Positions 1 through 64,000 of a stretch of DNA of 64,000 bases are shown here, piece after piece; positions within the stretch are counted from its first letter, which is position 1; every line of letters starts with the position of its first letter. The notes under the pieces are model-generated. The model was given only the letters and a program-made list of their open reading frames with translations, was not told the origin of the DNA and searched no databases. The position numbers were made by a program, and so were the translations under genes. Origin of the DNA: Methylopila capsulata (GTDB taxonomy: Bacteria; Pseudomonadota; Alphaproteobacteria; Rhizobiales; Methylopilaceae); assembly GCF_016907975.1 (NCBI RefSeq), contig NZ_JAFBCY010000003.1, positions 124,001 through 188,000 on the forward strand, in the 5' to 3' direction.

Positions 1-44
1 CCGGCCGCCCGACCGCCCGCTCGCGAAAGGATACGTCGCCCCCG

Positions 45-1274
45 ATGCAGAGGTTCGAGACCGCCCAGGACGCCGCCCTCGCCCTCCGGCCCGACCAGCC
101 CGTCTACGCGTTCCGGCCGAGCGTCCTGGCGACCGACGCCAAATCGTTTCTCAGCGCCTTCCGTGGACAGACGGCCTACGCCGTGAAGACCAACGGCGAG
201 CCGTTCGTCCTCGACGAACTGGTGAAGGCGGGCGTGACGGCCTTCGACGTCGCGAGCCCGGCCGAGTTCGCCGCCGCGCGCGCCGCCTCAGCCGATGCCG
301 GGATGTTCTACATGCACCCGGTGAAGGCGCAGTCGGACATCCGGCTCGCGCTCGAGACCTACGGCATCCGCCATGTCGCCCTGGACCACGAGGACGAGAT
401 CGCGAAGATCCTCCGGATCGTCCGCGCACAGGACATCGCGCCGAGCGACATCACGCTGTTCGTCAGGCTCGCGACCAAGGGGCACGCCGCCTACGAGCTG
501 TCGAAGAAGTTCGGCGCGACCGCCGCCCACGCCGTCGAACTGCTGCAGCGCCTCGACCGGGTTGGCTTTCGCGCGGGCCTCACCTTCCACGTCGGCAGCC
601 AGGTCGAGGATCTCGACACCTACGAGCGGGCGATCGGCACCGCCGCCTGGGTGAAGGGGCGCGCCGGAGTCGACATCACGGCGCTCGACATCGGCGGCGG
701 CTTTCCCGCGCCCTACGGCCGCGACCTCAAGAAGGACGCGCGGCCGACGCCGGAAATCGGGAGCCTGGTCGCCAAGATCGAACAGGAGATCGACGCCTGG
801 GGCCTCGGCGACCTGCCCCTGATCGCGGAGCCGGGCCGGGTCGTGGTGGCCCGCTCGCTGTCGGTGGTGGTCCGCGTGCTGTTGAAAAAGGGCCAGCGGC
901 TCTACATCAACGACGGCGTCTGGAGCTCGCTCTCCGACAGCTGGACCGGCAAGATCACCCTGCCCGCCCGGCTGATCCCGGATCCCGCGCGCCGCCGCGC
1001 GCCGCGGTCCTCCGCGCCGAAGCTCGCGCCTTACCGGGTGATGGGCGCGACCTGCGACTCTGTCGACATCCTCTCTCGGCCATTCTGGCTGCCGGACACG
1101 GTGGACACCGGCGACTGGATCGAGATCGGCCACATCGGCGCCTACAGCCTCGCGCTGCGCACCCGGTTCAATGGCTTCTATCCCGACACCTTCGTGGAGG
1201 TGGCGACGCCCTATGAGGACGAGGAAGGCCTCGAAGGAGTCGCGACGGTCGAGAGCCGCGGCGCGGTGCGCTGA
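45..1274 (+). CDS. Type III PLP-dependent decarboxylase (ornithine/diaminopimelate decarboxylase family)
   Basis: This 409-residue protein has the alanine-racemase-like fold-III layout of ornithine, diaminopimelate and carboxynorspermidine decarboxylases. YAVKTN carries the likely PLP lysine at K48, HVGSQ lies at 182-186, the glycine loop DIGGGFPAPY at 215-224, and EPGR at 262-265 would bind the phosphate. GATCDSVD around C337-D338 matches the catalytic Cys-Asp region of the ornithine branch (family knowledge). It probably decarboxylates a basic amino acid in polyamine synthesis, but the exact substrate is not fixed by sequence. The ATG at 45 follows an AAAGGA ribosome site. It is transcribed alone and faces a DUF1176 gene. 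Confidence 0.85.
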   Translation: MQRFETAQDAALALRPDQPVYAFRPSVLATDAKSFLSAFRGQTAYAVKTNGEPFVLDELVKAGVTAFDVASPAEFAAARAASADAGMFYMHPVKAQSDIRLALETYGIRHVALDHEDEIAKILRIVRAQDIAPSDITLFVRLATKGHAAYELSKKFGATAAHAVELLQRLDRVGFRAGLTFHVGSQVEDLDTYERAIGTAAWVKGRAGVDITALDIGGGFPAPYGRDLKKDARPTPEIGSLVAKIEQEIDAWGLGDLPLIAEPGRVVVARSLSVVVRVLLKKGQRLYINDGVWSSLSDSWTGKITLPARLIPDPARRRAPRSSAPKLAPYRVMGATCDSVDILSRPFWLPDTVDTGDWIEIGHIGAYSLALRTRFNGFYPDTFVEVATPYEDEEGLEGVATVESRGAVR

Positions 1275-1285
1275 GCCGCCAAGCG

Positions 1286-2344
1286 TCAGCGCTCACCGCG
1301 GAACACGATCGGGAACTTGCCGGGCTCGCCGACGCCGTCGCACTCCTCCTTGGCCCGGTACTCGACCATGCGGAAGGCAGCGCCGCCCCACTCCCATGCC
1401 CCGACCTGCCCGCAATCGCCCTGGGCGCGGCCGCGGTCGAAGGCGGTGAGCTGCTTCTTCGCAGGGTCGTAGGCGACGTTCGAGAGCACGTCGACGCCGG
1501 TCCAGCCGACCGACTCCAGGAAAGCCGCGAACAGCAGCGGTTCGAACCGCCCCGCCGCCCGCGACGGATCTTCGAGAAAAAGAGTGAAATCGACGTTGGT
1601 CGCGCCCGAGGCGCAGACCATCGCCCAGAGGGTCAGCCCCCCGCCGAGATCCGCCGCGAAGGATTCCTCCGCCAGGAACGAGGCGTCGGTTTCGTTGCGG
1701 TCCCAGACCGGGCAGTCGCGATCGACCATGATCTGACGCAGGGCCGGGGGCGCATTCTCCCGGCTCACGTCGCGCACCTGCCCCGAACGCGCCGCCGGCG
1801 TGTCGCCGCCGACGAGAGCGACCAGCGCGTCCGGACGGTCGACGCGGCCCTGCGCGCGATCGACCTCGGCGAAGGCCGGCGCCAGACCCGGCAGAGCGAA
1901 TTCGGCCGAAACGGCCCGGCGATCCTCCGCGATGATCTCGACCGCGAGCGTCTTGCCCCGCCGGAAGAAGGGCAGGAGCTTCCGGGTGGCCGCGTCGGAG
2001 AAGCGAATCTCGACGCCGCCGGCCGGCCCTGGGGCGCTTGCGAGATCGGCGCCTGAGGCGAAGCGGATCGGCGGGCCCCCGTCCACCGCGAGCGCCAGGC
2101 GGGGGCGGTTCAGGGCTTCGGCGACGTCGACCGACAGCGCCAGCCTGGGCTGGGCCTCCTTGAGGCCCGCGCGCTGGGCGACGAGCCTGGCCGAGTTCCC
2201 GGTCGTCTTGAGCGCCGTGGTCTCCACCCGGCAGTCAACCGCGGCCCCGCCAGCGCCGCAGACGACCGTCCAGCCCTCGAATTGCAGGGCGTTCGCCGCG
2301 CCGCCGGCGACGATCAGGACGAGGCTTGCGAGCAGACGGCGCAT
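1286..2344 (-). CDS. DUF1176 family secreted protein
   Basis: This 352-residue protein has an N-terminal signal peptide (MRRLLASLVLIVAGGAANA, cleavage expected after ANA). The body resembles DUF1176 proteins, with paired cysteines (CGAGGAAVDC, DCGQ, ECDG) and the C-terminal block WEWGGAAF followed by a cysteine-glycine turn and FPIVFRGER. It is likely periplasmic and the function of the family is unknown. It is convergent with the PLP decarboxylase, 11 nt away, and divergent from the BA14K-type gene, so it is probably transcribed alone. Confidence 0.75.
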   Translation of the reverse strand: MRRLLASLVLIVAGGAANALQFEGWTVVCGAGGAAVDCRVETTALKTTGNSARLVAQRAGLKEAQPRLALSVDVAEALNRPRLALAVDGGPPIRFASGADLASAPGPAGGVEIRFSDAATRKLLPFFRRGKTLAVEIIAEDRRAVSAEFALPGLAPAFAEVDRAQGRVDRPDALVALVGGDTPAARSGQVRDVSRENAPPALRQIMVDRDCPVWDRNETDASFLAEESFAADLGGGLTLWAMVCASGATNVDFTLFLEDPSRAAGRFEPLLFAAFLESVGWTGVDVLSNVAYDPAKKQLTAFDRGRAQGDCGQVGAWEWGGAAFRMVEYRAKEECDGVGEPGKFPIVFRGER

Positions 2345-2569
2345 GGCGGGACGCGACCTCGGATGCAGCGGCGGAGGCGCGACCCTAATCCGGAATCACG
2401 CCGAGAGGTACCGGCCCGAAGGCTGACGTGTCGGAGGCGTCGTCACGCAGACGTGAGGCGCATCGCCGATGCGCGCGAAACCTTTCTCCGGACGGGGAAG
2501 TTATCTCCTGTGGGAGAGGCGCAGAAACTGGCGCGCACGCGCGCCCTCAAGAACCAGGAGCTTCACGAT

Positions 2570-3079
2570 ATGCGAAAGACGCTCGCCATAGCGATCGCCG
2601 CAACGATCGGCCTGACGGGAGTCGTCAGCGCCGAAGCCGCCCCGCTCCGCGCTCCGGAGCCGCGCGTGACGTTGGATCAGGTGCGCGCCCAAGCGCTCGC
2701 CGACATGCAGACCGGAAACATTCAGAAGGTGGATCGGCGCCGGTGGCGCGGCGGCGGACGCCACTGGGGTGGACGTCGCCACTACGGCGGTCGCCGGCAT
2801 TACTCCAGCCGTCGCTATTATGGCGGCCGGCGCTATTACGGCGGACGGCGGTATTACGGTCGGCGCTACCACGGCCGGAGGTACTACCGTGACCGGGATT
2901 ACGGCGGGTACGCCGCGGCCGGCATCGCCGGCCTTGCAGCCGGCGCGCTGATCGCCGGAGCGGCGAACGGCCGCAGCTATTCGCGCAGCGACAGCTACTG
3001 TGCGCAACGGTTCCGCTCGTACAATCCGCGAACCGGCACCTATACGGGCTATGACGGGCGTCAGCACGCCTGTCCGTAA
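2570..3079 (+). CDS. BA14K-like secreted protein with Arg/Gly/Tyr-rich repeats
   Basis: The ATG at 2570 follows AGGAG at 2556-2560 and gives 169 residues. A longer open frame upstream has no such signal and is rejected. Residues 1-23 form a Sec signal peptide ending in AEAA. The centre is a low-complexity stretch of GGRRYYGGRR-type repeats. Then comes a hydrophobic Ala/Gly segment (GIAGLAAGALIAGAA), and the C-terminus YCAQRFRSYNPRTGTYTGYD is typical of the BA14K family first described in Brucella as an immunoreactive, lectin-like protein. Here it is probably an envelope protein of unknown role. A strong terminator follows it. Confidence 0.8.
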   Translation: MRKTLAIAIAATIGLTGVVSAEAAPLRAPEPRVTLDQVRAQALADMQTGNIQKVDRRRWRGGGRHWGGRRHYGGRRHYSSRRYYGGRRYYGGRRYYGRRYHGRRYYRDRDYGGYAAAGIAGLAAGALIAGAANGRSYSRSDSYCAQRFRSYNPRTGTYTGYDGRQHACP

Positions 3080-3126
3080 GACGCCATGCGAACGGCGACG
3101 CCGACCAGCGTCGCACGTTCCTCCGA

Positions 3127-3160
3127 AGCCCCGGCGCGCGCCCCGCGCCGGGGCTTTTTC
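3127..3160 (+). terminator. Rho-independent terminator after the BA14K-like gene
   Basis: A perfect 12-bp stem (AGCCCCGGCGCG paired with CGCGCCGGGGCT) with a 5-nt loop is followed directly by a T tract at 3155-3159. It lies 48 nt after the stop codon of the BA14K-like gene. Confidence 0.85.
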
Positions 3161-3236
3161 ATGTCCGCCGTCGAGGAACCGTCATTCCCGCTGGGCGTTT
3201 CCCTTTGTGAACGAAGACAGAACGAGGACACGCCCC

Positions 3237-3545
3237 ATGGCCGAAAGCCGCCCCCAAGCTCATGTCGACGCCCGCCGCGCGGCGGACCCCGATGCACCGA
3301 CGCCCGGCGCGCCGGCTCATGAGGTTCATCCCAATCCGAAGACCGCGCCCGATCCCGAGAGCAATGCGGAAAAGGACCCGAGCGACTGGGTGTCCGGCGA
3401 CGAGCCGATGACCGGCGCGCAGGCCTCCTACCTGAAGACCCTCTCGGAGGAGACCGGGGCCGAGGCTTACAAGCCGGATCTCACCAAGGCCGAAGCTTCG
3501 ATGGCGATCGACGAGCTCAAGGACGCCCGCAACCGGAAGCGCTGA
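3237..3545 (+). CDS. DUF3072 domain protein
   Basis: This 102-residue hydrophilic protein starts at the ATG at 3237. The first half is Pro/Asp/Ala-rich and looks disordered. The second half carries the DUF3072 signature DEPMTGAQASYLKTLSEE followed by LTKAEASMAIDELK. No signal peptide or membrane segment is visible. The role of the family is unknown; small DUF3072 proteins are common in alphaproteobacteria. It is convergent with csaA. Confidence 0.75.
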   Translation: MAESRPQAHVDARRAADPDAPTPGAPAHEVHPNPKTAPDPESNAEKDPSDWVSGDEPMTGAQASYLKTLSEETGAEAYKPDLTKAEASMAIDELKDARNRKR

Positions 3546-3554
3546 CGCGAGCGT

Positions 3555-3917
3555 TCAGAACAGACGGCCGCCGTTCGGGACGGCGGTCGTCGGCGACAGC
3601 AGCACGACCTCGCCGTCAGCGTCGGGCACTCCGAGCGTCAGGACCTCGGACATGAACTTGCCGATCTGCCGCGGCGGAAAGTTCACCACCGCAACGACCT
3701 GGCGGCCGATCAGCGAGTCCGGCGTATAGTGCTTAGTGATCTGCGCCGACGATCGCTTCACGCCGATGTCCGGACCGAAGTCGATCCTGAGCTTGATCGC
3801 GGGCTTTCGCGCCTCGGGATAGGGCTCGGCTTCGACGACGACGCCGACGCGGACGTCGACCTTCAGGAAGTCGTCGAAGGCGATAACGGGTGCCGCGGTT
3901 TCGGCCGTTCCGCTCAC
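3555..3917 (-). CDS. csaA: CsaA-type tRNA-binding protein / export chaperone
   Basis: This 120-residue OB-fold protein starts at a GTG at 3917, which overlaps the TetR stop as GTGA and suggests translational coupling. Motifs seen: FLKVDVRVGVVV near the N-terminus, RSSAQI in the middle and the C-terminal GVPDADGEVVLLSPTTAVPNG, all typical of CsaA and the tRNA-binding domain of PheT and MetG (family knowledge). It likely binds tRNA or nascent preproteins in the cytoplasm. An upstream extension of the open frame is Arg-rich and lies inside the TetR gene, so the longer form is rejected. Confidence 0.85.
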   Translation of the reverse strand: MSGTAETAAPVIAFDDFLKVDVRVGVVVEAEPYPEARKPAIKLRIDFGPDIGVKRSSAQITKHYTPDSLIGRQVVAVVNFPPRQIGKFMSEVLTLGVPDADGEVVLLSPTTAVPNGGRLF

Positions 3918-4633
3918 GCAGCGCTCGCCACGTCTTCGGCGACGTCGTCCTTGCGGCGCTTGCGACCGAAGGCGCGGTCGCACACGTCGCGGAACGGAGC
4001 CGTCAAGCGCAGCGCGCCGTCAGCCCTTTGCGCCCAACGCTCGGCCTTGCGGAGCTCCTCATCGAGCGCCTTCATGGTGCGGGCGAGGCCCTGATCGGAA
4101 TCGTTGAGGAAGGTCTCGAACACGCGCGCGTTGACGAGCACGAGCGCCTGCGCCCGGGCGGCTCCCAGCGGGCCGGACTCCTGCACGCCGGCCGCCGCGA
4201 GCATCCACTGCATCGACGAGACCGCAACCTTGTTCATCTCGGCCGCACCGAGCGGATCGCGCATCACGCCGCGGCGGGCGGCGCGCAATCCCTCACGGTA
4301 GGGAGCCAGCGCCTCGAAACGCCGCATCAGCACGTCGAAGAGACGCTCGCGCGCAGGCTCGTCCGCCATGTCCTTGACGTCGTGCTTGAGCACGTCGAGA
4401 TCAATCTTGCGGACGAAGCCAGCAAGCACCGCGCCCTTCGAAGGGAACAGGCCACGAAGATCCGCCAGGCCGATCCCGGCCTGCTCGGCCAGATCGTGGA
4501 GACCGATGTCGCCCCAGGGCTTCTCGGCGAGCAGCGAAAACAGCGCGTCGATCGCCTTGTCGCGTGGATCGGGTCCGGGCTCAGACTTCGACGGCTTCGC
4601 CGAAGCGTCGCTGGACGATGGATTGCGTGCCAT
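3914..4633 (-). CDS. TetR/AcrR-like transcriptional regulator
   Basis: This protein has 239 residues from the ATG at 4633. After a Ser/Lys-rich leader, residues about 27-75 form a TetR-type helix-turn-helix (RDKAIDALFSLLAEKPW, then LHDLAEQAGIGLADLRGLFPSKGAVL). The C-terminal ligand domain is helical and not assignable, and the tail is basic (GRKRRKDD). It overlaps csaA by 4 nt, so the two are probably cotranscribed. The HTH departs somewhat from consensus, so the target is unclear. The long in-frame extension above 4633 is antisense to proC and is not coding. Confidence 0.8.
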   Translation of the reverse strand: MARNPSSSDASAKPSKSEPGPDPRDKAIDALFSLLAEKPWGDIGLHDLAEQAGIGLADLRGLFPSKGAVLAGFVRKIDLDVLKHDVKDMADEPARERLFDVLMRRFEALAPYREGLRAARRGVMRDPLGAAEMNKVAVSSMQWMLAAAGVQESGPLGAARAQALVLVNARVFETFLNDSDQGLARTMKALDEELRKAERWAQRADGALRLTAPFRDVCDRAFGRKRRKDDVAEDVASAA

Positions 4634-4719
4634 GGCGCGTCTCCTCGCGTGTCTGTGGTGACCGCTCGTCACACGATTATGGGCGCGCCGCGCGTCCGTT
4701 CCAAGGCGGCCCGTGCGGC

Positions 4720-5559
4720 TCAGCCCGCAAGTTCGCGGGAGCGCGCCGTCGCGGCCGCCACCGCCCGCTCCAGCAAAGGATCGAGGCCGTCGGCCGCCAT
4801 CAGCACGCCCAGCGCCGCGGCCGTCGTGCCGTTCGGAGAGGTCACGTTCTTGCGCAGCGTTTCCGGCGTTTCGGGCGAACGGTGCAGCAGTTCGCCCGCT
4901 CCCTCGACGGTGGCCCGCGCGAGCTTGCCGGCGAGGTCCGGCGGCAACCCGGCCGCGACGCCTGCGCGGGCGAGCGATTCCGCCATAAGGAACACGTAAG
5001 CCGGGCCCGAACCGGACACGCCGGTGACGGCGTCGATCAGCGCCTCGTCGTCGACCCACACCACCTCGCCGCAGGCCTGCAGCAGGCGGTCCGCCAAAGC
5101 CCGCTGCGCCGCGCTGACGCCCTCGCCCGCGACGCAGGCCGTGATCCCGCGGCCGACGGAGGCCGGCGTGTTCGGCATGGTCCGCACCACGGCGGCGCCG
5201 TTGGGAAGCCCGCTGCGCAGCGTCTTGAGCGTCGTTCCGGCGAGGATGGACACGACGACCGTATCGGGGCTTACGAACCCTGCGACGCTTGGAAGCGCGT
5301 CGGCCGCCATCTGCGGCTTGACCGCGAAGAGGATCGCGGCCGGCGGCGGCAGGTTCCCCGGCTCAGGCGCGAGGATGACGCCCTGTGCGCTGAGGCGCTC
5401 CGCGACGTCAGGCGGCAGTCCGGGATCGACGACGGCGACCAGCGCCGGATCGAGCCCGCCCGCAAGCCACCCGTCCAGAAGGGCGCCGCCCATCTTGCCG
5501 GCCCCCACGAGAAGGATCGGGCCGCCCGGAGAGAGCGGCCCGATGGAATGCTCGGTCAT
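4720..5559 (-). CDS. proC: Pyrroline-5-carboxylate reductase
   Basis: ProC catalyses the last step of proline synthesis, NAD(P)H-dependent reduction of pyrroline-5-carboxylate. The 279-residue length is normal. The N-terminal Rossmann motif ILLVGAGKMGGALLDGW lies near residues 15-31. VRTMPNTPASVGRGITA and the C-terminal DAVTGVSGSGPAYVFLMAESL, which contributes to the active site, are both present. It follows the YbjN gene by 16 nt on the same strand, an arrangement frequent in Rhizobiales. Confidence 0.95.
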   Translation of the reverse strand: MTEHSIGPLSPGGPILLVGAGKMGGALLDGWLAGGLDPALVAVVDPGLPPDVAERLSAQGVILAPEPGNLPPPAAILFAVKPQMAADALPSVAGFVSPDTVVVSILAGTTLKTLRSGLPNGAAVVRTMPNTPASVGRGITACVAGEGVSAAQRALADRLLQACGEVVWVDDEALIDAVTGVSGSGPAYVFLMAESLARAGVAAGLPPDLAGKLARATVEGAGELLHRSPETPETLRKNVTSPNGTTAAALGVLMAADGLDPLLERAVAAATARSRELAG

Positions 5560-5575
5560 GAAAGGCTCAACGCCG

Positions 5576-6076
5576 TCACGCCTCCCCCGCCGTTTCGAAA
5601 GCCACCACCTGCATGGCCTCCTCGGCGCTCTTGCCTGCCCAGACCACGAACTGGAACGCTTGGTAGTGACGTTCGCAGGCTTCGAGGGCCCCTTGCAGCA
5701 GGGCTTCGCATTGGGGGGCGCTCGCCTCCGCCCCGCCGGTGAGCAGGAGAGAGTGCCGGTAGACCACCACGCCCTCCTTGCTCCACAGATCGAAGTGACC
5801 CAGCCACATCTGCTCGTTGACGAGCGTCAGGAGCTGGAGAATCTCCACCTTGCGGCGGTCGGGAACCTTGAGGTCGAAGGCGCAGGCGAGGTGAAGGGAC
5901 TCCAGATCGTCCATCCACGTGAGAGACACGTGGTAATCGGACCAGGATCCATCGACGGAAATCGTGATCTCGTCGTCGTCGGACCGGTCGAAAGACCAGT
6001 CGTTCAACGTCGCGATGCGTTCGATCATGTCGACAGGGTGGCCGTGACGCTCGGCGTCCACGTCGATGAGAGCCAT
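5576..6076 (-). CDS. YbjN domain-containing protein
   Basis: This 166-residue acidic protein starts at the ATG at 6076, preceded by GGGGAGGAG. A longer in-frame start is Arg-rich and lacks a ribosome site. Conserved features of the alphaproteobacterial YbjN group are a DDDEITISVDGSWSDY segment, LLTLVNEQMWLGHFD in the middle, and an alternating helix-strand pattern as in type III secretion chaperone-like folds (family knowledge). No catalytic motif is visible. It sits directly before proC, probably in one transcript, and its function is unknown. Confidence 0.8.
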   Translation of the reverse strand: MALIDVDAERHGHPVDMIERIATLNDWSFDRSDDDEITISVDGSWSDYHVSLTWMDDLESLHLACAFDLKVPDRRKVEILQLLTLVNEQMWLGHFDLWSKEGVVVYRHSLLLTGGAEASAPQCEALLQGALEACERHYQAFQFVVWAGKSAEEAMQVVAFETAGEA

Positions 6077-6275
6077 GAGCTCCTCCCCAGGTGAAGGCCC
6101 TGCTCGAGGGCGTGGGAACGACGTCGCGCGTGACCTGCGGACCAAGGGCGGTCCGCCGACCGAGGCTCCGGATCGCGTGGCGCAAAGCCAGCGATTCGAG
6201 CCCCCTCAAACAGTATATGGCGCCCGTTTCCGCGCTGCACACATGCTGTCGTACTTGTATGAGCGGATCGGCCCG

Positions 6276-6578
6276 TCAAATCGCGACTGTGTCTTCCGGA
6301 CCGCTGCCGCCTTGCGGCGTCGAGGTCGCGCCCGCGAGCTTCGCTTCGAGCGCGTCGAGCCGGGCGGAGAGCGTCTCGTTCTCCTCGCGCGCCTTTACCG
6401 CCATGGCGCGCACGATCTCGAACTCGTCGCGGCGGACGAGGTCGAGATCCGCGAGGATCTTGCTGGCCTGCGCCCGCACGATCGTCTCGACCTCGCGCTT
6501 CACCCCGGAGGCGGCGCCGGCGGCGTCGGTCATCAGGCGTCCGATCTCGTCGAACACGCGGCCGCGGGTCTCGGTCAT
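6276..6578 (-). CDS. ubiK: UbiK/BMFP family accessory factor
   Basis: This small helical protein (100 residues) starts at the ATG at 6578. It has the BMFP layout: an amphipathic N-terminal helix (FDEIGRLMTDAAGAASGVKR), then a coiled coil with VRRDEFEIVRAMAVKAREEN and LSARLDALEAKL, and a disordered tail. In enterobacteria UbiK assists the soluble ubiquinone biosynthesis complex and binds lipid. That role is inferred here from family membership. It lies downstream of a methyltransferase gene, separated by 73 nt. Confidence 0.8.
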   Translation of the reverse strand: MTETRGRVFDEIGRLMTDAAGAASGVKREVETIVRAQASKILADLDLVRRDEFEIVRAMAVKAREENETLSARLDALEAKLAGATSTPQGGSGPEDTVAI

Positions 6579-6651
6579 GGGGTCAGGCCTTTCGCAGGGA
6601 AAACGCTCGTCACACATGGCCCGCCGCCGCCCTCCCCGCAAGATCGGACGC

Positions 6652-7617
6652 TCATGCGGCAGCCGGCTTCCGCGCCACGAGGAAGGCGTCCACGTCCGGA
6701 GCGTCGCTCGGAACCGGCCTGAAGGGCACCGCGAGACGCGCCAGCGCGTAGGCGAGGACGAGGCTGACGTGCCAAGACCACCGGTGCCCGACATACCGGG
6801 CTTGGGGCGGCGGATCCGTCCGGCGCGCGAGCAGACGCCACAGCCAGAGAATGACGCCCTGATGGGGCGAGACCGGCAGCGTCTCCAGAGCGACGACCTC
6901 GAGGCCGAGCTCCGCCGCCAGCGCACGGAACGCGCCCGCGTTCCACCATGTCACGTGGTGCGGCGGCAGATTGAGTGGAAAGTTAGGAATGTCCGTCAGC
7001 GGCGACGGGTGCAGCGGCGCCGCGAGGATCAGCAGGCCGCCGGGTTTCAGCAGCTTCGCCATCAGCCTGGCGTGGCCGAGCGGATCAGTCACGTGCTCGA
7101 TGACGTGGAACGCCGTCGCGACGTCATAGGCGGCGGGATTCGCCTCCGCATGGCGCTCGAGCGTCTCGCGGATCACCGTCTCGTCGGCGCCTGGGCCGGC
7201 GTAGGGGTCGAGCCCGACGAACCGGGCGTGCGGCAGGTGGCGGCGAAACAGGCCCGGGCCGCAGCCGATGTCGATCACCGTGGCGCCTTCGGGCACGGAG
7301 CGGGCCGCGCGACGGAAATCGACGCGGCGGTCGACCTCTTCCGTCAGCCCCTTGTGGATGTCCCACTTGGCGTAGAACCGGGCGTAGAAGGCCGCGTCGC
7401 CGACGATCGGCGGATCGAAGAACATGAGGCCCGACGGGCTTTCGTACAGCGTCAGCCGCTTCACGCCTTTGAACAGGCGCGCCACGTCCACCCCCTGCCC
7501 GAACCGCCAGAGGTGCCGCACGAACTTGGTCGACACGCTTTGCACCGCGCGGGCCGGCTCGCCGGTGATCGGGCAGGTCGGGCCGACGGCTCCGGACGTC
7601 TCGGCGGATGTCATCAT
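6652..7617 (-). CDS. Class I SAM-dependent methyltransferase
   Basis: This 321-residue protein has an N-terminal segment with a CPITG turn. The methyltransferase core follows: TVIDIGCGPGLFRRHLP is motif I (SAM binding), FVGLDPY is motif II, and AFHVIEHVTDP followed by LKPGGLLILAAP give motifs III-IV. The C-terminus is more hydrophobic (SLVLAYALARLAVPF). The HVIEHV signature is common in methyltransferases of polysaccharide and secondary metabolism. The substrate is unknown. Confidence 0.8.
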   Translation of the reverse strand: MMTSAETSGAVGPTCPITGEPARAVQSVSTKFVRHLWRFGQGVDVARLFKGVKRLTLYESPSGLMFFDPPIVGDAAFYARFYAKWDIHKGLTEEVDRRVDFRRAARSVPEGATVIDIGCGPGLFRRHLPHARFVGLDPYAGPGADETVIRETLERHAEANPAAYDVATAFHVIEHVTDPLGHARLMAKLLKPGGLLILAAPLHPSPLTDIPNFPLNLPPHHVTWWNAGAFRALAAELGLEVVALETLPVSPHQGVILWLWRLLARRTDPPPQARYVGHRWSWHVSLVLAYALARLAVPFRPVPSDAPDVDAFLVARKPAAA

Positions 7618-7720
7618 GATGTTCGCCGCCGGAAGGCGCCTTTACGCAACTGCGAGATGCCCTGTATCGCCCGCGCGGCCGGCGGCGTCCATGGAAAGCG
7701 TGGGCGAGCCGGACGCCTGC

Positions 7721-8899
7721 TCAGGTCCGGCAGCTCGCCGCCGCCATCGGCGTCGGGCGGTCAAGCCGCAGGCTGAAGGCCGCGACGGCGAGCCCGGCGA
7801 AGGTGATCGCGGCCGCCACCAACGGCACCGACCAGAGCCCCGGCCCGTGGTCGATCGTCGCCCCGCCGGCCCAGGCGCCGATGGCGTTGCCGAGGTTGAA
7901 GGCTGCGATGTTGAGGCTGGAGGCGAGGTTGCGGCCATCCGCGCCGGCCTTCTCCATCACCCGCATCTGCAACGGAGCGACGGTGGCGAAGCTCGCCGCG
8001 CCGAGCAGGCCGAGGACCGCGACCATGGCGATCTTGTCGTAGGCGGCGACGGTGGTCAGCGCGAGCGTCAGCCCGAGCGCGGCCAGCGTGCCGATCAGCG
8101 CCAGCCCGACGTTGCGGTCCGCGAAGCGCCCGCCGGCGAGATTGCCGACCGCGAGCCCCGCGCCGAACACCAGCAGGATCGGCGAGACCGCGGCCTCTGA
8201 AAACCCGGTCAGCTCCGTCAACAGCGGCTGCACATAGGTGAAGGCGGCGAAGACGCCGGCGAAGCCCAGCACGGTCATTAGGAAGCCGAGCTGCAGCTGC
8301 GGGTTCTTCAGGCTTGCGAGCTCGCGCTTCAGCGGCGGGGCGGGCTCGGAGGCGACGTCGCGCGGCACCGCGAGCGCAATGATCACGAACGCGACGAGGC
8401 CGATTACGACGACCGCCCAGAACGTCGACCGCCAGCCGAACGCGAGGCCGAGCCAGGCGCCGGCGGGCACGCCGAGCAGGGTCGCCGCGGTGAGGCCGGT
8501 GAACATCACGGCGATCGCGGACGCCTTCCGCTCCTGCGGCACAAGGCCGGTGGCGACCACAGAGCCGACGCCGAAGAAAGTGCCGTGGGCGAGGGAGGTG
8601 ACTACCCGCGCCGCCATCAGCCAGCCGTAGTCGGGAGCGAGCGCGCAGGCGAGGTTGCCCACCACGAACACCCCCATCAGCGCGAGCAGCACGGTCTTCC
8701 GCGGCAGCTGGCGGCTCGCGATGGTGAGGACGGGGGCGCCGATGAACACCCCGAGCGCGTAGCCCGAGATCAGCAGTCCGGCGGCGGGGATGGAGACGCC
8801 GAGGTCTCCGGAGACCTGCATCAGCAGGCCCATGATGACGAACTCGGTGGTGCCGATGCCGAAGGCGCCGGCGGCGAGCGCATAGACCGCGAGGGGCAT
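7721..8899 (-). CDS. MFS transporter, DHA1 (AraJ/YdhP-like) exporter
   Basis: This 392-residue integral membrane protein has about 12 predicted helices. FGIGTTEFVIMGLLMQVSGD in helix 1 is the hallmark of the AraJ/YdhP group of drug or sugar efflux proteins. RVVTSLAHGTFFGVG and the motif-C-like GVPAGAWLGLAFGWR are also present. It faces a LysR-type gene on the opposite strand with 110 nt between the starts, and probably responds to it. The export substrate is unknown. Confidence 0.9.
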   Translation of the reverse strand: MPLAVYALAAGAFGIGTTEFVIMGLLMQVSGDLGVSIPAAGLLISGYALGVFIGAPVLTIASRQLPRKTVLLALMGVFVVGNLACALAPDYGWLMAARVVTSLAHGTFFGVGSVVATGLVPQERKASAIAVMFTGLTAATLLGVPAGAWLGLAFGWRSTFWAVVVIGLVAFVIIALAVPRDVASEPAPPLKRELASLKNPQLQLGFLMTVLGFAGVFAAFTYVQPLLTELTGFSEAAVSPILLVFGAGLAVGNLAGGRFADRNVGLALIGTLAALGLTLALTTVAAYDKIAMVAVLGLLGAASFATVAPLQMRVMEKAGADGRNLASSLNIAAFNLGNAIGAWAGGATIDHGPGLWSVPLVAAAITFAGLAVAAFSLRLDRPTPMAAASCRT

Positions 8900-8961
8900 G
8901 GAAGCCGCTCCTGAACGCGTGGAGTGGAAGGATTGGCGTCAAGGTAGCGGACCCGGCGTCT

Positions 8962-8986
8962 TTGGATTAGCCTTCACAAGATCCAA
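8962..8986. promoter_or_regulatory. Candidate LysR operator between the MFS and lysR genes
   Basis: A perfect inverted repeat TTGGAT-N13-ATCCAA lies in the 110-nt divergent region, 24 nt before the lysR start. Its size and position fit a LysR-type binding site with autoregulation. The assignment is by pattern only. Confidence 0.5.
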
Positions 8987-9009
8987 CCACCTGTGACGCG
9001 AAGGAATTA

Positions 9010-9942
9010 ATGAGCCGATCCGACGCCAATCGCGCCGCCGAGATGGAGACCTTCGTCCGCGTGGTGGAGCGGGGCGATTTCTCGGCCGCCGCGCGCGAGC
9101 TTCGACAATCGCCGTCCGCCGTCAGCAAGCTGGTCGCCCGGCTCGAGACGCGGCTCGGCGCTCAGCTCATGACCCGCACCACGCGCAAGCTGCTGCTCAC
9201 GGCCGAGGGCGAGGCCTTCTATGACCGTGCGACGCGCATTCTCGCCGACATCGACGAGGCCGAGCGGGAGGCCTCCGGCGGCGCGGTTCCCAAAGGCCGC
9301 GTCCGGGTGAACTGCAGCGTGTCGTTCGGGCAGCTCTACGTGCTGCCGCTGGTGCCGGCGTTCCTCGCCCGCTATCCGGAGGTGACGCTCGACATCGTGC
9401 TGACCGATCAGGTGGTGGATCTGTTGGAGCAACGCGCCGACGTGGCGATCCGCATCGGGTCGCTCGCCTCCTCCCGCCTCGTCGCCCGCAGGCTCGGCGA
9501 GAGCCGTCTGGCGGTCGTCGCCTCGCCGGACCACCTCGCCCGCCACGGGGTCCCGAAGACGCTGGAGGACCTCGAGCGACATCCTCGAATCGGGTTCAAC
9601 TTCACCCGCCGGACGCCCGGCTGGCCGTTCCTCATCGACGGACGGACGGTGACCGTCCCACCCATCGGCCCGGTCCAGGTCGGCGATGGCGAGACCTCGC
9701 GATTGCTGGCGCTCGCGGGCGTCGGCCTCGCCCGCCACGCGCTGTTTCACATCGGGTCCGACATCGCGGCGGGAACGCTTGTGCCGGTGCTCGAGGAGTT
9801 GAACCCCGGCGACACCGAGGAGATCCACGCCGTGTTCGTCGGCCGCCCGGGCCGGCTCCCGGCCCGCACGCGCGCCTTCCTCGATTTTCTGGCTGAGGCC
9901 GCGGGCGAGCTGAACCGCAGCGGCTGGACCACCCCGCCTTGA
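9010..9942 (+). CDS. LysR-family transcriptional regulator
   Basis: This protein has 310 residues. The winged HTH lies at about 10-70 (ETFVRVVERGDFSAAARELR, then SAVSKLVARLETRLGAQLM, ending TRKLLLTAEGEAFY), and the rest is a periplasmic-binding-like effector domain (GRVRVNCSVSFGQLYVLPLV). It belongs to the PA0477/CrgA-like group often found beside MFS exporters. It is divergent from the MFS gene and an inverted repeat lies between them. The effector is unknown. Confidence 0.9.
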   Translation: MSRSDANRAAEMETFVRVVERGDFSAAARELRQSPSAVSKLVARLETRLGAQLMTRTTRKLLLTAEGEAFYDRATRILADIDEAEREASGGAVPKGRVRVNCSVSFGQLYVLPLVPAFLARYPEVTLDIVLTDQVVDLLEQRADVAIRIGSLASSRLVARRLGESRLAVVASPDHLARHGVPKTLEDLERHPRIGFNFTRRTPGWPFLIDGRTVTVPPIGPVQVGDGETSRLLALAGVGLARHALFHIGSDIAAGTLVPVLEELNPGDTEEIHAVFVGRPGRLPARTRAFLDFLAEAAGELNRSGWTTPP

Positions 9943-9988
9943 CGCTGGGCGTCGCCACGTCCATCACCGCGCCGACCCTGGAGCGCGC

Positions 9989-10807
9989 ATGCCGCTGTTC
10001 GCAATTCCGTTTCCGATGATCGATCCGATCGCGGTGTCCGTCGGCCCGCTCGCGGTCCGCTGGTACGCGCTGGCCTATGTGGCCGGGCTGCTGATCGGGT
10101 GGTGGCTCGCCAAGCGCATCGCCGCCAACGACGCCCTTTGGGGCGCGACGCGACGTCCGACGCCGCTCGAGGTCGACGATCTTATTCTGTGGGTCGCCTT
10201 CGGCGTGATCCTCGGCGGCCGCGTCGGCTATGTGCTGTTCTACAACCCGCTCTATTACCTCGACAATCCGCTTGAGGCGCTGCAGGTCTGGCACGGCGGC
10301 ATGAGCTTCCACGGCGGGCTCGCCGGCGCGGCGCTCGGGATCATCCTGTTCGCTCGGTCCCGCACCCTGCCGGCGCTGCCGATCTTCGACCTTTGCTCGG
10401 CGGTCGCGCCCATCGGCCTGTTCTTCGGCCGGGTCGCGAACTTCATCAACGGCGAGCTGTTCGGCCGCGTGACCGATGTGCCTTGGGCGATGGTCTTCCC
10501 CACCGCGGACGCCCAGCCGCGGCACCCGAGTCAGCTCTATCAGGCCGCGCTCGAAGGGCTGGCGCTGTTCGTGCTGGTTCAGGTCCTCGTGCGCACCGGC
10601 GCGCTGAAGCGTCCCGGCCTCGTCGGGGGCGCCTTCCTCGCGGGCTATGCCGTCTGCCGCATCGTCGGCGAGGAGTTCCGAGAGCCGGACGCGCAGATCG
10701 GCTTCCTGCCCGGCGGCCTGACGATGGGCATGGTGCTGTCGCTGCCCATGCTGGCGCTCGGCGTCGTCGTCGTGGTCCTCGCGCTGAAGCGCGCCCGGCG
10801 GGCATGA
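9989..10807 (+). CDS. lgt: Phosphatidylglycerol-prolipoprotein diacylglyceryl transferase
   Basis: Lgt transfers the diacylglyceryl group to the lipobox cysteine of prolipoproteins at the inner membrane. It has 272 residues and about seven membrane helices. The signatures seen are HGGMSFHGGL and GRVANFINGELFGRVTDVPW, which contains the family's conserved Asn-Gly-Glu. RHPSQLYQAALEGLALF is also typical. The start ATG at 9989 gives MPLFAIPFPMIDPIAVSVG. The stop overlaps the next gene as ATGA, so lgt, the MidA-like gene and pgeF form one operon. Confidence 0.96.
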   Translation: MPLFAIPFPMIDPIAVSVGPLAVRWYALAYVAGLLIGWWLAKRIAANDALWGATRRPTPLEVDDLILWVAFGVILGGRVGYVLFYNPLYYLDNPLEALQVWHGGMSFHGGLAGAALGIILFARSRTLPALPIFDLCSAVAPIGLFFGRVANFINGELFGRVTDVPWAMVFPTADAQPRHPSQLYQAALEGLALFVLVQVLVRTGALKRPGLVGGAFLAGYAVCRIVGEEFREPDAQIGFLPGGLTMGMVLSLPMLALGVVVVVLALKRARRA

Positions 10808-12066
10808 CCCCGCTCGGCCGCGAGATCGCCGAGACGATCGCGCAGGACGGGCCGATCACCGTGGAGCGCTACATGGCGCTCTGCCTCGGGCACCCCTCTC
10901 ACGGCTACTACGCCACCCGCGACCCCTTCGGCGCCGGCGGCGACTTCGTCACCGCGCCCGAGATCAGCCAGATGTTCGGCGAACTCGTGGGCCTGTGGTG
11001 CGCCGAGGTGTGGCGGCGCATGGGCGAGCCCGCACGCGTGCAGCTCATCGAGCTCGGCCCCGGCCGCGGCACGCTGATGGCGGACGCGCTGCGGGCGGCG
11101 AAGGCCGTACTCGGCTTTCGCGACGCGCTCGACGTGACGCTGGTGGAAACCAGCCCGACGCTGCGGGAGATCCAGCGGGAGAAACTGGCCGCGACTGGCG
11201 TTCCGATCCGCTGGGCTTCAACGATCGAGGATGCGCTCAGGGGTCCCTCCCCTTGCAAAGGGGAGGGTGGCCCCGCGCCAGCGGGGTCGGGTGGGGTCGG
11301 GGCCGCAGAGCGCTCGACATCCGAGGCCCCACCCGACCTCGGCTTCGCCGAGGCCACCCTCCCCACGCCTGCGGCGCGAGGAGGGCTGATCGCGCCTTCT
11401 GCGACGGGAGCGTCTCTTCCCGTCCTTGTGCTCGCCAACGAGTTCTTCGACGCGCTCCCCATCCGCCAGTTCGTGCGCACCGAGGCCGGCTGGCGCGAAC
11501 GGATGGTGGGGCTCGTCGACGGGGCGCTCGCCTTCGGCCTCGCCTCCGAACCGCCCGCGGGCCTGCCGCTGCCCTCCCGACCCACCGGCTTCGTGCTGGA
11601 GCTCAACCCGCAGGGCGTCGCGATCGCGACCCGCCTCGGCGCCCACCTCGCGATTCACGGCGGCGCGGCGCTCGCGCTCGACTATGGCGAAGGCCACAGC
11701 GCCGGCGACACGCTGCAGGCGATGCGGCGCCATGGCTTCGTCGATCCGCTGGCGGAGCCCGGCGCAGCCGACCTGACCGCGCAGGTCGATTTCGGCGCGC
11801 TCGCCCGCGCGGTGCGGGCGGCCGGCGCCACGACGATGGCGCTGCTGCCGCAGGCCGACCTGCTCGAACGGCTCGGCCTTCACGCCCGCGCGGCGCAGCT
11901 CACGCGAAACGCCACGCCCGCGCAGGCCGAAGCGGTCGAGGCCGCCGTCCGGCGATTGACCGACCGCTCCCCTTCCGGCATGGGCGCGCTGTTCAAGGCG
12001 CTGGCCATCGGTGATCCGAGTCTCGGCGCCCCTCCCGGTTTCGAACTCGACGGAGAACCGCGATGA
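10804..12066 (+). CDS. MidA/NDUFAF7-like SAM-dependent methyltransferase, with repeat-derived insert
   Basis: This 420-residue protein belongs to the DUF185 group. The mitochondrial homologue NDUFAF7 methylates an arginine of the complex I subunit NDUFS2 (family knowledge). Motifs: YMALCLGHPSHGYYATRDPF near 20-40, GDFVTAPEISQMFGELVG, VQLIELGPGRGTLMADAL (SAM site), NEFFDALPIRQF, and the C-terminal ALDYGEGH and GFVDPLAEPGAADLTAQVDF. Residues about 147-195 are a palindromic repeat translated in frame. Without them the length is about 371, near normal for the family. It overlaps lgt and pgeF by 4 nt each. Whether the insert leaves the enzyme active cannot be judged from sequence. Confidence 0.88.
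   Translation: MTPLGREIAETIAQDGPITVERYMALCLGHPSHGYYATRDPFGAGGDFVTAPEISQMFGELVGLWCAEVWRRMGEPARVQLIELGPGRGTLMADALRAAKAVLGFRDALDVTLVETSPTLREIQREKLAATGVPIRWASTIEDALRGPSPCKGEGGPAPAGSGGVGAAERSTSEAPPDLGFAEATLPTPAARGGLIAPSATGASLPVLVLANEFFDALPIRQFVRTEAGWRERMVGLVDGALAFGLASEPPAGLPLPSRPTGFVLELNPQGVAIATRLGAHLAIHGGAALALDYGEGHSAGDTLQAMRRHGFVDPLAEPGAADLTAQVDFGALARAVRAAGATTMALLPQADLLERLGLHARAAQLTRNATPAQAEAVEAAVRRLTDRSPSGMGALFKALAIGDPSLGAPPGFELDGEPR
11241..11386. repeat. Palindromic repeat element (family A) in frame inside the MidA-like gene
   Basis: The element opens with a perfect hairpin (CCCTCCCCTT-GCA-AAGGGGAGGG, 11245-11267). It has nested arms GGGAGGGTGG and GTCGGGTGGGG on the left that pair with CCCCACCCGAC (11327-11337) and GGCCACCCTCCCC (from 11353) on the right, with a CCTCGGCTTCGCCGAGG hairpin between the right arms. 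The same arms recur at 26531-26670. No stop codon interrupts it in the methyltransferase frame. Confidence 0.85.
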
Positions 12067-12848
12067 CCCTGACAGTCCCGACCGTCCAGTCCGAGGCTCT
12101 GGCCGTGCTTCCGGGCGTGCGCCATGCTTTCTTCACCCGGCAGGGCGGCGTCTCCACGGGCGTGCTGTCGAGCCTGAACGGCGGCCTCGGCGCCAAGGAC
12201 GATCCGGCGAACGTGCACGAGAACCGCCGTCGCATGGCGGCGACGCTGGGCCTGGAGGCCGGTCGGATCGCCCTGCCCTGGCAGGTGCACTCGGCGGACG
12301 TCGCGGTCGCGACCGCGCCATGGACGCGCGAGACCGCGCCGCATGTGGACGCGGTTGTCGTGGCGATCCCCGGCCTCGCCGCGGGCGTCACCATCGCCGA
12401 CTGCGGGCCGATCCTGTTCGCCGACGCCGAAGCCCGCGTGGTCGCCGCCGCCCACGCCGGCTGGCAGGGCGCATTCAAGGGCGTGGCCGAGGCGACGCTA
12501 GCGAGGATGGAGGAGCTGGGCGCCCGCCGAGAGCGTGTGGTCGCCGCGCTCGGCCCCTGCATCCGCCAGGCGAGCTACGAGGTCGGGCCCGAGTTCGCCG
12601 CCCGCTTCGCAGCGGTCGACGCCGACAACGCCCGTTTCTTCGAACCCTCGGGCAAGCCGGGCCACGCGCTGTTCGACCTCGGCGGCTACGTCGTGGCGCG
12701 GCTGAAGGCCGCCGGCGTCGGCACGGTGGAGGACCTCGGCCTCGACACCTACGCCGACGAGGAGCGTTTCTTCAGCTACCGCCGCATGACCCACCGCGGC
12801 GAGGACGACTACGGCCGGCTGGTGGCCGCAATCGCGCTGTCGGACTAG
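12063..12848 (+). CDS. pgeF: Peptidoglycan editing factor PgeF (YfiH/DUF152, multicopper polyphenol oxidoreductase family)
   Basis: This 261-residue protein is of the YfiH/YlmD/LACC1 family. E. coli PgeF removes mis-incorporated L-Ser from muropeptides, and relatives show purine nucleoside phosphorylase activity (family knowledge). Motifs: HAFFTRQGGVSTG at the N-terminus, PWQVHSADV, GVTIADCGPILFAD, AAAHAGWQGAFKGV and ALGPCIRQASYEVG, which provide the zinc-binding His/Cys set. Its ATG overlaps the stop of the MidA-like gene (ATGA). Confidence 0.92.
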   Translation: MTLTVPTVQSEALAVLPGVRHAFFTRQGGVSTGVLSSLNGGLGAKDDPANVHENRRRMAATLGLEAGRIALPWQVHSADVAVATAPWTRETAPHVDAVVVAIPGLAAGVTIADCGPILFADAEARVVAAAHAGWQGAFKGVAEATLARMEELGARRERVVAALGPCIRQASYEVGPEFAARFAAVDADNARFFEPSGKPGHALFDLGGYVVARLKAAGVGTVEDLGLDTYADEERFFSYRRMTHRGEDDYGRLVAAIALSD

Positions 12849-12854
12849 TCCGAC

Positions 12855-13325
12855 CTAGGGCGGGCCAAACTCGATGGCGATCGAGTAGTTCAACCCCGAC
12901 GTCTGAACGCCGCTGACCTTAAGAATGTAGACTTGGTTCGGCGTCAGGCTCGACACGTCGAGCGTCGAGACCGCCGCGCGGGTGGCCAGCGTTCCTGTGA
13001 AGGCGTCCGATCCGACGAGGGCTCCGTCGCTCGTGGTGAGGTCGACGTTGACGCCGACGAAGCGCGTCCGGTTGTAGATGTTCCAGGTGATCGTCGCCCG
13101 CATTTCGTTCGACGGCGCGGTGAAGCGGACCACGTGGGAGATCTCGCCGGTCCCGCTCCTCGGCACCTGCCCAGTGAGAACCATCACGTCGTTTTGCGAC
13201 ACGCGGTCCAGAAACACGCTGACCTTCCGGCCAGAGAGCGAAAAGTACAGACTTTCCGCTTGCGACGGCGACGCGCAGAGCGCGGCGACGAAGATCGCGG
13301 CCCATCGAAATCTCATCGTGAACAT
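12855..13325 (-). CDS. Hypothetical secreted protein
   Basis: The ATG at 13325 follows a GAGGGGG stretch and gives 156 residues. A longer in-frame start at 13373 would precede the signal peptide with a hydrophilic leader and is less likely. The signal peptide (RWAAIFVAALCASPSQA) is followed by a beta-rich domain with no cysteine and no recognisable catalytic motif (SVFLDRVSQNDVMVLTGQVP, LNYSIAIEFGPP). It may be a small periplasmic or surface beta-sandwich. I do not recognise the family. It is convergent with pgeF, 6 nt away. Confidence 0.6.
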   Translation of the reverse strand: MFTMRFRWAAIFVAALCASPSQAESLYFSLSGRKVSVFLDRVSQNDVMVLTGQVPRSGTGEISHVVRFTAPSNEMRATITWNIYNRTRFVGVNVDLTTSDGALVGSDAFTGTLATRAAVSTLDVSSLTPNQVYILKVSGVQTSGLNYSIAIEFGPP

Positions 13326-13518
13326 GCCGGCGCCCCCTCGGCTTGCGCGATCATGCTCCCGCTGTTTCGTCACCGCAAGTAAAGACTAAGTCGGAACGCC
13401 CCCTTCACTTGTAGGTAAGCATGCCGCCCCCTTCGCCTGGACGATCGCCGCCGAGCGGCGGCCGTAAAGGCTTCTGTGACCCTTCTGCGACGAAGGTGCG
13501 CATCCGGCTCGCAGTCGG

Positions 13519-13547
13519 TTGAGAGCGGTTGGAATAGTTGTTAAGAG
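13519..13547 (+). promoter_or_regulatory. Possible sigma70-like promoter of prs
   Basis: TTGAGA at 13519-13524 and TAAGAG at 13542-13547 are 17 nt apart, in the 297-nt gap between the divergent hypothetical gene and prs. I see nothing else in that gap except a GCCGCCGAGCGGCGGC hairpin near 13450. The match is weak and unsupported by other copies. Confidence 0.3.
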
Positions 13548-13622
13548 CCGCACGCCTTTCCTCGGCGTCACGGTCGTGGGCAGCACAACGGCGCCGCGGG
13601 GCGCGCACGAAGGTCGTTCAGC

Positions 13623-14555
13623 ATGAAGGTCGTCGCCGGCAACTCCAACCGCGGGCTCGCCGAAGCCATCGCGGCCTATCTCGCCACGCCGCTCACCCGC
13701 TGCAACGTGCGCCGCTTCGCGGACATGGAGGTGTTCGTCGAGATCCTGGAGAACGTGCGCGGCGAGGACGTGTTCGTCGTCCAGTCGACCTCGTTCCCGG
13801 CGAACGACCACCTGATGGAGCTGCTGATCATCATCGACGCGCTGCGGCGCTCCTCGGCGCGCCGCATCACGGCCGTCATGCCCTACTTCGGCTACGCCCG
13901 GCAGGACCGCCGCGCCTCCGGCCGGACGCCGATCTCGGCGAAGCTCGTGGCCAACATGATCACCCAGGCCGGGGCCGACCGCGTCATGACTCTCGACCTG
14001 CACGCCGGGCAGATCCAGGGCTTCTTCGACATCCCCACCGACAACCTGTTCGCGGCGCCCGTGATGGTGCGCGACATCAAGGACCGGCTGCCGACCGACA
14101 ACGTCATGGTCGTCTCGCCGGACGTCGGCGGCGTGGTGCGCGCCCGCGCCATCGCCAAGCGCATCGACGCCCAGCTCGCCATCGTCGACAAGCGCCGCGA
14201 GCGCCCGGGCGAGTCGGAGGTGATGAACGTCATCGGCGACGTCGAAGGCCGATCCTGCATCCTGGTCGACGACATCGTCGATTCCGGCGGCACGCTGGTG
14301 AACGCCGCCGAGGCTCTGCTCGCGAAGGGCGCGAAGGACGTCTACGCCTACCTGACGCACGGCGTGCTGTCGGGCGGCGCGGTCGCCCGCGTCACCGCCT
14401 CCAAGATCAAGGAAATGGTGATCACTGACTCGATCCAGCCGACCGAGGCGGTGCGGGTCGCGAAGAACATCCGCGTGATCTCGATCGCGACGCTGATCGG
14501 AGAAGCCATCGCGCGGACGTCCAGCGAAGAATCGGTGTCGAGCCTGTTCGATTGA
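13623..14555 (+). CDS. prs: Ribose-phosphate pyrophosphokinase
   Basis: Prs makes PRPP from ribose-5-phosphate and ATP for nucleotide, His and Trp synthesis. The length of 310 residues is normal. Seen: [17 protein letters not shown] at the N-terminus, the flexible catalytic loop region [20 protein letters not shown], the [15 protein letters not shown] metal/ATP site, and the PRPP-binding loop [18 protein letters not shown]. It starts a housekeeping stretch with rplY, pth and ychF, a gene order common in Rhizobiales. Confidence 0.97.
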
Positions 14556-14577
14556 TCCGATCAGGCGCCGCCGCCGG

Positions 14578-14955
14578 TCAGCGGCGCGCCGTCCCACGCT
14601 CGTACCGCCGGATCGTCGTCGTCCGGCGCGTCTCGACGACAGCCGGCTCGTAGCCGGGAACGTCCGCCTCGACCCACATGCCGCGCACCTGCTGGGGCAG
14701 GCGCCGGGATGTGAACACCGGTTCGAACAGCCCGTAGAAATCGTCCTCCAGCAGCACGCGCGGCCCTCGCTCCACGACGACCTGCCGTGCGGCGTCCCGC
14801 AGCGGCAGTTGCGGGCCGTAATAGCGCTCGGCGGCGCTCGGCCGGTAGGAGCGCTCCACGGGCCGCGTGACGACGCGCTCCGCAGGGTCGGCCGCCGTGG
14901 CGGCCCCCGAGCCGAGGGTGAGAAGAACGAGGACCAAGCCTCCGACGCGCATCAT
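14578..14955 (-). CDS. Hypothetical secreted protein
   Basis: This 125-residue protein has a clear Sec signal peptide (MMRVGGLVLVLLTLGSGAATA). The mature part is charged, with many Arg residues and short motifs such as VERSYRPSAAERYYGPQLPL and RRTTTIRRYERGTARR. Cysteine is absent. It is probably periplasmic with an unknown role. It is convergent with prs (22 nt) and divergent from rplY. Confidence 0.6.
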   Translation of the reverse strand: MMRVGGLVLVLLTLGSGAATAADPAERVVTRPVERSYRPSAAERYYGPQLPLRDAARQVVVERGPRVLLEDDFYGLFEPVFTSRRLPQQVRGMWVEADVPGYEPAVVETRRTTTIRRYERGTARR

Positions 14956-15134
14956 GCCGACCTCCCGGGAACTGCAGCATGGAGATGGAGCGCTGCGACC
15001 GGCCGTCGAGACCGGACACGTTGCGCGGGAACGGCGTTTCTGCTAGCTCACGCGCGCGGCGTCCCACACCCCTGGAGGGGTTCGCCGCCTGAGGCCGTCC
15101 GCATCGGGCGGCCATTTCATTTCGGAGAACTGAT

Positions 15135-15875
15135 ATGTCCGCGACCAAGCCGCTCAAGGCCGAAGCGCGCGAGAAGGCCGGTAAGGGGGCCGCCCGCGCA
15201 CTTCGCCGTCAAGGCAAGATTCCCGCCGTGATCTACGGCGGCAAGAAGCCCCCCGTCAGCATCGCGCTCGACGGCCACGAGGCGTTCAAGCTGCTGCACG
15301 CCGGCGGCTTCAAGACCACGATTTTCGAGATCGACACCGGCGGGGCCAAGGAGCGGGTCATTCCGCGCGACTACCAGCGCGACGTCGTGACCGACACCCT
15401 GCTGCACGTCGACTTCTTCCGCGTCACCAAGTCGTCGATCGTCGACGTCGAGGTCCCGGTACACTTCCTGAACGACGAGGCCGCCCCCGGCATCAAGCGC
15501 GGCGGCGTTCTGAACGTCGTGCTGCACACGGTGCACGTGGAGGCGGGCATCGACGACATCCCGTCCGCGATCGAAGTCGACCTGACGGGCCTCGAGATCG
15601 GCGACATCGTCCACGCCAGCTCCGTGAAGCTGCCGCAGGGCGTCGCGTTCAAGGCCGAGAACCTCGAAGAGCTGACGATCGCCACCATCGCCGCGCCGAC
15701 CGTGGTCGCGGAAGAGGTGGCCGAGGAGCAGGCTGAGGCCGCCGCCGAGAACCGCGGCGAGACCATCGAGCCGGAAGAAGGCGCCGAGAGCGAAGGCGAG
15801 ACGGCGGCCGACGAGGCCGACGCCAAGCAGGACGAGGACAAGAAGTCCGAGAGCCGCAAGTCGCAGGACGATTGA
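15135..15875 (+). CDS. rplY: 50S ribosomal protein L25 (Ctc/TL5 type)
   Basis: This 246-residue long-form L25 binds 5S rRNA. The N-terminal L25 domain (EKAGKGAARALRRQGKIPAV, IPAVIYGGKKP) is followed by the beta-rich Ctc/TL5 domain (VPVHFLNDEAAPGIKRGGVL, GLEIGDIVHASSVKLPQG). After about residue 190 there is an extra tail made almost only of Glu, Ala and Asp, ending in a basic-mixed KKSESRKSQDD. The ATG at 15135 follows GGAG. An inverted repeat lies between it and pth. Confidence 0.95.
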   Translation: MSATKPLKAEAREKAGKGAARALRRQGKIPAVIYGGKKPPVSIALDGHEAFKLLHAGGFKTTIFEIDTGGAKERVIPRDYQRDVVTDTLLHVDFFRVTKSSIVDVEVPVHFLNDEAAPGIKRGGVLNVVLHTVHVEAGIDDIPSAIEVDLTGLEIGDIVHASSVKLPQGVAFKAENLEELTIATIAAPTVVAEEVAEEQAEAAAENRGETIEPEEGAESEGETAADEADAKQDEDKKSESRKSQDD

Positions 15876-15885
15876 TCGATCCGCG

Positions 15886-15915
15886 CGTCATGCCCGCGAC
15901 CGCGCGGGCATGACG
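15886..15915. repeat. Perfect inverted repeat between rplY and pth
   Basis: CGTCATGCCCGCG and CGCGGGCATGACG form a 13-bp stem with a 4-nt loop, 11 nt after the rplY stop. There is no T tract, so it is a stem-loop rather than a clear rho-independent terminator. The CGTCATGCCCG core matches the repeat at 55935-56021. Confidence 0.7.
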
Positions 15916-15946
15916 CGACGGGCCGTCCCTGTTGGGAGCTTCCGAC

Positions 15947-16555
15947 ATGCTGCTCCTGGTCGGCCTCGGCAATCCGGGGTCGAAGTACGAGAAGAACCGG
16001 CACAACATCGGCTTCATGGCCGTCGACCGGATCGCGTCCCGCCACGGCTTCGGCCCCTGGCGGGCGCGCTTTCAGGGCGAGACGGCGGAGGGCGCGATCG
16101 GCGGCGTGATGACGCTGCTGCTGAAGCCGCGCACCTACATGAACGAAAGCGGCCGCGCCGTGGCCGAGGCCGCCCGCTTCTTCAAGATCCCCCTGCCAGA
16201 CATCGTGGCGCTGCACGACGAGCTCGACCTCGCGCCGGGCAAGCTGCGCGTGAAGGTCGGCGGCGGCAACGCCGGCCACAACGGCCTGCGCTCGATCACC
16301 GCCCATATGGGCAACGACTACAAACGCGTCCGCCTGGGGATCGGCCACCCCGGCAAGGACGCGGTGCTGTCCTATGTGCTGAACGACTTCGGCAAGTCCG
16401 AAATGGGCTGGGTCGACGTGCTGACCGAGGCCGTCGCGGACGCCGCCGACCTGCTGGCGGGCGGGCAGGACGCGAGCTTCCAGAACAAGGTCCACCTCAG
16501 GATGGAGGCGGCAGGCTTCGGCGAGGTGGAGAAGCTCGGAGCGCCCAAGACCTGA
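15947..16555 (+). CDS. pth: Peptidyl-tRNA hydrolase
   Basis: Pth frees tRNA from dropped-off peptidyl-tRNA. The ATG at 15947 after GGGAG gives 202 residues starting [20 protein letters not shown]. Catalytic-site residues by family comparison are N9, H19 and the Asp in [30 protein letters not shown] is also diagnostic. A start five codons earlier is possible but is worse placed to the ribosome site. It is part of the rplY-pth-ychF stretch. Confidence 0.96.
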
Positions 16556-16617
16556 CGCCCCGCGCCTTGACCGGCGGACACGGAAACACGAAGTTCGTGT
16601 CGAGGAGCGCAGGACCT

Positions 16618-16917
16618 ATGAAGAACGTGACGATTTCGATGGACGACGATGTGTTGAGCTGGGTGCGTGTGGAGGCCGCAAAGCGGGGTGAGAGCGTTTC
16701 GCGCTACTTTGCGACCCTCGCTTTGGAGCGAAAGCAGCAGGGTCCGCATGTCAGCCAACGCGAGAGCCTGGAACGGTTCCTGTCCTATCCGAGGCGGGAT
16801 CTGACGCGCGCCGACGGGACGCTGCCGAGCCGCGAAGAGATCTACGACGATGCGTTGCTTCATCGATTCGAACATCCTGATCTATCTTCGGGACCGGCGA
16901 AGCCCGGCGAAGACTGA
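16618..16917 (+). CDS. Antitoxin, ribbon-helix-helix type (VapB-like)
   Basis: This 99-residue protein starts at the ATG at 16618. The N-terminus VTISMDDDVLSWVRVEAAKR followed by GESVSRYFATLAL has a strand plus two helices, as in CopG-like DNA-binding antitoxins. The C-terminal half (FLSYPRRDLTRADGTLPSRE) is the expected toxin-binding region. The gene overlaps the PIN-domain toxin gene by 68 nt, an unusually long overlap. The pair is probably autoregulated. Confidence 0.75.
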   Translation: MKNVTISMDDDVLSWVRVEAAKRGESVSRYFATLALERKQQGPHVSQRESLERFLSYPRRDLTRADGTLPSREEIYDDALLHRFEHPDLSSGPAKPGED

Positions 16918-17290
16918 GCGCGCGACCGGGTGGGTGCGTGAACTGTCGGACCGCGAGGGCCTCGTCGTCAGCCCCCAGGTGATCAACGAGTTCACGGCGG
17001 TGCTCACCCGGAAGCTCAGGATGTTCAGCCTCTCCGAAGTGGAGCCGATGGTCGCCGAGATCGGCCGCTGGTGCGATGCGCCGCTGACGTTCGAGACCTC
17101 GAGCCTCGCCTTCGGGGTTCACGAGCGGTTCGGCTTCGCCTGGTGGGACAGCCTCATCGTCGCCTCCGCGCTCCAGTCGAACTGCGAGCTTCTGCTGTCC
17201 GAGGACATGAGCCATGGCCAGCGCATAGGCCCGCTCATGACCATCAATCCCTTTCTCGTCCGACCGGACGAGATCCTCTCTCAAGACTGA
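16850..17290 (+). CDS. vapC: PIN-domain ribonuclease toxin (VapC-like)
   Basis: This 146-residue PIN protein has an acidic set that fits a metal-dependent RNase: D6 in FIDSNILIYL, E47 in VINEF, D100 in WWDSLIVASAL and E118/D119 in LLSEDM. VapC toxins cleave tRNA or rRNA (family knowledge); the target here is unknown. It starts inside the antitoxin gene, so translation is probably coupled. The pair separates pth from ychF, which are usually adjacent, and this suggests acquisition of a small cassette. Confidence 0.85.
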   Translation: MRCFIDSNILIYLRDRRSPAKTERATGWVRELSDREGLVVSPQVINEFTAVLTRKLRMFSLSEVEPMVAEIGRWCDAPLTFETSSLAFGVHERFGFAWWDSLIVASALQSNCELLLSEDMSHGQRIGPLMTINPFLVRPDEILSQD

Positions 17291-17302
17291 TCGGTTCCTG
17301 CC

Positions 17303-18400
17303 ATGGGCTTCAAATGCGGCATCGTCGGCCTGCCGAACGTCGGCAAGTCGACCCTCTTCAACGCGCTGACGCAGACCGCCGCCGCCCAGGCCGCGAACTA
17401 TCCGTTCTGCACCATCGAGCCCAACGTCGGCGAGGTCGCGGTGCCCGATCCGCGGCTTGGCAAGCTCGCCGCGATCGCCGGCTCCAAGGAGATCATCCCG
17501 ACGCGGCTGACCTTCGTGGACATCGCGGGCCTCGTGCGCGGCGCGTCGAAGGGCGAAGGCCTCGGCAACCAGTTCCTCGCCCACATCCGCGAGGTCGACG
17601 CCATCGCCTACGTCCTGCGCTGCTTCGAGGACGACGACATCACCCATGTCGAAGGCAAGATCGACCCGCTGTCCGACGCCGACACCGTCGAGACCGAGCT
17701 GATGATCGCCGACCTCGAGAGCCTCGAGAAGCGGGTGGTCGCACTCGAGAAGCGGGCGCGCTCGAACGACAAGGAGGCGAAGGAGCAGCTCGAGCTCGTC
17801 AACCGCGTGCTCCCGCTGCTGCGCGACGGCAAGCCGGCCCGCCTCGCCAAGATCTCGGACGACGAGCGGCCCGCCTTCGACGCGCTCAACCTGCTGACCT
17901 CGAAGCCGGTGCTCTACGTCGCCAACGTGGACGAAGGCTCCGCCGTGGACGGCAACGCCTACTCCGCGCGGGTCGAGGAGCGCGCGAAGGCCGAAGGCGC
18001 GGTCGCGGTCGCGATCTCTGCCCGCATCGAGAGCGAGATCGCGGTGCTTCCGGAGGACGAGCGGACGGAGTACCTCGAAGCGCTCGGCCTGCACGAGCCC
18101 GGCCTCGACCGCCTGATCAACGCCGGCTACCAACTGCTTGGGCTCGTGACCTACTTCACCGTCGGCCCCAAGGAGACCCGCGCCTGGACGATCGAGCGCG
18201 GCACCAAGGCGCCCGCGGCGGCGGGCGTGATCCACTCCGATTTCGAGAAGGGCTTCATCCGCTCCGAGACCATCGCCTACGACGACTACGTCACGCTGAA
18301 GGGTGAGACGGGCGCGAAGGACGCTGGCAAGATGCGGCTCGAAGGCAAGGAGTACGTCGTCGCCGACGGCGACGTGCTGCACTTCCGCTTCGCGAACTGA
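17303..18400 (+). CDS. ychF: Redox-regulated P-loop ATPase YchF (Ola1-type)
   Basis: This 365-residue protein of the Obg-related family binds ATP rather than GTP. Seen: Walker [16 protein letters not shown] (residues 9-23), the G3-like [20 protein letters not shown], the central coiled coil ([20 protein letters not shown]) and the C-terminal TGS domain ending [15 protein letters not shown]. It is implicated in translation and oxidative stress control. It sits 12 nt after the toxin gene. Confidence 0.96.
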
Positions 18401-18436
18401 GCGTTGTTTCGGTATCCATCGATCCGCTGAACCAGG

Positions 18437-18540
18437 CCGTCGTTCCGGGCGAAGTCCCGGAACCCATCAGCCCACCGGGTCAGATTTGTCCGGATACGTC
18501 GGGGTTATGGGTCCCGGCACTTCGGCCAGGGCGACGGCGG
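18437..18540. repeat. Intergenic palindromic repeat (family C) after ychF
   Basis: GCCGTCGTTCCGGGCGAAG with CCGGAACCCATCAG on the left faces GGGTTATGGGTCCCGG and GCGACGGCGG on the right, forming an imperfect long palindrome. The CGTC-N-TTCCGGG edge resembles the elements near 29231 and 55935. It fills most of the gap between ychF and the MaoC genes. Confidence 0.55.
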
Positions 18541-18596
18541 AGCGAGGAACGCAAGGCGCATTCCCTGACGCCGAACCTGCTCAAGGAGCGCCACAG

Positions 18597-19061
18597 ATGC
18601 CCAACCCCCGCTACGCCTTCGAGGACTTCGCGCCCGGCGACACGGCGGAGTACGGCGACCTCGTCGTCGATCGCGACGACATGGTGGCCTTCGCCGAGGA
18701 GTACGATCCGCAGCCGATGCACCTGTCGGAGCAGGCCGCGCGCTCCAGCATGCTGGGCGAGTTGATCGCGTCCGGCTGGTACACGGCGGCGCTGCTGATG
18801 CGGATGAACTGCGACCGCTGGCTCGTCGACAGCACCTCGATGGGCTCACCGGGCGTCGACAGCGTCGAGTGGCGCGCGCCGGTGCGCGCCGGCGACCGGC
18901 TGACGGTGCGGAGCGAGGTCGTCGCCGCCCGCGCCTCCCGCAGCCGGCCGGAGATGGGCGTGGTCTCCTTCGCCTTCGATGTCGTGAACCAGGACGGCGT
19001 GGTCGTGATGCGGCAGGTCAACGCGGTGATGTTCGGCCGTCGCGACGCGGGAGCGGTCTGA
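18597..19061 (+). CDS. MaoC-like hot-dog dehydratase, first of a pair
   Basis: The ATG at 18597 gives 154 residues and follows AAGGAG. It has the R-hydratase-like fold, with EYDPQPMHLSEQAARSSMLG holding the conserved D-x4-H of the hydratase motif and IASGWYTAALLMRM for the central helix. It probably hydrates an enoyl-CoA or a related thioester. The stop codon overlaps the next gene's ATG by 1 nt, so the two are cotranscribed and may form a heterodimer. Confidence 0.82.
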   Translation: MPNPRYAFEDFAPGDTAEYGDLVVDRDDMVAFAEEYDPQPMHLSEQAARSSMLGELIASGWYTAALLMRMNCDRWLVDSTSMGSPGVDSVEWRAPVRAGDRLTVRSEVVAARASRSRPEMGVVSFAFDVVNQDGVVVMRQVNAVMFGRRDAGAV

Positions 19062-19531
19062 TGCATCTCGAGGACTACGCCCCCGGCGACCGCGCCGAGA
19101 TCGGCTCGCACCTGTTCACGGCCGACGAAATCCTGCGCTTTGCGCGCAAGTACGACACCCAGGCCTTTCATCTCTCCGAGGAGGCCGGCCTCGCCGGCCC
19201 GTTCAAGGGCCTTGCGGCCTCCGGCTGGCACACTTCAGCGGTGTGGATGAAGCTGATGATAGCCTTCCAGACCCGGATGGCGAAGGAACGGATGGCGGCG
19301 GGCCTGCCGGTCGGCCGCGTCGGCCCCTCCCCCGGCTTCCGGGATCTGCGCTGGAAAGCGCCCGTCATGGCCGGCGACACCCTGACATACTTTTCGGAAG
19401 TGCTGGAGACGCGGCCGAGCGCGTCCCGCCCCGGCTGGGGCGTGCTCACGGCCCGCAACACGGCGACGAACCAGCACGGCGTTGAGGTTTTCGAGTTCAC
19501 CAGCGCAGTGTTCGTCGGCGTGCGGCCCTGA
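19061..19531 (+). CDS. MaoC-like hot-dog dehydratase, second of a pair
   Basis: This 156-residue protein begins MHLEDYAPGDRAEIGSHLFT. KYDTQAFHLSEEAGLAGPFK holds the Asp and His of the hydratase motif, followed by GLAASGWHTSAVWMKL. It is clearly a paralogue of the upstream gene (same length, same order of motifs). Sequence before 19061 in the same frame lies inside the first gene and is not coding. The substrate is unknown. Confidence 0.82.
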   Translation: MHLEDYAPGDRAEIGSHLFTADEILRFARKYDTQAFHLSEEAGLAGPFKGLAASGWHTSAVWMKLMIAFQTRMAKERMAAGLPVGRVGPSPGFRDLRWKAPVMAGDTLTYFSEVLETRPSASRPGWGVLTARNTATNQHGVEVFEFTSAVFVGVRP

Positions 19532-19635
19532 GCGCGGATAACGTTCGCGCGAGGGGCGGAATGTTCTCGGGCCCGGCGCGTTATTCAGCGCGGAGCGGCC
19601 GGATCGAATCGCGTGCACGCGACGAGGACACCCGA

Positions 19636-19968
19636 ATGACCCTGCCCAAAATTGCTGCGCTGACGCTCGCCGGCGTCGCCGTCCCGCTGCTCGGCCTGAG
19701 CGAGGCGACCGCGCGCCCGCTGGCTTCCGTAGCGGCGCCGCTGGCGCCCACGGCGGGAGCCGGCCTGCTGCTCGTCGAAGATGACGACGACGACCGTCGC
19801 CGCGACGGCGCGCGCGTCCGCTCGGGCGACGACGATGATGACGATGACGACCGGTCGCGCCGTAGGCAGGGCCGCGACGGCGATGAGGACGATGACGACG
19901 ACGCCATGTTCGGCCGGAACGACGACGATGACGACGGCCGCCGCGGACGCGGGGAGCGCGACGACTGA
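19636..19968 (+). CDS. Secreted Asp-rich low-complexity protein
   Basis: The ATG at 19636 gives 110 residues. A signal peptide (KIAALTLAGVAVPLLGLSEATA) is followed by a short Ala/Pro linker and then blocks of five to eight consecutive Asp residues separated by Arg-rich segments. No known domain applies. Such polyacidic exported proteins can bind calcium or other cations; that role is inference. It may be coding despite low complexity, because the signal peptide is convincing. Confidence 0.6.
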   Translation: MTLPKIAALTLAGVAVPLLGLSEATARPLASVAAPLAPTAGAGLLLVEDDDDDRRRDGARVRSGDDDDDDDDRSRRRQGRDGDEDDDDDAMFGRNDDDDDGRRGRGERDD

Positions 19969-19977
19969 CGCCGTGCG

Positions 19978-20856
19978 TCAGCGGGGGCCGAACACCCGCC
20001 CGGCGACCGCGTCGAGCTTCGCCAGCAGTTGCGGATCGCGGTGCTCCGGCGCGGTGACGATGGCGTAGTCGAGCGCCCGGTCGGATCCGAGCGGGCACGG
20101 CTCGTGCTCCTCGGGGAAATCGGCGGCGAGCCGCGCCACCAGGCGGCGGGCCTTGTCGCCGTTGGCGTGCATCACCGCGAGAATGTCGGCGACGTCGACC
20201 CCGGCCTCGTGCGGCCGCCAGGCGTCGTAGTCCGTCACCATCCCGACAGTCGCGTAGGACAGCTCCGCCTCGCGGGCGAGCTTGGCTTCGGGCATGTTCG
20301 TCATACCGACGATGGACGCGCCCATGGCCTTGTAGGCGACGGATTCCGCCCGAGTGGAGAACTGCGGGCCTTCCATGCAGACGTAGACGCCGCCGACCAC
20401 ATGCGGCACGCCTTCGGCCGCCGCGGCCCGGGCGATCCGCGCCACGAGGTTCGGAGCGACGGGGTCGGAGAACGCCACATGCGCCACGCAGCCGGGGCCG
20501 AAGAAGGTGGGCTGGCGGCGGAAGGTGCGGTCGATGAACTGGTCCGCCAGCACGAAGGTCCCCGGCGGAAGCTCCTCGCGGTAGGAGCCGCAGGCCGAGA
20601 GCGACACGAGATCAGTGACGCCCGCCCGCTTCAGGACGTCGATGTTCGCGCGGTAGTCGATGTCGGAGGGCGACAGCCGGTGGCCGGCGCCATGGCGGGG
20701 CAGGAAGACGATCGTGGTCGCGCCGATCCGGCCGCGCTTCGGCTTGGCCGAAGGCAGCCCCCAAGGACTCGCGAGATCGAGCTCCTCGACGTCTTCGAGG
20801 CCGGGCAGATCGTAGATCCCCGACCCGCCGATCACGCCCAGAACGGCCTTCGCCAT
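19978..20856 (-). CDS. mtnP: S-methyl-5'-thioadenosine phosphorylase
   Basis: MtnP cleaves methylthioadenosine, the by-product of polyamine synthesis, in methionine salvage. It has 292 residues. Motifs: LGVIGGSGIYDLPGLEDVEE, VFLPRHGAGHRLSPSDIDYR (phosphate site), YVCMEGPQFSTRAES and GMTNMPEAKLAREAELSYAT (base and sugar site). It lies downstream of petC on the same strand but behind a terminator. Confidence 0.95.
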   Translation of the reverse strand: MAKAVLGVIGGSGIYDLPGLEDVEELDLASPWGLPSAKPKRGRIGATTIVFLPRHGAGHRLSPSDIDYRANIDVLKRAGVTDLVSLSACGSYREELPPGTFVLADQFIDRTFRRQPTFFGPGCVAHVAFSDPVAPNLVARIARAAAAEGVPHVVGGVYVCMEGPQFSTRAESVAYKAMGASIVGMTNMPEAKLAREAELSYATVGMVTDYDAWRPHEAGVDVADILAVMHANGDKARRLVARLAADFPEEHEPCPLGSDRALDYAIVTAPEHRDPQLLAKLDAVAGRVFGPR

Positions 20857-20874
20857 CGTTCGCTCCTGACAATG

Positions 20875-20901
20875 AAAAACGGCGGACCCGAAGGCCCGCC
20901 G
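20875..20901 (-). terminator. Rho-independent terminator after petABC
   Basis: Read on the minus strand, CGGCGGGCC-TTCG-GGTCCGCCG forms a stem with a stable UUCG loop and one G-U pair. It is followed at once by a T tract (the five A residues at 20875-20879 on the plus strand). It lies 29 nt beyond the petC stop. Confidence 0.85.
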
Positions 20902-20929
20902 CTCTATAGCACGGGGTCGCCCGCCAGAA

Positions 20930-21820
20930 TCAGGCGATCGCCTTCGGCTTCGCGCCGGCCCAGATGCGCTTCTTGACCAGATAGACCAGCGAGCCGAACA
21001 CCAGCAGCCAGATCATGACCACAAAGCCGGTCTGCTTGCGGACCGCGAGGTGCGGCTCTGCCGCCCACATCATGAAGGCCGCGGCGTCCTTGCCGTACTG
21101 GTCCACCGTGGTCGGCGTGCCGTCGGTGTACTCCACCTGGCCGTCCTGGATCGGCTTCGCCATCGCGATCCAGTGGTTGGGGAAGTACTTGTTGTAGTGC
21201 AGGTTCGCCGCAGCCGGCTTTGCGCCGGCCGGGGGCTCCTCGTAGCCCGTCAGCAGGGCATGGATGTAGTCCGGCCCCTGCTCCTGGTACTGGGCGACGA
21301 TGTCCCACAGGAACCACGGGAAGCCGCGCTCGTAGGTCCGGGCCTTGGCCAGCAGCGAGAAATCCGGCGGATAGGCGCCGCCGTTAGCGGCGCGGGCCGC
21401 CTGCTCGTTGGGGAACGCCTTCGGAAAGGCGTCCGACAGGCGGGCCTTGCGGGTGAACATCTCACCCTCGTCGTTCGGACCGTCCTGGACCTCGTACTCG
21501 CTGGCGATCGCGCGCGCCTGGCCCTCGTTGAAGCCGAGGCCGCCCGGCTCCATCAGGTTTCGGAAGGAGACCAGCGAGAGCGAATGACAGCTCGAGCAGA
21601 CCTCCTTGTAGATCTTGAAGCCGCGCTGCAGCTGGGCCTGGTCGAACTTTCCGAACGGACCCCAGAAGGTCCATTTCTGCATCGGCGGCTGCGGCGTGTG
21701 GTGGGCGCCGCCTTCCTGCGCGCCCTCCCCGCCGGCCGCGAGCGCCCCGCTGGCGCCGGCCAGCGCGCCGAGGCCGATGACGGCCGCGGCGGCGACGGCG
21801 CGAAGAGAACGCAGGCTCAT
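20930..21820 (-). CDS. petC: Cytochrome c1 of the bc1 complex
   Basis: The start ATG at 21820 follows GAAGG and gives 296 residues with a signal peptide ending near SGALAAG. Heme c is bound at CSSCH (C75, C78, H79). LEPG-type blocks (SFRNLMEPGGLGFNEGQARA, PDYIHALLTGYEEPP, LHYNKYFPNHWIAM) are those of cytochrome c1. One C-terminal membrane anchor (GFVVMIWLLVFGSLVYLV) is followed by a basic tail. It is the third gene of petABC. The frame runs open into petB, but that extension is not coding. Confidence 0.96.
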   Translation of the reverse strand: MSLRSLRAVAAAAVIGLGALAGASGALAAGGEGAQEGGAHHTPQPPMQKWTFWGPFGKFDQAQLQRGFKIYKEVCSSCHSLSLVSFRNLMEPGGLGFNEGQARAIASEYEVQDGPNDEGEMFTRKARLSDAFPKAFPNEQAARAANGGAYPPDFSLLAKARTYERGFPWFLWDIVAQYQEQGPDYIHALLTGYEEPPAGAKPAAANLHYNKYFPNHWIAMAKPIQDGQVEYTDGTPTTVDQYGKDAAAFMMWAAEPHLAVRKQTGFVVMIWLLVFGSLVYLVKKRIWAGAKPKAIA

Positions 21821-21855
21821 GGTCTTGCCTTCGAAACGCAGGGTCATGGGCCCGA

Positions 21856-23142
21856 TCATCCCTTCGTCTCGGGCGACGCCGCCGCGCCGCCCGGGAAGCC
21901 ATGGCCGCCCGAAGGACCGAGGACCGATTCCGCGATCGAGGCCGGGAGCGGCTTGGTCTTTTCGATCCTGCCCAGGACGGGAATGACGATCAGGAAGTGG
22001 ATGAAGTACCAGGCGGTCGCGATGCGGGCGTAGGTGATGTAGGGCTCCTCGGCCGGCTTCGAGCCGAGCCAGCCCAGGATCACCGCGTCCGCCACGAAGA
22101 TCCAGAAGAAGATCTTGAACATCGGACGGTACTTGGCCGAGCGCACCTTCGACGTGTCGAGCCACGGCAGGATGAACAGCACGGCGATGGCGCCGAACAT
22201 CATCAGCACGCCGCCGAGCTTGGACGGGATCGCGCGCAGGATCGCGTAGAACGGCAGGAAGTACCATTCCGGCACGATGTGCGACGGCGTCACCAGCGGG
22301 TTCGCCTCGATGTAGTTGTCGGCGTGGCCGAGGTAGTTCGGGATGTAGAACACGAACCAGGCGAAGAACGCGATGAAGCAGATCATCGCGAAGCCGTCCT
22401 TGATGGTCGCGTAGGGCGTGAAGGGCAGCGTGTCCTTGCGGAAATCCTTCACCTCGACGCCGGTCGGGTTGTTCTGCCCGACATGATGGAGAGCCCAGAT
22501 GTGCAGCGCGACCACGCCCGCGATCATGAAGGGCAGCAGGTAATGCAGCGCGAAGAAGCGGTTCAGCGTCGGGTTATCGACGGAGAAGCCGCCCCACAGC
22601 CAGGTCACCACGGCCTGGCCCACGCCCGGGATCGCCGAGAACAGGTTGGTGATCACGGTGGCGCCCCAGAACGACATCTGGCCCCAGGGCAGCACGTAGC
22701 CCATGAAGGCGGTCGCCATCATCAGCAGGAAGATCAGCACGCCGAGGATCCACAGGATCTCGCGGGGCGCCTTGTACGAGCCGTAGTACATGCCGCGGAA
22801 CATGTGGATGTACACGGCGATGAAGAACATCGAGGCGCCGTTGGCGTGCAGGTAGCGCAGCAGCCAACCGTAGTTCACGTCGCGCATGATCTTCTCGACC
22901 GAGGCGAAGGCCTTGGTCGCTTCCGGCGTGTAGTGCATCGCGAGCACCACGCCGGTCAGGATCTGGGCGACCAGCATGAACATCAGGATGCCGCCGAAGG
23001 TCCAGAAGTAGTTCAGGTTGCGCGGCACCGGGTAGGCGATCGCGCTGGAGTGCACCAGGCCGACGATCGGCAAGCGGCTCTCGAACCATTTGGCGAGACC
23101 GCTTTTCGGCTGGTAGGTCGAATGTCCTTGCATCGAATTCAC
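21856..23142 (-). CDS. petB: Cytochrome b of the bc1 complex
   Basis: This 428-residue membrane protein carries both b hemes. It has [14 protein letters not shown], the heme-region helix [38 protein letters not shown] (Qo site), [20 protein letters not shown], and the conserved PEWY of the Qo site in [17 protein letters not shown]. It is coupled to petA upstream (39 nt) and petC downstream (35 nt). The complex oxidises quinol and reduces cytochrome c. Confidence 0.97.
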
Positions 23143-23181
23143 CTCGTCGCGCCGCGCGGGCGTGAACCTGCGGGGGCGGCC

Positions 23182-23745
23182 TCAGCCGATGGTGATCTTG
23201 GTGTCGCTGTCGAAGGCGTAGGGCGGGATGTGGAGGTTCTCCGGCGCCGGCCCTTTGCGGATGCGTCCCGCACTGTCGTAGTGCGAACCGTGGCAGGGGC
23301 AGAGCCAGCCGTCGAATTCGCCGGACTTCGAGGTCGGAACGCAGCCGAGATGGGTGCAGATGCCGGTGACGATCAGCCAGTTCTCCTTGCCTTTCGCCGC
23401 GCGGTTCTCGTCCGTCGCTTCAGCGTCCGGGGCGAGGTTCTCGTTGCGCGCGTTGCGGTCGGGCAGCTGGCTGACCTTGACGGCCTTCGCCTCTTCGATG
23501 TCCTTCGCCGTGCGGTTCCACACGAACACCGGCTTGCCGCGCCATTTGACCGTGATGATCTGGCCTTCAGCGATCTGGCTGATGTCGACTTCGCTGGTCG
23601 CGAGCGCGAGCGCCGAGGCGTCGGGGTTCATCTGAGCCACGAACGGCCACACGGTGAACCCGGCCCCGACGGCGGCTGCGGCCCCCGTCGCCAGATACAG
23701 AAAGTCGCGACGGGTCGGCTCGGCGGCGTCGTGCGTGGCTGCCAC
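23182..23745 (-). CDS. petA: Rieske iron-sulfur subunit of the bc1 complex
   Basis: This protein has 187 residues. A Tat-type N-terminus (PTRRDFLYLATGAAAAVGAG) also serves as the membrane anchor. The 2Fe-2S ligands are C130 and H132 in CTHLGC and C149 and H152 in CPCHGSHY; C135 and C151 would form the disulfide. GPAPENLHIPPYAF at the C-terminus is typical. It is the first gene of petABC and its start faces trmL. Confidence 0.97.
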   Translation of the reverse strand: MAATHDAAEPTRRDFLYLATGAAAAVGAGFTVWPFVAQMNPDASALALATSEVDISQIAEGQIITVKWRGKPVFVWNRTAKDIEEAKAVKVSQLPDRNARNENLAPDAEATDENRAAKGKENWLIVTGICTHLGCVPTSKSGEFDGWLCPCHGSHYDSAGRIRKGPAPENLHIPPYAFDSDTKITIG

Positions 23746-23963
23746 GATCAGTCTCTCCCAAAAGCTTCCTCAGTGCGGCGGAACGGCAGGCGAAGCTCGT
23801 CGGTCCAACGCGCGGCCGTCCTTTGGAACGGCTCTTATCTCTTGCGCGCTTTGTCGCACCCGATGTCGCGGCCTGTCCAGCCCGCCTAAGACTTTAGGAC
23901 ACAGTGTCGCATCTTCACCACCCGGATTCCGCCACGATTCCGTTATGGGAGGCTATTTTCCCT

Positions 23964-24437
23964 TTGCGTCTCGCGCTTTACCAACCCGACATCCCCCAGA
24001 ACGCGGGCACCCTGCTGCGGCTCGCAGCCTGCCTCGGCGTCGCGGTCGACATCATCGAACCGGCGGGATTCCCTGTGTCCGATCGGGCATTTCGCCGCGC
24101 GGGGCTCGACTACCTCGACCATGTGGAGATCGTTCGCCACGTCTCGTTCGCGGCGTTCGAGCAGGCTCGCCAGGCCGCGGGCGCGCGGCTGGTGCTTCTG
24201 ACGACGCGAGGCGCGGTCGCCTATGTGGACGCCGCCTTCCGGGCCGACGACGTGCTGATGCTGGGCCGCGAATCGGCCGGCGTCCCGGACGCCGTCCACG
24301 CCGCAGCTGATCTGCGCGTGGTGGTGCCGATCCGCGCCGAACTCCGCTCGCTCAACGTCGCGGTCGCCGGCGCGATCGCCCTCGGCGAGGCGCTGCGCCA
24401 GACCGCGGGGTTTCCATCCCGCCGCTCACCACCCTAA
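23964..24437 (+). CDS. trmL: tRNA (cytidine(34)-2'-O)-methyltransferase
   Basis: A TTG at 23964 after GGGAGG gives 157 residues, equal to E. coli TrmL, starting (M)RLALYQPDIPQNAGTLLRLA. An ATG 60 nt upstream is in frame but would add an unrelated leader. The SPOUT knot is represented by LMLGRESAGVPDAVHAAAD and VVVPIRAELRSLNVAVAGAI. It methylates the wobble ribose of tRNA-Leu isoacceptors (family knowledge). hemF begins directly after its stop. Confidence 0.93.
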   Translation: MRLALYQPDIPQNAGTLLRLAACLGVAVDIIEPAGFPVSDRAFRRAGLDYLDHVEIVRHVSFAAFEQARQAAGARLVLLTTRGAVAYVDAAFRADDVLMLGRESAGVPDAVHAAADLRVVVPIRAELRSLNVAVAGAIALGEALRQTAGFPSRRSPP

Positions 24438-25358
24438 ATGCCGGCCTCCCGCCCTCGCACTCGCGGATCGGTCGCCATGCCCTCGCCTCTCGTCGACGTC
24501 GACTCCCGAAAGACCCGCGTCCGCGCCTGGTTCGAGGAGCTTCGCGACCGGATCCACGCCTCGTTCGAGGCGCTCGAGGACGAAGCGCCGGGCGACGCGC
24601 CGGCCGGCCGGTTCGAGCGCACGCCCTGGTCGCGCAAGGACCACACCGGCGCGGACGGCGGCGGAGGCGTCATGGGCATCATGAAAGGCCGGCTGTTCGA
24701 GAAGGTCGGCGTGCACTGCTCGACTGTCTACGGCGAGTTCGCGCCCGAGTTCCGCAAGGACATCCCCGGCGCGATGGAGTCGCCCGGCTTCTGGGCCTCG
24801 GGCATCTCGCTGATCGCCCACCCCGTGAACCCGAACGTGCCGACCGTGCACATGAACACCCGCTTCGTCGTGACGAGCCGCGCGTGGTTCGGCGGCGGCG
24901 CCGACCTCACGCCCGTGCTCGATCGGCGTCGCACGCAGGAGGATCCGGACACGGTCGCCTTCCACGCCGCCTTCGAGCGCGCCTGCGAGGGCCACGCGGT
25001 TGCGGACTACGCCCGCTACAAGGCGTGGTGCGACGAGTACTTCTTCCTGAAGCACCGCAACGAGCCGCGCGGCATCGGCGGCGTGTTCTACGACTGGTTG
25101 GACAGCGGCGACTTCGAAGCGGACTTCGCCTTCACCCGCTCGATCGGCGAACGCTTCGCCGAGGTCTATCCGGAGATCGTACGCGCCAATTTTGCGAAGG
25201 ACTGGACCGAGGCCGACCGCGCCGAGCAGTTGGTGCGCCGCGGCCGCTACGTGGAGTTCAACCTGCTGCACGACCGCGGCACCATCTTCGGCCTGAAGAC
25301 CGGCGGCAACGTCGCGTCGATCCTGTCGTCGCTGCCTCCGCTCGCCGCCTGGCCGTAG
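24438..25358 (+). CDS. hemF: Oxygen-dependent coproporphyrinogen III oxidase
   Basis: HemF makes protoporphyrinogen IX in heme synthesis, which suits its place beside the cytochrome genes. From the ATG at 24438 it has 306 residues; a second ATG at 24477 is also possible and neither has a strong ribosome site. Motifs: [60 protein letters not shown] and [20 protein letters not shown]. Confidence 0.96.
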
Positions 25359-25500
25359 AGCGGCCCGCGTCATCGACCGCGCCGTCGCTCCGGGCTCTCG
25401 CTTCACAGGCCCGTGATCTTGTTGGAAAAGCGCCAATTCGTGACGCTTTCGCACTGGCGCGGCGGACCTCGGCGCTTAGTTCGACCCAAGCAAGCACGTC

Positions 25501-26502
25501 TTGGGGGCCACCATCATCGCCGCACGCATTCTGATCCGCCTTCCGGCGTTCGGGCTGGTCGCTCTCGCGCTCGGGGCCTGCTCCGGCGTGCAGTCCGCGC
25601 TCGACCCCGCCGGCCGCGAGGCGCGCGACGTTGCGGACCTGTTCTGGGTCATGTTGATCGGCGCGGGCGTGGTCTGGACGATCGTGCTGGGCGTCGCGGT
25701 CTACGCCACCCGTGTCCGCACCGACGCACACGAGGAAATCGTCGGCAAGCGGCTCATCCTCTGGGGCGGCGTCGTGTTCCCCGTGGTCGTGCTGGCCGCC
25801 CTGCTGGTCTACGGGCTGCGGCTGATGCCGGAGCTGCGCCAGCCGGGCGAAGGCCTGCGGGTCGACGTCGCCGGCGAGCAGTTCTGGTGGCGCGTGCGCT
25901 ACAAGCCGCTGAACGGCCCGGAGGTCGTGAGCGCCAACGAAATCCGCATGCCGGTCGGCGAGCGCGTCGAGTTCGCGCTGACGAGCCCGCATGTGATCCA
26001 CGCCTTCTGGATCCCGACGCTCGGCGGCAAGGTGGACATGATCCCCGGCCGCGAGAATCGGCTGGTGCTGGAGGCGGAGAAGCCGGGGACCTACCGCGGC
26101 GTCTGCGCCGAGTTCTGCGGCGCGAGCCACGCGCTGATGGCCTTCGACGTCGTCGTGATGGAGAAGCCGGCGTTCGACGCCTGGCTCGCCGCGCAGGCCG
26201 CGCCGCAGCCGGCCCCGACCGGCGATCTCGCGCGCGGCCGCGACCTGTTCCTGCAGAACGGCTGCGGAGCGTGCCATGCCGTGGCCGGGACCGAGGCCAA
26301 GGGCGAGGTCGGCCCCGACCTCACCCGCTTCGGCGCCCGCAAGACGCTCGGAGCCGGCACGCTGCCGAACACCGCCGACAACGTCGCCCGCTTCATCGCC
26401 GAGACCGACACGGTGAAGCCGCGCGTGACCATGCCCGCCTACCCCGCCCTGCCGCGCGACGACCTGACGGCGATCGCCGCCTATCTCGGGAGCCTGAAGT
26501 GA
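25501..26502 (+). CDS. coxB: Cytochrome c oxidase subunit II with fused cytochrome c (caa3 type)
   Basis: This 333-residue protein appears to start at TTG 25501, as no ATG or GTG fits upstream of the lipobox. The N-terminus has a lipoprotein signal with C27 in LGAC, then two membrane helices. Copper A ligands are H167, C202, C206, H210 and M213 (CAEFCGASHALM). A C-terminal cytochrome c domain binds heme at C255, C258 and H259, with a likely axial Met in TMPAYP. Such fusions accept electrons from cytochrome c in caa3 oxidases. A palindromic repeat separates it from the subunit I gene. Confidence 0.92.
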   Translation: MGATIIAARILIRLPAFGLVALALGACSGVQSALDPAGREARDVADLFWVMLIGAGVVWTIVLGVAVYATRVRTDAHEEIVGKRLILWGGVVFPVVVLAALLVYGLRLMPELRQPGEGLRVDVAGEQFWWRVRYKPLNGPEVVSANEIRMPVGERVEFALTSPHVIHAFWIPTLGGKVDMIPGRENRLVLEAEKPGTYRGVCAEFCGASHALMAFDVVVMEKPAFDAWLAAQAAPQPAPTGDLARGRDLFLQNGCGACHAVAGTEAKGEVGPDLTRFGARKTLGAGTLPNTADNVARFIAETDTVKPRVTMPAYPALPRDDLTAIAAYLGSLK

Positions 26503-26530
26503 TGGCGATCGTGGCCGCGCCCTTCCTGAT

Positions 26531-26670
26531 CCCTCCTCAAGCGAAGCTTGGGGAGGGTGGCCCTTCGCGGAGCGAAGGGTCGGGTGGGGCCTCGGGCGTC
26601 GAGCGCCATCCTGAACCCACCCCACCCGGCCGGGCTTCGCCCGTCCACCCTCCCCTCTCCGAGGGAGGGA
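26531..26670. repeat. Palindromic repeat element (family A) between coxB and ctaD
   Basis: It has the same nested arms as the copy inside the MidA-like gene: GGGAGGGTGGCCC and GGTCGGGTGGGG on the left, CCCACCCCACCCGG and GTCCACCCTCCC on the right, with small internal hairpins such as CTTCGCGGAGCGAAG. Its right end (GAGGGAGGGA) lies 7 nt before the ctaD start, so it supplies the purine-rich ribosome site. Confidence 0.85.
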
Positions 26671-26677
26671 GAAGAGC

Positions 26678-29215
26678 ATGACCGACGCCGCGCTCGCCTC
26701 CCCCCAGGACGATCCGGAGGTCCGCAAGGGCCAGGAGGAACGCCTCGAGAAGGTCTGGGAGACGCCGAAGGGCGTTCGCTACTGGTCGGCCGTGAACAAT
26801 TCCGAGGTCGGGATCTGGTACACCGCGACCGCGCTGTTCTTCTTCCTGTTCGCGGGCGTGCTGGGGCTGCTGATCCGCACGCAGCTCGCCGTTCCGGACA
26901 ACGATTTCCTGTCCGCCACCTTCTACAATCAGGTCTTCACGCTGCACGGCACGGCGATGATGTTCCTGTTCGCGATCCCGATCTTCGAGGCGGTCGCGAT
27001 CCTGATCCTGCCGGAGATGCTGGGCGCCCGCGACCTGCCCTTCCCGCGGCTGTCCGCCTTCGGCTACTGGAGCTTCCTGCTCGGCGGCGTGTTCGTCTGC
27101 GGCTCGATCTTCTTCAACGCCGCGCCCGACGGCGGCTGGTTCATGTACCCGCCGCTGACCACCGACGAGAAGCAGACCGGCATCGGCGCCGACGTCTGGC
27201 TGCTGGGGCTGTCCTTCATCGAGGTGGCGTCGATCGCTGCCGCGGTGGAGCTCATCGTCGGAACTTTAAAATGCCGGCCGCCGGGCATGCGCATCAACCT
27301 TATGCCGCTCTACGCCTGGTACGTGCTGGTGGTCGCCGGCATGATCCTGTTCGCCTTCCCACCGCTGATCGCGGGCGACATCCTGTTCGAGCTCGAGCGG
27401 ATGTTCGGCTGGCCGTTCTTCGATCCCGCCAAGGGCGGCGATCCGCTGCTGTGGCAGCACCTGTTCTGGATCTTCGGCCACCCCGAGGTCTACATCATCT
27501 TCCTGCCGGCGATCGCGCTGCTCGCGATGATCGTGCCGACCTTCGCGCAGCGTCCGATCCTCGGCTACTCGTGGATCGTGCTGGCGGCGGTGGGCACCGG
27601 CTTCCTGTCGTTCGGCCTGTGGGTCCACCACATGTTCACGACCGGGCTGCCCGCGATCTCGCTCGCCTTCTTCTCGGCCGCGTCGGAAGCGGTCGCGATC
27701 CCGACCGGGGTGCAGATCTTCGTGTTCCTTGCGACGCTGCTCGCGGGCCGGGTGATCTACTCCGTGCCGATGCTCTACGCGGTCGGGGCGCTCGCGATCT
27801 TCGTGTTCGGCGGCCTCACCGGCGTCATGGTGGCGCTCGCGCCGTTCGACTGGCAAGCGCACGACAGCCACTTCGTGGTGGCGCACCTGCACTACACCCT
27901 GATCGGCGGCATGTTCTTCCCGCTACTCGCGGGCATCTATTACTACTTCCCCTTCGTGATGGACCGCAGACTGTCGGACCGGCTGGGTAAGATCAGCTTC
28001 TGGCTGCTGTTCGTGGGTTTCAACGTCACCTTCCTGCCGATGCACATCACGGGCCTTCGCGGCATGCCGCGCCGGGTGTTCACCTACGCGGAAGGGCTCG
28101 GCTTCGACACGCTCAACATGGTCTCGACCGTGGGCGCCTTCGTGTTCGCGGCCGGCGTGCTGGTGGTGGCCTGGGACATCCTGCGGCCGAGGGGCAAGGA
28201 GCCGCTCGCGCCGCGCAACGTCTGGAACGCCGGCACGCTGGAGTGGCTCTCCCCAAATCCGGGCAAGGAGTGGGGCGTGCGCACCGTACCGATCGTCTCC
28301 ACGCGGTACCCGCTCTGGGACCAGCCGAACTTCGTGCGGGACTACGACGAGGGCCGGTTCTACCTCCCCGACGCCGAGGAGGGAAAACGCGAAACGCTGA
28401 TCACCTCCGTGCTCGACGCCCGGCCGATCCAGTGCCTGCGCGTGCCGGGCAACACCTTCATCACCATGGGGGCGGCCTTCCTCACCGGCGGCGCCTTCAT
28501 TGCGGCAACCTTCTACGCCTGGACGCTGACGATCGGCTTCTCGATCGCGGCGCTGATCGCGATCCTGATCTGGCTCTGGACCGGCACCGCGATCATCCCG
28601 GAGAAGAAGGACAAGGACGTCGGCCTTGGCCTCCGGCTGCCGCTCTACGTCTCCGGACCGGATTCGGTCGGCTGGTGGGCGATGTTCATCACGATGATCG
28701 GCGACATGTCGGCCTTCGCGAGCCTGATCTTCGGCTACTTCTTCTACTGGACGATCCACGCCACGGGCTTCCCGCCTGCGGACGCCGCGGGTCCCGGCCT
28801 GCTGTGGCCGTTCACGGCGCTGGTGCTCACAATCGCGTCGTGGGGCGCGATGCTGCTCGCCCGCCGGGCGAACGCCGCCGACCGGCCGCCGTCGCTACGG
28901 CTGTGGCTCGCCCTGTCCGTCGTCCTCGCGGTCGGCGGCGGCGCGGCGCTGCTGTGGGGGCCGCACACCACCGGCCTCGACCCGACCTCCCACGTGTACC
29001 CCGCGACGGTCTGGGTCATCGCGATCTGGACCGCGGTCCACGTCGGCGTCGGCGTGATCATGACGCTCTACTGTCTGGCGCGCTCGGTCGGCTCCAAGCT
29101 GACCAAGGAGCACGACATCGACATCCACAACGTCGTGCTGTTCTGGCACTTCGCTCTGATCACCATGGCGGTCAGCGTCGCGACCATCGCCCTGTTCCCG
29201 CTGGTGGCGCGATGA
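26678..29215 (+). CDS. ctaD: Cytochrome c oxidase subunits I and III fused
   Basis: This 845-residue fusion has subunit I in residues about 1-560 and subunit III-like helices in about 650-845. Subunit I features: VFTLHGTAMMFLFAIP (heme a His), GHPEVYIIFLP (CuB His and the cross-linked Tyr), LWVHHMFTTGLP (CuB His pair) and HFVVAHLHYTLIGG (heme a and a3 His). The subunit III part begins near WWAMFITMIGDMSAFASLIF and ends VVLFWHFALITMAVSVATIA. It is the catalytic core of a proton-pumping caa3-type oxidase. The upstream ribosome site comes from the repeat element. Confidence 0.95.
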   Translation: MTDAALASPQDDPEVRKGQEERLEKVWETPKGVRYWSAVNNSEVGIWYTATALFFFLFAGVLGLLIRTQLAVPDNDFLSATFYNQVFTLHGTAMMFLFAIPIFEAVAILILPEMLGARDLPFPRLSAFGYWSFLLGGVFVCGSIFFNAAPDGGWFMYPPLTTDEKQTGIGADVWLLGLSFIEVASIAAAVELIVGTLKCRPPGMRINLMPLYAWYVLVVAGMILFAFPPLIAGDILFELERMFGWPFFDPAKGGDPLLWQHLFWIFGHPEVYIIFLPAIALLAMIVPTFAQRPILGYSWIVLAAVGTGFLSFGLWVHHMFTTGLPAISLAFFSAASEAVAIPTGVQIFVFLATLLAGRVIYSVPMLYAVGALAIFVFGGLTGVMVALAPFDWQAHDSHFVVAHLHYTLIGGMFFPLLAGIYYYFPFVMDRRLSDRLGKISFWLLFVGFNVTFLPMHITGLRGMPRRVFTYAEGLGFDTLNMVSTVGAFVFAAGVLVVAWDILRPRGKEPLAPRNVWNAGTLEWLSPNPGKEWGVRTVPIVSTRYPLWDQPNFVRDYDEGRFYLPDAEEGKRETLITSVLDARPIQCLRVPGNTFITMGAAFLTGGAFIAATFYAWTLTIGFSIAALIAILIWLWTGTAIIPEKKDKDVGLGLRLPLYVSGPDSVGWWAMFITMIGDMSAFASLIFGYFFYWTIHATGFPPADAAGPGLLWPFTALVLTIASWGAMLLARRANAADRPPSLRLWLALSVVLAVGGGAALLWGPHTTGLDPTSHVYPATVWVIAIWTAVHVGVGVIMTLYCLARSVGSKLTKEHDIDIHNVVLFWHFALITMAVSVATIALFPLVAR

Positions 29216-29230
29216 TCGGCGTCGAAGGTC

Positions 29231-29363
29231 ACGTCATCCCGGACGGCGCGGAGCGCCGGGCCGGGAACCACGCCGTCGTCCTCCGGCTTGACCGGAGGAC
29301 CCATCTCGGACGTAGAGCTCAACGCCTGGCATGGATGGTCCGGTCAAGCCGGACCATGACGGC
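29231..29363. repeat. Intergenic palindromic repeat (family C) after ctaD
   Basis: The element starts ACGTCATCCCGGACGGCG and ends near GGACCATGACGGCG. Inside are two perfect hairpins, CCTCCGGCTTGACCGGAGG (from 29280) and GGTCCGGTCAAGCCGGACC (29338-29356). Related sequence occurs at 55935-56021. It interrupts the oxidase operon, leaving a 235-nt gap with no gene. Confidence 0.75.
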
Positions 29364-29450
29364 GGGGGTGGGTCACGGCCTCATTCGGATGATGATCCCG
29401 GCTCTGCGCTGCGCTTCGGCCGGGTTGACGCCGCACGCGGAGGCCTGTGC

Positions 29451-29846
29451 ATGATCGCCTCCACCCGCGCCAACCTCGTCACTCTCGTCACCGCGCCCAC
29501 CGTCTGGGCGCTGCATTTCCTCGTGTCCTACACCGCCGCCGCGGGTTACTGCGCCAAGACCATGGCGGACGCGCGGGTGATGACCGGCGCGGCGTGGCCG
29601 GACATCACCATCGCCCGCCTCGTCATCCTGGCCGCGACGGTGGTCGCCGTCGCAATCATCGCGCTTTGCACGCGGCAGGCCTGGGGCCACTGGCGGAGCG
29701 GCGACGTGGACCCGCCGTTCGACGAGCCGAGCTTCGAGGGCCGGCAGGGCTTCCTGGGCTTCGCCACGCTGCTCCTTTGCGGGCTCTCGGTCGTGGGCGT
29801 GATCTTCGTGGCGCTGCCGGCCGTGTTCATCGGAGACTGCCGATGA
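29451..29846 (+). CDS. Small membrane protein of the caa3 oxidase operon
   Basis: The ATG at 29451 follows GGAGG and gives 131 residues with three likely membrane helices (TAPTVWALHFLVSYTAAAGY, ARLVILAATVVAVAIIALC, LLLCGLSVVGVIFVALPAVF). No redox motif is present. Its stop overlaps the CtaG gene (ATGA), and small membrane proteins of this sort are usual at this place in alphaproteobacterial I+III oxidase operons. A role in assembly or as a small subunit is inference. Confidence 0.7.
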   Translation: MIASTRANLVTLVTAPTVWALHFLVSYTAAAGYCAKTMADARVMTGAAWPDITIARLVILAATVVAVAIIALCTRQAWGHWRSGDVDPPFDEPSFEGRQGFLGFATLLLCGLSVVGVIFVALPAVFIGDCR

Positions 29847-30502
29847 ACCGCAAGCTCCTCCTCGGCGCAGGTCTCGCCGCGCTCGCGCTCGCCTGGGCGC
29901 CGCAGACCAGCGCCCTGATCGGCCACGGCTTCACCGGCCACATGATCCGGCACATGGGCGTGGTGGCGATCGCCGCGCCCCTGCTCGCGCTCAGCGTCGC
30001 GGGCTCCCGCTACGATCTGTCGGACCGCCATCCGCTGCTGTTCGCGGCCGTCCCCGCCTCGCTGGTGGAGCTGATCGTGGTGTGGGGCTGGCACACGCCC
30101 GCCGCCCACGATCTCGCTCGCGGAAGCGACCTCGCCTACCTCGGCGAGCAGGCCTCGTTCCTGCTCTCCGGCCTCTGGGTCTGGCTCGCCTGCTTCGGCT
30201 ACGGGGCCGCGACCAAGGCGGGGCGCACCGCCGCGGGCGTGGTGGCGATGCTGCTCACCTCGATCCACATGACGCTGCTCGGCGCGCTGCTCGCCATGAG
30301 CGTCCGGCCGCTCTACGCGGCGCATCACCAGGCGAGCGAGGCGCTGACGCTGCTCAACCCGCTCGACGACCAGCAGCTCGGCGGCGTGATGATGTTGCTG
30401 ATCGGCGGCGCGGCCTACCTCGCCGGCGGCGTCGCCCTCGTCGGCCGCCTGCTCTCCGACGACCGCGCCCCGTCGGCGCTCACCCGCGGTGGCCGGCCAT
30501 GA
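29843..30502 (+). CDS. ctaG: Cytochrome c oxidase assembly protein, caa3_CtaG family
   Basis: This 219-residue polytopic membrane protein has about six helices and conserved histidines (GHGFTGHMIRHMGVVAIAAP, VVWGWHTPAAHDLA, LTSIHMTLLGALL, YAAHHQASEAL) typical of the DUF1404/caa3_CtaG family, thought to help CuB insertion. It overlaps its neighbours by ATGA at both ends. The His-rich helices probably handle copper. Confidence 0.85.
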   Translation: MNRKLLLGAGLAALALAWAPQTSALIGHGFTGHMIRHMGVVAIAAPLLALSVAGSRYDLSDRHPLLFAAVPASLVELIVVWGWHTPAAHDLARGSDLAYLGEQASFLLSGLWVWLACFGYGAATKAGRTAAGVVAMLLTSIHMTLLGALLAMSVRPLYAAHHQASEALTLLNPLDDQQLGGVMMLLIGGAAYLAGGVALVGRLLSDDRAPSALTRGGRP

Positions 30503-31656
30503 GCGGGTTCCTCAACCGCGGCGTGAACGTCCGCGTGACCCCCAAGCGCGCCGGTATCGCGGCGGTGGCGGCTGTCGCGGCCGGCCTCGCCTTCGGCTGG
30601 TCGGGCCTGTTCAACATCTCGGCCAGCACCAAGCACTGGCCGGTGACGGACTGGTTCCTGCACTGGGTGATGATCAACTCCGTCGAGACCTGGTCGATCG
30701 GCGTCGAAGTTCCGGACAACCTCGACGACCGGGCGCTGATCGCCCGCGGCGCCGGGCACTACGCCACCGGCTGCGCCTCCTGCCATGGCGCGCCGGGCCG
30801 CCCGCGCTCGCCGCTGACCGACGTGATGAGCCCCCCGCCGCCGGACCTCGACGCCAAGGTCCCGACCTGGGAGACCGCGCACCTCTTCACCATCGTGAAG
30901 CACGGCGTGAAGTTCTCCGGCATGCCGGCCTGGGTCTCGTTCGACGAACGCGAGGACGAGGTCTGGTCGGTCGTCGCCTTCCTGAAGAAGCTGCCGGGCA
31001 TGACGCCGGACGAGTACAAGGCGCTCGCCATGGGGGCCGAGACCGACGGCGCCGTCGGCGGCCTCGTGGCGCTCGCGCATGGCCCGCAAGGCCGCGGCCC
31101 GCGAGAAGACACGCTCGCCGACTGCGCCCGCTGCCACGGGCGCGACGGCCTGGGACGGGACGGCGACGCCTTCCCGGTGATCGCCGGCCAGTCGGAGGAC
31201 TACCTGTTCGACGCGCTGTCGGCCTACGCCGTGGGCAAGCGCCACAGCGGCATCATGCAGCCCGCGGCGGCCCGTCTGCCTTACTCGGAGCTCGCGGCGC
31301 TGGCCGAGCACTACGCCAACCAGCCGGCCGCGCGCCCGAAGGACGCGCCGACGCCCGATCCGGCGCTCGTGGCCACGGGCGAGACAATCGCGCGCGAGGG
31401 CGTGCGCGCCACCGGCACCCCCGCCTGCCAGTCCTGCCACGGCCCTTCTGCCGCAGCGCGCAACCCCGCCTACCCCTCGCTCGCGGGGCAGCACGCGTCC
31501 TACCTCGAGACGCAGCTGCATCTCTGGGAGAAGGAGCACGATTCCCGCGGCGGCGGGCCGTTCCGCGAGATCATGCGCAAGGTCGCGTTCCGCCTGACGC
31601 CGGAGGAGATCCGCGCCGTCGCCGCCTACTACGCCTCGCTGCCGCCGGGGAAGTGA
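30499..31656 (+). CDS. Membrane-anchored triheme cytochrome c
   Basis: This 385-residue protein has an N-terminal anchor (GIAAVAAVAAGLAFGWSGLF) and three heme-binding sites: C92-C95-H96 (CASCH), C209-C212-H213 (CARCH) and C310-C313-H314 (CQSCH). The first domain follows the pattern of class I cytochromes with a GMPAW Met. The second and third resemble a c4-like pair. It overlaps ctaG and is the last gene of the oxidase operon. It may carry electrons from the bc1 complex to the oxidase, or act as a subunit. Confidence 0.88.
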   Translation: MSGFLNRGVNVRVTPKRAGIAAVAAVAAGLAFGWSGLFNISASTKHWPVTDWFLHWVMINSVETWSIGVEVPDNLDDRALIARGAGHYATGCASCHGAPGRPRSPLTDVMSPPPPDLDAKVPTWETAHLFTIVKHGVKFSGMPAWVSFDEREDEVWSVVAFLKKLPGMTPDEYKALAMGAETDGAVGGLVALAHGPQGRGPREDTLADCARCHGRDGLGRDGDAFPVIAGQSEDYLFDALSAYAVGKRHSGIMQPAAARLPYSELAALAEHYANQPAARPKDAPTPDPALVATGETIAREGVRATGTPACQSCHGPSAAARNPAYPSLAGQHASYLETQLHLWEKEHDSRGGGPFREIMRKVAFRLTPEEIRAVAAYYASLPPGK

Positions 31657-31705
31657 GGGGCGGCGGCGTCACCTGAGAGTCCGCTCGAGAGACGCAACGT
31701 CTCGG

Positions 31706-31730
31706 CCCCCTCCCCGCAAGGAGGAGGGGA
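31706..31730. repeat. Short hairpin, remnant of repeat family A
   Basis: CCCCTCC and GGAGGGG (31707-31713 and 31723-31729) form a short stem that resembles the opening hairpin of the element inside the MidA-like gene. It lies between the convergent cytochrome c and TIGR02588 genes. It lacks a T tract on either usable side. Confidence 0.5.
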
Positions 31731-31775
31731 GAAAAAACGGCGGCGCAGTCGCCTTCAAAGGCTGGGAATGGGGCG

Positions 31776-32174
31776 CTACGGCTTCCGGTACGACGTCGCC
31801 CGGATCGTGAGTTCCGCTCCCGCGGGATCCCGCGCGAACACCACGCCGGCCTGCTTCGACGACTTTCGCGCCACGTAGTCGAGCGTCACCTCGGCGCTCT
31901 CGAGCACCGCATCGCCCTGCTTCAGCTCGGCGAGCATCAGGATTTCCGCCGCGGTCGAGGCGCCCTCGTTCTTCGCGGTGAAGCGGACCACGTAGCCGCC
32001 GGGGCCCTGGCTGACGTCGTCGACGGTGGCTATGATCGCGGGCGGCCCGTCCTCGTAGGTCAGCGCCTCGTGGGTCAGCACCCCCAGCACGCCGACGACA
32101 AGGGCGGCGCCCAGCCCCGCGACGCCCCACTCCAGCCATCCGACCCGCCGCGTCTCGGCGCCTTCCTCGGCCAT
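31776..32174 (-). CDS. TIGR02588 family protein
   Basis: This 132-residue protein has one N-terminal membrane helix (WLEWGVAGLGAALVVGVLGV) and a beta-rich exported domain (YVVRFTAKNEGASTAAEILM, VTLDYVARKSSKQAGVVFAR). It matches the uncharacterised family that is normally encoded beside TIGR02587, as seen here 10 nt away. The pair probably works as a membrane complex. Function unknown. Confidence 0.8.
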   Translation of the reverse strand: MAEEGAETRRVGWLEWGVAGLGAALVVGVLGVLTHEALTYEDGPPAIIATVDDVSQGPGGYVVRFTAKNEGASTAAEILMLAELKQGDAVLESAEVTLDYVARKSSKQAGVVFARDPAGAELTIRATSYRKP

Positions 32175-32183
32175 GTCCGTTCC

Positions 32184-33029
32184 CTATACGATGAGCCGCG
32201 CGAAGGCGGCGCCCACGGCGGCGGGGAAGCCCAGCGTCACGCACAGCCGGAGCGCAGCCTCGATCCCGAGATCGTCGAAGCGGCCGAAGGTCCACATGAG
32301 GGCGAAGCACACGAGCAACGACAGCGCGTAGCCGACGACGGTGTAGCGCGCGAACAGGCTCCAGAAGCCGGCGCCCTCGGGCTCCACCGGCTCTTGGCCG
32401 GCGTACTGCAGCACGTAGACCACGGAGTGCATCGCGGCGAGCGAGACGAGGACCAGCACGATGGCGTGAAACGGCGTCATCTCGGCCGAGATCAGGTCGA
32501 CCTCCTCGGTCGGCGCGACGCTGAAGCAGAGGTAGATGGCGCCGGCCGCCATGAACAGCAGCTCCGCCCAGTAGCCCGCCTCGCGGGCGTGCCGTTCGTC
32601 GCTTTCGTCCGGCTTGCCGAACTGGCCCTGCGCCACCACCGCGCCGAGGCTCGCCGGGACGCTCTCGATCACGATCGCTCCCATGATCTCGTCGAACGAC
32701 ATCCGCGGCTCGATCAGGCCGAACAGGCTGAGGATCACCGCGGAGGTGACGACGCCGACCGCGAAGGCGACCAGCGCGTCGCGGATGTCGTCGCGCCAGC
32801 ACGTCGTCTCTTCGAAACCGATGAAGCGCGACAGGCCGACGAGCAGCGGGATCAGCCCCGCGACGAGCGCCAGCATCCGCCAGCGGTCGAGGCTGGCGCC
32901 CAGCGACCACATCTCCATGGTCATCAGCACGGGCAGCGAGAACACCACCGCGCCGCCGACCGCCCGGCCGACGCCCGCGAGAAACTCGACTTCGATCTCG
33001 CGGCGGGACGGGCTTTGCGCGGACGCCAT
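32184..33029 (-). CDS. TIGR02587 family integral membrane protein
   Basis: This 281-residue protein has about seven or eight membrane helices and a charged N-terminus (REIEVEFLAGVGRAVGGAVV). The family is defined by its pairing with TIGR02588. Conserved-looking segments are LMTMEMWSLGASLDRWRMLA, SRFIGFEETTCWRDDIRDAL and FSVAPTEEVDLISAEMTPFH, with acidic residues in or near helices. There is no known function. It starts the two-gene operon. Confidence 0.85.
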   Translation of the reverse strand: MASAQSPSRREIEVEFLAGVGRAVGGAVVFSLPVLMTMEMWSLGASLDRWRMLALVAGLIPLLVGLSRFIGFEETTCWRDDIRDALVAFAVGVVTSAVILSLFGLIEPRMSFDEIMGAIVIESVPASLGAVVAQGQFGKPDESDERHAREAGYWAELLFMAAGAIYLCFSVAPTEEVDLISAEMTPFHAIVLVLVSLAAMHSVVYVLQYAGQEPVEPEGAGFWSLFARYTVVGYALSLLVCFALMWTFGRFDDLGIEAALRLCVTLGFPAAVGAAFARLIV

Positions 33030-33098
33030 GAATGCGGGTTCCGGAGGGCCGCCGGCGGATGCCGGCGTCGGCGCTAGATCGCGCCGGCGCGGCCGGCG

Positions 33099-33968
33099 TC
33101 AAGCGGCTAAACGGCGCGCGGCGTCAACGAGTTCGCAGGTGTACTCCTCGCGCGGCGCGGCGAGCACCGTGCGGCAGGCGCCCTCCTCCACCACCCGGCC
33201 GCGGCGCATCACCATCACCCGGTCGCACAGCGCCTCGACCACAGCGAGGTCGTGGCTGACGAAGACGAGACTCAGCCCGCTGCCGTCCCGCAGCTCCCGG
33301 AGCAGCGCGAGCACCTGCGCCTGCACCGACACGTCGAGCGCCGAGACCGGCTCGTCGAGCACGACGATCGCGGGCTCCGCCGCCAGCGCCCGGGCGACCC
33401 CGATACGCTGCAGCTGTCCGCCGGAGAACTCGTGCGGGTGGCGGCCGGCGTGCCCGGGCGCGAGCCCCACGCGCGTAAACAGCTCCGCCACCCGGGCCTT
33501 CCGGCGCGCGGCGTCCCAGCCCTTCAGCCCGATCATCGGCGCCTCGACGCTGGCGCCCACCGTCTTGCGCGGGTTCATGGCGCTCGCCGGATCCTGGAAC
33601 ACCATCTGCACGCGCCGCTGCAGCCGGCGGCGATCGCCCGACCGGCCGAGATCGAGCGTCTCGCCGTCGAGCGCGACCGCTCCGGCGCTCGGCTGCAGCA
33701 GCCCGACCAGCATGCGCGCGAGCGTGGATTTGCCGGAGCCGCTCTCGCCGACGATCCCGAGCGTCTCGCCCGGCCGGAGCGCGAAGCTGACGCGATCGAC
33801 CGCCACAAGCGCCGGACGCGCCGCGCCGAACCACCCGCCGCCTCCGCCGAAGCTGCGGGTGACGGCGCGGGCTTCGAGCAGGGGCGACGACGCATTCCGT
33901 GCTTCGAGACCCCGTCCTGCGGACGGCTCCTCAGCATGAGGAGGTGGAGAGTCGCCGGGGAGTCTCAA
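33099..33968 (-). CDS. Peptide/opine-type ABC transporter ATP-binding protein (DppF/OppF-like)
   Basis: This 289-residue ATPase has Walker A GESGSGKST, the signature FSGGQLQRIGVARAL and Walker B IVVLDEPVSALD. The first 25 or so residues are encoded by a palindromic repeat. Translation starts at TTG 33968, preceded at 7 nt by a perfect AGGAGG that also lies in the repeat. No ATG or GTG is in frame between 33968 and the conserved domain. The protein ends shortly after the signature region and lacks the C-terminal oligopeptide-binding extension seen in its partner. Confidence 0.85.
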   Translation of the reverse strand: MRLPGDSPPPHAEEPSAGRGLEARNASSPLLEARAVTRSFGGGGGWFGAARPALVAVDRVSFALRPGETLGIVGESGSGKSTLARMLVGLLQPSAGAVALDGETLDLGRSGDRRRLQRRVQMVFQDPASAMNPRKTVGASVEAPMIGLKGWDAARRKARVAELFTRVGLAPGHAGRHPHEFSGGQLQRIGVARALAAEPAIVVLDEPVSALDVSVQAQVLALLRELRDGSGLSLVFVSHDLAVVEALCDRVMVMRRGRVVEEGACRTVLAAPREEYTCELVDAARRLAA

Positions 33969-34018
33969 TCCAAGGCCTCCTCATGCCGAGGAGGCCCGAA
34001 AGGCCGTCTCGAAGCACG
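33898..34018. repeat. MITE-like element with 13-bp terminal inverted repeats (family B)
   Basis: Perfect termini CGTGCTTCGAGAC (33898-33910) and GTCTCGAAGCACG (34006-34018) enclose two smaller hairpins built on CTCCTCAGCATGAGGAG and CCTCCTCATGCCGAGGAGG. Total length is 121 bp. It overlaps the 5' end of the DppF-like ATPase gene and fills the gap to the gene before it. Confidence 0.85.
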
Positions 34019-34041
34019 CACCCCATCACCGAGCCATCCCC

Positions 34042-35946
34042 TCACGCCGCCTCTCCCAAAAGCTCACGCCAGCGGATGCAGCGCACACGGCGATCGTCGC
34101 CCGCGTCCTCGAGCGGGATCGGCCCCGCCCGGCAGGCGTCGATCGCGTGGTCGCAGCGGGGAGCGAAGGCGCAGCCGTCGGGGCGCGCGTCGATCGCGGG
34201 CGGCGCGCCGGGGATGGGCGCGAGCGGCTTGTCCGGCTGCCCGAGCTGCGGCGCGCAGGCGATCAGGCGGGCGGCGTAGGGGTGTAGCGGGCGTTCGGCG
34301 ACGGCGCGCGCGGGGCCCTCCTCCACGATCTCGCCGGCGTACATCACCGCGATCCGGTCGCAGAGGTGGGCGACCACGCCGACGTCGTGGCTGACGAAGA
34401 TCAGCGCCGCGCCGCGCTCGCGCCGGATGCGGGCGAACAGCTCCAGAATTCGTCCTTGCGTCGTCGCGTCGAGCGCGGTCGTCGGCTCGTCCGCGATCAG
34501 CACGTCGGGGGCGTTCGCGAGCGCCATGGCGACGCCGACGCGCTGGCGCTGGCCGCCGGAAAGCTCGTGCGGGTAGGCCCGCGCGATGCGCCCGGGGTCC
34601 GGCAGGCCCACGTCCGCCATCAGCGCCCTCGCCCGCGCGCGAAGCGCCTTCGCGCCCTCGCCCGGTCCGGGCCGGATCGCCTCCACGATCTGCGCATCGA
34701 TCCGCATCAGCGGATTCAGCGTCGTCAGCGGATCCTGGAACACATAGGCGATGCGGTCGCCCCTGAGGCGCCGCAGGGCGTCGAGGCTGAGGTCAAGCAC
34801 ATCATCGCCGCCGATCCGCACCTCGCCGGACACGATCGTCCCCGGCGGCGTCGGCGCGAGCCGCGCGAGCGAAAGCGCGGTGACAGACTTGCCCGAGCCG
34901 CTTTCGCCCACGATTCCCAGCGCCTCGCCGGCCCGAAGCGCGAAGGAGACGTCCCGGATCGCCGGGAAGCTCCCGCGCGGCGTTGCGAAGGCGGTGGAGA
35001 GGGCTCGGACGTCGAGGACGGAATTAGCGAGAGCGCCGCTCGCTTCGTGCCCCAGCGTTCCCGACGCTGCCCTCCCCCGCTCCACCCGCGTCGCCGGCTG
35101 CGGGACGCCGGTCTCGGCGCCCTTCATGCGGGGGTCAAGCGCGTCGCGTAGGCCGTCGCCCAGCAGGTTGAGGCCGACGACGAGCACGAACACCACGACG
35201 CCGGGCGCCGCCGCCACATGGGGCGCGGCCGCCACCACCTTGCGGCCGTCGCCCAGCATGGAGCCGAGGTCCGCCTGCGGCGGCTGCGCGCCGAGGCCGA
35301 GGAAGGAGAGGCCCGCGGTCTCGAGGATCATCCAGCCGATGGTCGTGGCGGCGGTGACGATGAGCAGCGGGGCGACGTTCGGGAGCACTTCGCTGACGAG
35401 GATCCGCAGATCCGAAAACCCGGCGAGGCGGGCCGCGGCCACATAGTCCCGCCGCACGATCCCGAGCGCCTGCCCTCTCACCGCGCGGGCGAAGAACGGC
35501 ACGTTGACGATGGCGATCGCGAGCGCGGCGTTGGTCAGGCCCGGCCCCAGCGCCGCGACCACGGCGAGCGCGAGGAGCAGGTAGGGAAAGGCCATCAGCA
35601 CGTCGACCAGCCGCATCAGCGCGCCATCGACCCAGCGGCCGTAGAAGGCGGCGACGAGGCCGATGATCCCGCCGACCAGCGCCGCCGCGAGCGTCGCCGC
35701 GACGCCGACCGCGAGGCTGACGCGCAGCCCGAAGATCAGCCGCGCGAGGATGTCGCGGCCGAGCTGGTCCGTGCCGAGCAGATGCCCCGCCGCGCCCGGC
35801 GCCGCCAGCCGGTTGGCGGGCTCGGTGGCGTTGGGGTCGAGCAGCGGGAGGAACGGCGCCGCCAGCGCCAGCGCCACGAAGCCCAGCACCAGCGCGAGGC
35901 CCGCCACCGCGAAGGGCTGCCGCAGGAGCCGGGCGAGAACGCTCAC
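34042..35946 (-). CDS. Fused ABC permease and ATPase (DppC-DppD-like)
   Basis: The GTG at 35946 overlaps the previous stop (GTGA) and gives 634 residues. Residues about 1-275 are a DppC-type permease with about six helices (AAPFLPLLDPNATEPANRLA, GRDILARLIFGLRVSLAVGV, and the EAA-like loop AARLAGFSDLRILVSEVLPN). A linker of about 40 residues leads to a DppD-type ATPase with GESGSGKSVTALSLARL, the signature LSGGQRQRVGVAMAL, LIADEPTTALD, and the C-terminal oligopeptide extension with CAFAPRCDHAIDAC, whose cysteines often hold a 4Fe-4S cluster. Permease-ATPase fusions are known in this transporter class. Confidence 0.9.
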   Translation of the reverse strand: MSVLARLLRQPFAVAGLALVLGFVALALAAPFLPLLDPNATEPANRLAAPGAAGHLLGTDQLGRDILARLIFGLRVSLAVGVAATLAAALVGGIIGLVAAFYGRWVDGALMRLVDVLMAFPYLLLALAVVAALGPGLTNAALAIAIVNVPFFARAVRGQALGIVRRDYVAAARLAGFSDLRILVSEVLPNVAPLLIVTAATTIGWMILETAGLSFLGLGAQPPQADLGSMLGDGRKVVAAAPHVAAAPGVVVFVLVVGLNLLGDGLRDALDPRMKGAETGVPQPATRVERGRAASGTLGHEASGALANSVLDVRALSTAFATPRGSFPAIRDVSFALRAGEALGIVGESGSGKSVTALSLARLAPTPPGTIVSGEVRIGGDDVLDLSLDALRRLRGDRIAYVFQDPLTTLNPLMRIDAQIVEAIRPGPGEGAKALRARARALMADVGLPDPGRIARAYPHELSGGQRQRVGVAMALANAPDVLIADEPTTALDATTQGRILELFARIRRERGAALIFVSHDVGVVAHLCDRIAVMYAGEIVEEGPARAVAERPLHPYAARLIACAPQLGQPDKPLAPIPGAPPAIDARPDGCAFAPRCDHAIDACRAGPIPLEDAGDDRRVRCIRWRELLGEAA

Positions 35947-36890
35947 ACCTCGATCCTCGGGTCGAGGGCGGCCTGCGCGAGGTCGGTGACGACGTTGATC
36001 GCCACATAGAGCGCGGCGACCGCCAGCACCCCGCCCTGCACCAGCAGGATGTCGCGCCGGCCTATGGCCTCCACCAGCATGCGGCCGACACCCGGCCACT
36101 GGAACACGGTCTCCACATAGACCGCGCCGCCCAGCACGTAGCCCGCCTGAAGCCCGATGACGGGGACGACCGCGACCAGCGCGCTTTTCAGCGCATGGAC
36201 CGAGATCACCCAGTCCTCCTCCACCCCCTTGGCGCGGGCGGTGCGCACGAAATCCTGCCGCAGCACGTCGAGCATGGCGGCGCGGGTGAGCCGGCCGAGG
36301 ATCGCGGTCGCGACCACCGCAAGCGTCACGGCCGGCAGCACGAGATGGCGCAACAGATCGGCGATCCCGCCTCCCCCAAACAGCGCGCCCATGCCGCCGG
36401 TCGGGAACCAGCCGAGCCCGACCGAAAGCCAGAGGACGAGCAGGAGCCCCAGGAAGAACGAGGGCGTGGAAACGCCGAGCAGCAAGGCCAGGCCGATAGC
36501 GCGGTCGACCCAGCCGTTCTGCCGCACGGCGGAGGCGACGCCCGCGGCGAGGCCGAACAGCGCGCTTAAGCCCAGCGCCGCGGCGGCGAGGATCAACGTG
36601 GGCCCGAGCCGCTCCAGCACCTCGTCGAGCACCGGCCGGTCGAGCGCGTAGGAGCGCCCGAGGTCGCCGGTGAGCGCGTTCCCGACCCAGGCAAGGTAGC
36701 GGACGGGAAGCGAACGATCGAGGCCGAGCTCCGCGTTCAGCCGGGCGACGCTCTCGGGCGTGGCGTAGGAACCGAGGATCGCGAGCGCGGGATCGCCGGG
36801 CACGAGCGCGATCACGAGGAACACCACCACCGTGACGCCGAACAGCACGGGGACCGCGAGCGCGAGGCGGCGGAGGGCGTAGGACCTCAT
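35943..36890 (-). CDS. Peptide/opine-type ABC transporter permease (DppB-like)
   Basis: This 315-residue inner-membrane protein has six helices. The N-terminus (YALRRLALAVPVLFGVTVVV, VPGDPALAILGSYATPESV) and the EAA loop (VRTARAKGVEEDWVISVHAL) are those of the DppB/OppB family. It overlaps the substrate-binding protein gene by ATGA and the fused gene by GTGA, so all four proteins come from one operon. Confidence 0.93.
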   Translation of the reverse strand: MRSYALRRLALAVPVLFGVTVVVFLVIALVPGDPALAILGSYATPESVARLNAELGLDRSLPVRYLAWVGNALTGDLGRSYALDRPVLDEVLERLGPTLILAAAALGLSALFGLAAGVASAVRQNGWVDRAIGLALLLGVSTPSFFLGLLLVLWLSVGLGWFPTGGMGALFGGGGIADLLRHLVLPAVTLAVVATAILGRLTRAAMLDVLRQDFVRTARAKGVEEDWVISVHALKSALVAVVPVIGLQAGYVLGGAVYVETVFQWPGVGRMLVEAIGRRDILLVQGGVLAVAALYVAINVVTDLAQAALDPRIEV

Positions 36891-38464
36891 CGCTTGCGCA
36901 CCCCCTTGAGCTCCAGCAGCGACGAGGGCTCCAAAGTCACCCCCTCGACGCCTCGCGCGGTCACCGCCGTCTGCTTGGCGGAGGCGACGAAGGCCCAGGG
37001 CGCGGCGTCGTGCACGAGCCGGTCGATGCGTCGGTAGAGCCCGGCGCGCGTCTCGGCGTCAGTCTCCTTGCGCGCGGCGTCGATCAGGCGGTCAAGCTCC
37101 GGGTCGGAGAAGCCGCCGGCGTTGAAGCCGCCTTTGTCGGCGACGGCCTCCGAGCGCAGGGCGAGATAGGGCAGCGTGTCGGGGTCGTTGGTCGCCCAGG
37201 CCATCTCCGCCATCCCTGCGCCCTTCAGGCCGCCGTTGACGCGGGCGAGATAGGCGTTCCACTCGAAGGTCTCGATCACGGCCGTGAGCCCAACGCGGGC
37301 GAGGTCCGCCTGGATCGCGGTCGCCATAGCAAGCGGCTCCAGCATGCCGGAGCCGCCTTCGGCCGCAAGCAGGGTGAGCGTCGTGCCCTCGGCGCCGGCC
37401 TCGCGGATCAGCGCGCGGGCGCGTTCGGGATCGTGCGGGTAAGGCCCCAGCGCCGGGTCGTGGGCCACGCCGAACGCGGGCGAGATCGGGCCAGCCGGCA
37501 CGGTGGCCGCGTTCGACAGAACGTCCTCCGCGATCGTGCGCTTGTCGATCGCGAGGTTCACCGCCCGGCGCACCCGCACGTCCCGGAGCGGCCCCTCGGC
37601 CGCGTTCAGGATGAGGAACCAGAGGTGCGGCGCCGGCGCATCAAGCAGGGCGAAGCGGGCGGGGTCGCGGAAGCTCGCGAGTTGGTCCGGCGGGACCTCC
37701 ACCATCAGGTCGAGCCCGCCCGCCAGCATCTCGCTCGCCCGGGCGTTGGCGTCCGGGATCGGGCGGAACGCGATCCGCGCCAGCGACGGCTTATCGCCCC
37801 AGTAGGCGTCGTTGCGCACGAGCGCCACCTGCCGGCCGCTCTCCCAGCGCTCAAACCGAAACGGACCCGTGCCGACGGGCGCGCGGCCGAAGCCTTTGCC
37901 TGCCGCCTTCGCCGCCGCCGGCGAGACCATGTAGCCGATGGGGTAGGCCAGATGCGCGAGCAGCGGCGCGTAGGGCTCATCGAGCCTCAGCCGCACGGTG
38001 AGCGGATCGACGACCTCCACCGCCGTCACCGGCGTGAGGAAGAACGCGAGCGGAAACGGCCCGGCGTCCGCGTTCGGATGCTTCGGGTCGAGCAGGCGCG
38101 CGAGGTTGAACCAGACGGCCTCCGCGTCGAACGCCGTCCCGTCGTGAAAGCGCACGTTCGGGCGGAGATGGAAGGTGTAGGCCCGCCCGTCCTCCGACAT
38201 CTCCCAGCGCTCGGCGAGCGCGGGCGCGGGCTCCAGCGATCCGGGGCGAAACCGCACCAGCCCCTCGAACAGGTTGGCGAGGATGCGAAAATCGTTCGCG
38301 GCGGTCACCGTCGCCGGATCGAGCGACTTGGGCTCCGCCATCTGGCCCACGACCAGCGTGTCCTTCGGCGTCGCCGTGCGCCCCGGCCCGGTGGCGACGA
38401 GGGCGGCGATCCCGAGCGCGAGGCCGAGGACGCAGATCGTGAAGCCGGTCGCGGCGCGGCCCAT
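36887..38464 (-). CDS. ABC transporter substrate-binding protein (SBP family 5, peptide/nickel/opine type)
   Basis: This 525-residue exported protein has an N-terminal hydrophobic signal (GFTICVLGLALGIAALVATG). The family 5 core is visible in KDTLVVGQMAEPKSLDPATV, RWEMSEDGRAYTFHLRPNVR and FHDGTAFDAEAVWFNLARLL. The ligand is not predictable, as this family binds peptides, opines, nickel chelates and glycosides. It is the first gene of the operon. The 206 nt between it and the divergent RTX gene hold no gene that I can see. Confidence 0.9.
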   Translation of the reverse strand: MGRAATGFTICVLGLALGIAALVATGPGRTATPKDTLVVGQMAEPKSLDPATVTAANDFRILANLFEGLVRFRPGSLEPAPALAERWEMSEDGRAYTFHLRPNVRFHDGTAFDAEAVWFNLARLLDPKHPNADAGPFPLAFFLTPVTAVEVVDPLTVRLRLDEPYAPLLAHLAYPIGYMVSPAAAKAAGKGFGRAPVGTGPFRFERWESGRQVALVRNDAYWGDKPSLARIAFRPIPDANARASEMLAGGLDLMVEVPPDQLASFRDPARFALLDAPAPHLWFLILNAAEGPLRDVRVRRAVNLAIDKRTIAEDVLSNAATVPAGPISPAFGVAHDPALGPYPHDPERARALIREAGAEGTTLTLLAAEGGSGMLEPLAMATAIQADLARVGLTAVIETFEWNAYLARVNGGLKGAGMAEMAWATNDPDTLPYLALRSEAVADKGGFNAGGFSDPELDRLIDAARKETDAETRAGLYRRIDRLVHDAAPWAFVASAKQTAVTARGVEGVTLEPSSLLELKGVRKR

Positions 38465-38670
38465 GTCCCCTCCCGGTTCGGCTGCAGGCCTCCTCCGTTA
38501 TAGGCCGCGTCGTGCGTCCGTCAGGGTCGTCGAGAGGTCAGGAGAAATCTACCCGGCATAGACAGCCAAAGATCCATCCTGCGCCACTCGACCGCAGTCA
38601 TGGACTTTCACTTGAAACGCAACGCGATGCCCATACTCTCCACGCCCCGCAATAATCGAAGGTGCAATCC

Positions 38671-39840
38671 ATGGCATATGTGCTGGGCACGGGTCAGAAC
38701 GACGTCCTCGACTACAGCTCAGGCGTCACCGACGGCGGAGACACTATCCTAGGTGGCAGCGGCGAAGACGTGATCTACGGCCGCGGTGGCAACGACACCA
38801 TCTACGGCGGCAACGACGTTTCGACGAACTACCTCGGCGCCGACATCCTGTACGGCGGCGACGGCGACGATCTGCTGGTCGGCGACAAGGGCGTCGACAC
38901 GCTCTATGGAGGCGACGGCGCCGACACCTTCGCGATGCGCTACGAGACCGAGATCGACGACGTCTATGGGGAGAGCGGCGTCGACACCTTGTCGTTCTTC
39001 GGGTTCGACCGTGCGGTCAACGTCAATCTCGCAAAGAAATCCTATTACGTCGAAGGCGCCACGGAGGGCGCACATGTCGTGTCCGGCGTCGAAAACGTCC
39101 TGGGCGACGGCGGCGACGACATAATCGTGGGCGACACGCGCAACAATCGCCTGGAGGGCGACCTCGGCGACGACACGCTCGACGGCGGCGCCGGCAACGA
39201 CTACCTGCAGGGCGGCTCCGGCGCGGACCGGCTGATCGGACGGGACGGGAACGACCGGATCTACGGCGGCAGCGACAGCGACCAGCTGTTCGGCGGCGCA
39301 GGAAATGACCGGCTCTACGGCGGGACCTTCGCCGATCGGCTGTACGGCGACGCCGGCGACGACGTGGTGTCGGGCGACGACGGCGACGACCTCGTCTACG
39401 GCGGCGACGGGGCCGACAAGCTGCTCGGCGGTCTCGGTCAAGACAAGCTCTACGGCGGCGACGGGAACGACACGCTCTACGGCCAGGACGGGAACGACGT
39501 GCTCCGCGGCGATGCGGGCGCCGACACTCTGATCGGCGGGAGCGGCGACGACACGTTGACCGGCGGCGCGGGCGCCGACCGGCTTTCAGGCGGGGCCGGA
39601 AGCGACACCTTCGTTTTCGCGGGGCTCGCGGAACGCGACGTGATCACCGACTTCGCCGCCGGATTGTCGTCGCCGGACGTCATCCAGATGAACTCGAGCG
39701 TCTACGCCTCCTTCGCCGACGTGATCGACCACGCCCGGGACACCGCCTCGGGCGCGCTGATCACCTACGACAAGGGCAGCATCCTGCTGGCGCACGTCAG
39801 CGTGGCGGACCTCCACGCCAACGACTTCGTCTTCGTCTAG
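38671..39840 (+). CDS. RTX (hemolysin-type calcium-binding) repeat protein
   Basis: This 389-residue protein starts at the ATG at 38671 (GAAGG 8 nt before). It is made almost wholly of GGxGxDxLx nonapeptides, such as LYGGDGADK and LTGGAGADRL, in several blocks broken by a non-repeat segment at about 85-140 (MRYETEIDDVYGESGVDTLS). It ends in DLHANDFVFV, which fits a C-terminal type I secretion signal. No enzyme domain is present. No type I secretion genes are nearby, so the exporter must be elsewhere. Likely secreted and calcium-binding. Confidence 0.9.
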   Translation: MAYVLGTGQNDVLDYSSGVTDGGDTILGGSGEDVIYGRGGNDTIYGGNDVSTNYLGADILYGGDGDDLLVGDKGVDTLYGGDGADTFAMRYETEIDDVYGESGVDTLSFFGFDRAVNVNLAKKSYYVEGATEGAHVVSGVENVLGDGGDDIIVGDTRNNRLEGDLGDDTLDGGAGNDYLQGGSGADRLIGRDGNDRIYGGSDSDQLFGGAGNDRLYGGTFADRLYGDAGDDVVSGDDGDDLVYGGDGADKLLGGLGQDKLYGGDGNDTLYGQDGNDVLRGDAGADTLIGGSGDDTLTGGAGADRLSGGAGSDTFVFAGLAERDVITDFAAGLSSPDVIQMNSSVYASFADVIDHARDTASGALITYDKGSILLAHVSVADLHANDFVFV

Positions 39841-39842
39841 CA

Positions 39843-39899
39843 GAAGCTCAGGCGGCGTTCGAACGCGCTTCCGCGTCGTCCGAACGCCGCCTGAGCTTC
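39843..39899. terminator. Bidirectional stem-loop between convergent genes
   Basis: A perfect 19-bp inverted repeat (GAAGCTCAGGCGGCGTTCG and its complement at 39881-39899) with a 19-nt loop begins 3 nt after the RTX stop and lies 17 nt from the end of the convergent gene. There is no clear T tract. Its place between two convergent stops supports a transcription-ending or RNA-stabilising role. Confidence 0.7.
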
Positions 39900-39915
39900 G
39901 TAATGTCCCCGACTG

Positions 39916-40818
39916 TCAGAGCACCTTAAGCAGCCGGATGGTCGCCCGCAGATCTTCCCTGAAGCTGCCCTTGGCGTCCAGGTCATGCTGAAGCAGGCCG
40001 AGCACCTGGAAGTCAGGCGTCAGAAACTTTGAAACTTCAAACCTGATCTGGTCGGCCTTGGTGGCGGAACCGTTCGAGACGCCGTCGAGCTTCTGCTCGC
40101 CGCCCCAGAGTTTCGAATAGCCCAGCGCAACCCGAAGGGTGGAGTCCGAGGGCGGCGCATAAGACAGCCAGCCCTGGAACTGATAGGTCTCGTCCTGCGT
40201 CAGACGGCCGGAGCCCCGCGCCACGGCGTCCTTGTTCGCGCCGTACCACACCACGTCGCCGTTTAACTGCAGGGTGAACGGCCCCGCCGTGTGGACATAG
40301 CCCGCCTGCATGTCGAACTTCCACCGGTTCTCGCCGAGATTGAGGGTCTCGCCCGCGTCGTAGGCGCCGAGCGGCACGAACAGATAGGGCGTGATCGCGA
40401 AGTACCGTCCCGCCTCCGCATCGTTCAGAAGCCAGACCGGCGCAGCTAGGATCGGGTCGGCCATCCCCTTTGCGGAATCGAGATGCGCGCCGCCGAGCTT
40501 GCCGTCGAACAGCCCGCCGAAAGGCAGAAGCACCTGTGGCGCGACGGTGAACCCGCCGACGTCCATGTAATGAACGAAGCGCAGGGTCTCGACGAGCGAA
40601 TTGAGCTTCGTGCCGTCCTTGATTTCGGCGCCCCCGACCGGCTTGAAGCTGCTCCGGGTCGTGAAGGTGGTGTAGGAGAGCGCAACCGTGGCGCCCGTAG
40701 GCGCAGGAATATAGTCGGTCGAGTTCACGTCGACGGCGTACGACGGCAGGCTGGACATCAGGACGACGGCTGTCGCCGAAAGGGCTGCGCCGAGCGCTTT
40801 CACGGGTGTCATGGTCAT
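39916..40818 (-). CDS. Outer-membrane channel-like protein of the MetA-pathway phenol degradation family
   Basis: This 300-residue protein has a signal peptide (AALSATAVVLMSSLPSYA) and a beta-barrel body with alternating hydrophobic residues. It resembles the Phenol_MetA_deg family (SthA/TodX-distant), with blocks such as DYIPAPTGATVALSYTTF, MADPILAAPVWLLND and ATRIRLL-like end strands (RATIRLLKVL). Many members sit beside aromatic degradation genes, which are not seen here, so the substrate is unknown. Confidence 0.7.
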   Translation of the reverse strand: MTMTPVKALGAALSATAVVLMSSLPSYAVDVNSTDYIPAPTGATVALSYTTFTTRSSFKPVGGAEIKDGTKLNSLVETLRFVHYMDVGGFTVAPQVLLPFGGLFDGKLGGAHLDSAKGMADPILAAPVWLLNDAEAGRYFAITPYLFVPLGAYDAGETLNLGENRWKFDMQAGYVHTAGPFTLQLNGDVVWYGANKDAVARGSGRLTQDETYQFQGWLSYAPPSDSTLRVALGYSKLWGGEQKLDGVSNGSATKADQIRFEVSKFLTPDFQVLGLLQHDLDAKGSFREDLRATIRLLKVL

Positions 40819-41074
40819 GAGTCTCCTGTCCCCAGAACGAGCCGAGCTCGTGGGATTGCGTGTTTCAGCGAGATGATGCGTGTGCGCCGGCGGCGGCCGC
40901 CTTCGCTCGTGGAGCGTTAGCGCGGAGCGCCTGGGGGATCGCGCTTGGCGGGCGGGAACCGCGTCCGGAACGCCGGGGTGATCTCGCCGGCCCTGACGGC
41001 GCGGGCGGGACCGTCGGACCGCAGCGGCGCGTCCGTCGGCGCGCGACGGGATCCGATAGGGAGGCGTCGGGCGG

Positions 41075-42457
41075 TCAGCGGCAGCATGCGTCGGCCCGCC
41101 GCCCGCCGACGTCGATCATCTCGCCGATCGTGACGAACTTCTCGCGCGGCTTGCCCGCACGCCGCCCGCGTTCCACTTCCGCTGCGTCGATCCGTTTCCA
41201 GGCCGCGTAGTCGACCACGGAGCCGCTGCGTGGGGCCGCGCCTGCGATCAGGCGCTCCGCGGCGAGCGGCGGAGCGGCGAGGCTGGCGAGGTCCGCAAGC
41301 ACGCGCTCGACGGTGCCGGCGCTGCAAGCCCTGTTGGCGCCGATCGTTCCCTCGGGGCCTCGCTTGCTCCAGCCGCAGACGTAGAGCCCGGGAACGACCG
41401 CGCTTGCGGCGACGACCCTGCCCTCGATGTTGGCGTGGACTCCGCGGGCCTCGTCGTAGGGCGCTCCGGCGAGCGGCGCCGAGCGCCGACCAATGCTGGA
41501 GAACAGCAGACCGCACTCGATCGCGACGAGTTCGGCGCCGGCGTCGCCCTCGCCGCACCGCGTCCGGCGGAACATGGCGCGTTCGACGCGGCCGTCTCCC
41601 TCGATCGCGATCGGATCGAGATGAAAGCGGAAGACGCAGCGCCGCGGCTTCGTCCGGGGACCGCGGGCGAAGGCCTCCAGCATGCCGAGCGCCGCCCGTG
41701 TGTCGGGGCCCGCGTTCGCCGGCGACGCGAAACTGTGGGGCGCGAGGTCGTCCTCGTCGAGCGCGGGTTCGCAGCTTGTGAGATCGCTGAACTCGTGGAG
41801 CTCCTTCGGGGAGAAGCGGGTCTCGCAAGGGCCGCGGCGGCCAACGACGTGCACCTCCCGGATGCGGCTTTCCGCAAGGGCGCCGAGGGCGTGCTCAGCG
41901 ATGTCGGTGTGACGCAGCTCGTCCGCGGTCTTCAGCAGAATGCGGGCGACGTCGAGCGCGACGTTGCCGTGGCCGACGACCACCGCGCGTTCCGACGAGA
42001 GGTCGAAGCGGAGGTGGCTGTAGTCCGGATGGCCGTTGTACCAGCCGACGAACTCGCCCGCGGAGCGGCTCCCCGCCAGCCCCTCGCCGGGAACCCCCAT
42101 GCGTCGGTCCACCATGGCCCCGGTCGCGAGGATCACCGCGTGGTAAGAGGCGCGCAGCGTCTCCAACGGCACGTCCTCGCCGATCGCGACGCCGCCGACG
42201 TAGCGGAAGCCGGGGGTATGGGCGATGCGGTCGAAGACGGCGGCGACCTGCTTCAGCTTCGGATGATCCGGCGCGACGCCGGATCGCACGAGGCCGAACG
42301 GGGTTGGAAGTCGGTCGAACATGTCGACCGCTATGGGAAGCGCCGACCGCAACAGGCCTTCGGCCGCGTAGAACCCGCTGGGCCCGCCGCCCACGACGGC
42401 GACGCGGAACGTCGCCTCGGAAGGCTGGGGCCGCATGGGCGTGAGGGAGCCGCTCAT
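41075..42457 (-). CDS. FprA-type ferredoxin-NADP reductase (adrenodoxin reductase family)
   Basis: The ATG at 42457 overlaps the ferredoxin stop (ATGA) and gives 460 residues. FAD binding: VAVVGGGPSGFYAAEGLL. NADP binding: VVVGHGNVALDVARILL followed by RIREVHVVGRRGP. The C-terminal GLYVCGWSKRGPEGTIGANR is diagnostic of adrenodoxin reductases and mycobacterial FprA. It would move electrons between NAD(P)H and the ferredoxin made by the adjoining gene. The open frame continues above 42457 but only as a shadow of the ferredoxin gene. Confidence 0.93.
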   Translation of the reverse strand: MSGSLTPMRPQPSEATFRVAVVGGGPSGFYAAEGLLRSALPIAVDMFDRLPTPFGLVRSGVAPDHPKLKQVAAVFDRIAHTPGFRYVGGVAIGEDVPLETLRASYHAVILATGAMVDRRMGVPGEGLAGSRSAGEFVGWYNGHPDYSHLRFDLSSERAVVVGHGNVALDVARILLKTADELRHTDIAEHALGALAESRIREVHVVGRRGPCETRFSPKELHEFSDLTSCEPALDEDDLAPHSFASPANAGPDTRAALGMLEAFARGPRTKPRRCVFRFHLDPIAIEGDGRVERAMFRRTRCGEGDAGAELVAIECGLLFSSIGRRSAPLAGAPYDEARGVHANIEGRVVAASAVVPGLYVCGWSKRGPEGTIGANRACSAGTVERVLADLASLAAPPLAAERLIAGAAPRSGSVVDYAAWKRIDAAEVERGRRAGKPREKFVTIGEMIDVGGRRADACCR

Positions 42458-42759
42458 GCGCTGAGCGCCTTGCGACGCTCCTCGGCGGTCGGCAGCGGCG
42501 GCAGCTTGCTGATGATCGTCGGCGTCTCGGCCGACCGAGCCCGGTTGATCTCGATCCAGGAGACCTTGTCGGGCGCCAGAAGATACGACGCCTGGATCGC
42601 GCCGACGGGGCACACCGGAACGCAGCCGCCGCAATCGATGCAGTTGTCGGGATCGATGTACGTCATGGTTTCATCGACGTGGAAGCATTCGACCGGGCAG
42701 ACCGTCACGCACTCCGTGTAACGGCAACCGCAGCAGAGATCGGTCACGACGTAAGCCAT
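42454..42759 (-). CDS. Two-cluster (7Fe or 8Fe) ferredoxin
   Basis: This 101-residue protein holds CCGCRYTECVTVCPVECF near the N-terminus and CIDCGGCVPVCP at about residues 40-51, so it binds two iron-sulfur clusters in the FdxA manner. The C-terminal half (SWIEINRARSAETPTIISKL) is the usual extension of 7Fe ferredoxins. It is translationally coupled to the FprA-like reductase and lies 54 nt after the molybdoenzyme gene. It is probably the electron link between the two. Confidence 0.93.
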   Translation of the reverse strand: MAYVVTDLCCGCRYTECVTVCPVECFHVDETMTYIDPDNCIDCGGCVPVCPVGAIQASYLLAPDKVSWIEINRARSAETPTIISKLPPLPTAEERRKALSA

Positions 42760-42813
42760 GGTTGAGAGTCCTCATGCGTAGAGAAAGACGAAGCGTCGGC
42801 GGCGCGGCGGGCG

Positions 42814-44940
42814 TCAGGCCGAGGCCACTTCGACCAGCATGTCCGAGAAGGTCGGTCCGCGACCGAGGTCGGCGAAGGCCGGCGGCGTCAGCGCGTGGAC
42901 GGTCGCGCCTCTGCGGTTGGAGCGCTGCCAGTAGCCGGCGGGCGCGACCACCACGCCGCGCAGGACGTCCGGCGACAGCGTGGCGAAGGCTTCGAACGCG
43001 CCCCGCTGGTTGAACACGCGGATCGCTCCCCCCGAGACGATCCCGCGATCGGCGGCGTCGTCGGGATGGAGAATGACGGCCTGCTCCTCGCCCGCCTGCG
43101 CAAGTTGCGCGGGCAGATTTCCGTAGTTGGAATTCAGAAAAGCATGGCTCTTCGGGGAGATCAGGCTGAGCGGGTACGACGCCGCGAGGTCCGGGCTCGT
43201 CCTCTTGCTTTCGTTCGGAGCGATGTAGTGAGGCAGCGGGTCGACCGTTTCGCCGGACTGCGAGCCGCCATAGCCCTGGCGAAACAGCGGGACCACGAAA
43301 TTGCCGCCCGCGGCCATGGTGGAGCTGAACTCGCATTTGCCCGACGGCGTCGGGAAGTTGCCGTCGCGGTGGGGCGCCCAGTCGTCCGCCGCAGGCATGT
43401 TCAGCCGGATGTAGCCCTTCGCCTTCAGATCCTCGAGCGTGACGCCCTCGAGCACAGGGCTGCTCCAGTCCATCGAAGCCTCGATCATCTCGTCGTCGGA
43501 ACGGAAGAAGAAGGGGTCGTCGATTCCGAGCGCCTTCGCGAGCCGCCGGAACAGCTCCGTGTTCGACACGGCTTCGCCGAGCGGCTCGATGGCCTGGTTG
43601 TTGTAGGACAGGTAGAGATGCCCCCAGGAGAACATGATGTCCTTCTGTTCGAGCTGCGTCGTTGCGGGCAGGACGATGTCGGCGTACTTCGCGGTGTCGG
43701 TGATGAAATGCTCGCTGACGACCGTGAACAGGTCCTCTCGCGCCAGTCCCGCCTCCAGCTTCTGCTGCTGGGAGACCATCGCCATCGGATTGGCGTTGTA
43801 GACGAACAGCGATCGGATCGGCGGATCCATGGGCTCTTCGCCGGTCAACGCCGGGCCGAGGCGCCAGGTGTTGAGCACGCGCATGGTTTCGGGCTGGAGG
43901 TCCGGGCGCATCAGGCCGGGCCAGTTGACGGGAAAGGCCCAGATCGGAAGCTGCAGCAGACCGCCGCCGACATGCGTCCAGGCGCCGATCAGCGCGGGCA
44001 GGCAGGCGATGGCGCGCACCGTCTGGCCGCCGCCGGCATGGCGCTCGACCGCGACGCCGATCCGCACCACCGCGGGCGGCGTCGTTGCGTACTCGCGCGC
44101 GAGCGTCAGGATGTCTTCGACGGGGATGCCCGTCTCGGCCGAGGCGAACTCGGGCGTATAGTCCGCCGCGCGCTCCGCCAGCGCGTCGAAGCCGATCGTG
44201 TGCTTCTCGACGTAATCGCGATCGACCAGCCCCTCCTTGACGATGATGTTGATCAGCGCCAGCGCGAGCGCGCCGTCGGTGCCTGGACGGATCGGAATGT
44301 GCCAATCCGCGAGCCGGGCGGTCCGCGTGCGCACCGGGTCGATCACGACGAGCTTGGCGCCGTTCTTCCGGGCGCGTTCGATGAAGGGCCAATGGTGGGA
44401 GTTCGTGCTGAGCGTGTTGCACGCCCAGAGGATGATGTACTTCGAATGGACGAAGCTTTCGGGATCGACGCCCGGCGTGTGGCCGATCGTCATCATGTAG
44501 GCGGTGCACGAGGCGGAGTCGCAGAAGGTGCGCTCACTCACCGTCGCGCCCAGCTTGTTGAACAGCGGATCGCCAACGTTGAGGCCATTGATGACGCCCT
44601 GGGTGCCGAGATAGCTGTAGGGGAGGATCGCCTGGCCGCCGTCCGAGGCGATGATGCCCTTCCAGCGCTCGGCGATCTCGCCCATCGCCTCATCCCACGT
44701 GATCCGCGCGAACTGGCCTGAGCCCTTCGGACCGACGCGCTTCAGCGGATAGAGGACTCGCCGGTCGCTGTAGACCCGGTCCTGATAGTTGTTGACCTTC
44801 ACGCAGAGCCGCCCTTGCGTGAAGGGATGATCCGGATTGCCGCGCACCGCGATCGCTTTGCCGTCCTCGACGGTCGTAAGGATCGAGCATGTGTCCGGAC
44901 AATCGTGCGGGCAGGCTCCGATAACCGCGTCGCGCGCCAT
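42814..44940 (-). CDS. Molybdopterin oxidoreductase with N-terminal 4Fe-4S site
   Basis: This 708-residue enzyme of the Mo/W-bisPGD family starts at the ATG at 44940 (AGAGG upstream; a start at 44967 is possible). The 4Fe-4S ligands are C10, C14, C18 and C46 (CPHDCPDTCSI, GRLCVK). Near the expected metal ligand the sequence is RTFCDSASCTAYM, so C140 or C145 may bind Mo. ANPMAM and the C-terminal cofactor domain (PLSLISPKSHAFLNSNYGN) are present. There is no signal peptide, so it is cytoplasmic. It resembles assimilatory-type or formate-dehydrogenase-like enzymes, but the substrate cannot be assigned. It is the first gene of the ferredoxin/FprA operon and is divergent from an AraC gene. Confidence 0.88.
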   Translation of the reverse strand: MARDAVIGACPHDCPDTCSILTTVEDGKAIAVRGNPDHPFTQGRLCVKVNNYQDRVYSDRRVLYPLKRVGPKGSGQFARITWDEAMGEIAERWKGIIASDGGQAILPYSYLGTQGVINGLNVGDPLFNKLGATVSERTFCDSASCTAYMMTIGHTPGVDPESFVHSKYIILWACNTLSTNSHHWPFIERARKNGAKLVVIDPVRTRTARLADWHIPIRPGTDGALALALINIIVKEGLVDRDYVEKHTIGFDALAERAADYTPEFASAETGIPVEDILTLAREYATTPPAVVRIGVAVERHAGGGQTVRAIACLPALIGAWTHVGGGLLQLPIWAFPVNWPGLMRPDLQPETMRVLNTWRLGPALTGEEPMDPPIRSLFVYNANPMAMVSQQQKLEAGLAREDLFTVVSEHFITDTAKYADIVLPATTQLEQKDIMFSWGHLYLSYNNQAIEPLGEAVSNTELFRRLAKALGIDDPFFFRSDDEMIEASMDWSSPVLEGVTLEDLKAKGYIRLNMPAADDWAPHRDGNFPTPSGKCEFSSTMAAGGNFVVPLFRQGYGGSQSGETVDPLPHYIAPNESKRTSPDLAASYPLSLISPKSHAFLNSNYGNLPAQLAQAGEEQAVILHPDDAADRGIVSGGAIRVFNQRGAFEAFATLSPDVLRGVVVAPAGYWQRSNRRGATVHALTPPAFADLGRGPTFSDMLVEVASA

Positions 44941-45114
44941 ACGCCAAATCCCTCTCGCCGCTTCCATGACTAAAATTCAGCATGGCGAGTTTTTGGGCAG
45001 GCGGCTTTATCCGTCCCTGCGGCTTGGTGTTCCTTTTCTGCGAAATTGAACAATAACAATCATGGCGCGGAACTTGCGTGCGTTCTCGAACGGTCATGCG
45101 GAGATGAACGCCAG

Positions 45115-46026
45115 ATGCTGGGACATTCCGTCGACAAATACGTGAACGGATTCCTCGCCCAGACGTCGAACGCGCGGTGCTGGTCCGGATTGCTCGCCGA
45201 ACGGTGGAGTCACGCCGCGGGCGAACTTCCGTCGCTCGTGCCGCGCGACACCGAGGTCGCCGTCTTGCTTCAGGGCCGAACCGTGGTGGAGCGCGCCGGC
45301 GGCGGCATGCGCCAGCACACCCATGGCAGACGCGGGACCATTTGGCTGTGCCCCGCGGGCGTGGAGGAGGAGTTCGTGGACGTGGTCGAGCCCATCGCCG
45401 ACTGTCTGCACATCTTCCTGCCAGCGCGGCCCTTCGATGAAATCCTCCTGCGCGAGCACGACATCGACCCGGCGAGCGTGGAGTTGCGCTACGAGACCAT
45501 CGCGAACGATCCTTTCATCGAGCAGGTCGCCGGGCAGATCGCGCGCGAGCTCTCGGCGGAGACCGCCGCCGGCCGGCTGCTGATGGAGACTCTGGGCGTC
45601 GCCTTGGCGGCGCACCTCGTCCACACCTACGCGTCCACGGCTAGGGGCGCGCCGCAGAAGTCCCCGGCGGCGCGGCCGCTCGACGCGAAGCGGCTGGCGC
45701 GGGTGACCGAGTTTATCGAACAGCGCCTCGACGGAGACTTCACCGTCGCCGACCTCGCCGCCGTGTCGTGCATGAGCGTCGCGCACTTCGCCCGCAGCTT
45801 CCGCGCGGCCACAGGCGAGCCGCCGCACGCCTTCGTCAGCGCGCGTCGGCTAAGCCGCGCGAAGCAGCTTCTGCTCAGCGACGCCTCCATCGCGGACATC
45901 GCGTCCACATCGGGCTTTTCGTCTCAGGCGAATTTCACCCGCGCGTTCCGCAACGCGACCGGCATGACCCCCGCCCAGTTCCGGAAGGAGGCCCGCTTCG
46001 CCGGCGGAGACCGACGCTGGCCTTGA
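45115..46026 (+). CDS. AraC-family transcriptional regulator
   Basis: The ATG at 45115 follows GGAGAT and gives 303 residues; an ATG-less upstream extension is less likely. The C-terminal two-HTH domain spans about 200-295 (FTVADLAAVSCMSVAHFARS, then IADIASTSGFSSQANFTRAF, NATGMTPAQFR). The N-terminal part is a cupin-like sensor domain (GTIWLCPAGVEEEFVDVVEP). It is divergent from the molybdoenzyme operon and probably controls it. The 174-nt region between the two starts has an AT-rich portion near 44970-45065. Confidence 0.9.
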   Translation: MLGHSVDKYVNGFLAQTSNARCWSGLLAERWSHAAGELPSLVPRDTEVAVLLQGRTVVERAGGGMRQHTHGRRGTIWLCPAGVEEEFVDVVEPIADCLHIFLPARPFDEILLREHDIDPASVELRYETIANDPFIEQVAGQIARELSAETAAGRLLMETLGVALAAHLVHTYASTARGAPQKSPAARPLDAKRLARVTEFIEQRLDGDFTVADLAAVSCMSVAHFARSFRAATGEPPHAFVSARRLSRAKQLLLSDASIADIASTSGFSSQANFTRAFRNATGMTPAQFRKEARFAGGDRRWP

Positions 46027-46225
46027 GAAGCGATGGTAGGCCCGGCCGGACTTTGGCCTGAGGGCGGCTCTGAGCGGCGAAGCCGATCATCGCAGCCTTG
46101 TGCCGCCCGCGATTGAGCGGGGCTCGACCGCAGGACGACATCCGCTGTTTTGAACTCCTATAAACTATTGATCTTGCGGCGTTTTCTTCCATTGGATATG
46201 TAAGCCCTCAGCCGAGGGCGGGATC

Positions 46226-46762
46226 ATGAACGTTTCGTTTCGAGGCGGGACGGAAGGTTCCGCCGACATGGATGCGCTCTTTCGCGACTACAGCGAAGAC
46301 CTCAGGCGCTATGCCTATCGGCGGCTGCGCGACCGAGAGGCTGCAGCCGATCTGACGCAAGAGGCGTTTCTCCGTTACGTCGCCAGTCGGCAGCACGAGC
46401 GCTCAGACGCACGCGCCTCTCAGTTCTTCCTTTGGCGGATCGCCGGCAATCTGATCGTGGATCTCGTGCGCCGGGAACGTCGCCAGGGGCGGACGCTGCC
46501 GCTCGAGCACGCGGCTATGCTCGCCGACGCCGCGCCGCTCGCCGATCGAAGCCTCATCGCCCGCCAGGACTTCGCCGCGTTGAAGACCGCCCTCGACGGC
46601 CTGCCGCGCAAGACGCGCGCGGCGCTTCTGCTGAACCGCGTCGAGGGTCTCACCCACGCGGAAATCGCGACGCGGCTATCCATTTCGCCAAGCATGGTCA
46701 GCAAGCACATCATGAAGGCGCTCAGGGTCTGCCTGCTGAGTCTTGAATCCTCGGACGCCTAG
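46226..46762 (+). CDS. ECF RNA polymerase sigma factor, FecI-like
   Basis: This protein has 178 residues from the ATG at 46226; an internal ATG at 46268 (MDALFRDYSEDLRRYA) would give the usual FecI start and 164 residues. Region 2 is RLRDREAAADLTQEAFLRYV and region 4 is LNRVEGLTHAEIATRLSISP followed by MVSKHIMKALRVC. It is first in a FecI-FecR-receptor set, so it should drive iron uptake genes when the siderophore binds the receptor. The 199-nt region before it includes an AT-rich patch at about 46147-46200 that may hold an iron-responsive promoter; I could not match a defined box. Confidence 0.92.
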   Translation: MNVSFRGGTEGSADMDALFRDYSEDLRRYAYRRLRDREAAADLTQEAFLRYVASRQHERSDARASQFFLWRIAGNLIVDLVRRERRQGRTLPLEHAAMLADAAPLADRSLIARQDFAALKTALDGLPRKTRAALLLNRVEGLTHAEIATRLSISPSMVSKHIMKALRVCLLSLESSDA

Positions 46763-46827
46763 GCCTGTCGGGTCTTGTTTTCCGGACGTCTTATGGAGAG
46801 GAAGACCGCCGGGAGAGCGTACGAGCG

Positions 46828-47754
46828 ATGACGGACAATGCCGAGGACAGGCTGGACCCACTGACGGAGGCGGCGCTCGAGCGCATCGTCCATCTGCATT
46901 CCGGGGCGGCTGTCGCGACTGACTGGGCGGCCTATGAGGACTGGAAGGCCTCGTCAGCGGAGCGCCGCGCCGCGGCCGAGCGGGCCGAACGGTTATGGGT
47001 GCGGCTCGGCCCGGCTTTGAAGCCGCGGCGTGGCGGCGGAACAGCGGCAATCCTGGCGGCGCTGGCGATCGGCCTCGGCGGCGCATTCGCGGCGGGAGCC
47101 TTTGGTCCCCCCCGCGCCTTTTTCGCGGACGAGCGCACGTCCGCGGGTGAACGGCGGACCATTTCACTTGCAGACGGATCCACCGTGGAGGCGGACGCTT
47201 CGACCAGCTTCGACGTCGAGCTCAGGCCCGCCGAGCGCCGGCTGACGCTCTATTCCGGCCGCATCCACGTGGCTGTGGCGCCGGACGCCGCCCGTCCCTT
47301 CGTCGTGGAAGCGGGAGATCTCGAGGCGCAGGCGCTCGGCACCGCATTTGAGGTCGAACAGGCGCATGACATGTCCAGCGTACTGGTCACGGAAAGGCGC
47401 GTCCGTGCGAGCGACGTCCGAACCGGCGATCAGGTCGAGCTCGGGGTCGGCGAGGAAACGACCCTCAGGATCGGCGGTCGTCTCGCGCCGCGCGCCGTCG
47501 ACGTGCGCGCCGCCACGGCTTGGCGGAGGGGACTCCTTGTTTTTGACGACCAGCCGCTGGAGGACGTCGCGGAAGAAATCAGCCGTTATGTCGGGGGGCG
47601 GGTTATCGTCCTGGGCGAGGCGGGCCGGCTAAGGCTGACCGGCGCCTTTCCTTCGAACGACGCCGCCGCGATGCTGGACGCAATCGCCGCGGCGCTTCCC
47701 GTTCGCGTGACCCGGCTCCCCTTCGTCACCATCGTGCGCGCCGCGGCGCCGTAG
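46828..47754 (+). CDS. FecR-family anti-sigma regulator
   Basis: This 308-residue inner-membrane protein has an N-terminal cytoplasmic FecR_N domain (EDWKASSAERRAAAERAERL), one membrane helix (AILAALAIGLGGAFAAGAFG) and a periplasmic FecR domain (ISLADGSTVEADASTSFDVE, VEAGDLEAQALGTAFEVEQA). A C-terminal DUF4974-like part (QPLEDVAEEISRYVGGRVIV) is present. It relays the receptor signal to the sigma factor encoded 65 nt upstream. Confidence 0.93.
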   Translation: MTDNAEDRLDPLTEAALERIVHLHSGAAVATDWAAYEDWKASSAERRAAAERAERLWVRLGPALKPRRGGGTAAILAALAIGLGGAFAAGAFGPPRAFFADERTSAGERRTISLADGSTVEADASTSFDVELRPAERRLTLYSGRIHVAVAPDAARPFVVEAGDLEAQALGTAFEVEQAHDMSSVLVTERRVRASDVRTGDQVELGVGEETTLRIGGRLAPRAVDVRAATAWRRGLLVFDDQPLEDVAEEISRYVGGRVIVLGEAGRLRLTGAFPSNDAAAMLDAIAAALPVRVTRLPFVTIVRAAAP

Positions 47755-47857
47755 ACGTCGCGATTCTTTTTCATCAGCTCGGTGTCGAAGTCGCACCCGC
47801 CGACGTCTTCCCCTGTGAGGCCGCCACGCGCGGCCCGCACGGCAAGCGGGGATTGAG

Positions 47858-50323
47858 ATGGCGGGACGGGTGGGGACATGGCGTCGGCGAGCGGCGGCCT
47901 TTGCCTTGGTGGGCGTGGGTGCTTATGCGCCAGCCGGCCCAGCGCGATCGGACGAATTGGTTCGCTTCGCTATTCCGGCCGGGCCGCTTGGGGCGGCTCT
48001 TACGCAGTGGGCCGAGGTGTCGGGCCGCAAGCTTCTTTCGCCCGGGTCGGCCCTGCGCGGCGTCGAGACCACCGGCGTTCAGGGAGAATTACCGCCGGTG
48101 GACGCCCTGCGGCGTCTGCTGGAGGGCACGGGTCTTTCGTACGAACAGATCGACCCACACGCAGTGACCCTGGTGCAATTGCGCCGCGAGAGCGCCCTTA
48201 CGGCGCAGGACGCCACCGAACTCGAGGAGATCTCGGTCGAAGGCGCAAGCCCAGGGGGCGGGGCACGTGGCGGGGCTCAGAGCTACGCTTCGAGCGTCAG
48301 CCCTGGCGCGACCAAGTCCAGCGCGCTCCTGGTCGAGACCCCACGCGTCGTGAATGTCGTTACCCAAAAGCAAATCGAGGACCAGGGCGCGCAGACCGTC
48401 ACGCAGGCGCTGCGCTACACGCCGGGCGTCGTCACCCAGTATGGCGACACGGACTCGCGCTATGACTGGCTGACGGTCCGCGGCTTCACACCGAGGCGGT
48501 ATCTGGACGGGCTGCGCCTACCCTTCGGCGCCCAAGGTTATTCCCAGGCCCGCATCGAGCCGCACCTGCTTGAAAGCGTGGAGGTTCTAAAAGGTCCGGC
48601 GTCCGGCCTTTACGGTCAGAGCAACCCGGGCGGCCTGCTGGCGATGACCAGCAAGACCCCGACCGAGACGGCGCGGGGAGAGATCGAACTGCTTGGCGGC
48701 AGCCATGACCGCAAGCAGGCGGCTTTCGACGTCTCCGGCCCGCTCGACGCGGAAGGACGGTTCCTTTACCGGCTGATCGGCCTCGCCCGCGATGCGAACA
48801 CTCAGGTCGACCACGTCGAAGACGACAAGCTTTTCATCGCGCCGAGCTTCACCTGGAAGCCCACGGAGAGCACCACACTGACGCTTCTTGGGCACTATCA
48901 GAAGGTCGACGACAAAGGGGGCGGCGCTCCGCCGGCCCTGCCGGCCATAGGGACGCTTTACCCCTACCCCGGCTACGGCAAGCTCCCAACGAGCACATTC
49001 ACCGGCGAACCCTCCTACGATCGCTTCATCAACGAACAGTGGTTTATCGGCTACAAGCTCTCCCATGAGCTCTCCGAAGGCTGGACGCTCCGTCAGAACC
49101 TCCGCTACGGCGAAGTCGACACCCACACCAGGCGTGTCCAGAACTATTGCCTTTCGGCAGCGTCCTGCGTGCCAACGAATCTCATTCGCTATGCTTGGGC
49201 GTTTCCCGAGCGGTCGCAGATGTTCACCGTCGACAATCAGGCGGAGGGTCGTTTTTCAACAGGTGAACTGGAACACACGCTGCTCTTCGGCGCCGACTTC
49301 ACCCGCGAGAAGGCCGGCTATCGCGAGTCCAAGCTGGCGTATGTAAATCTGGAGGACTATGACGCGTTCAATCCCGGCCCCGGACATTCATTGGCGGAAC
49401 CTCCGCTCGCGTTGCGCATTGGCACGGTCCAGCGCCAGCTCGGCCTATATGTGCAAGACACCATCAAGTGGAACGCGTGGACGCTGCAGGGCGGCGCTCG
49501 CTACGACTGGGCTAAGAACAGGACGTCCAGGAGCGGACCCGCGAGCAGCGACCCGCGACCCGTTACGAGCGATGACAAGGCCTTCACCGGCAACATCGGG
49601 CTGAGCTACCGGTTCGAGAATGGCTTTGCGCCGTTCATCGGCTATTCGACATCATTCCTGCCGGTGGCCGGCGTCAAACCGTCCAGCAATCCGCTTACAC
49701 CGGAACCGTTCGAGCCATCTGAGGGCGAGCAGATTGAAGCTGGCGTAAAGTACCAGCCGGACGGATTTGCCGGCCTCGTCAGCCTGTCGGCCTTCCACCT
49801 CACGCAGACGAATGCGGTCACGACCAATCCCAACGGCTCCCGTAGCCAAACTGGCGAGATCGAGATCAAAGGCGTCGAGTTCGAGGGCAAGGCCGATCTC
49901 GGCCATGGCTTCGAGGGGATCGTCTCCTACGCCTACACCGATGCCGAGATCACCCGCACGACCGCTGCAGGCCAGCTTGGCAACCGCCCGGCCTTTGTGC
50001 CGAAGCATCAGGCGGGAGCTTGGCTGAATTACTCCTTCGGTCCCGGAGCGGCGGACGGCGTCAGCCTCGGCGGCGGAGCGCGTTATTTTGGAGCGTCCTT
50101 CGGCAACGAGGCGAACCAGTTCAAGACACCCGGCGTGACGCTGTTCGACGCCTCGCTGCGTTACGATCTCGGCCGGAGGATTACGCGGCTCGAAGGCGTT
50201 TCGCTGCAAGTGAACGCGAGCAATCTTCTGGACAAGAAGTACGTATCAACCTGCCTCGCCGCTTATGGCTGTAATTATGGCGACCGCCGCACCGTTTATG
50301 CGACGATGAAATACCGGTGGTGA
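47858..50323 (+). CDS. TonB-dependent siderophore receptor with N-terminal signalling domain
   Basis: This 821-residue outer-membrane receptor has a signal peptide followed by an STN domain at about 35-110 (FAIPAGPLGAALTQWAEVSG, GTGLSYEQIDPHAVTLVQLR). The plug contains ETPRVVNVVTQKQIEDQGAQ, LRYTPGVVTQYG and VEVLKGPASGLYGQSNPGGL. A 22-strand barrel ends in an aromatic (TVYATMKYRW). The STN domain and the neighbouring sigma/FecR genes indicate a transducer. The architecture resembles ferrichrome and ferrioxamine receptors (FhuA/FoxA), which suits the FhuD/FhuB-like neighbours. Confidence 0.94.
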   Translation: MAGRVGTWRRRAAAFALVGVGAYAPAGPARSDELVRFAIPAGPLGAALTQWAEVSGRKLLSPGSALRGVETTGVQGELPPVDALRRLLEGTGLSYEQIDPHAVTLVQLRRESALTAQDATELEEISVEGASPGGGARGGAQSYASSVSPGATKSSALLVETPRVVNVVTQKQIEDQGAQTVTQALRYTPGVVTQYGDTDSRYDWLTVRGFTPRRYLDGLRLPFGAQGYSQARIEPHLLESVEVLKGPASGLYGQSNPGGLLAMTSKTPTETARGEIELLGGSHDRKQAAFDVSGPLDAEGRFLYRLIGLARDANTQVDHVEDDKLFIAPSFTWKPTESTTLTLLGHYQKVDDKGGGAPPALPAIGTLYPYPGYGKLPTSTFTGEPSYDRFINEQWFIGYKLSHELSEGWTLRQNLRYGEVDTHTRRVQNYCLSAASCVPTNLIRYAWAFPERSQMFTVDNQAEGRFSTGELEHTLLFGADFTREKAGYRESKLAYVNLEDYDAFNPGPGHSLAEPPLALRIGTVQRQLGLYVQDTIKWNAWTLQGGARYDWAKNRTSRSGPASSDPRPVTSDDKAFTGNIGLSYRFENGFAPFIGYSTSFLPVAGVKPSSNPLTPEPFEPSEGEQIEAGVKYQPDGFAGLVSLSAFHLTQTNAVTTNPNGSRSQTGEIEIKGVEFEGKADLGHGFEGIVSYAYTDAEITRTTAAGQLGNRPAFVPKHQAGAWLNYSFGPGAADGVSLGGGARYFGASFGNEANQFKTPGVTLFDASLRYDLGRRITRLEGVSLQVNASNLLDKKYVSTCLAAYGCNYGDRRTVYATMKYRW

Positions 50324-51174
50324 ATTGGACGCGGCGGTCGGTCCTGGGCGCCGCTTTGGCTCTGGCCGGAGCGGCGCGGGCTCACGCCGCGGGCCCGCGC
50401 GTCATTGTGCTCGACTGGGCGCTGACCGAGCTCGCCCTTCTGCTGGGGGTGACCCCTGCCGCCGTCGCTGAGGCGCCCTACTACCGCACGCGGGTTGCGA
50501 CGCCGGAGTTGCCGGCGGCGGTGGTCGACGTCGGTCTCCGGTCGCAGCCGAACCTCGCACTCATCGCGAGCCTCAGACCGGACCTCATCGTCCGCCTGCG
50601 CCATTATGGGCCGCCGCAGGCCCGGCTGGAGGCTATCGCGCCCACGCTGGAGCTCTCGATCTATGACGCCGACCGGCGGCCCTACGATCGATCGCTCCAG
50701 GCGCTCGCCCGCCTCGGAGACGCCTGCGGCGCGGCGGCCGAGGCGCCGGCCGTTCTGGCGCGTCTCGACGCCACGCTCGCCCGCGCGTCCGCCCGCCTCG
50801 CCGCACATAGGGGACGTCCTGTCCTGATCGCCAATTTTGCGGACGACCGAAGGGCTGACGTGTTCGGCGAGGGCTCGCTGTTTCAGACAGCGCTTGAGCG
50901 GATCGGGCTGACGAACGCCTATGCCGGCCCGACCAATATGTGGGGCTTCTCGACGCTGGGGCTGGACCGATTGGCCCGCCTTGAGGGCGCCAGACTGGTG
51001 GCGTTGTCGCCGGGCCCTCCGGCCTCGCTGTCGCAAAGCGCTCTATGGCGGGCCTTACCGGCGTTTCATGACGTCGTGGTCCTCCCGCCCGTATGGGTCT
51101 ATGGCGGCCTCGCCAGCATGGCTCGCTTCGCGACCCTGCTTGCGGATGCGCTCGAAAGCGAGAGCAGGCAGTGA
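50320..51174 (+). CDS. Iron-siderophore ABC transporter substrate-binding protein (FhuD-like)
   Basis: The GTG at 50320 overlaps the receptor stop as GTGA (a GTG one codon earlier is also possible) and gives 284 residues. The start NWTRRSVLGAALALAGAARA is a Tat-type signal. The body follows the helical-backbone binding proteins: VIVLDWALTELALLLGVTPA, LRPDLIVRLRHYGPPQARLE, and GEGSLFQTALERIGLTNAY. It carries a ferric siderophore across the periplasm to the FhuB-like permease. Confidence 0.9.
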   Translation: MNWTRRSVLGAALALAGAARAHAAGPRVIVLDWALTELALLLGVTPAAVAEAPYYRTRVATPELPAAVVDVGLRSQPNLALIASLRPDLIVRLRHYGPPQARLEAIAPTLELSIYDADRRPYDRSLQALARLGDACGAAAEAPAVLARLDATLARASARLAAHRGRPVLIANFADDRRADVFGEGSLFQTALERIGLTNAYAGPTNMWGFSTLGLDRLARLEGARLVALSPGPPASLSQSALWRALPAFHDVVVLPPVWVYGGLASMARFATLLADALESESRQ

Positions 51175-53087
51175 CGCGTTCGCTCATCGCCGCGGCGCTT
51201 TTCGCGGCGGCCGCAGCGCTGTTTGTAATGAGCGTGGCGCGCGTTCTGCCCCCCGCGGGGTGGCTCGCCGCGCTGTTGGCGCCGGACCCCGGCGACGTGT
51301 CCGCGCTGATCGCCCACTACACGCTGTTCCCCCGCGCGGCGACCGCGCTCGCCGCAGGAGCGGCGCTCGCGCTGTCCGGCCTCGTTCTGCAAATCGCGCT
51401 CGACAACCCGCTTGCGGAGCCTTCGACCACCGGCGTCTCGGCGGGAGCCGTGCTCGCGCTCGCCCTGTTTGGCTCGGCGGGGCTGGGCGGCCCAGCTCAG
51501 TCGCTGGTCGCGCTTGCCGGCGGCCTCGCGGCGGCGGGGTTCACGCTCGGGCTCGCGTTCCGCGGCGGCATGAGGCCGGCGACCATCGTGATCGCAGGCC
51601 TCGTACTGAGCTTTGCGGCGAGCGCGGCGACGACGCTGATCGCGCTTTTCAATCACGAATGGATGCGAGCCCTGTTCCTATGGAGCTCTGGCTCGCTCCG
51701 GCAGAACGACTGGTCAGCTGCGGCGAACATCGTTGCGTTCTTGGCCGTCGCGTGGCTCGCGGCCGCAGGACTGGTCCGCGCCTTCACCCTCGCCGCGCTG
51801 CGTGACGCGGGAGCCGCTTCGCTGGGCGGAAACCCAAGAGCTATTCGCACGGCGGGTCTGGCGCTCGCGGCCGGCCTTGCGGCGCTGACCACGGCCGAGG
51901 TCGGGGCGATCGCCTTCGTCGGCCTCGCCGCGCCCCATCTGGCCCGCGCGGCGGGCGCCCGCACCGTCGCCGCGCAACTGCGCTGGACCCCGATCTACGG
52001 CGCCGGGCTGCTGTGGCTGACCGACGAGGCCGTGAAGCTGATCCCGCTCGATCTGCCGACCGGGGCGGCGACCGGGCTGCTCGGCGCGCCGCTGCTGTTG
52101 GCGCTCGCCGGTCGCCTGCGCCGTCCTTCGCTTGCGCTCGCGCCGCTCTCGGCGCCGCCTCGCCGCCTACGGCCGGAGTGGGCCGCTTTGATCGTCGCCT
52201 GCGTCGTTGCTCTGGCCCTAGCGCTCTTTGTCGAGCGCACGGCGGACGGCTGGGCTCTGGCGACCGTGGCCCAGGCGTCCGACTGGCGCTTCCCACGCGC
52301 CCTTGCGGCATTCGGCGCTGGAGCGGCGATCGCTGTTGCGGGCGCCCTGCTGCAGCGCATGACCGGAAACGTGATGGCGAGCCCAGATATGATCGGCGTC
52401 AGCGCCGGCGCTGCTTTGGGCTTCCTCGCTTTGCTCTACGCCGCGCCTACGGCCGGCGCCGGAGCGCAACTCGCGGCTGGGGGGCTCGGCGCTGGGCTCG
52501 CCGCGCTCTGGACGCTCAAGGGGACTGGGCGCGGGGCCGCGCCGGAGCAGCCCCTTTTGCTCGGCATCGGCGTCGCGTCGGCCTTCACAGGCGTCGTTTC
52601 GTTTCTGCTCGCGAGCGGCGATCCTCGCATGGCGCTCGCCGTCGCCTGGCTCAGCGGCTCGACCTACATGGTCGATGCCGGACGCGCGCTGGTCATCCTC
52701 TTCGTCGCAGCCGGCGGTCTCGTAATCGCGCTGGCTCTCGTTCGCCCTCTGCAGTTGCTGCCGCTGGGACCAGCGGCGCGCTCATCGGGCTTGCGCGTTG
52801 GTCAGGCCCAGATGCTGACGCTGGCGCTCGCCAGCGCACTTACTGCAGCGGCGACGCTTGTGATCGGCCCCCTGAGTTTCGTCGGCCTTATCGGGCCCCA
52901 CGCTGCGCGCAGCGCTGGGTGCCGATCACCCGCAAGCCTGCTCGCAGGATCTGCACTCATCGGAGGCGGTCTTCTCGCCACCGCAGACTGGATCGGACGG
53001 GTCGCATTGTTTCCGTATGAGATTCCAGCGGGTATCATCGCGATGCTGATTGGCGGCGCCGCTGCGCTTGTCGCTCTCTCTCGGTGA
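51171..53087 (+). CDS. Iron-siderophore ABC permease, double-length FhuB-like
   Basis: The GTG at 51171 overlaps the previous stop (GTGA) and gives 638 residues. It holds two FecCD-type domains in tandem, each with about ten helices. The first has NPLAEPSTTGVSAGAVLALA and IAFVGLAAPHLARAAGA; the second has NVMASPDMIGVSAGAALGFL and LSFVGLIGPHAARSAG. Both halves keep the ATPase-docking G-x-PH region. This is the FhuB arrangement. No FhuC-type ATPase gene follows, although one usually does. Confidence 0.93.
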   Translation: MTRSLIAAALFAAAAALFVMSVARVLPPAGWLAALLAPDPGDVSALIAHYTLFPRAATALAAGAALALSGLVLQIALDNPLAEPSTTGVSAGAVLALALFGSAGLGGPAQSLVALAGGLAAAGFTLGLAFRGGMRPATIVIAGLVLSFAASAATTLIALFNHEWMRALFLWSSGSLRQNDWSAAANIVAFLAVAWLAAAGLVRAFTLAALRDAGAASLGGNPRAIRTAGLALAAGLAALTTAEVGAIAFVGLAAPHLARAAGARTVAAQLRWTPIYGAGLLWLTDEAVKLIPLDLPTGAATGLLGAPLLLALAGRLRRPSLALAPLSAPPRRLRPEWAALIVACVVALALALFVERTADGWALATVAQASDWRFPRALAAFGAGAAIAVAGALLQRMTGNVMASPDMIGVSAGAALGFLALLYAAPTAGAGAQLAAGGLGAGLAALWTLKGTGRGAAPEQPLLLGIGVASAFTGVVSFLLASGDPRMALAVAWLSGSTYMVDAGRALVILFVAAGGLVIALALVRPLQLLPLGPAARSSGLRVGQAQMLTLALASALTAAATLVIGPLSFVGLIGPHAARSAGCRSPASLLAGSALIGGGLLATADWIGRVALFPYEIPAGIIAMLIGGAAALVALSR

Positions 53088-53137
53088 GATACTCCCCGTT
53101 TACGACTTTCGGATCGCTAGGCTACGTCGAGGTCCCC

Positions 53138-53881
53138 AGCCTCGTGAGACAGTCCCGCGTCGGTCGTCGCATCGTGCTGAGCGAGGCAGGCGCAGCCTTC
53201 CTCAACGAGGCTCGCGCCGTCTTGGCGCGGGCGGCCGCCGCCGAGGGTGGTCCTCGCCGACATCGCCGGCCTCAAGAAGGGATGGCTGGCGCTTGCGGCG
53301 AGCCAGACCGTCGCAAACTACTGGCTTCTGCCGCTCGTGCATCGATTCACGACCGATTATCCTGGCGTCGTGATCGCGGTCGAGATCGCCAACACCGAGC
53401 GCGTCGCGGCGCTCATACATGACGGCGAGGCCGATATCGGGATCGTTGAAGGCAAGATCGACGACCCTGCGCTCGCCGCCGTCGTGGTGGCGGAAGACGA
53501 GATGAGGCTCGTGGTCGGCAAAGATCATCCGTGGGCGGACGGTCCGCGCGGACGAGTTCAACTCGACGCGATCGGTGTTGCGGAAGCTCGGCTCAGGCAC
53601 ACGGTCCGTGCTGGAAGCGGTCATGAAAACCGTCGACAGCAACCTGTCGGATCTCGACGTCGCGATCGAGTTTTCATCCAACGAAGCGTTGCGCACCGCG
53701 GTCGAAGCAGGCGCAGCGGCGGCTGTCATGTCGCGGCTCGGGGCGGCGTCTTCGCTCCTCTCCGACGCGCTCGTCGAGGTCGCGATGGAGCTCGCGGCGC
53801 CGCTTCACGGCGCTCAGGCACAAGAGCCGTTACGCGACGAAGTCCTCGACCGCCATTCTTGAGACGATCGCGACCAGCTGA
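53138..53881 (+). pseudogene. LysR-family regulator pseudogene
   Basis: Pieces of one LysR protein appear in successive frames: LVRQSRVGRRIVLSEAGAAF (53141-53247, wing of the HTH domain), then the effector domain from about 53247 (KKGWLALAASQTVANYWLLP, EADIGIVEGKIDDPALAAVV), then from about 53575 (GSGTRSVLEAVMKTVDSNLS), and finally FTALRHKSRYATKSSTAI ending at the TGA 53879-53881. At least three frameshifts and the loss of the HTH helices make it non-functional. It begins about 50 nt after the FhuB-like gene. Confidence 0.85.
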
Positions 53882-53884
53882 GGC

Positions 53885-54397
53885 CTAGATCGTCGTCAGA
53901 CCGTGAAACGCCGAGTCGCCGTAGATGAGCGGCGCGCCGTCGCCGGTCTCGGCGTGAAGCACCCTGCCGACGAAGATCGTGTGGGTGCCTTCGTCGTGGC
54001 GGCTTTCCAGCACGCAGTCGAGGCGCGCCGCGCACCCCTCGATCAGCGGACAACCGGTCGCGCCAAGGCGGTGCGGGACCGCGTCGAAGGATTTGCCGTC
54101 GCGGCCCGCGAAATATGTCGCAAGCTCGCTTTGCGTCTCGCTCAGGAAATTGAGCGCGAAAGCCCCTCCGCGCGAGACGACGCCATGCGAGGCGCTCGAC
54201 CGGTTCAGCGCCACGAGCACCAGCGGCGGCTCGGCGCTGACGCTGCAGACCGCGGTCGCGGTCATGCCGTTGACGGTCGCGCCATGGCGGCTGGTCACCA
54301 CGGTGACCCCGGCCGCCAGGCGGCGCATCGCGGCCTTGAAGGCGGCCGGTTCGACGTCCGGCTCGGGCGCTGCGCGCATGACGGCCGCCGCGCTCAC
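53885..54397 (-). CDS. Flavin reductase (NtaB/HpaC-like, FMN-binding split barrel)
   Basis: This 170-residue protein has the DIM6/NTAB fold: FKAAMRRLAAGVTVVTSRHG, GMTATAVCSVSAEPPLVLVA, and FALNFLSETQSELATYFAGR are the FMN-binding segments. GTHTIFVGRVLHAETGDGAP is at the C-terminus. It supplies reduced flavin to the monooxygenase encoded directly upstream, with which it overlaps by 4 nt (ATGA). Confidence 0.93.
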   Translation of the reverse strand: MSAAAVMRAAPEPDVEPAAFKAAMRRLAAGVTVVTSRHGATVNGMTATAVCSVSAEPPLVLVALNRSSASHGVVSRGGAFALNFLSETQSELATYFAGRDGKSFDAVPHRLGATGCPLIEGCAARLDCVLESRHDEGTHTIFVGRVLHAETGDGAPLIYGDSAFHGLTTI

Positions 54398-55725
54398 GGA
54401 CGCGCTCCCGACGTTCCGAGACGCTCGCGCAGCGAACCGGCCCCATAGTCTATGCGGGCCCGGCCGCGCGCCTGGAGGATCGGCACGACCTTGTCGACGA
54501 AGTCATCGAACGTGTCGGGCAGGAAGGCGGGCGAGATGACGAAGCCGTCGGCCGCGCCGGAATCCACGATCGCGATCAACTCGTCCGCGACGTCCTGCGC
54601 GGTGCCGACGAGGCGCGGACACATCACGCCGCGGCCGTAGATCTTGCCGGCGTCCGCGATCGTAATCGAGCTGTCGCCTGCGATCGAGCGCAGCGCCGCA
54701 AGATTGCCCTGGCTGCCGGTGTCGGCGATCTCGTCGATCGTGGCGTCGAGCGGCAGCGCGCCGAAGTCGGCGTTGGCGTGGGCGGCAAGCGTCGACAGGC
54801 CGACGCGCGGGTCGATCAGGCTGTCGTGCAGATCTCGCTTGGCCTCTGCCTCATCGCGCGTCTCGCCGATGAACGGCATTACGGCCATCATGACTTTCGC
54901 GGCGTTGGCCGCGCGGCCGGCGCCTTCGAGCGCGGCGCGCACGTCCTTGGTGAAGGCCGTCATGCGCGTCATGCTCGGCTGCAGCGCGAAGATCACCTCC
55001 GACCAGCGCGCCGCGAAGGCCTTGCCGCGGCCCGACGAGCCGGCCTGGATGATGAGGGGACGTCCTTGCGGGCTGCGCGGGATGTTGAGCGGCCCGCGCG
55101 CCTTGAACCACCGGCCCTTGTGATTGGCGTAATGGACCTTGGACGGGTCGGCGTAGACGCCGCCCGCGCGATCGAGCACCAACGCGTCCGGCTCCCAGCT
55201 GTCCCAGAGCTTGAACGCGACCTCCATGAATTCGTCGGCGCGGTCGTAGCGCTCGTCATGGCTGAGATGCGGCACGTCGCCGAAATTGAGCGCTTCGCCA
55301 TCGTTCATCGAGGTGACGACGTTCCAGGCGGCGCGGCCGCCCGAGATGTGGTCGAGCGTTGCGAATTCTCGCGCGATGTTAAACGGCGCGTCATAGGTCG
55401 TGGAGCGCGTCGCGCCGAGGCCGAGATGGTTCGTCACGGCGGCCATCGCGCCGAGGATCGGCAGCGGGTCCATGCGGGTCGCGTCCTGGTCCCCAAGACG
55501 CAGTCCCATCTCGTGGCTGTCGCCATAGCGATCCGCGATCGCCAGCCGGTCGGCGAAGAACACGAAGTCGAAAAAGCCCCGCTCCAGCGTCTTCGCGATG
55601 CCGGCATAGTGCGCGAGGCTCAGGAACGGCGTCTCGTGCGCTGGGTTACGCCAGATCGCGTGACTGTGGACAACCGGGCCCGCGACGAGAAATCCGCAAA
55701 AATGGATCGGATTTGACTTTGTCAT
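54394..55725 (-). CDS. LLM-class FMNH2-dependent monooxygenase (NtaA/SnaA/DszA family)
   Basis: The ATG at 55725 (AGAGG upstream) gives 443 residues. Features of the NtaA/DszA group: FFDFVFFADRLAIADRYGDS, DPLPILGAMAAVTNHLGLGA, the flavin-site AREFATLDHISGGRAAWNVV, and RGPLNIPRSPQGRPLIIQAG with SSGRGKAFAARWSEVIF. Such enzymes cleave C-S or C-N bonds, or hydroxylate, using FMNH2 from a partner reductase, here the next gene. The compound oxidised is unknown. An AT-rich control region with a LysR-type site lies upstream. Confidence 0.93.
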   Translation of the reverse strand: MTKSNPIHFCGFLVAGPVVHSHAIWRNPAHETPFLSLAHYAGIAKTLERGFFDFVFFADRLAIADRYGDSHEMGLRLGDQDATRMDPLPILGAMAAVTNHLGLGATRSTTYDAPFNIAREFATLDHISGGRAAWNVVTSMNDGEALNFGDVPHLSHDERYDRADEFMEVAFKLWDSWEPDALVLDRAGGVYADPSKVHYANHKGRWFKARGPLNIPRSPQGRPLIIQAGSSGRGKAFAARWSEVIFALQPSMTRMTAFTKDVRAALEGAGRAANAAKVMMAVMPFIGETRDEAEAKRDLHDSLIDPRVGLSTLAAHANADFGALPLDATIDEIADTGSQGNLAALRSIAGDSSITIADAGKIYGRGVMCPRLVGTAQDVADELIAIVDSGAADGFVISPAFLPDTFDDFVDKVVPILQARGRARIDYGAGSLRERLGTSGARP

Positions 55726-55824
55726 GCACGCCTCTTGCAAGCCATGGCTTTTTATTTGATCGATTTTACTTTAGCGCCCGGATCAAGCGACATTCGAAAC
55801 TCTAGTAATTGCCGTATGCAAAAA

Positions 55825-55854
55825 CAAATTTATATTGTTTTGCATAAAGCAAAT
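55825..55854. promoter_or_regulatory. Putative LysR binding site upstream of the monooxygenase operon
   Basis: CAAATTTATATTG, TTTTGCA and AAAGCAAA occur in order over 30 nt; 28 of 30 positions match the site at 61285-61314 before the lysR and liv genes. It contains the dyad TTTGC-N5-GCAAA, and a second half-site TATGCAAAAACAA lies just before it. It is 100 nt upstream of the monooxygenase start in a strongly AT-rich patch (about 55741-55870). The gap 55726-56046 has no gene; its remainder is the repeat at 55935-56021. Confidence 0.7.
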
Positions 55855-55934
55855 ATTTGTTTATGAGGAGGATCGGCGCATAGGCCCGCGCGGCGAGGCC
55901 CGCCACGTGATTTCGGCCGTGGAGACTCCCTCGA

Positions 55935-56021
55935 CCGTCATGCCCGGGCTTGACCCGGGCATCCGTCGTTCCGGCCGCGTCCGCGGCCGATGAATCCTTG
56001 GGTCAGGCCCGAGGATGACGG
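55935..56021. repeat. Intergenic palindromic repeat (family C)
   Basis: CCGTCATG and GGATGACGG mark the edges. Inside, TGCCCGGG-CTTGA-CCCGGGCA is a perfect 8-bp hairpin and GGCCGCGTCCGCGGCC another. The edge and core resemble the elements at 15886 and 29231. It lies between the monooxygenase control region and the end of the liv operon. Confidence 0.75.
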
Positions 56022-56046
56022 CAGAGCTTGAACGGACCGCGGCTCG

Positions 56047-57282
56047 TCAGCTCACCACGCCGAACGGCGTGTTCTTCCCGCCCTTGATGAGCTGCACGTA
56101 GAAGGAGCGGTTCAGCGAGTCGCCTTTCTCGTCGAAGTCGCAGGTGCAGCCGGCGCCGTTGAAATTGATGGACTTGCCCTCGCGGACCATCTTCAGCGCC
56201 TCGACGATGTCGTCGACGGGTTCGCCGGGAGGGTTGCAGACCTCGCGGACCGACTTGGTCCACACCGCCGCCTCCTGCGTCTTGGCGTGCTCCATGGCCA
56301 GCACCGTGACGCAGACCTGATCCCAGGCGTTGCCGGCGAACAGGAACACCGTGCCTTCCGGCGCGCCCATCTCCTTGACGAAGCGGGCGTAGGACGGGCT
56401 GTCGATCGGAGGTGAGGGCTGGAGGTGGTAGATGCCTTCCGCGACCTCCGGGCCGACCGCCTGCAGGAACTTGCCTTCCGCGTCGGCGCCTGTGCCGAGC
56501 GACACGACCTTCGAACTGAAGCCCCCGCGGAAGATCTCCTTGGAGATCGACACCATGTCGGTCAGCAGCGGCAGCACGAACACCGCGTCGGGCTCCGGCC
56601 CGAAGGCCTTCTCGACCTCGGCGCGGTAGGAGGCCTGGTCGGGATTGTACATGACGACGTCGACCACCTCGCCGCCGATCTTCTTCATCTCCGCCTTGAA
56701 CGGCTCGACCATCGCGACGATGAAGGGGTTCTGCTGGGCCAGCACCGTGACCTTTTTGGCTCCGATCTTGTCCATCACCTTGGCGCCGGCCGGGCCCCAC
56801 TGGCTGGACTTGGCCTGAAGCCGGTAGATAAGGCCTTTCGTGTCGCCCTCGGTCACGGCGTTCGCCGCGCAGGACAGCATCTGGACCTTGTTGGCCGCGA
56901 GGATCACGGGTTTGGCCGCAAGCGCCTCGGGGCTGCCCCAGAAGCCGCCCACGAGCTCGACCTTGTTGACCTCGAGCAGCTTCTTCGACGCCGCGACGCT
57001 GACGGTGGCCGACGTCTCGCTATCCTCGATGAAGAGCTTCACCTTGCGGCCGCCGAGAATGCCGCCCGCCTCGTTGACCTTCGCGACGACGAGTTCTGCA
57101 GCCTGCTTCATCGCCGGCCCGTAGGAGCCGGTCGCGCCCGAAAACGGCAGGACCATGCCGAGCGGCACGTCGCCGGCGGCCTCTTGCGCGATGGCCGGCT
57201 TTCCGAGCGCGGCCACGAGCGGAAGCGAGCCGACGCCTGCGAGGACGGTCCGGCGGTTCATCACGAATCTGCTGTCAGTCAT
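56047..57282 (-). CDS. ABC transporter substrate-binding protein, branched-chain amino acid type (LivK-like)
   Basis: The ATG at 57282 follows AAGGA and gives 411 residues. The signal region (MNRRTVLAGVGSLPLVAALG) has a twin-Arg look. The body is a type I periplasmic-binding fold of the Peripla_BP_6 group: VPLGMVLPFSGATGSYGPAM, AAELVVAKVNEAGGILGG, KLFIEDSETSATVSVAASKK. This subfamily takes up amino acids, amides, urea, aromatic acids and other small organics. It is last in the liv operon and downstream of the AhpD-like gene. Confidence 0.92.
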   Translation of the reverse strand: MTDSRFVMNRRTVLAGVGSLPLVAALGKPAIAQEAAGDVPLGMVLPFSGATGSYGPAMKQAAELVVAKVNEAGGILGGRKVKLFIEDSETSATVSVAASKKLLEVNKVELVGGFWGSPEALAAKPVILAANKVQMLSCAANAVTEGDTKGLIYRLQAKSSQWGPAGAKVMDKIGAKKVTVLAQQNPFIVAMVEPFKAEMKKIGGEVVDVVMYNPDQASYRAEVEKAFGPEPDAVFVLPLLTDMVSISKEIFRGGFSSKVVSLGTGADAEGKFLQAVGPEVAEGIYHLQPSPPIDSPSYARFVKEMGAPEGTVFLFAGNAWDQVCVTVLAMEHAKTQEAAVWTKSVREVCNPPGEPVDDIVEALKMVREGKSINFNGAGCTCDFDEKGDSLNRSFYVQLIKGGKNTPFGVVS

Positions 57283-57296
57283 CGGGAGCGTCCTTC

Positions 57297-57860
57297 TCAA
57301 AGTGACGGCGGGCTTGGGAGGTTCATGGCGGCAGCCGCGCGGCCGTCGTCGATCTGAAGGGCGTCGTTGAAGCGATTGAAGAAGCCCGCCAGCGCGATGC
57401 GCAGCGTCAGCTCGACGATCTGGGCCTCTGAAAAGCGCGACGTCAGCCGCTCGAACACGGCGTCGCGGAGGCCCCAGGGGCGGTTGGTCACGAGCGTCGC
57501 GTACTCGACGACCAGCCGATCGGTCTCGTCGAGGCCCGGATGGTCGAGGTTCGGCAGATCTCCGATCGCCTCGGTGGGGACGCCTTCGACGGCGAGCAGC
57601 GGCGCGTGGTGCGCGATGCAGTACGGGCAGGCGTTGAGCTTCGAAACGGTCACGACCGCGAGCTCGACATAGCGCAACGGCAAGTTGGACTGCCGCCGGA
57701 GCTCGATCAGCATGCCGAACAGCCCCTCAAGCGCGGCGGGCACATGCGCCATCACGGCGGCCTGATCGTGGAAATCGGCGTAGCCCGAGGCGAACCGCTC
57801 GTAGAGCTCGGCGAGATGCGGCGGCAGGCTCGAAGAAGGCAGAGGCGTCACGCGGGGCAT
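57297..57860 (-). CDS. AhpD-like carboxymuconolactone decarboxylase family protein
   Basis: This 187-residue all-helical protein has the redox motif CPYCIAHH (Cys-x2-Cys-x2-His) at about residues 80-87, the hallmark of peroxidase-related AhpD/CMD proteins. ELAVVTVSKLNACPYC and DETDRLVVEYATLVTNRP follow the family pattern. It lies between livM and the binding protein in the operon (1-nt overlap with livM). It may detoxify a peroxide or reactive product made by the flavin monooxygenase; that is inference. Confidence 0.88.
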   Translation of the reverse strand: MPRVTPLPSSSLPPHLAELYERFASGYADFHDQAAVMAHVPAALEGLFGMLIELRRQSNLPLRYVELAVVTVSKLNACPYCIAHHAPLLAVEGVPTEAIGDLPNLDHPGLDETDRLVVEYATLVTNRPWGLRDAVFERLTSRFSEAQIVELTLRIALAGFFNRFNDALQIDDGRAAAAMNLPSPPSL

Positions 57861-58780
57861 CAGGCGGCCCTTTCGTCATTGGACAGCAGGTCGGCCGCCC
57901 GCCGCTTCGGCTCCGGGGCGAGGCCCTGCGGCCGCAGGATCAGCAGCAGCACGATCCCCGCCCCGATCAGTCCGAGCCGGAGCGCCGAGAGCTGGACGCC
58001 GTCGATGACGGTCACGAAGTCCTTGAGGAAGCGCGTGCCCTCGAGCAGCGCCATGATTGAGCAGGCGCCGATCAGAAGCCCGAAGTTCGAGCCGCGCCCG
58101 CCGGCGATCACGGCCATGAAGGCGTAGGCGGTCACGATCGGGGTGAACTGGCTGGGGTCGATGTAGGTCAGGTAGAAGGCGTGCAGCGCGCCCGCGATCC
58201 CCATCACGGCGCCGCCGACCGCGAACGCCCTCACTCTCAGCGCGAACACGTTCTTGCCGAGGGCGGCGGTCACCGTCGCGTCGTCGCGGATCGCCCGGAG
58301 CACGCGGCCGAAGGGCGAGCGGGCCATGCATTCGAGCAAGGCGAACACCACCGCGACCAGCGCCAGCGCGAACACGATGAACACCGTGTCTCCGCCGATC
58401 GCCTGCCCAAGCGACGCGAACGGCCGGGGAATGTCGGCGATGCCCAGCGCGCCGCGGGTCAACCAACCCTCGTTCAGGATGACGAGACGCACGACCTCGC
58501 CGAACCCGATCGTGACTATGGCGAGGTAGTTTTCCTCAAGCCGGATCGACAGCAGCGCGAGGCCGGCGCTCAAGATCGCCGACAGCGCGCCGGCGACCAG
58601 CATGGCCGGAAACCAGCCGATCTGCGGGGCGAGCAGCGCGGTGGCGTACGCGCCGATCGCCACGAAGCCGACGACGCCGAAATTGACGAGTCCGGCCTGG
58701 CCCCATTGGAGGTTGAGCGCGAGGCCGACAAGCGCCGCGATGGATACCAGGATCGCGATGGTGACGAGATAAGCGATCAT
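57860..58780 (-). CDS. Branched-chain amino acid type ABC permease (LivM-like)
   Basis: This 306-residue protein has about eight to ten helices, with the LivM hallmarks LQWGQAGLVNFGVVGFVAIG, EENYLAIVTIGFGEVVRLVI, and the EAA-like RSPFGRVLRAIRDDATVTAA. AVIAGGRGSNFGLLIGACSI is also typical. Its C-terminal tail (PKRRAADLLSNDERAA) is cytoplasmic. It overlaps livH by ATGA. Confidence 0.94.
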   Translation of the reverse strand: MIAYLVTIAILVSIAALVGLALNLQWGQAGLVNFGVVGFVAIGAYATALLAPQIGWFPAMLVAGALSAILSAGLALLSIRLEENYLAIVTIGFGEVVRLVILNEGWLTRGALGIADIPRPFASLGQAIGGDTVFIVFALALVAVVFALLECMARSPFGRVLRAIRDDATVTAALGKNVFALRVRAFAVGGAVMGIAGALHAFYLTYIDPSQFTPIVTAYAFMAVIAGGRGSNFGLLIGACSIMALLEGTRFLKDFVTVIDGVQLSALRLGLIGAGIVLLLILRPQGLAPEPKRRAADLLSNDERAA

Positions 58781-59640
58781 TTGCGCGCCGCCTTAGCTCC
58801 GAGAAGCCCGTTCGCCCGGAACAGCAGCAGCGCGAGGATCACCGCGAAGCTGACGACCTGCCGGTAGTTCGTGGGGATGACGAGAGCCGACATCTCCTCG
58901 GCGACGCCAATCGTGAGCGCACCGAGCACGGCGCCGATCGGCGAGCCGAGGCCGCCGAGTATCGCGGCCGCGAAGATCGCGATCTGGTAGTTCCAGCCGA
59001 TCAGCGGATCGATCGAGCGGTCGAGCCCGGCGAGGACGCCGGCAAGCCCCAGCAGCGCCCCGACCAGAACCCATGTGAGGCGAGCGATGGTCCGACGCTC
59101 GACCCCGCGGACGGCCGCGAGCGAGGCGTTGTCCGCGACCGCTCGCATGGCGCGGCCAAGCGGCGTGAAGCGCAGCAGCACGTCGACCGCGACGAGGCAG
59201 ACCACCACGGTGATCGCGATGGTGATCTGCTCCTGATTGATGCGGATCCCCTCCCAGCGGATCGGGCGGGAGAGCGCGACGTCGAAGCCGCGGCTCGCGT
59301 TGCCGAAGAAGAAGCGGCAGACGTTCTCGATCATGAGAGAGACGCCCATCGATGCGACCAGCAGCGTGATCGAGCCGCGCCGACGCAAGCGCTCGAAGGC
59401 GAACTGGTCGGCGAGGAGCCCGGCGCCCGCCACCGTGACGGCTGCGATGGCGGCGGCCGCCGTCATCGGCATGCCGAGCTGGACGTTCGCGACCCACGCC
59501 GCGAAGGAGCCGAGCGTCAGCATCGCCCCGACCGCGAAGTTTGCGAATTTCAGCACGCCGAAGACGAGCGTCAGCGCGAGCGCCGGCAGAGCCAGCAGCA
59601 GGCCGGTGACGAGGCCATTGAAGAAGAGTTGCGCGGCCAT
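58777..59640 (-). CDS. Branched-chain amino acid type ABC permease (LivH-like)
   Basis: This 287-residue integral membrane protein starts MAAQLFFNGLVTGLLLALPA. LVFGVLKFANFAVGAMLTLG, FTPLGRAMRAVADNASLAAV (EAA loop) and AILGGLGSPIGAVLGALTIG are LivH signatures. It forms the translocation pore with the LivM-like protein. It follows livF by 1 nt. Confidence 0.94.
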   Translation of the reverse strand: MAAQLFFNGLVTGLLLALPALALTLVFGVLKFANFAVGAMLTLGSFAAWVANVQLGMPMTAAAAIAAVTVAGAGLLADQFAFERLRRRGSITLLVASMGVSLMIENVCRFFFGNASRGFDVALSRPIRWEGIRINQEQITIAITVVVCLVAVDVLLRFTPLGRAMRAVADNASLAAVRGVERRTIARLTWVLVGALLGLAGVLAGLDRSIDPLIGWNYQIAIFAAAILGGLGSPIGAVLGALTIGVAEEMSALVIPTNYRQVVSFAVILALLLFRANGLLGAKAARK

Positions 59641-59641
59641 C

Positions 59642-60370
59642 TCAGGCGACCTTCGCGAAGAAGAGGTCGCCGAGATCGGCGCCGCGCACCGCCGCGGCGG
59701 TGTCGCGCAGGCTGACCTGCCCCGCGACCAGCACTACCGCCTCGTCGGCGATCTCAAGCGCCGCCGCGACGTTCTGCTCGACGAGCAGCACAGTGACGCC
59801 GGCCGCCCGTACGCGCACGATCGCCTCCATCGTCTGAGCGACGATCTTGGGGCTCAGACCCGCAGAGGGCTCGTCGAGCAGCAGCACTTCGGGGTTGGCC
59901 AGCAGCGCGCTCGCGAAGGCGAGCATCTGGCGCTGGCCGCCTGAAAGATCGCCGGCGCGGGTCTTCAGCCGGGTGGCAAGTTCTGGAAACAGCGCCAGCA
60001 CACGCTCGCGCTGCTCGGGCCCGACGCCTGCGCGGCCGCGCAGGAATTCGGTGGCGAGCTTGAGGTTCTCGCCGATGGTGAGGCTCGGAAAGACGTTCTG
60101 CTCTTGCGGCACATAGGCCATGCCGGCCGCGACGCGTTTGGCGGGCATCTCGGCCGTGACGTCGATCCCGGTGACCGAGACGCGGCCCTGGCGGATGTCG
60201 AGCAGCCCCGCGAGCGTCTTCACGAAGCTCGACTTGCCCGACCCATTCGGGCCGATGACTGCAAGGATGGTTTCAGGCGCCTGGTCGAGCGTGATCCCCC
60301 GCACGATGTCGTCGCCGCGGCCGTAGCCTGCGCGAAGCTCGCTGACGGACAACGCCGGGACCACGCTCAC
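59642..60370 (-). CDS. Branched-chain amino acid type ABC ATPase (LivF-like)
   Basis: The GTG at 60370 overlaps the livG stop as GTGA and gives 242 residues. Walker A is GPNGSGKSSFVKTL, Q-loop region AYVPQEQNVFPSLTIGENL, signature LSGGQRQMLAFASAL, Walker B VLLLDEPSAGLSP, and the switch His is replaced by the usual LivF EQNV. An in-frame extension upstream lies in livG and is not coding. Confidence 0.94.
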   Translation of the reverse strand: MSVVPALSVSELRAGYGRGDDIVRGITLDQAPETILAVIGPNGSGKSSFVKTLAGLLDIRQGRVSVTGIDVTAEMPAKRVAAGMAYVPQEQNVFPSLTIGENLKLATEFLRGRAGVGPEQRERVLALFPELATRLKTRAGDLSGGQRQMLAFASALLANPEVLLLDEPSAGLSPKIVAQTMEAIVRVRAAGVTVLLVEQNVAAALEIADEAVVLVAGQVSLRDTAAAVRGADLGDLFFAKVA

Positions 60371-61137
60371 GCCGCCACCCCGAGATAGGCTTCGACCACG
60401 CGGCGGTCCTTGGAAACCTCCTCGAAGGTCCCGGAGACGAGGCGCTTGCCCTCGGCCATCACGTGGACACGGTCGCAAAGCTCGCCGACGAGATGCATGT
60501 CGTGCTCCACGAGGCCGAACGAGACGCCCTCGGCTTTCAGCTCGCGGATCAGCCGGATCATTTCGATTTTCAGCGGCGGCGCGACGCCAGCGCCCGGCTC
60601 GTCGAGCAGGATGAGCTTTGGCTCGAGCAGCAGAGCGCGGGCGAGATCAAGCAGCTTCTTCTGACCGCCCGAGAGTCCGCCCGAGGGGTGGTCGGCGAGC
60701 CGGAACAGGCCGACGCGGTCGAGCAGAGCCTTGGCCTTCTGGGCGTTGGCGCTCTCTTCCGCCCACCATTTGCGGCGGCCGAAGATGCTGGCGACGACGC
60801 CTTCGCCGGTCTGGAGGCGGGGCGCGACCAACAGGTTCTCGAACACGGTGAGGCTGCCGAGCTCGCGCACGATCTGGAACGTGCGCGCCATGCCGAGCGC
60901 CGGGAAACGATGCGCCGAGACCGCCGTAACGTCCCGGCCCTCGAACAGGACGGATCCCCGGTCGGCGCGAACGAGCCCGGTCATGACGTTGAGCAGCGTG
61001 GACTTGCCGGCGCCGTTCGGGCCGATGAGCCCGGTGACCTGCCCGGCCTCTAAAGCAAGCGAGCAGCCGTCGAGCGCGGCGAGCCCACCGAAGCGCTTGG
61101 CGACGTCGCGGACTTCGAGCAGCGGGCCCGCGGTCAC
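60367..61137 (-). CDS. Branched-chain amino acid type ABC ATPase (LivG-like)
   Basis: The GTG at 61137, with GAGG 8 nt before it, gives 256 residues. A TTG at 61179 is an alternative that adds 14 residues. Walker A GPNGAGKSTLLNVMTGLV, ARTFQIVRELGSLTVFENLL, the signature LSGGQKKLLDLARAL and LILLDEPGAGVAPPLK are as in LivG, and FGLVEHDMHLVGELCDRVHV closes the site. It is the first gene of the operon and is divergent from lysR. Confidence 0.93.
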   Translation of the reverse strand: MTAGPLLEVRDVAKRFGGLAALDGCSLALEAGQVTGLIGPNGAGKSTLLNVMTGLVRADRGSVLFEGRDVTAVSAHRFPALGMARTFQIVRELGSLTVFENLLVAPRLQTGEGVVASIFGRRKWWAEESANAQKAKALLDRVGLFRLADHPSGGLSGGQKKLLDLARALLLEPKLILLDEPGAGVAPPLKIEMIRLIRELKAEGVSFGLVEHDMHLVGELCDRVHVMAEGKRLVSGTFEEVSKDRRVVEAYLGVAA

Positions 61138-61284
61138 GACGCGCGCCTCGCGAGACGCGATCCAGTCACCGCCTGGCAACTGCCCATTCCGCGAGCAAAT
61201 ACTGCTATAACTCTATGCATTAGCCTAATAATTATCCTGTATTATTCGACACTTCCAATCTTATTGATCGAAGATACATCAACG

Positions 61285-61314
61285 CAAATTTATATTGCTT
61301 TGCACAAAGCAAAA
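61285..61314. promoter_or_regulatory. Putative LysR binding site in the lysR-liv divergent region
   Basis: It matches the site at 55825-55854 at 28 of 30 positions (CAAATTTATATTG, CTTTGCA, AAAGCAAA) and contains the dyad TTTGC-N5-GCAAA. It ends 16 nt before the lysR start and lies 148 nt before the livG start, inside an AT-rich region from about 61195 to 61325. Its place fits LysR autoregulation and control of the liv operon. Confidence 0.72.
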
Positions 61315-61329
61315 TAATATTTAGCTTGC

Positions 61330-62253
61330 ATGGCGAGACCCCTCGAAATCTCTCTGCTCCGAACCTTTGTGTTGCTGGTCGAGGAGCGCAGCGTGACGCG
61401 CGTGGCGCGTATGCTGTTCAGGACGCAGCCGGCCATCAGCCTGCAGATCAAGCGGCTCGAAGACGCCGCCGGCCGCCCATTGTTCGAAAGCGACCTCCGG
61501 CATCTGAGGCTGACGCCACAGGGCGAGACTCTGCTGCCTTACGCGCGCGCCGTGCTGAAGATGCACGACGAGGCGCAGATGAAGCTCTCGTCGGAGGAGA
61601 TCGACGGCCGCGTCACGCTCGGATGCCCGGACCTCTACGCCGCCTATCTGCTGCCCGAGACGCTTGCGAGCTTCCGCCGCGCCTATCCGCGCGTCGAGGT
61701 CTCGGTGCGCTGCTCGTTGTCGCGGCAGATCGCAGCCGACATGGACGCAGGCCTGGTGGATGTGGCGATCGCGACCCGCATGCCGGGCGTCGGACCGAAG
61801 ACCGGCGACGCCGCACGGCTGCGTTCGGAACGGCTGGTCTGGCTCGGCGCGGTAAACGGCGAGGCGCACCGCCGCTCTCCCGTGCCGCTCGCCATGCTGC
61901 CCGAGGGCAACCTCTACCGCGACGTCGCGCTCGCGGCTCTGAACGAGGCGGGCGTCGGCTGGCGCATCGCCTGCGTGTCGGAAAGCATCGCGGGACTTCA
62001 GGCGATGGCGCTGGCGGACGCGGCCGTGATCGTCCTGTCGGCTTCGGTCCACGTCAACGGCCTCGAGCGGTTGCCGCCTGACTCCGGACTCCCCGAACTG
62101 CCGGAGGTCGACATCATGCTCTGGCGGCGAATGCAGGGACTGTCCCAGGCCGCCGAACACTTCGCTCGCCACATCGAGCTCGGGGTTTCAGGCGCGGCCG
62201 CCGACGACCGCCAAGACGAGGATGAGACCGCCCGCAGCCCAGCCGCCGAATAG
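61330..62253 (+). CDS. LysR-family transcriptional regulator
   Basis: This 307-residue protein has an N-terminal winged HTH (LLRTFVLLVEERSVTRVARM, then RTQPAISLQIKRLEDAAGRP, HLRLTPQGETLLPYARA) and an effector domain (DGRVTLGCPDLYAAYLLPET, RIACVSESIAGLQAMALADA). It resembles the group regulating transport and catabolic genes. It is divergent from the liv operon. The shared 30-bp sites suggest that it controls both the liv and the monooxygenase operons. It is convergent with the EamA gene. Confidence 0.93.
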   Translation: MARPLEISLLRTFVLLVEERSVTRVARMLFRTQPAISLQIKRLEDAAGRPLFESDLRHLRLTPQGETLLPYARAVLKMHDEAQMKLSSEEIDGRVTLGCPDLYAAYLLPETLASFRRAYPRVEVSVRCSLSRQIAADMDAGLVDVAIATRMPGVGPKTGDAARLRSERLVWLGAVNGEAHRRSPVPLAMLPEGNLYRDVALAALNEAGVGWRIACVSESIAGLQAMALADAAVIVLSASVHVNGLERLPPDSGLPELPEVDIMLWRRMQGLSQAAEHFARHIELGVSGAAADDRQDEDETARSPAAE

Positions 62254-62254
62254 G

Positions 62255-63127
62255 TCAGGCGGACTTCGCTCTCCGGACGATCACGAGCGCTACGCCCGTC
62301 AGCGTCAGAGCCAGCGCCACGAGATCCTGCACGGTGAGCGCGACGCCGAGGATCGGCGCAGAAGCTAGCACGCCGACGATCGGCGCCAGCAGCGACCCTG
62401 TGGTCGCGACGATCGGGGGCAGACGCCGCACCGCGCCGAACCATGCGAGATAGCAGAGCCCCATCGGCACCGTCGCCATATAGGCCCAGGCCACGAAGCC
62501 GAGGCCGGAGAGGCGGGCGGGATGCGGCTGCTCGAAGGCGAGGCTTAAGCCGACCATCGGGACCGAGCCAAGCAGCACCTGCCATGCGGTCGACACGACG
62601 GGCAGCATCGGCCGTGTCTCGCTCGCGGCCACCGTGCCGAGCGCGAACAGGACAGCGGCCGCGAGGGACAGCAGGATGCCGGGAAGCTTGTCGCCGGACA
62701 GCGTCGCGACGCTGTCCGAGAACAGCACCAGCGTCCCGGCGAAACAGAGGCCAAGCGCCATGATCGCCCGCGCGCCCGGCCGAGCGCCACGGATTGGCCA
62801 GGCGATGAGCGTCGCCCAGAGCGGCATCGTGTAGACCAGCAGCGCGCCTTCGCCCGGCGTCAGCCAGAGCAGCGCGATGGCCGAAAAACCCATGAAGGCG
62901 AAGACGTTGGTGAAGGAGAGGACGATCAGCTTGCCCCAGGAGCCTGCGGGCACGCCGAGCCGGTCGCGCTTCAGCGCCGCATAGGCGAAGAGGGCCGCGG
63001 CCGCCAACAGGCCGGCGGAGCCACGAGAGAACAGCGGCGGCCAGTCGCGCAGAAGCAGCTTGATGATCGGCCAGTTGAGGCCCCAGCCGATCGCCGCGAA
63101 CAGCAGGCAGCCGATCCCTGCGCGCAT
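62255..63127 (-). CDS. EamA/DMT family transporter
   Basis: The ATG at 63127 with an AGGCG site gives 290 residues; an ATG at 63205 inside the neighbouring gene would add a hydrophilic leader and is less likely. It has about ten helices in two EamA repeats (LLFAAIGWGLNWPIIKLLLR, and LLSLAAAVLFALGTVAASET). It is probably an exporter or importer of a small metabolite; the substrate is unknown. It follows the enoyl-CoA hydratase gene on the same strand. Confidence 0.9.
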   Translation of the reverse strand: MRAGIGCLLFAAIGWGLNWPIIKLLLRDWPPLFSRGSAGLLAAAALFAYAALKRDRLGVPAGSWGKLIVLSFTNVFAFMGFSAIALLWLTPGEGALLVYTMPLWATLIAWPIRGARPGARAIMALGLCFAGTLVLFSDSVATLSGDKLPGILLSLAAAVLFALGTVAASETRPMLPVVSTAWQVLLGSVPMVGLSLAFEQPHPARLSGLGFVAWAYMATVPMGLCYLAWFGAVRRLPPIVATTGSLLAPIVGVLASAPILGVALTVQDLVALALTLTGVALVIVRRAKSA

Positions 63128-63167
63128 GTCGCCTGAAGCGCTGCGCGACGCGGTCGAAGTTTGAGCC

Positions 63168-63884
63168 TCAGCGGTGTCCGGCACGATAGCGGGCGATGCG
63201 CTCATGCAGACCGGACGGCGCCAAGGAGCGGACGAGATCCGCCAGATCGGCGTCGCGTGTGTCGGGCGTCGTGAAGGTGAGAATTCTCGCCGTCGACTCC
63301 GCCGAGAGGCCACGATGAGCCTCCAGCAGCGCCGCGGCGGTCGCCTCGAATTCGCTCTGCTCGACGACATGGGTGACGAGGCCGAGCTTCAGCGCCTCCT
63401 CCGCCGTCACCGTCTTGTTCTCAAGCAGGATCGCGCGCGCGGTGTCGGTCCCGACGAGGTTTAAAAGCCGCCGCGTGCCGAGAGCGACGCCAAAACGGAA
63501 GCCTGGAAAGCGGAACGTCGCGTTTGGAGACGCGATCCGATACGTGCAGGCGGCGGCAAGGTCTGCGCCGGCCCCGAAGGCCGCGCCGCCCACCAGCGCG
63601 ATAGTCGCCACCGGCGCATAGGCGACCGCCTGCAACAGCGCCTCGATATCGACGAAGCGCTTCAGCAGATCGCCGTGACTCTGGTTCTCGACGTCGGTGA
63701 AGTCGAAGCCGCCGCAGAACACCTTGCCATCGCTCGCCAGGGCGAATGGCGACGCAGACCGGCTGGCTTCCACGACGGCTTCTCGCAGAGCCTCGACGGT
63801 CAGGTCGTCGAGGGCATTCGCCTTTTTCGGGCGGTCGATCTTGAGCGTGCGGAGCGCGCCGTCGGCTGTGATCGCGATGCTCAC
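63168..63884 (-). CDS. Enoyl-CoA hydratase/isomerase family protein
   Basis: The GTG at 63884 overlaps the stop of the CoA-transferase gene as GTGA, the same coupling used throughout this genome, and gives 238 residues; a GTG at 63914 is possible. The crotonase fold shows IDRPKKANALDDLTVEALRE, DGKVFCGGFDFTDVE and the oxyanion-hole region ATIALVGGAAFGAGADLAAA, then FRFPGFRFGVALGTRRLLNL. A catalytic Glu at the usual hydratase position is not clear, so isomerase or lyase activity is possible. Confidence 0.88.
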   Translation of the reverse strand: MSIAITADGALRTLKIDRPKKANALDDLTVEALREAVVEASRSASPFALASDGKVFCGGFDFTDVENQSHGDLLKRFVDIEALLQAVAYAPVATIALVGGAAFGAGADLAAACTYRIASPNATFRFPGFRFGVALGTRRLLNLVGTDTARAILLENKTVTAEEALKLGLVTHVVEQSEFEATAAALLEAHRGLSAESTARILTFTTPDTRDADLADLVRSLAPSGLHERIARYRAGHR

Positions 63885-64000
63885 AGGGCTTTCGCCAAAC
63901 GCCGTTCCGTCCACTCGCCCAAAACCTCGTCATTATGCTCGCCGAGATGCGGCGGCGTGCGCGTGATCTCGAACGCGTATTCGCTCATGCCGATGGGGAA
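63881..64000 (-). CDS. CaiB/BaiF-type CoA-transferase, C-terminal end only
   Basis: On the minus strand the last 39 codons of a gene cut by the window edge read through FPIGMSEYAFEITRT and PPHLGEHNDEVLGEW to a TGA at 63881. HLGEHNDEVLGE is the typical C-terminus of family III CoA-transferases. It is translationally coupled to the enoyl-CoA hydratase gene, so the two probably belong to one acyl-CoA pathway. Confidence 0.75.
   Translation of the reverse strand, partial: FPIGMSEYAFEITRTPPHLGEHNDEVLGEWTERRLAKAL

Follow-up and report, generated by a model that had tools for sequence, protein, structure and literature searches.

A predicted local LysR regulon in Methylopila capsulata, with two near-identical candidate operators before a liv-type transporter operon and a flavin monooxygenase operon

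The stretch of DNA analysed here, referred to as the window, comprises 64,000 nucleotides of the Methylopila capsulata genome (contig NZ_JAFBCY010000003.1, positions 124,001 to 188,000) and has a G+C content of 69%. It carries a gene for a LysR-type regulator, a transporter operon that diverges from it and, immediately downstream of the latter, a monooxygenase operon. The features discussed below are the following, in window positions.

53885..54397, minus strand: flavin reductase (Pfam Flavin_Reduct), overlapping the monooxygenase gene by 4 nt
54394..55725, minus strand: DszA/BdsA-like FMN-dependent monooxygenase (TIGR03860; 501.3 bits against a cut-off of 279.7)
55799..55827, minus strand: putative monooxygenase promoter, with -35 TTGTTT (55827-55822), 17-bp spacer, -10 TAGAGT (55804-55799) and start near 55792
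55825..55854, minus strand: site B, second candidate operator, before the monooxygenase; matches site A and occurs in 7/12 aligned loci
55840..55852, no strand assigned: LysR box of site B, TTGC-N5-GCAA (T-N11-A), read from the sequence
55937..56021, no strand assigned: palindromic repeat with a strong predicted fold, after the end of the transporter operon and ahead of site B
56047..57300, minus strand: periplasmic substrate-binding protein of the transporter (Pfam Peripla_BP_6)
57297..57860, minus strand: carboxymuconolactone decarboxylase/AhpD-like protein (Pfam CMD)
57860..58780, minus strand: livM-like permease (Pfam BPD_transp_2)
58777..59640, minus strand: livH-like permease (Pfam BPD_transp_2)
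59642..60361, minus strand: livF-like ATPase (Pfam ABC_tran; GTG start at 60361 assumed)
60367..61137, minus strand: livG-like ATPase (Pfam ABC_tran and BCA_ABC_TP_C; GTG start at 61137 assumed)
61258..61287, minus strand: putative liv promoter, with -35 TTGCGT (61287-61282), 18-bp spacer, -10 TAAGAT (61263-61258) and start near 61251
61285..61314, minus strand: site A, candidate operator in the lysR-liv intergenic region; identical to site B at 27/30 positions and conserved in 12 aligned loci
61300..61312, no strand assigned: LysR box of site A, TTGC-N5-GCAA (T-N11-A), read from the sequence
61315..61320, plus strand: putative lysR -10, TAATAT, beyond the block and inside the extended operator
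61330..62253, plus strand: lysR, LysR-type regulator of 307 aa (Pfam HTH_1 and LysR_substrate, above gathering scores)

The assignment of the regulator is based on its helix-turn-helix and LysR_substrate domains, which score 65 and 93 bits against cut-offs of 26.6 and 28, and on the T-N11-A dyad found in both sites. Its best sequence match in the PDB is LrhA, its frame is open over 288-314 residues in 11/11 relatives and the HTH region is well conserved among them. Next to the monooxygenase operon there is also a LysR fragment, at about 53140-53860, whose listed frame gave no HTH match. The transporter shares with Liv/urea-type (HAAT) ABC transporters its two ATPases, two permeases and one binding protein of that family, but every Liv/Urt match listed (the best 25 of 186 per ATPase) falls below the NCBI cut-off, the curated Liv models giving 217 against 362 bits for LivG, 152 against 441 for LivF, 112.5 against 379 for LivH and 139 against 366 for LivM (subfamily model). 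The binding protein did not serve to name a substrate, its PDB sequence matches being scattered over receptors for branched-chain amino acids, urea and other extracellular ligands; its AlphaFold model is poor (mean pLDDT 65.7).

The monooxygenase exceeds the curated cut-off of the NtaA/DmoA FMN-dependent monooxygenase family (TIGR03860) and shares 49.7% identity over 437 residues with the dibenzothiophene sulfone monooxygenase BdsA/DszA (PDB 5tlc). Eleven of the 13 FMN- and substrate-contact residues named in the available text of PMC5819316, Ser139 included, are identical, the differences being L230S and V248L. Its gene neighbourhood differs from that of BdsA/DszA: the enzyme is accompanied by a flavin reductase, a CMD protein and the liv-type transporter, and no protein resembling DszB or DszC turned up among the ten window proteins scanned. 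The enzyme probably splits an organic sulphur compound. Its resemblance to BdsA points to a cyclic or aryl sulfone, which it would open at the C-S bond, a guess drawn from one enzyme. A plasmid origin was considered and set aside: at E 1e-100 a relative of the monooxygenase was found in only three plasmid records, none of them reaching 60% identity.

The initial annotation had drawn attention to two AT-rich patches sharing a 30-bp block, and these patches do contain the two AT-richest 130-bp stretches of the window (71% and 67% AT, against 51% for the third-ranked). The positions given for the block proved correct, as did the dyad TTTGC-N5-GCAAA in both copies (55839-55853 and 61299-61313), the location of the second copy between lysR and the liv operon, the common orientation towards two minus-strand operons and the 100 nt that separate the first copy from the monooxygenase ATG (55725). 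The count of two mismatches holds for the first 29 bases only, since direct alignment reveals a third at the last base (T/A) and leaves 27/30 positions identical. Such agreement is far from what composition alone produces: first-order Markov versions of the two patches reached at best 21 matching positions in a 30-mer in 60 trials. A 26-mer of the block, searched with up to 3 mismatches, has exactly two matches in the 4.1-Mb genome, namely sites A and B, where an independent-base model for a genome of the same size and composition expects about 4e-6, or 0.012 when an AT content of 68% is assumed throughout; the pattern read backwards gave no match in the same genome.

It had further been proposed to search the genome and its relatives for the pattern, and in the M. 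capsulata genome this search, at up to 3 mismatches, found it only before these genes. Among 397 genomes of the order, the 26-mer occurs in seven, and the same seven are those carrying an ortholog of the LysR protein at 77-100% identity; the monooxygenase at 85-100% identity was found in these seven only, in a search of 18 family genomes alone. In 11 named genomes, six of which appear from identical coordinates to be in the family set as well, every match is site A or site B of the cluster; Aquabacter, one of the 11, has no match at 3 mismatches and its site has 4. A pair of almost identical, AT-rich blocks in an otherwise GC-rich genome, with a palindromic repeat close to site B (one arm of which has five copies in the genome, its own included, at up to 3 mismatches), could suggest a repeat or the end of a mobile element without regulatory role. 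We regard this as extremely improbable, as there are at most two copies of the block per genome at the searched stringency, and these occupy promoter positions whose spacing to start codons and -10-like hexamers is nearly constant among diverged relatives. A 19-base core, again with up to 3 mismatches, recovered from the M. capsulata genome sites A and B and the reverse reading of A, against two matches for the core read backwards, so that a search of this stringency added no target to those already seen; three more monooxygenases of this family encoded in the genome (38-39% identity) likewise lack a site at the stringency of the 19-base core.

For the comparison of loci, the best 80 of 94 relatives were kept, giving 79 loci, 13 of which (L003-L014 and L017) carry the cluster whole or in part by tblastn; the remaining 66 held nothing comparable by tblastn and were left unaligned. 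Two of the 13, L012 and L017, did not enter the site-A counts, since both have a degenerate site, with no ungapped match at up to 8 mismatches, and a lysR more than 1.2 kb from livG. This leaves 11 loci and the window, that is, 12 aligned clusters. The L012 contig stops within the binding-protein gene. In L017, lysR includes a stretch of unknown bases, no monooxygenase was matched by tblastn and a TauD-like gene stands between livG and lysR, with an operator that looks degenerate by eye still beside lysR. By tblastn the flavin reductase had no match in L011 and L013, nor the CMD protein in L009.

Site A is kept in 12/12 aligned clusters while the flanking DNA has diverged, the mean column identity being 0.94 in the block against 0.49-0.57 in the left flanks, and the conservation extends to about 61326. 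Sites are weaker in the more distant loci, that of L010 having 4 mismatches. The block stands 44-49 bp before the lysR ATG in all 12 loci (45 nt in the window, from the start of the block to 61330). On the liv side, a TANNNT hexamer is found at offset 27 beyond the block edge in 10/12 loci, and within one base of it in 11/12; at site B, it is found at offset 26 in 6/7 loci and within one base in 7/7. These counts were never reached in 2000 shuffles, a result that overstates the support since shuffles ignore the kinship of the sequences. With a -10-like hexamer 26-27 nt past the edge in most loci, the edge itself may serve as the -35. The putative -10 hexamers, TAAGAT for liv and TAGAGT for the monooxygenase, are weak; a consensus promoter scan lists neither of the two promoters and offers for liv the alternative TTGGAA-16-GATAAT (61258-61231). 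On the other side, TANNNT occurs at the lysR -10 position or one base on in 9/12 A sites and 0/7 B sites, and a lysR mRNA starting from there would be nearly leaderless. The lysR gene and the liv operon are plainly divergent, and the overlap of the operator with the lysR promoter depends on a promoter read from this hexamer.

Could another regulator bind both sites? LysR-like genes are numerous in the genomes of this group (a first look gave 44 candidates in that of M. capsulata, five of which were scored), and the LysR fragment mentioned above adjoins the monooxygenase operon. We nevertheless hold this to be quite unlikely: the site tracks the LysR gene of 61330 across genomes and contexts and keeps its distance to the ATG of that gene in every aligned locus, the fragment shows no HTH in its listed frame, and among the scored candidates the M. 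capsulata genome has a single match at E 1e-50 or better. The reading put forward at the outset, in which one LysR protein controls both targets, is well supported by this genome comparison.

Site B is present in seven of the 12 aligned loci; Hansschlegelia plantiphila is an example of a relative with a single site. Where it is absent, the best ungapped match in the gap has 10-14 mismatches and the enzyme follows the transporter genes by 82-181 bp, so the cluster is probably a single operon in these five loci. The description of two operons fits the window, where two minus-strand targets are seen, but they lie side by side in one cluster, with the end of the transporter operon at 56047 and the start of the monooxygenase at 55725, and the description probably fails for 5/12 loci. 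The latter loci also lend some weight to the idea that site A alone is functional, with site B as a copy that is neutral or has decayed and with read-through from the transporter operon accounting for transcription of the monooxygenase. We consider it unlikely, because site B, where present, is as well kept as site A (mean column identity 0.94 in seven loci, against 0.69-0.75 in the left flanks), because conservation continues past its far side for another 16 bases (0.92), up to about the equivalent of 55866, before identity drops to 0.59, because a -10-like hexamer lies at a near-fixed place beside it and because, in the window, a strong predicted hairpin precedes it. As to its origin, the seven loci with site B form one clade, so one gain suffices, and parsimony on a tree leads us to infer that site B was gained once within this clade. 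The blocks A and B agree at 25-28 of 29 positions within loci, which favours copying of A over convergence; the flanks do not settle the matter, the 100-bp segments to the left of the two sites being no more similar than shuffles in 7/7 loci (P 0.28-0.69).

The presence of the two sites, their uniqueness at the searched stringency, their co-occurrence with the LysR gene and their conservation are established from the sequences, and very probably they belong to a local LysR regulon in which one regulator acts through two near-identical operators on the transporter and monooxygenase operons. We infer that the LysR protein encoded from 61330 recognises a roughly 45-bp operator with the core TTGC-N5-GCAA. 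At site A, this operator would overlap the lysR promoter on one side, so that lysR would repress itself, and would touch the -35 of livGFHM-CMD-SBP on the other, so that LysR with its effector would activate uptake. Site B would repeat this operator, with almost equal spacing to the -10 box, and from it the monooxygenase and flavin reductase would be activated. The imported compound, or its product, is the probable effector.

Control of this kind is well known. As in the LysR regulators with a divergent target described in the available text of PMC8407307 and PMC5002191, a protein with HTH and effector domains faces a divergent target across an operator of about 45 bp with a T-N11-A core, the far end of which lies over its own putative promoter and the near end at the putative -35 of the target. 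Two points differ from the same sources: the box centre would be about -55 from the predicted start, where -65 is usual for the LysR type, and a second full operator is found within the target cluster. GcvA and MetR, in the available text of PMC5002191, similarly combine a divergent target with a further target that has its own site; here, by contrast, the additional target directly follows the divergent operon and apparently owes its site to one gain in a clade. The relatives suggest how an enzyme inside an operon may have acquired its own copy of the switch. It is tempting to go further and picture a self-contained, horizontally moving module for the import and opening of cyclic or aryl sulfones, whose operator-promoter unit was copied once mid-operon in one clade, the enzyme being thus dosed by the same regulator, before the copies specialised into a two-faced A, which also serves lysR, and a one-faced B without the lysR -10; we offer this picture tentatively, as a possibility somewhat short of an even chance.

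A literature search, which covered few subscription papers and is to that extent weak evidence, brought up no published description that we recognised as this regulon. The analysis assigns a regulator, a predicted operator and probable targets to an uptake-and-oxidation module which apparently had not been characterised and which is shared by Methylopila, Hansschlegelia, Methylobacterium and further Alphaproteobacteria. Some of the 12 aligned loci have one operator and others two, a natural series in which an internal promoter would have been gained under the same regulator, and the identity of the inducer would also point to the substrate of the DszA-like enzyme.

The cluster spans 53885-62253, with lysR on the plus strand opposed by a run of minus-strand genes:

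61330-62253, plus strand, lysR
61285-61314, site A, 30-bp block between lysR and livG
minus strand, in this order: livG, livF, livH, livM, a carboxymuconolactone decarboxylase/AhpD-like (CMD) gene, and the substrate-binding protein, FMN-dependent monooxygenase and flavin reductase genes
55937-56021, palindromic repeat flanked by the binding-protein gene and site B
55825-55854, site B, 30-bp block in the 321-bp gap between the binding-protein and monooxygenase genes
53140-53860, plus strand, LysR effector-domain fragment adjoining the flavin reductase gene

The initial annotation proposed that the LysR protein controls two operons through near-identical 30-bp sites. The location and likeness of the blocks hold, except that 27 of 30 bases are identical rather than all but two, and comparison with relatives bears out both the observation and, as far as sequence can tell, the predicted LysR regulon with two sites. 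No other 130-bp stretches of the window are as AT-rich as the two that contain the blocks, and 60 trials of first-order Markov versions of these patches gave a best match of at most 21/30.

The proposed search of the own and related genomes with the pattern CAAATTTATATTGYTTTGCANAAAGC, at up to three mismatches, returned matches only at sites A and B of the cluster. The own genome holds these two matches and none to the control, the same pattern read backwards. The pattern is present in 7 of 18 family genomes and in 7 of 397 genomes of the order sample, with 12 matches, each of them preceding either the lysR start by 44-46 bp or the monooxygenase start by 99-100 bp. LysR at 77-100% identity occurs in the same seven of 397 genomes, the remaining LysR matches among those listed at E 1e-50 reaching at most 48%; for the monooxygenase the search covered the 18 family genomes, of which the same seven have it at 85-100%, with a best value of 45% in the others. 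In whole-genome searches of 11 named genomes, ten show one or two matches, each at A or B, and the eleventh, Aquabacter, has a site A with four mismatches; six of the 11 are apparently family assemblies, with identical coordinates, and so are not independent of the seven.

Ungapped alignment of site A over 12 loci (the window, L003-L011, L013 and L014) gives a mean column identity of 0.94 in the block, 0.49-0.57 in the left flank and 0.78 in the next 16 bases toward lysR. At site B (seven loci) the block also reaches 0.94 and the left flank 0.69-0.75, while the 16 bases past the far side stay at 0.92 before a drop to 0.59. Since conservation passes the block edge at both sites, the predicted operator is probably about 45 bp, longer than the 30 bp first annotated. 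According to PMC8407307, the DNA bound by LysR regulators usually measures about 50 to 60 bp and contains a T-N11-A box, a form shared by the core TTGC-N5-GCAA of our sites. At block position 14, after TATATTG (TATTGTG in the relative locus L011), all 12 A sites have C, and the seven B sites have T, save one with G; this kept difference might give the two predicted operators different affinities.

Toward the minus-strand genes, 10/12 A sites have a TANNNT hexamer at offset 27, counted from the block edge, and 11/12 have one at 26-27, locus L010 being the exception; among the B sites the offset is 26 in 6/7 and 26-27 in 7/7. These counts were matched by none of 2000 shuffles, which ignore kinship. 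The predicted -35 elements would be TTGCGT (A) and TTGTTT (B) at the block edge, with spacers of 18 and 17 bp in the window and starts near 61251 and 55792, which would place the box centre near -55. Neither promoter is among those listed by a consensus scan, whose own liv proposal (TTGGAA-16-GATAAT, 61258-61231) is a possible alternative to the block-edge promoter. Facing lysR, the far part of A contains a TAATAT-like hexamer in 9/12 loci, against 0/7 B sites, which suggests that site A also serves lysR and site B does not; given this predicted -10, the lysR mRNA would be nearly leaderless.

How did the second site arise? In a 14-row tree built on seven concatenated cluster proteins, the seven two-site loci form one clade (98/97) nested among the five one-site loci, a distribution that a single change suffices to explain. 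The gap between the binding-protein and monooxygenase genes measures 82-181 bp in the five one-site loci, where the best block match has at least 10 mismatches, and 203-321 bp in the two-site loci. The simplest history would start from one operon with one operator, a second operator-promoter being gained later before the monooxygenase. Similarity between A and B extends into the left flanks in 0/7 two-site loci, so that copying of A into B is likely, not proved. One arm of the palindromic repeat has five genome copies, its own included (up to three mismatches), and long predicted hairpins occur at the same place in L003, L006 and L014 and not in L004, L005 and L007.

The window cluster shares 89.6% DNA identity with Methylobacterium sp. 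Leaf91 across 53885-62290, and a query with 40001-64000 gave a sole further match at that locus, 165 bp at 42595-42759. In the tree, two Methylobacterium copies join the window (100/99), beside two Methylopila copies (91/96). On these grounds the cluster, its regulator and both sites seem to have been transferred between lineages as a unit. In two Methylobacterium loci and Methylopila turkensis (L003, L004, L006), DNA similarity to 53885-62290 ends near both cluster ends, as if the cluster had been inserted whole. Module composition is not invariant: no match was found for the CMD gene in Hansschlegelia plantiphila (L009) or for flavin reductase in L011 and L013, and both genes therefore seem dispensable or replaceable. 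The LysR fragment at 53140-53860 is apparently a remnant, with no HTH match in the listed frame and a domain match to only half of the profile; a similar stretch lies at 282-1020 of L014.

The monooxygenase belongs to TIGR03860 by profile search, and its closest solved relative is BdsA (E 5e-140, 49.7% identity), with which it shares 11 of 13 FMN- and sulfone-contact residues, including Ser139 and His316, as named in PMC5819316. Opening of sulfolane is proposed for a DszA homolog in PMC6395730. In the distant relative L017 the first gene of the transporter operon, located in the livG/lysR gap, encodes a TauD-family dioxygenase (8912-9910); this tilts the reading toward organosulphur use. Among the matches listed, the transporter falls below the cut-offs of all NCBI Liv and Urt models. 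Our best guess for the substrate, at a little short of even confidence, is a cyclic or aryl sulfone used as sulphur source.

Taken together, the sequences point to a local LysR regulon with two predicted operators, a fresh case of a known type. Its most interesting part is the second operator inside the operon, apparently gained once, which is testable in existing strains.
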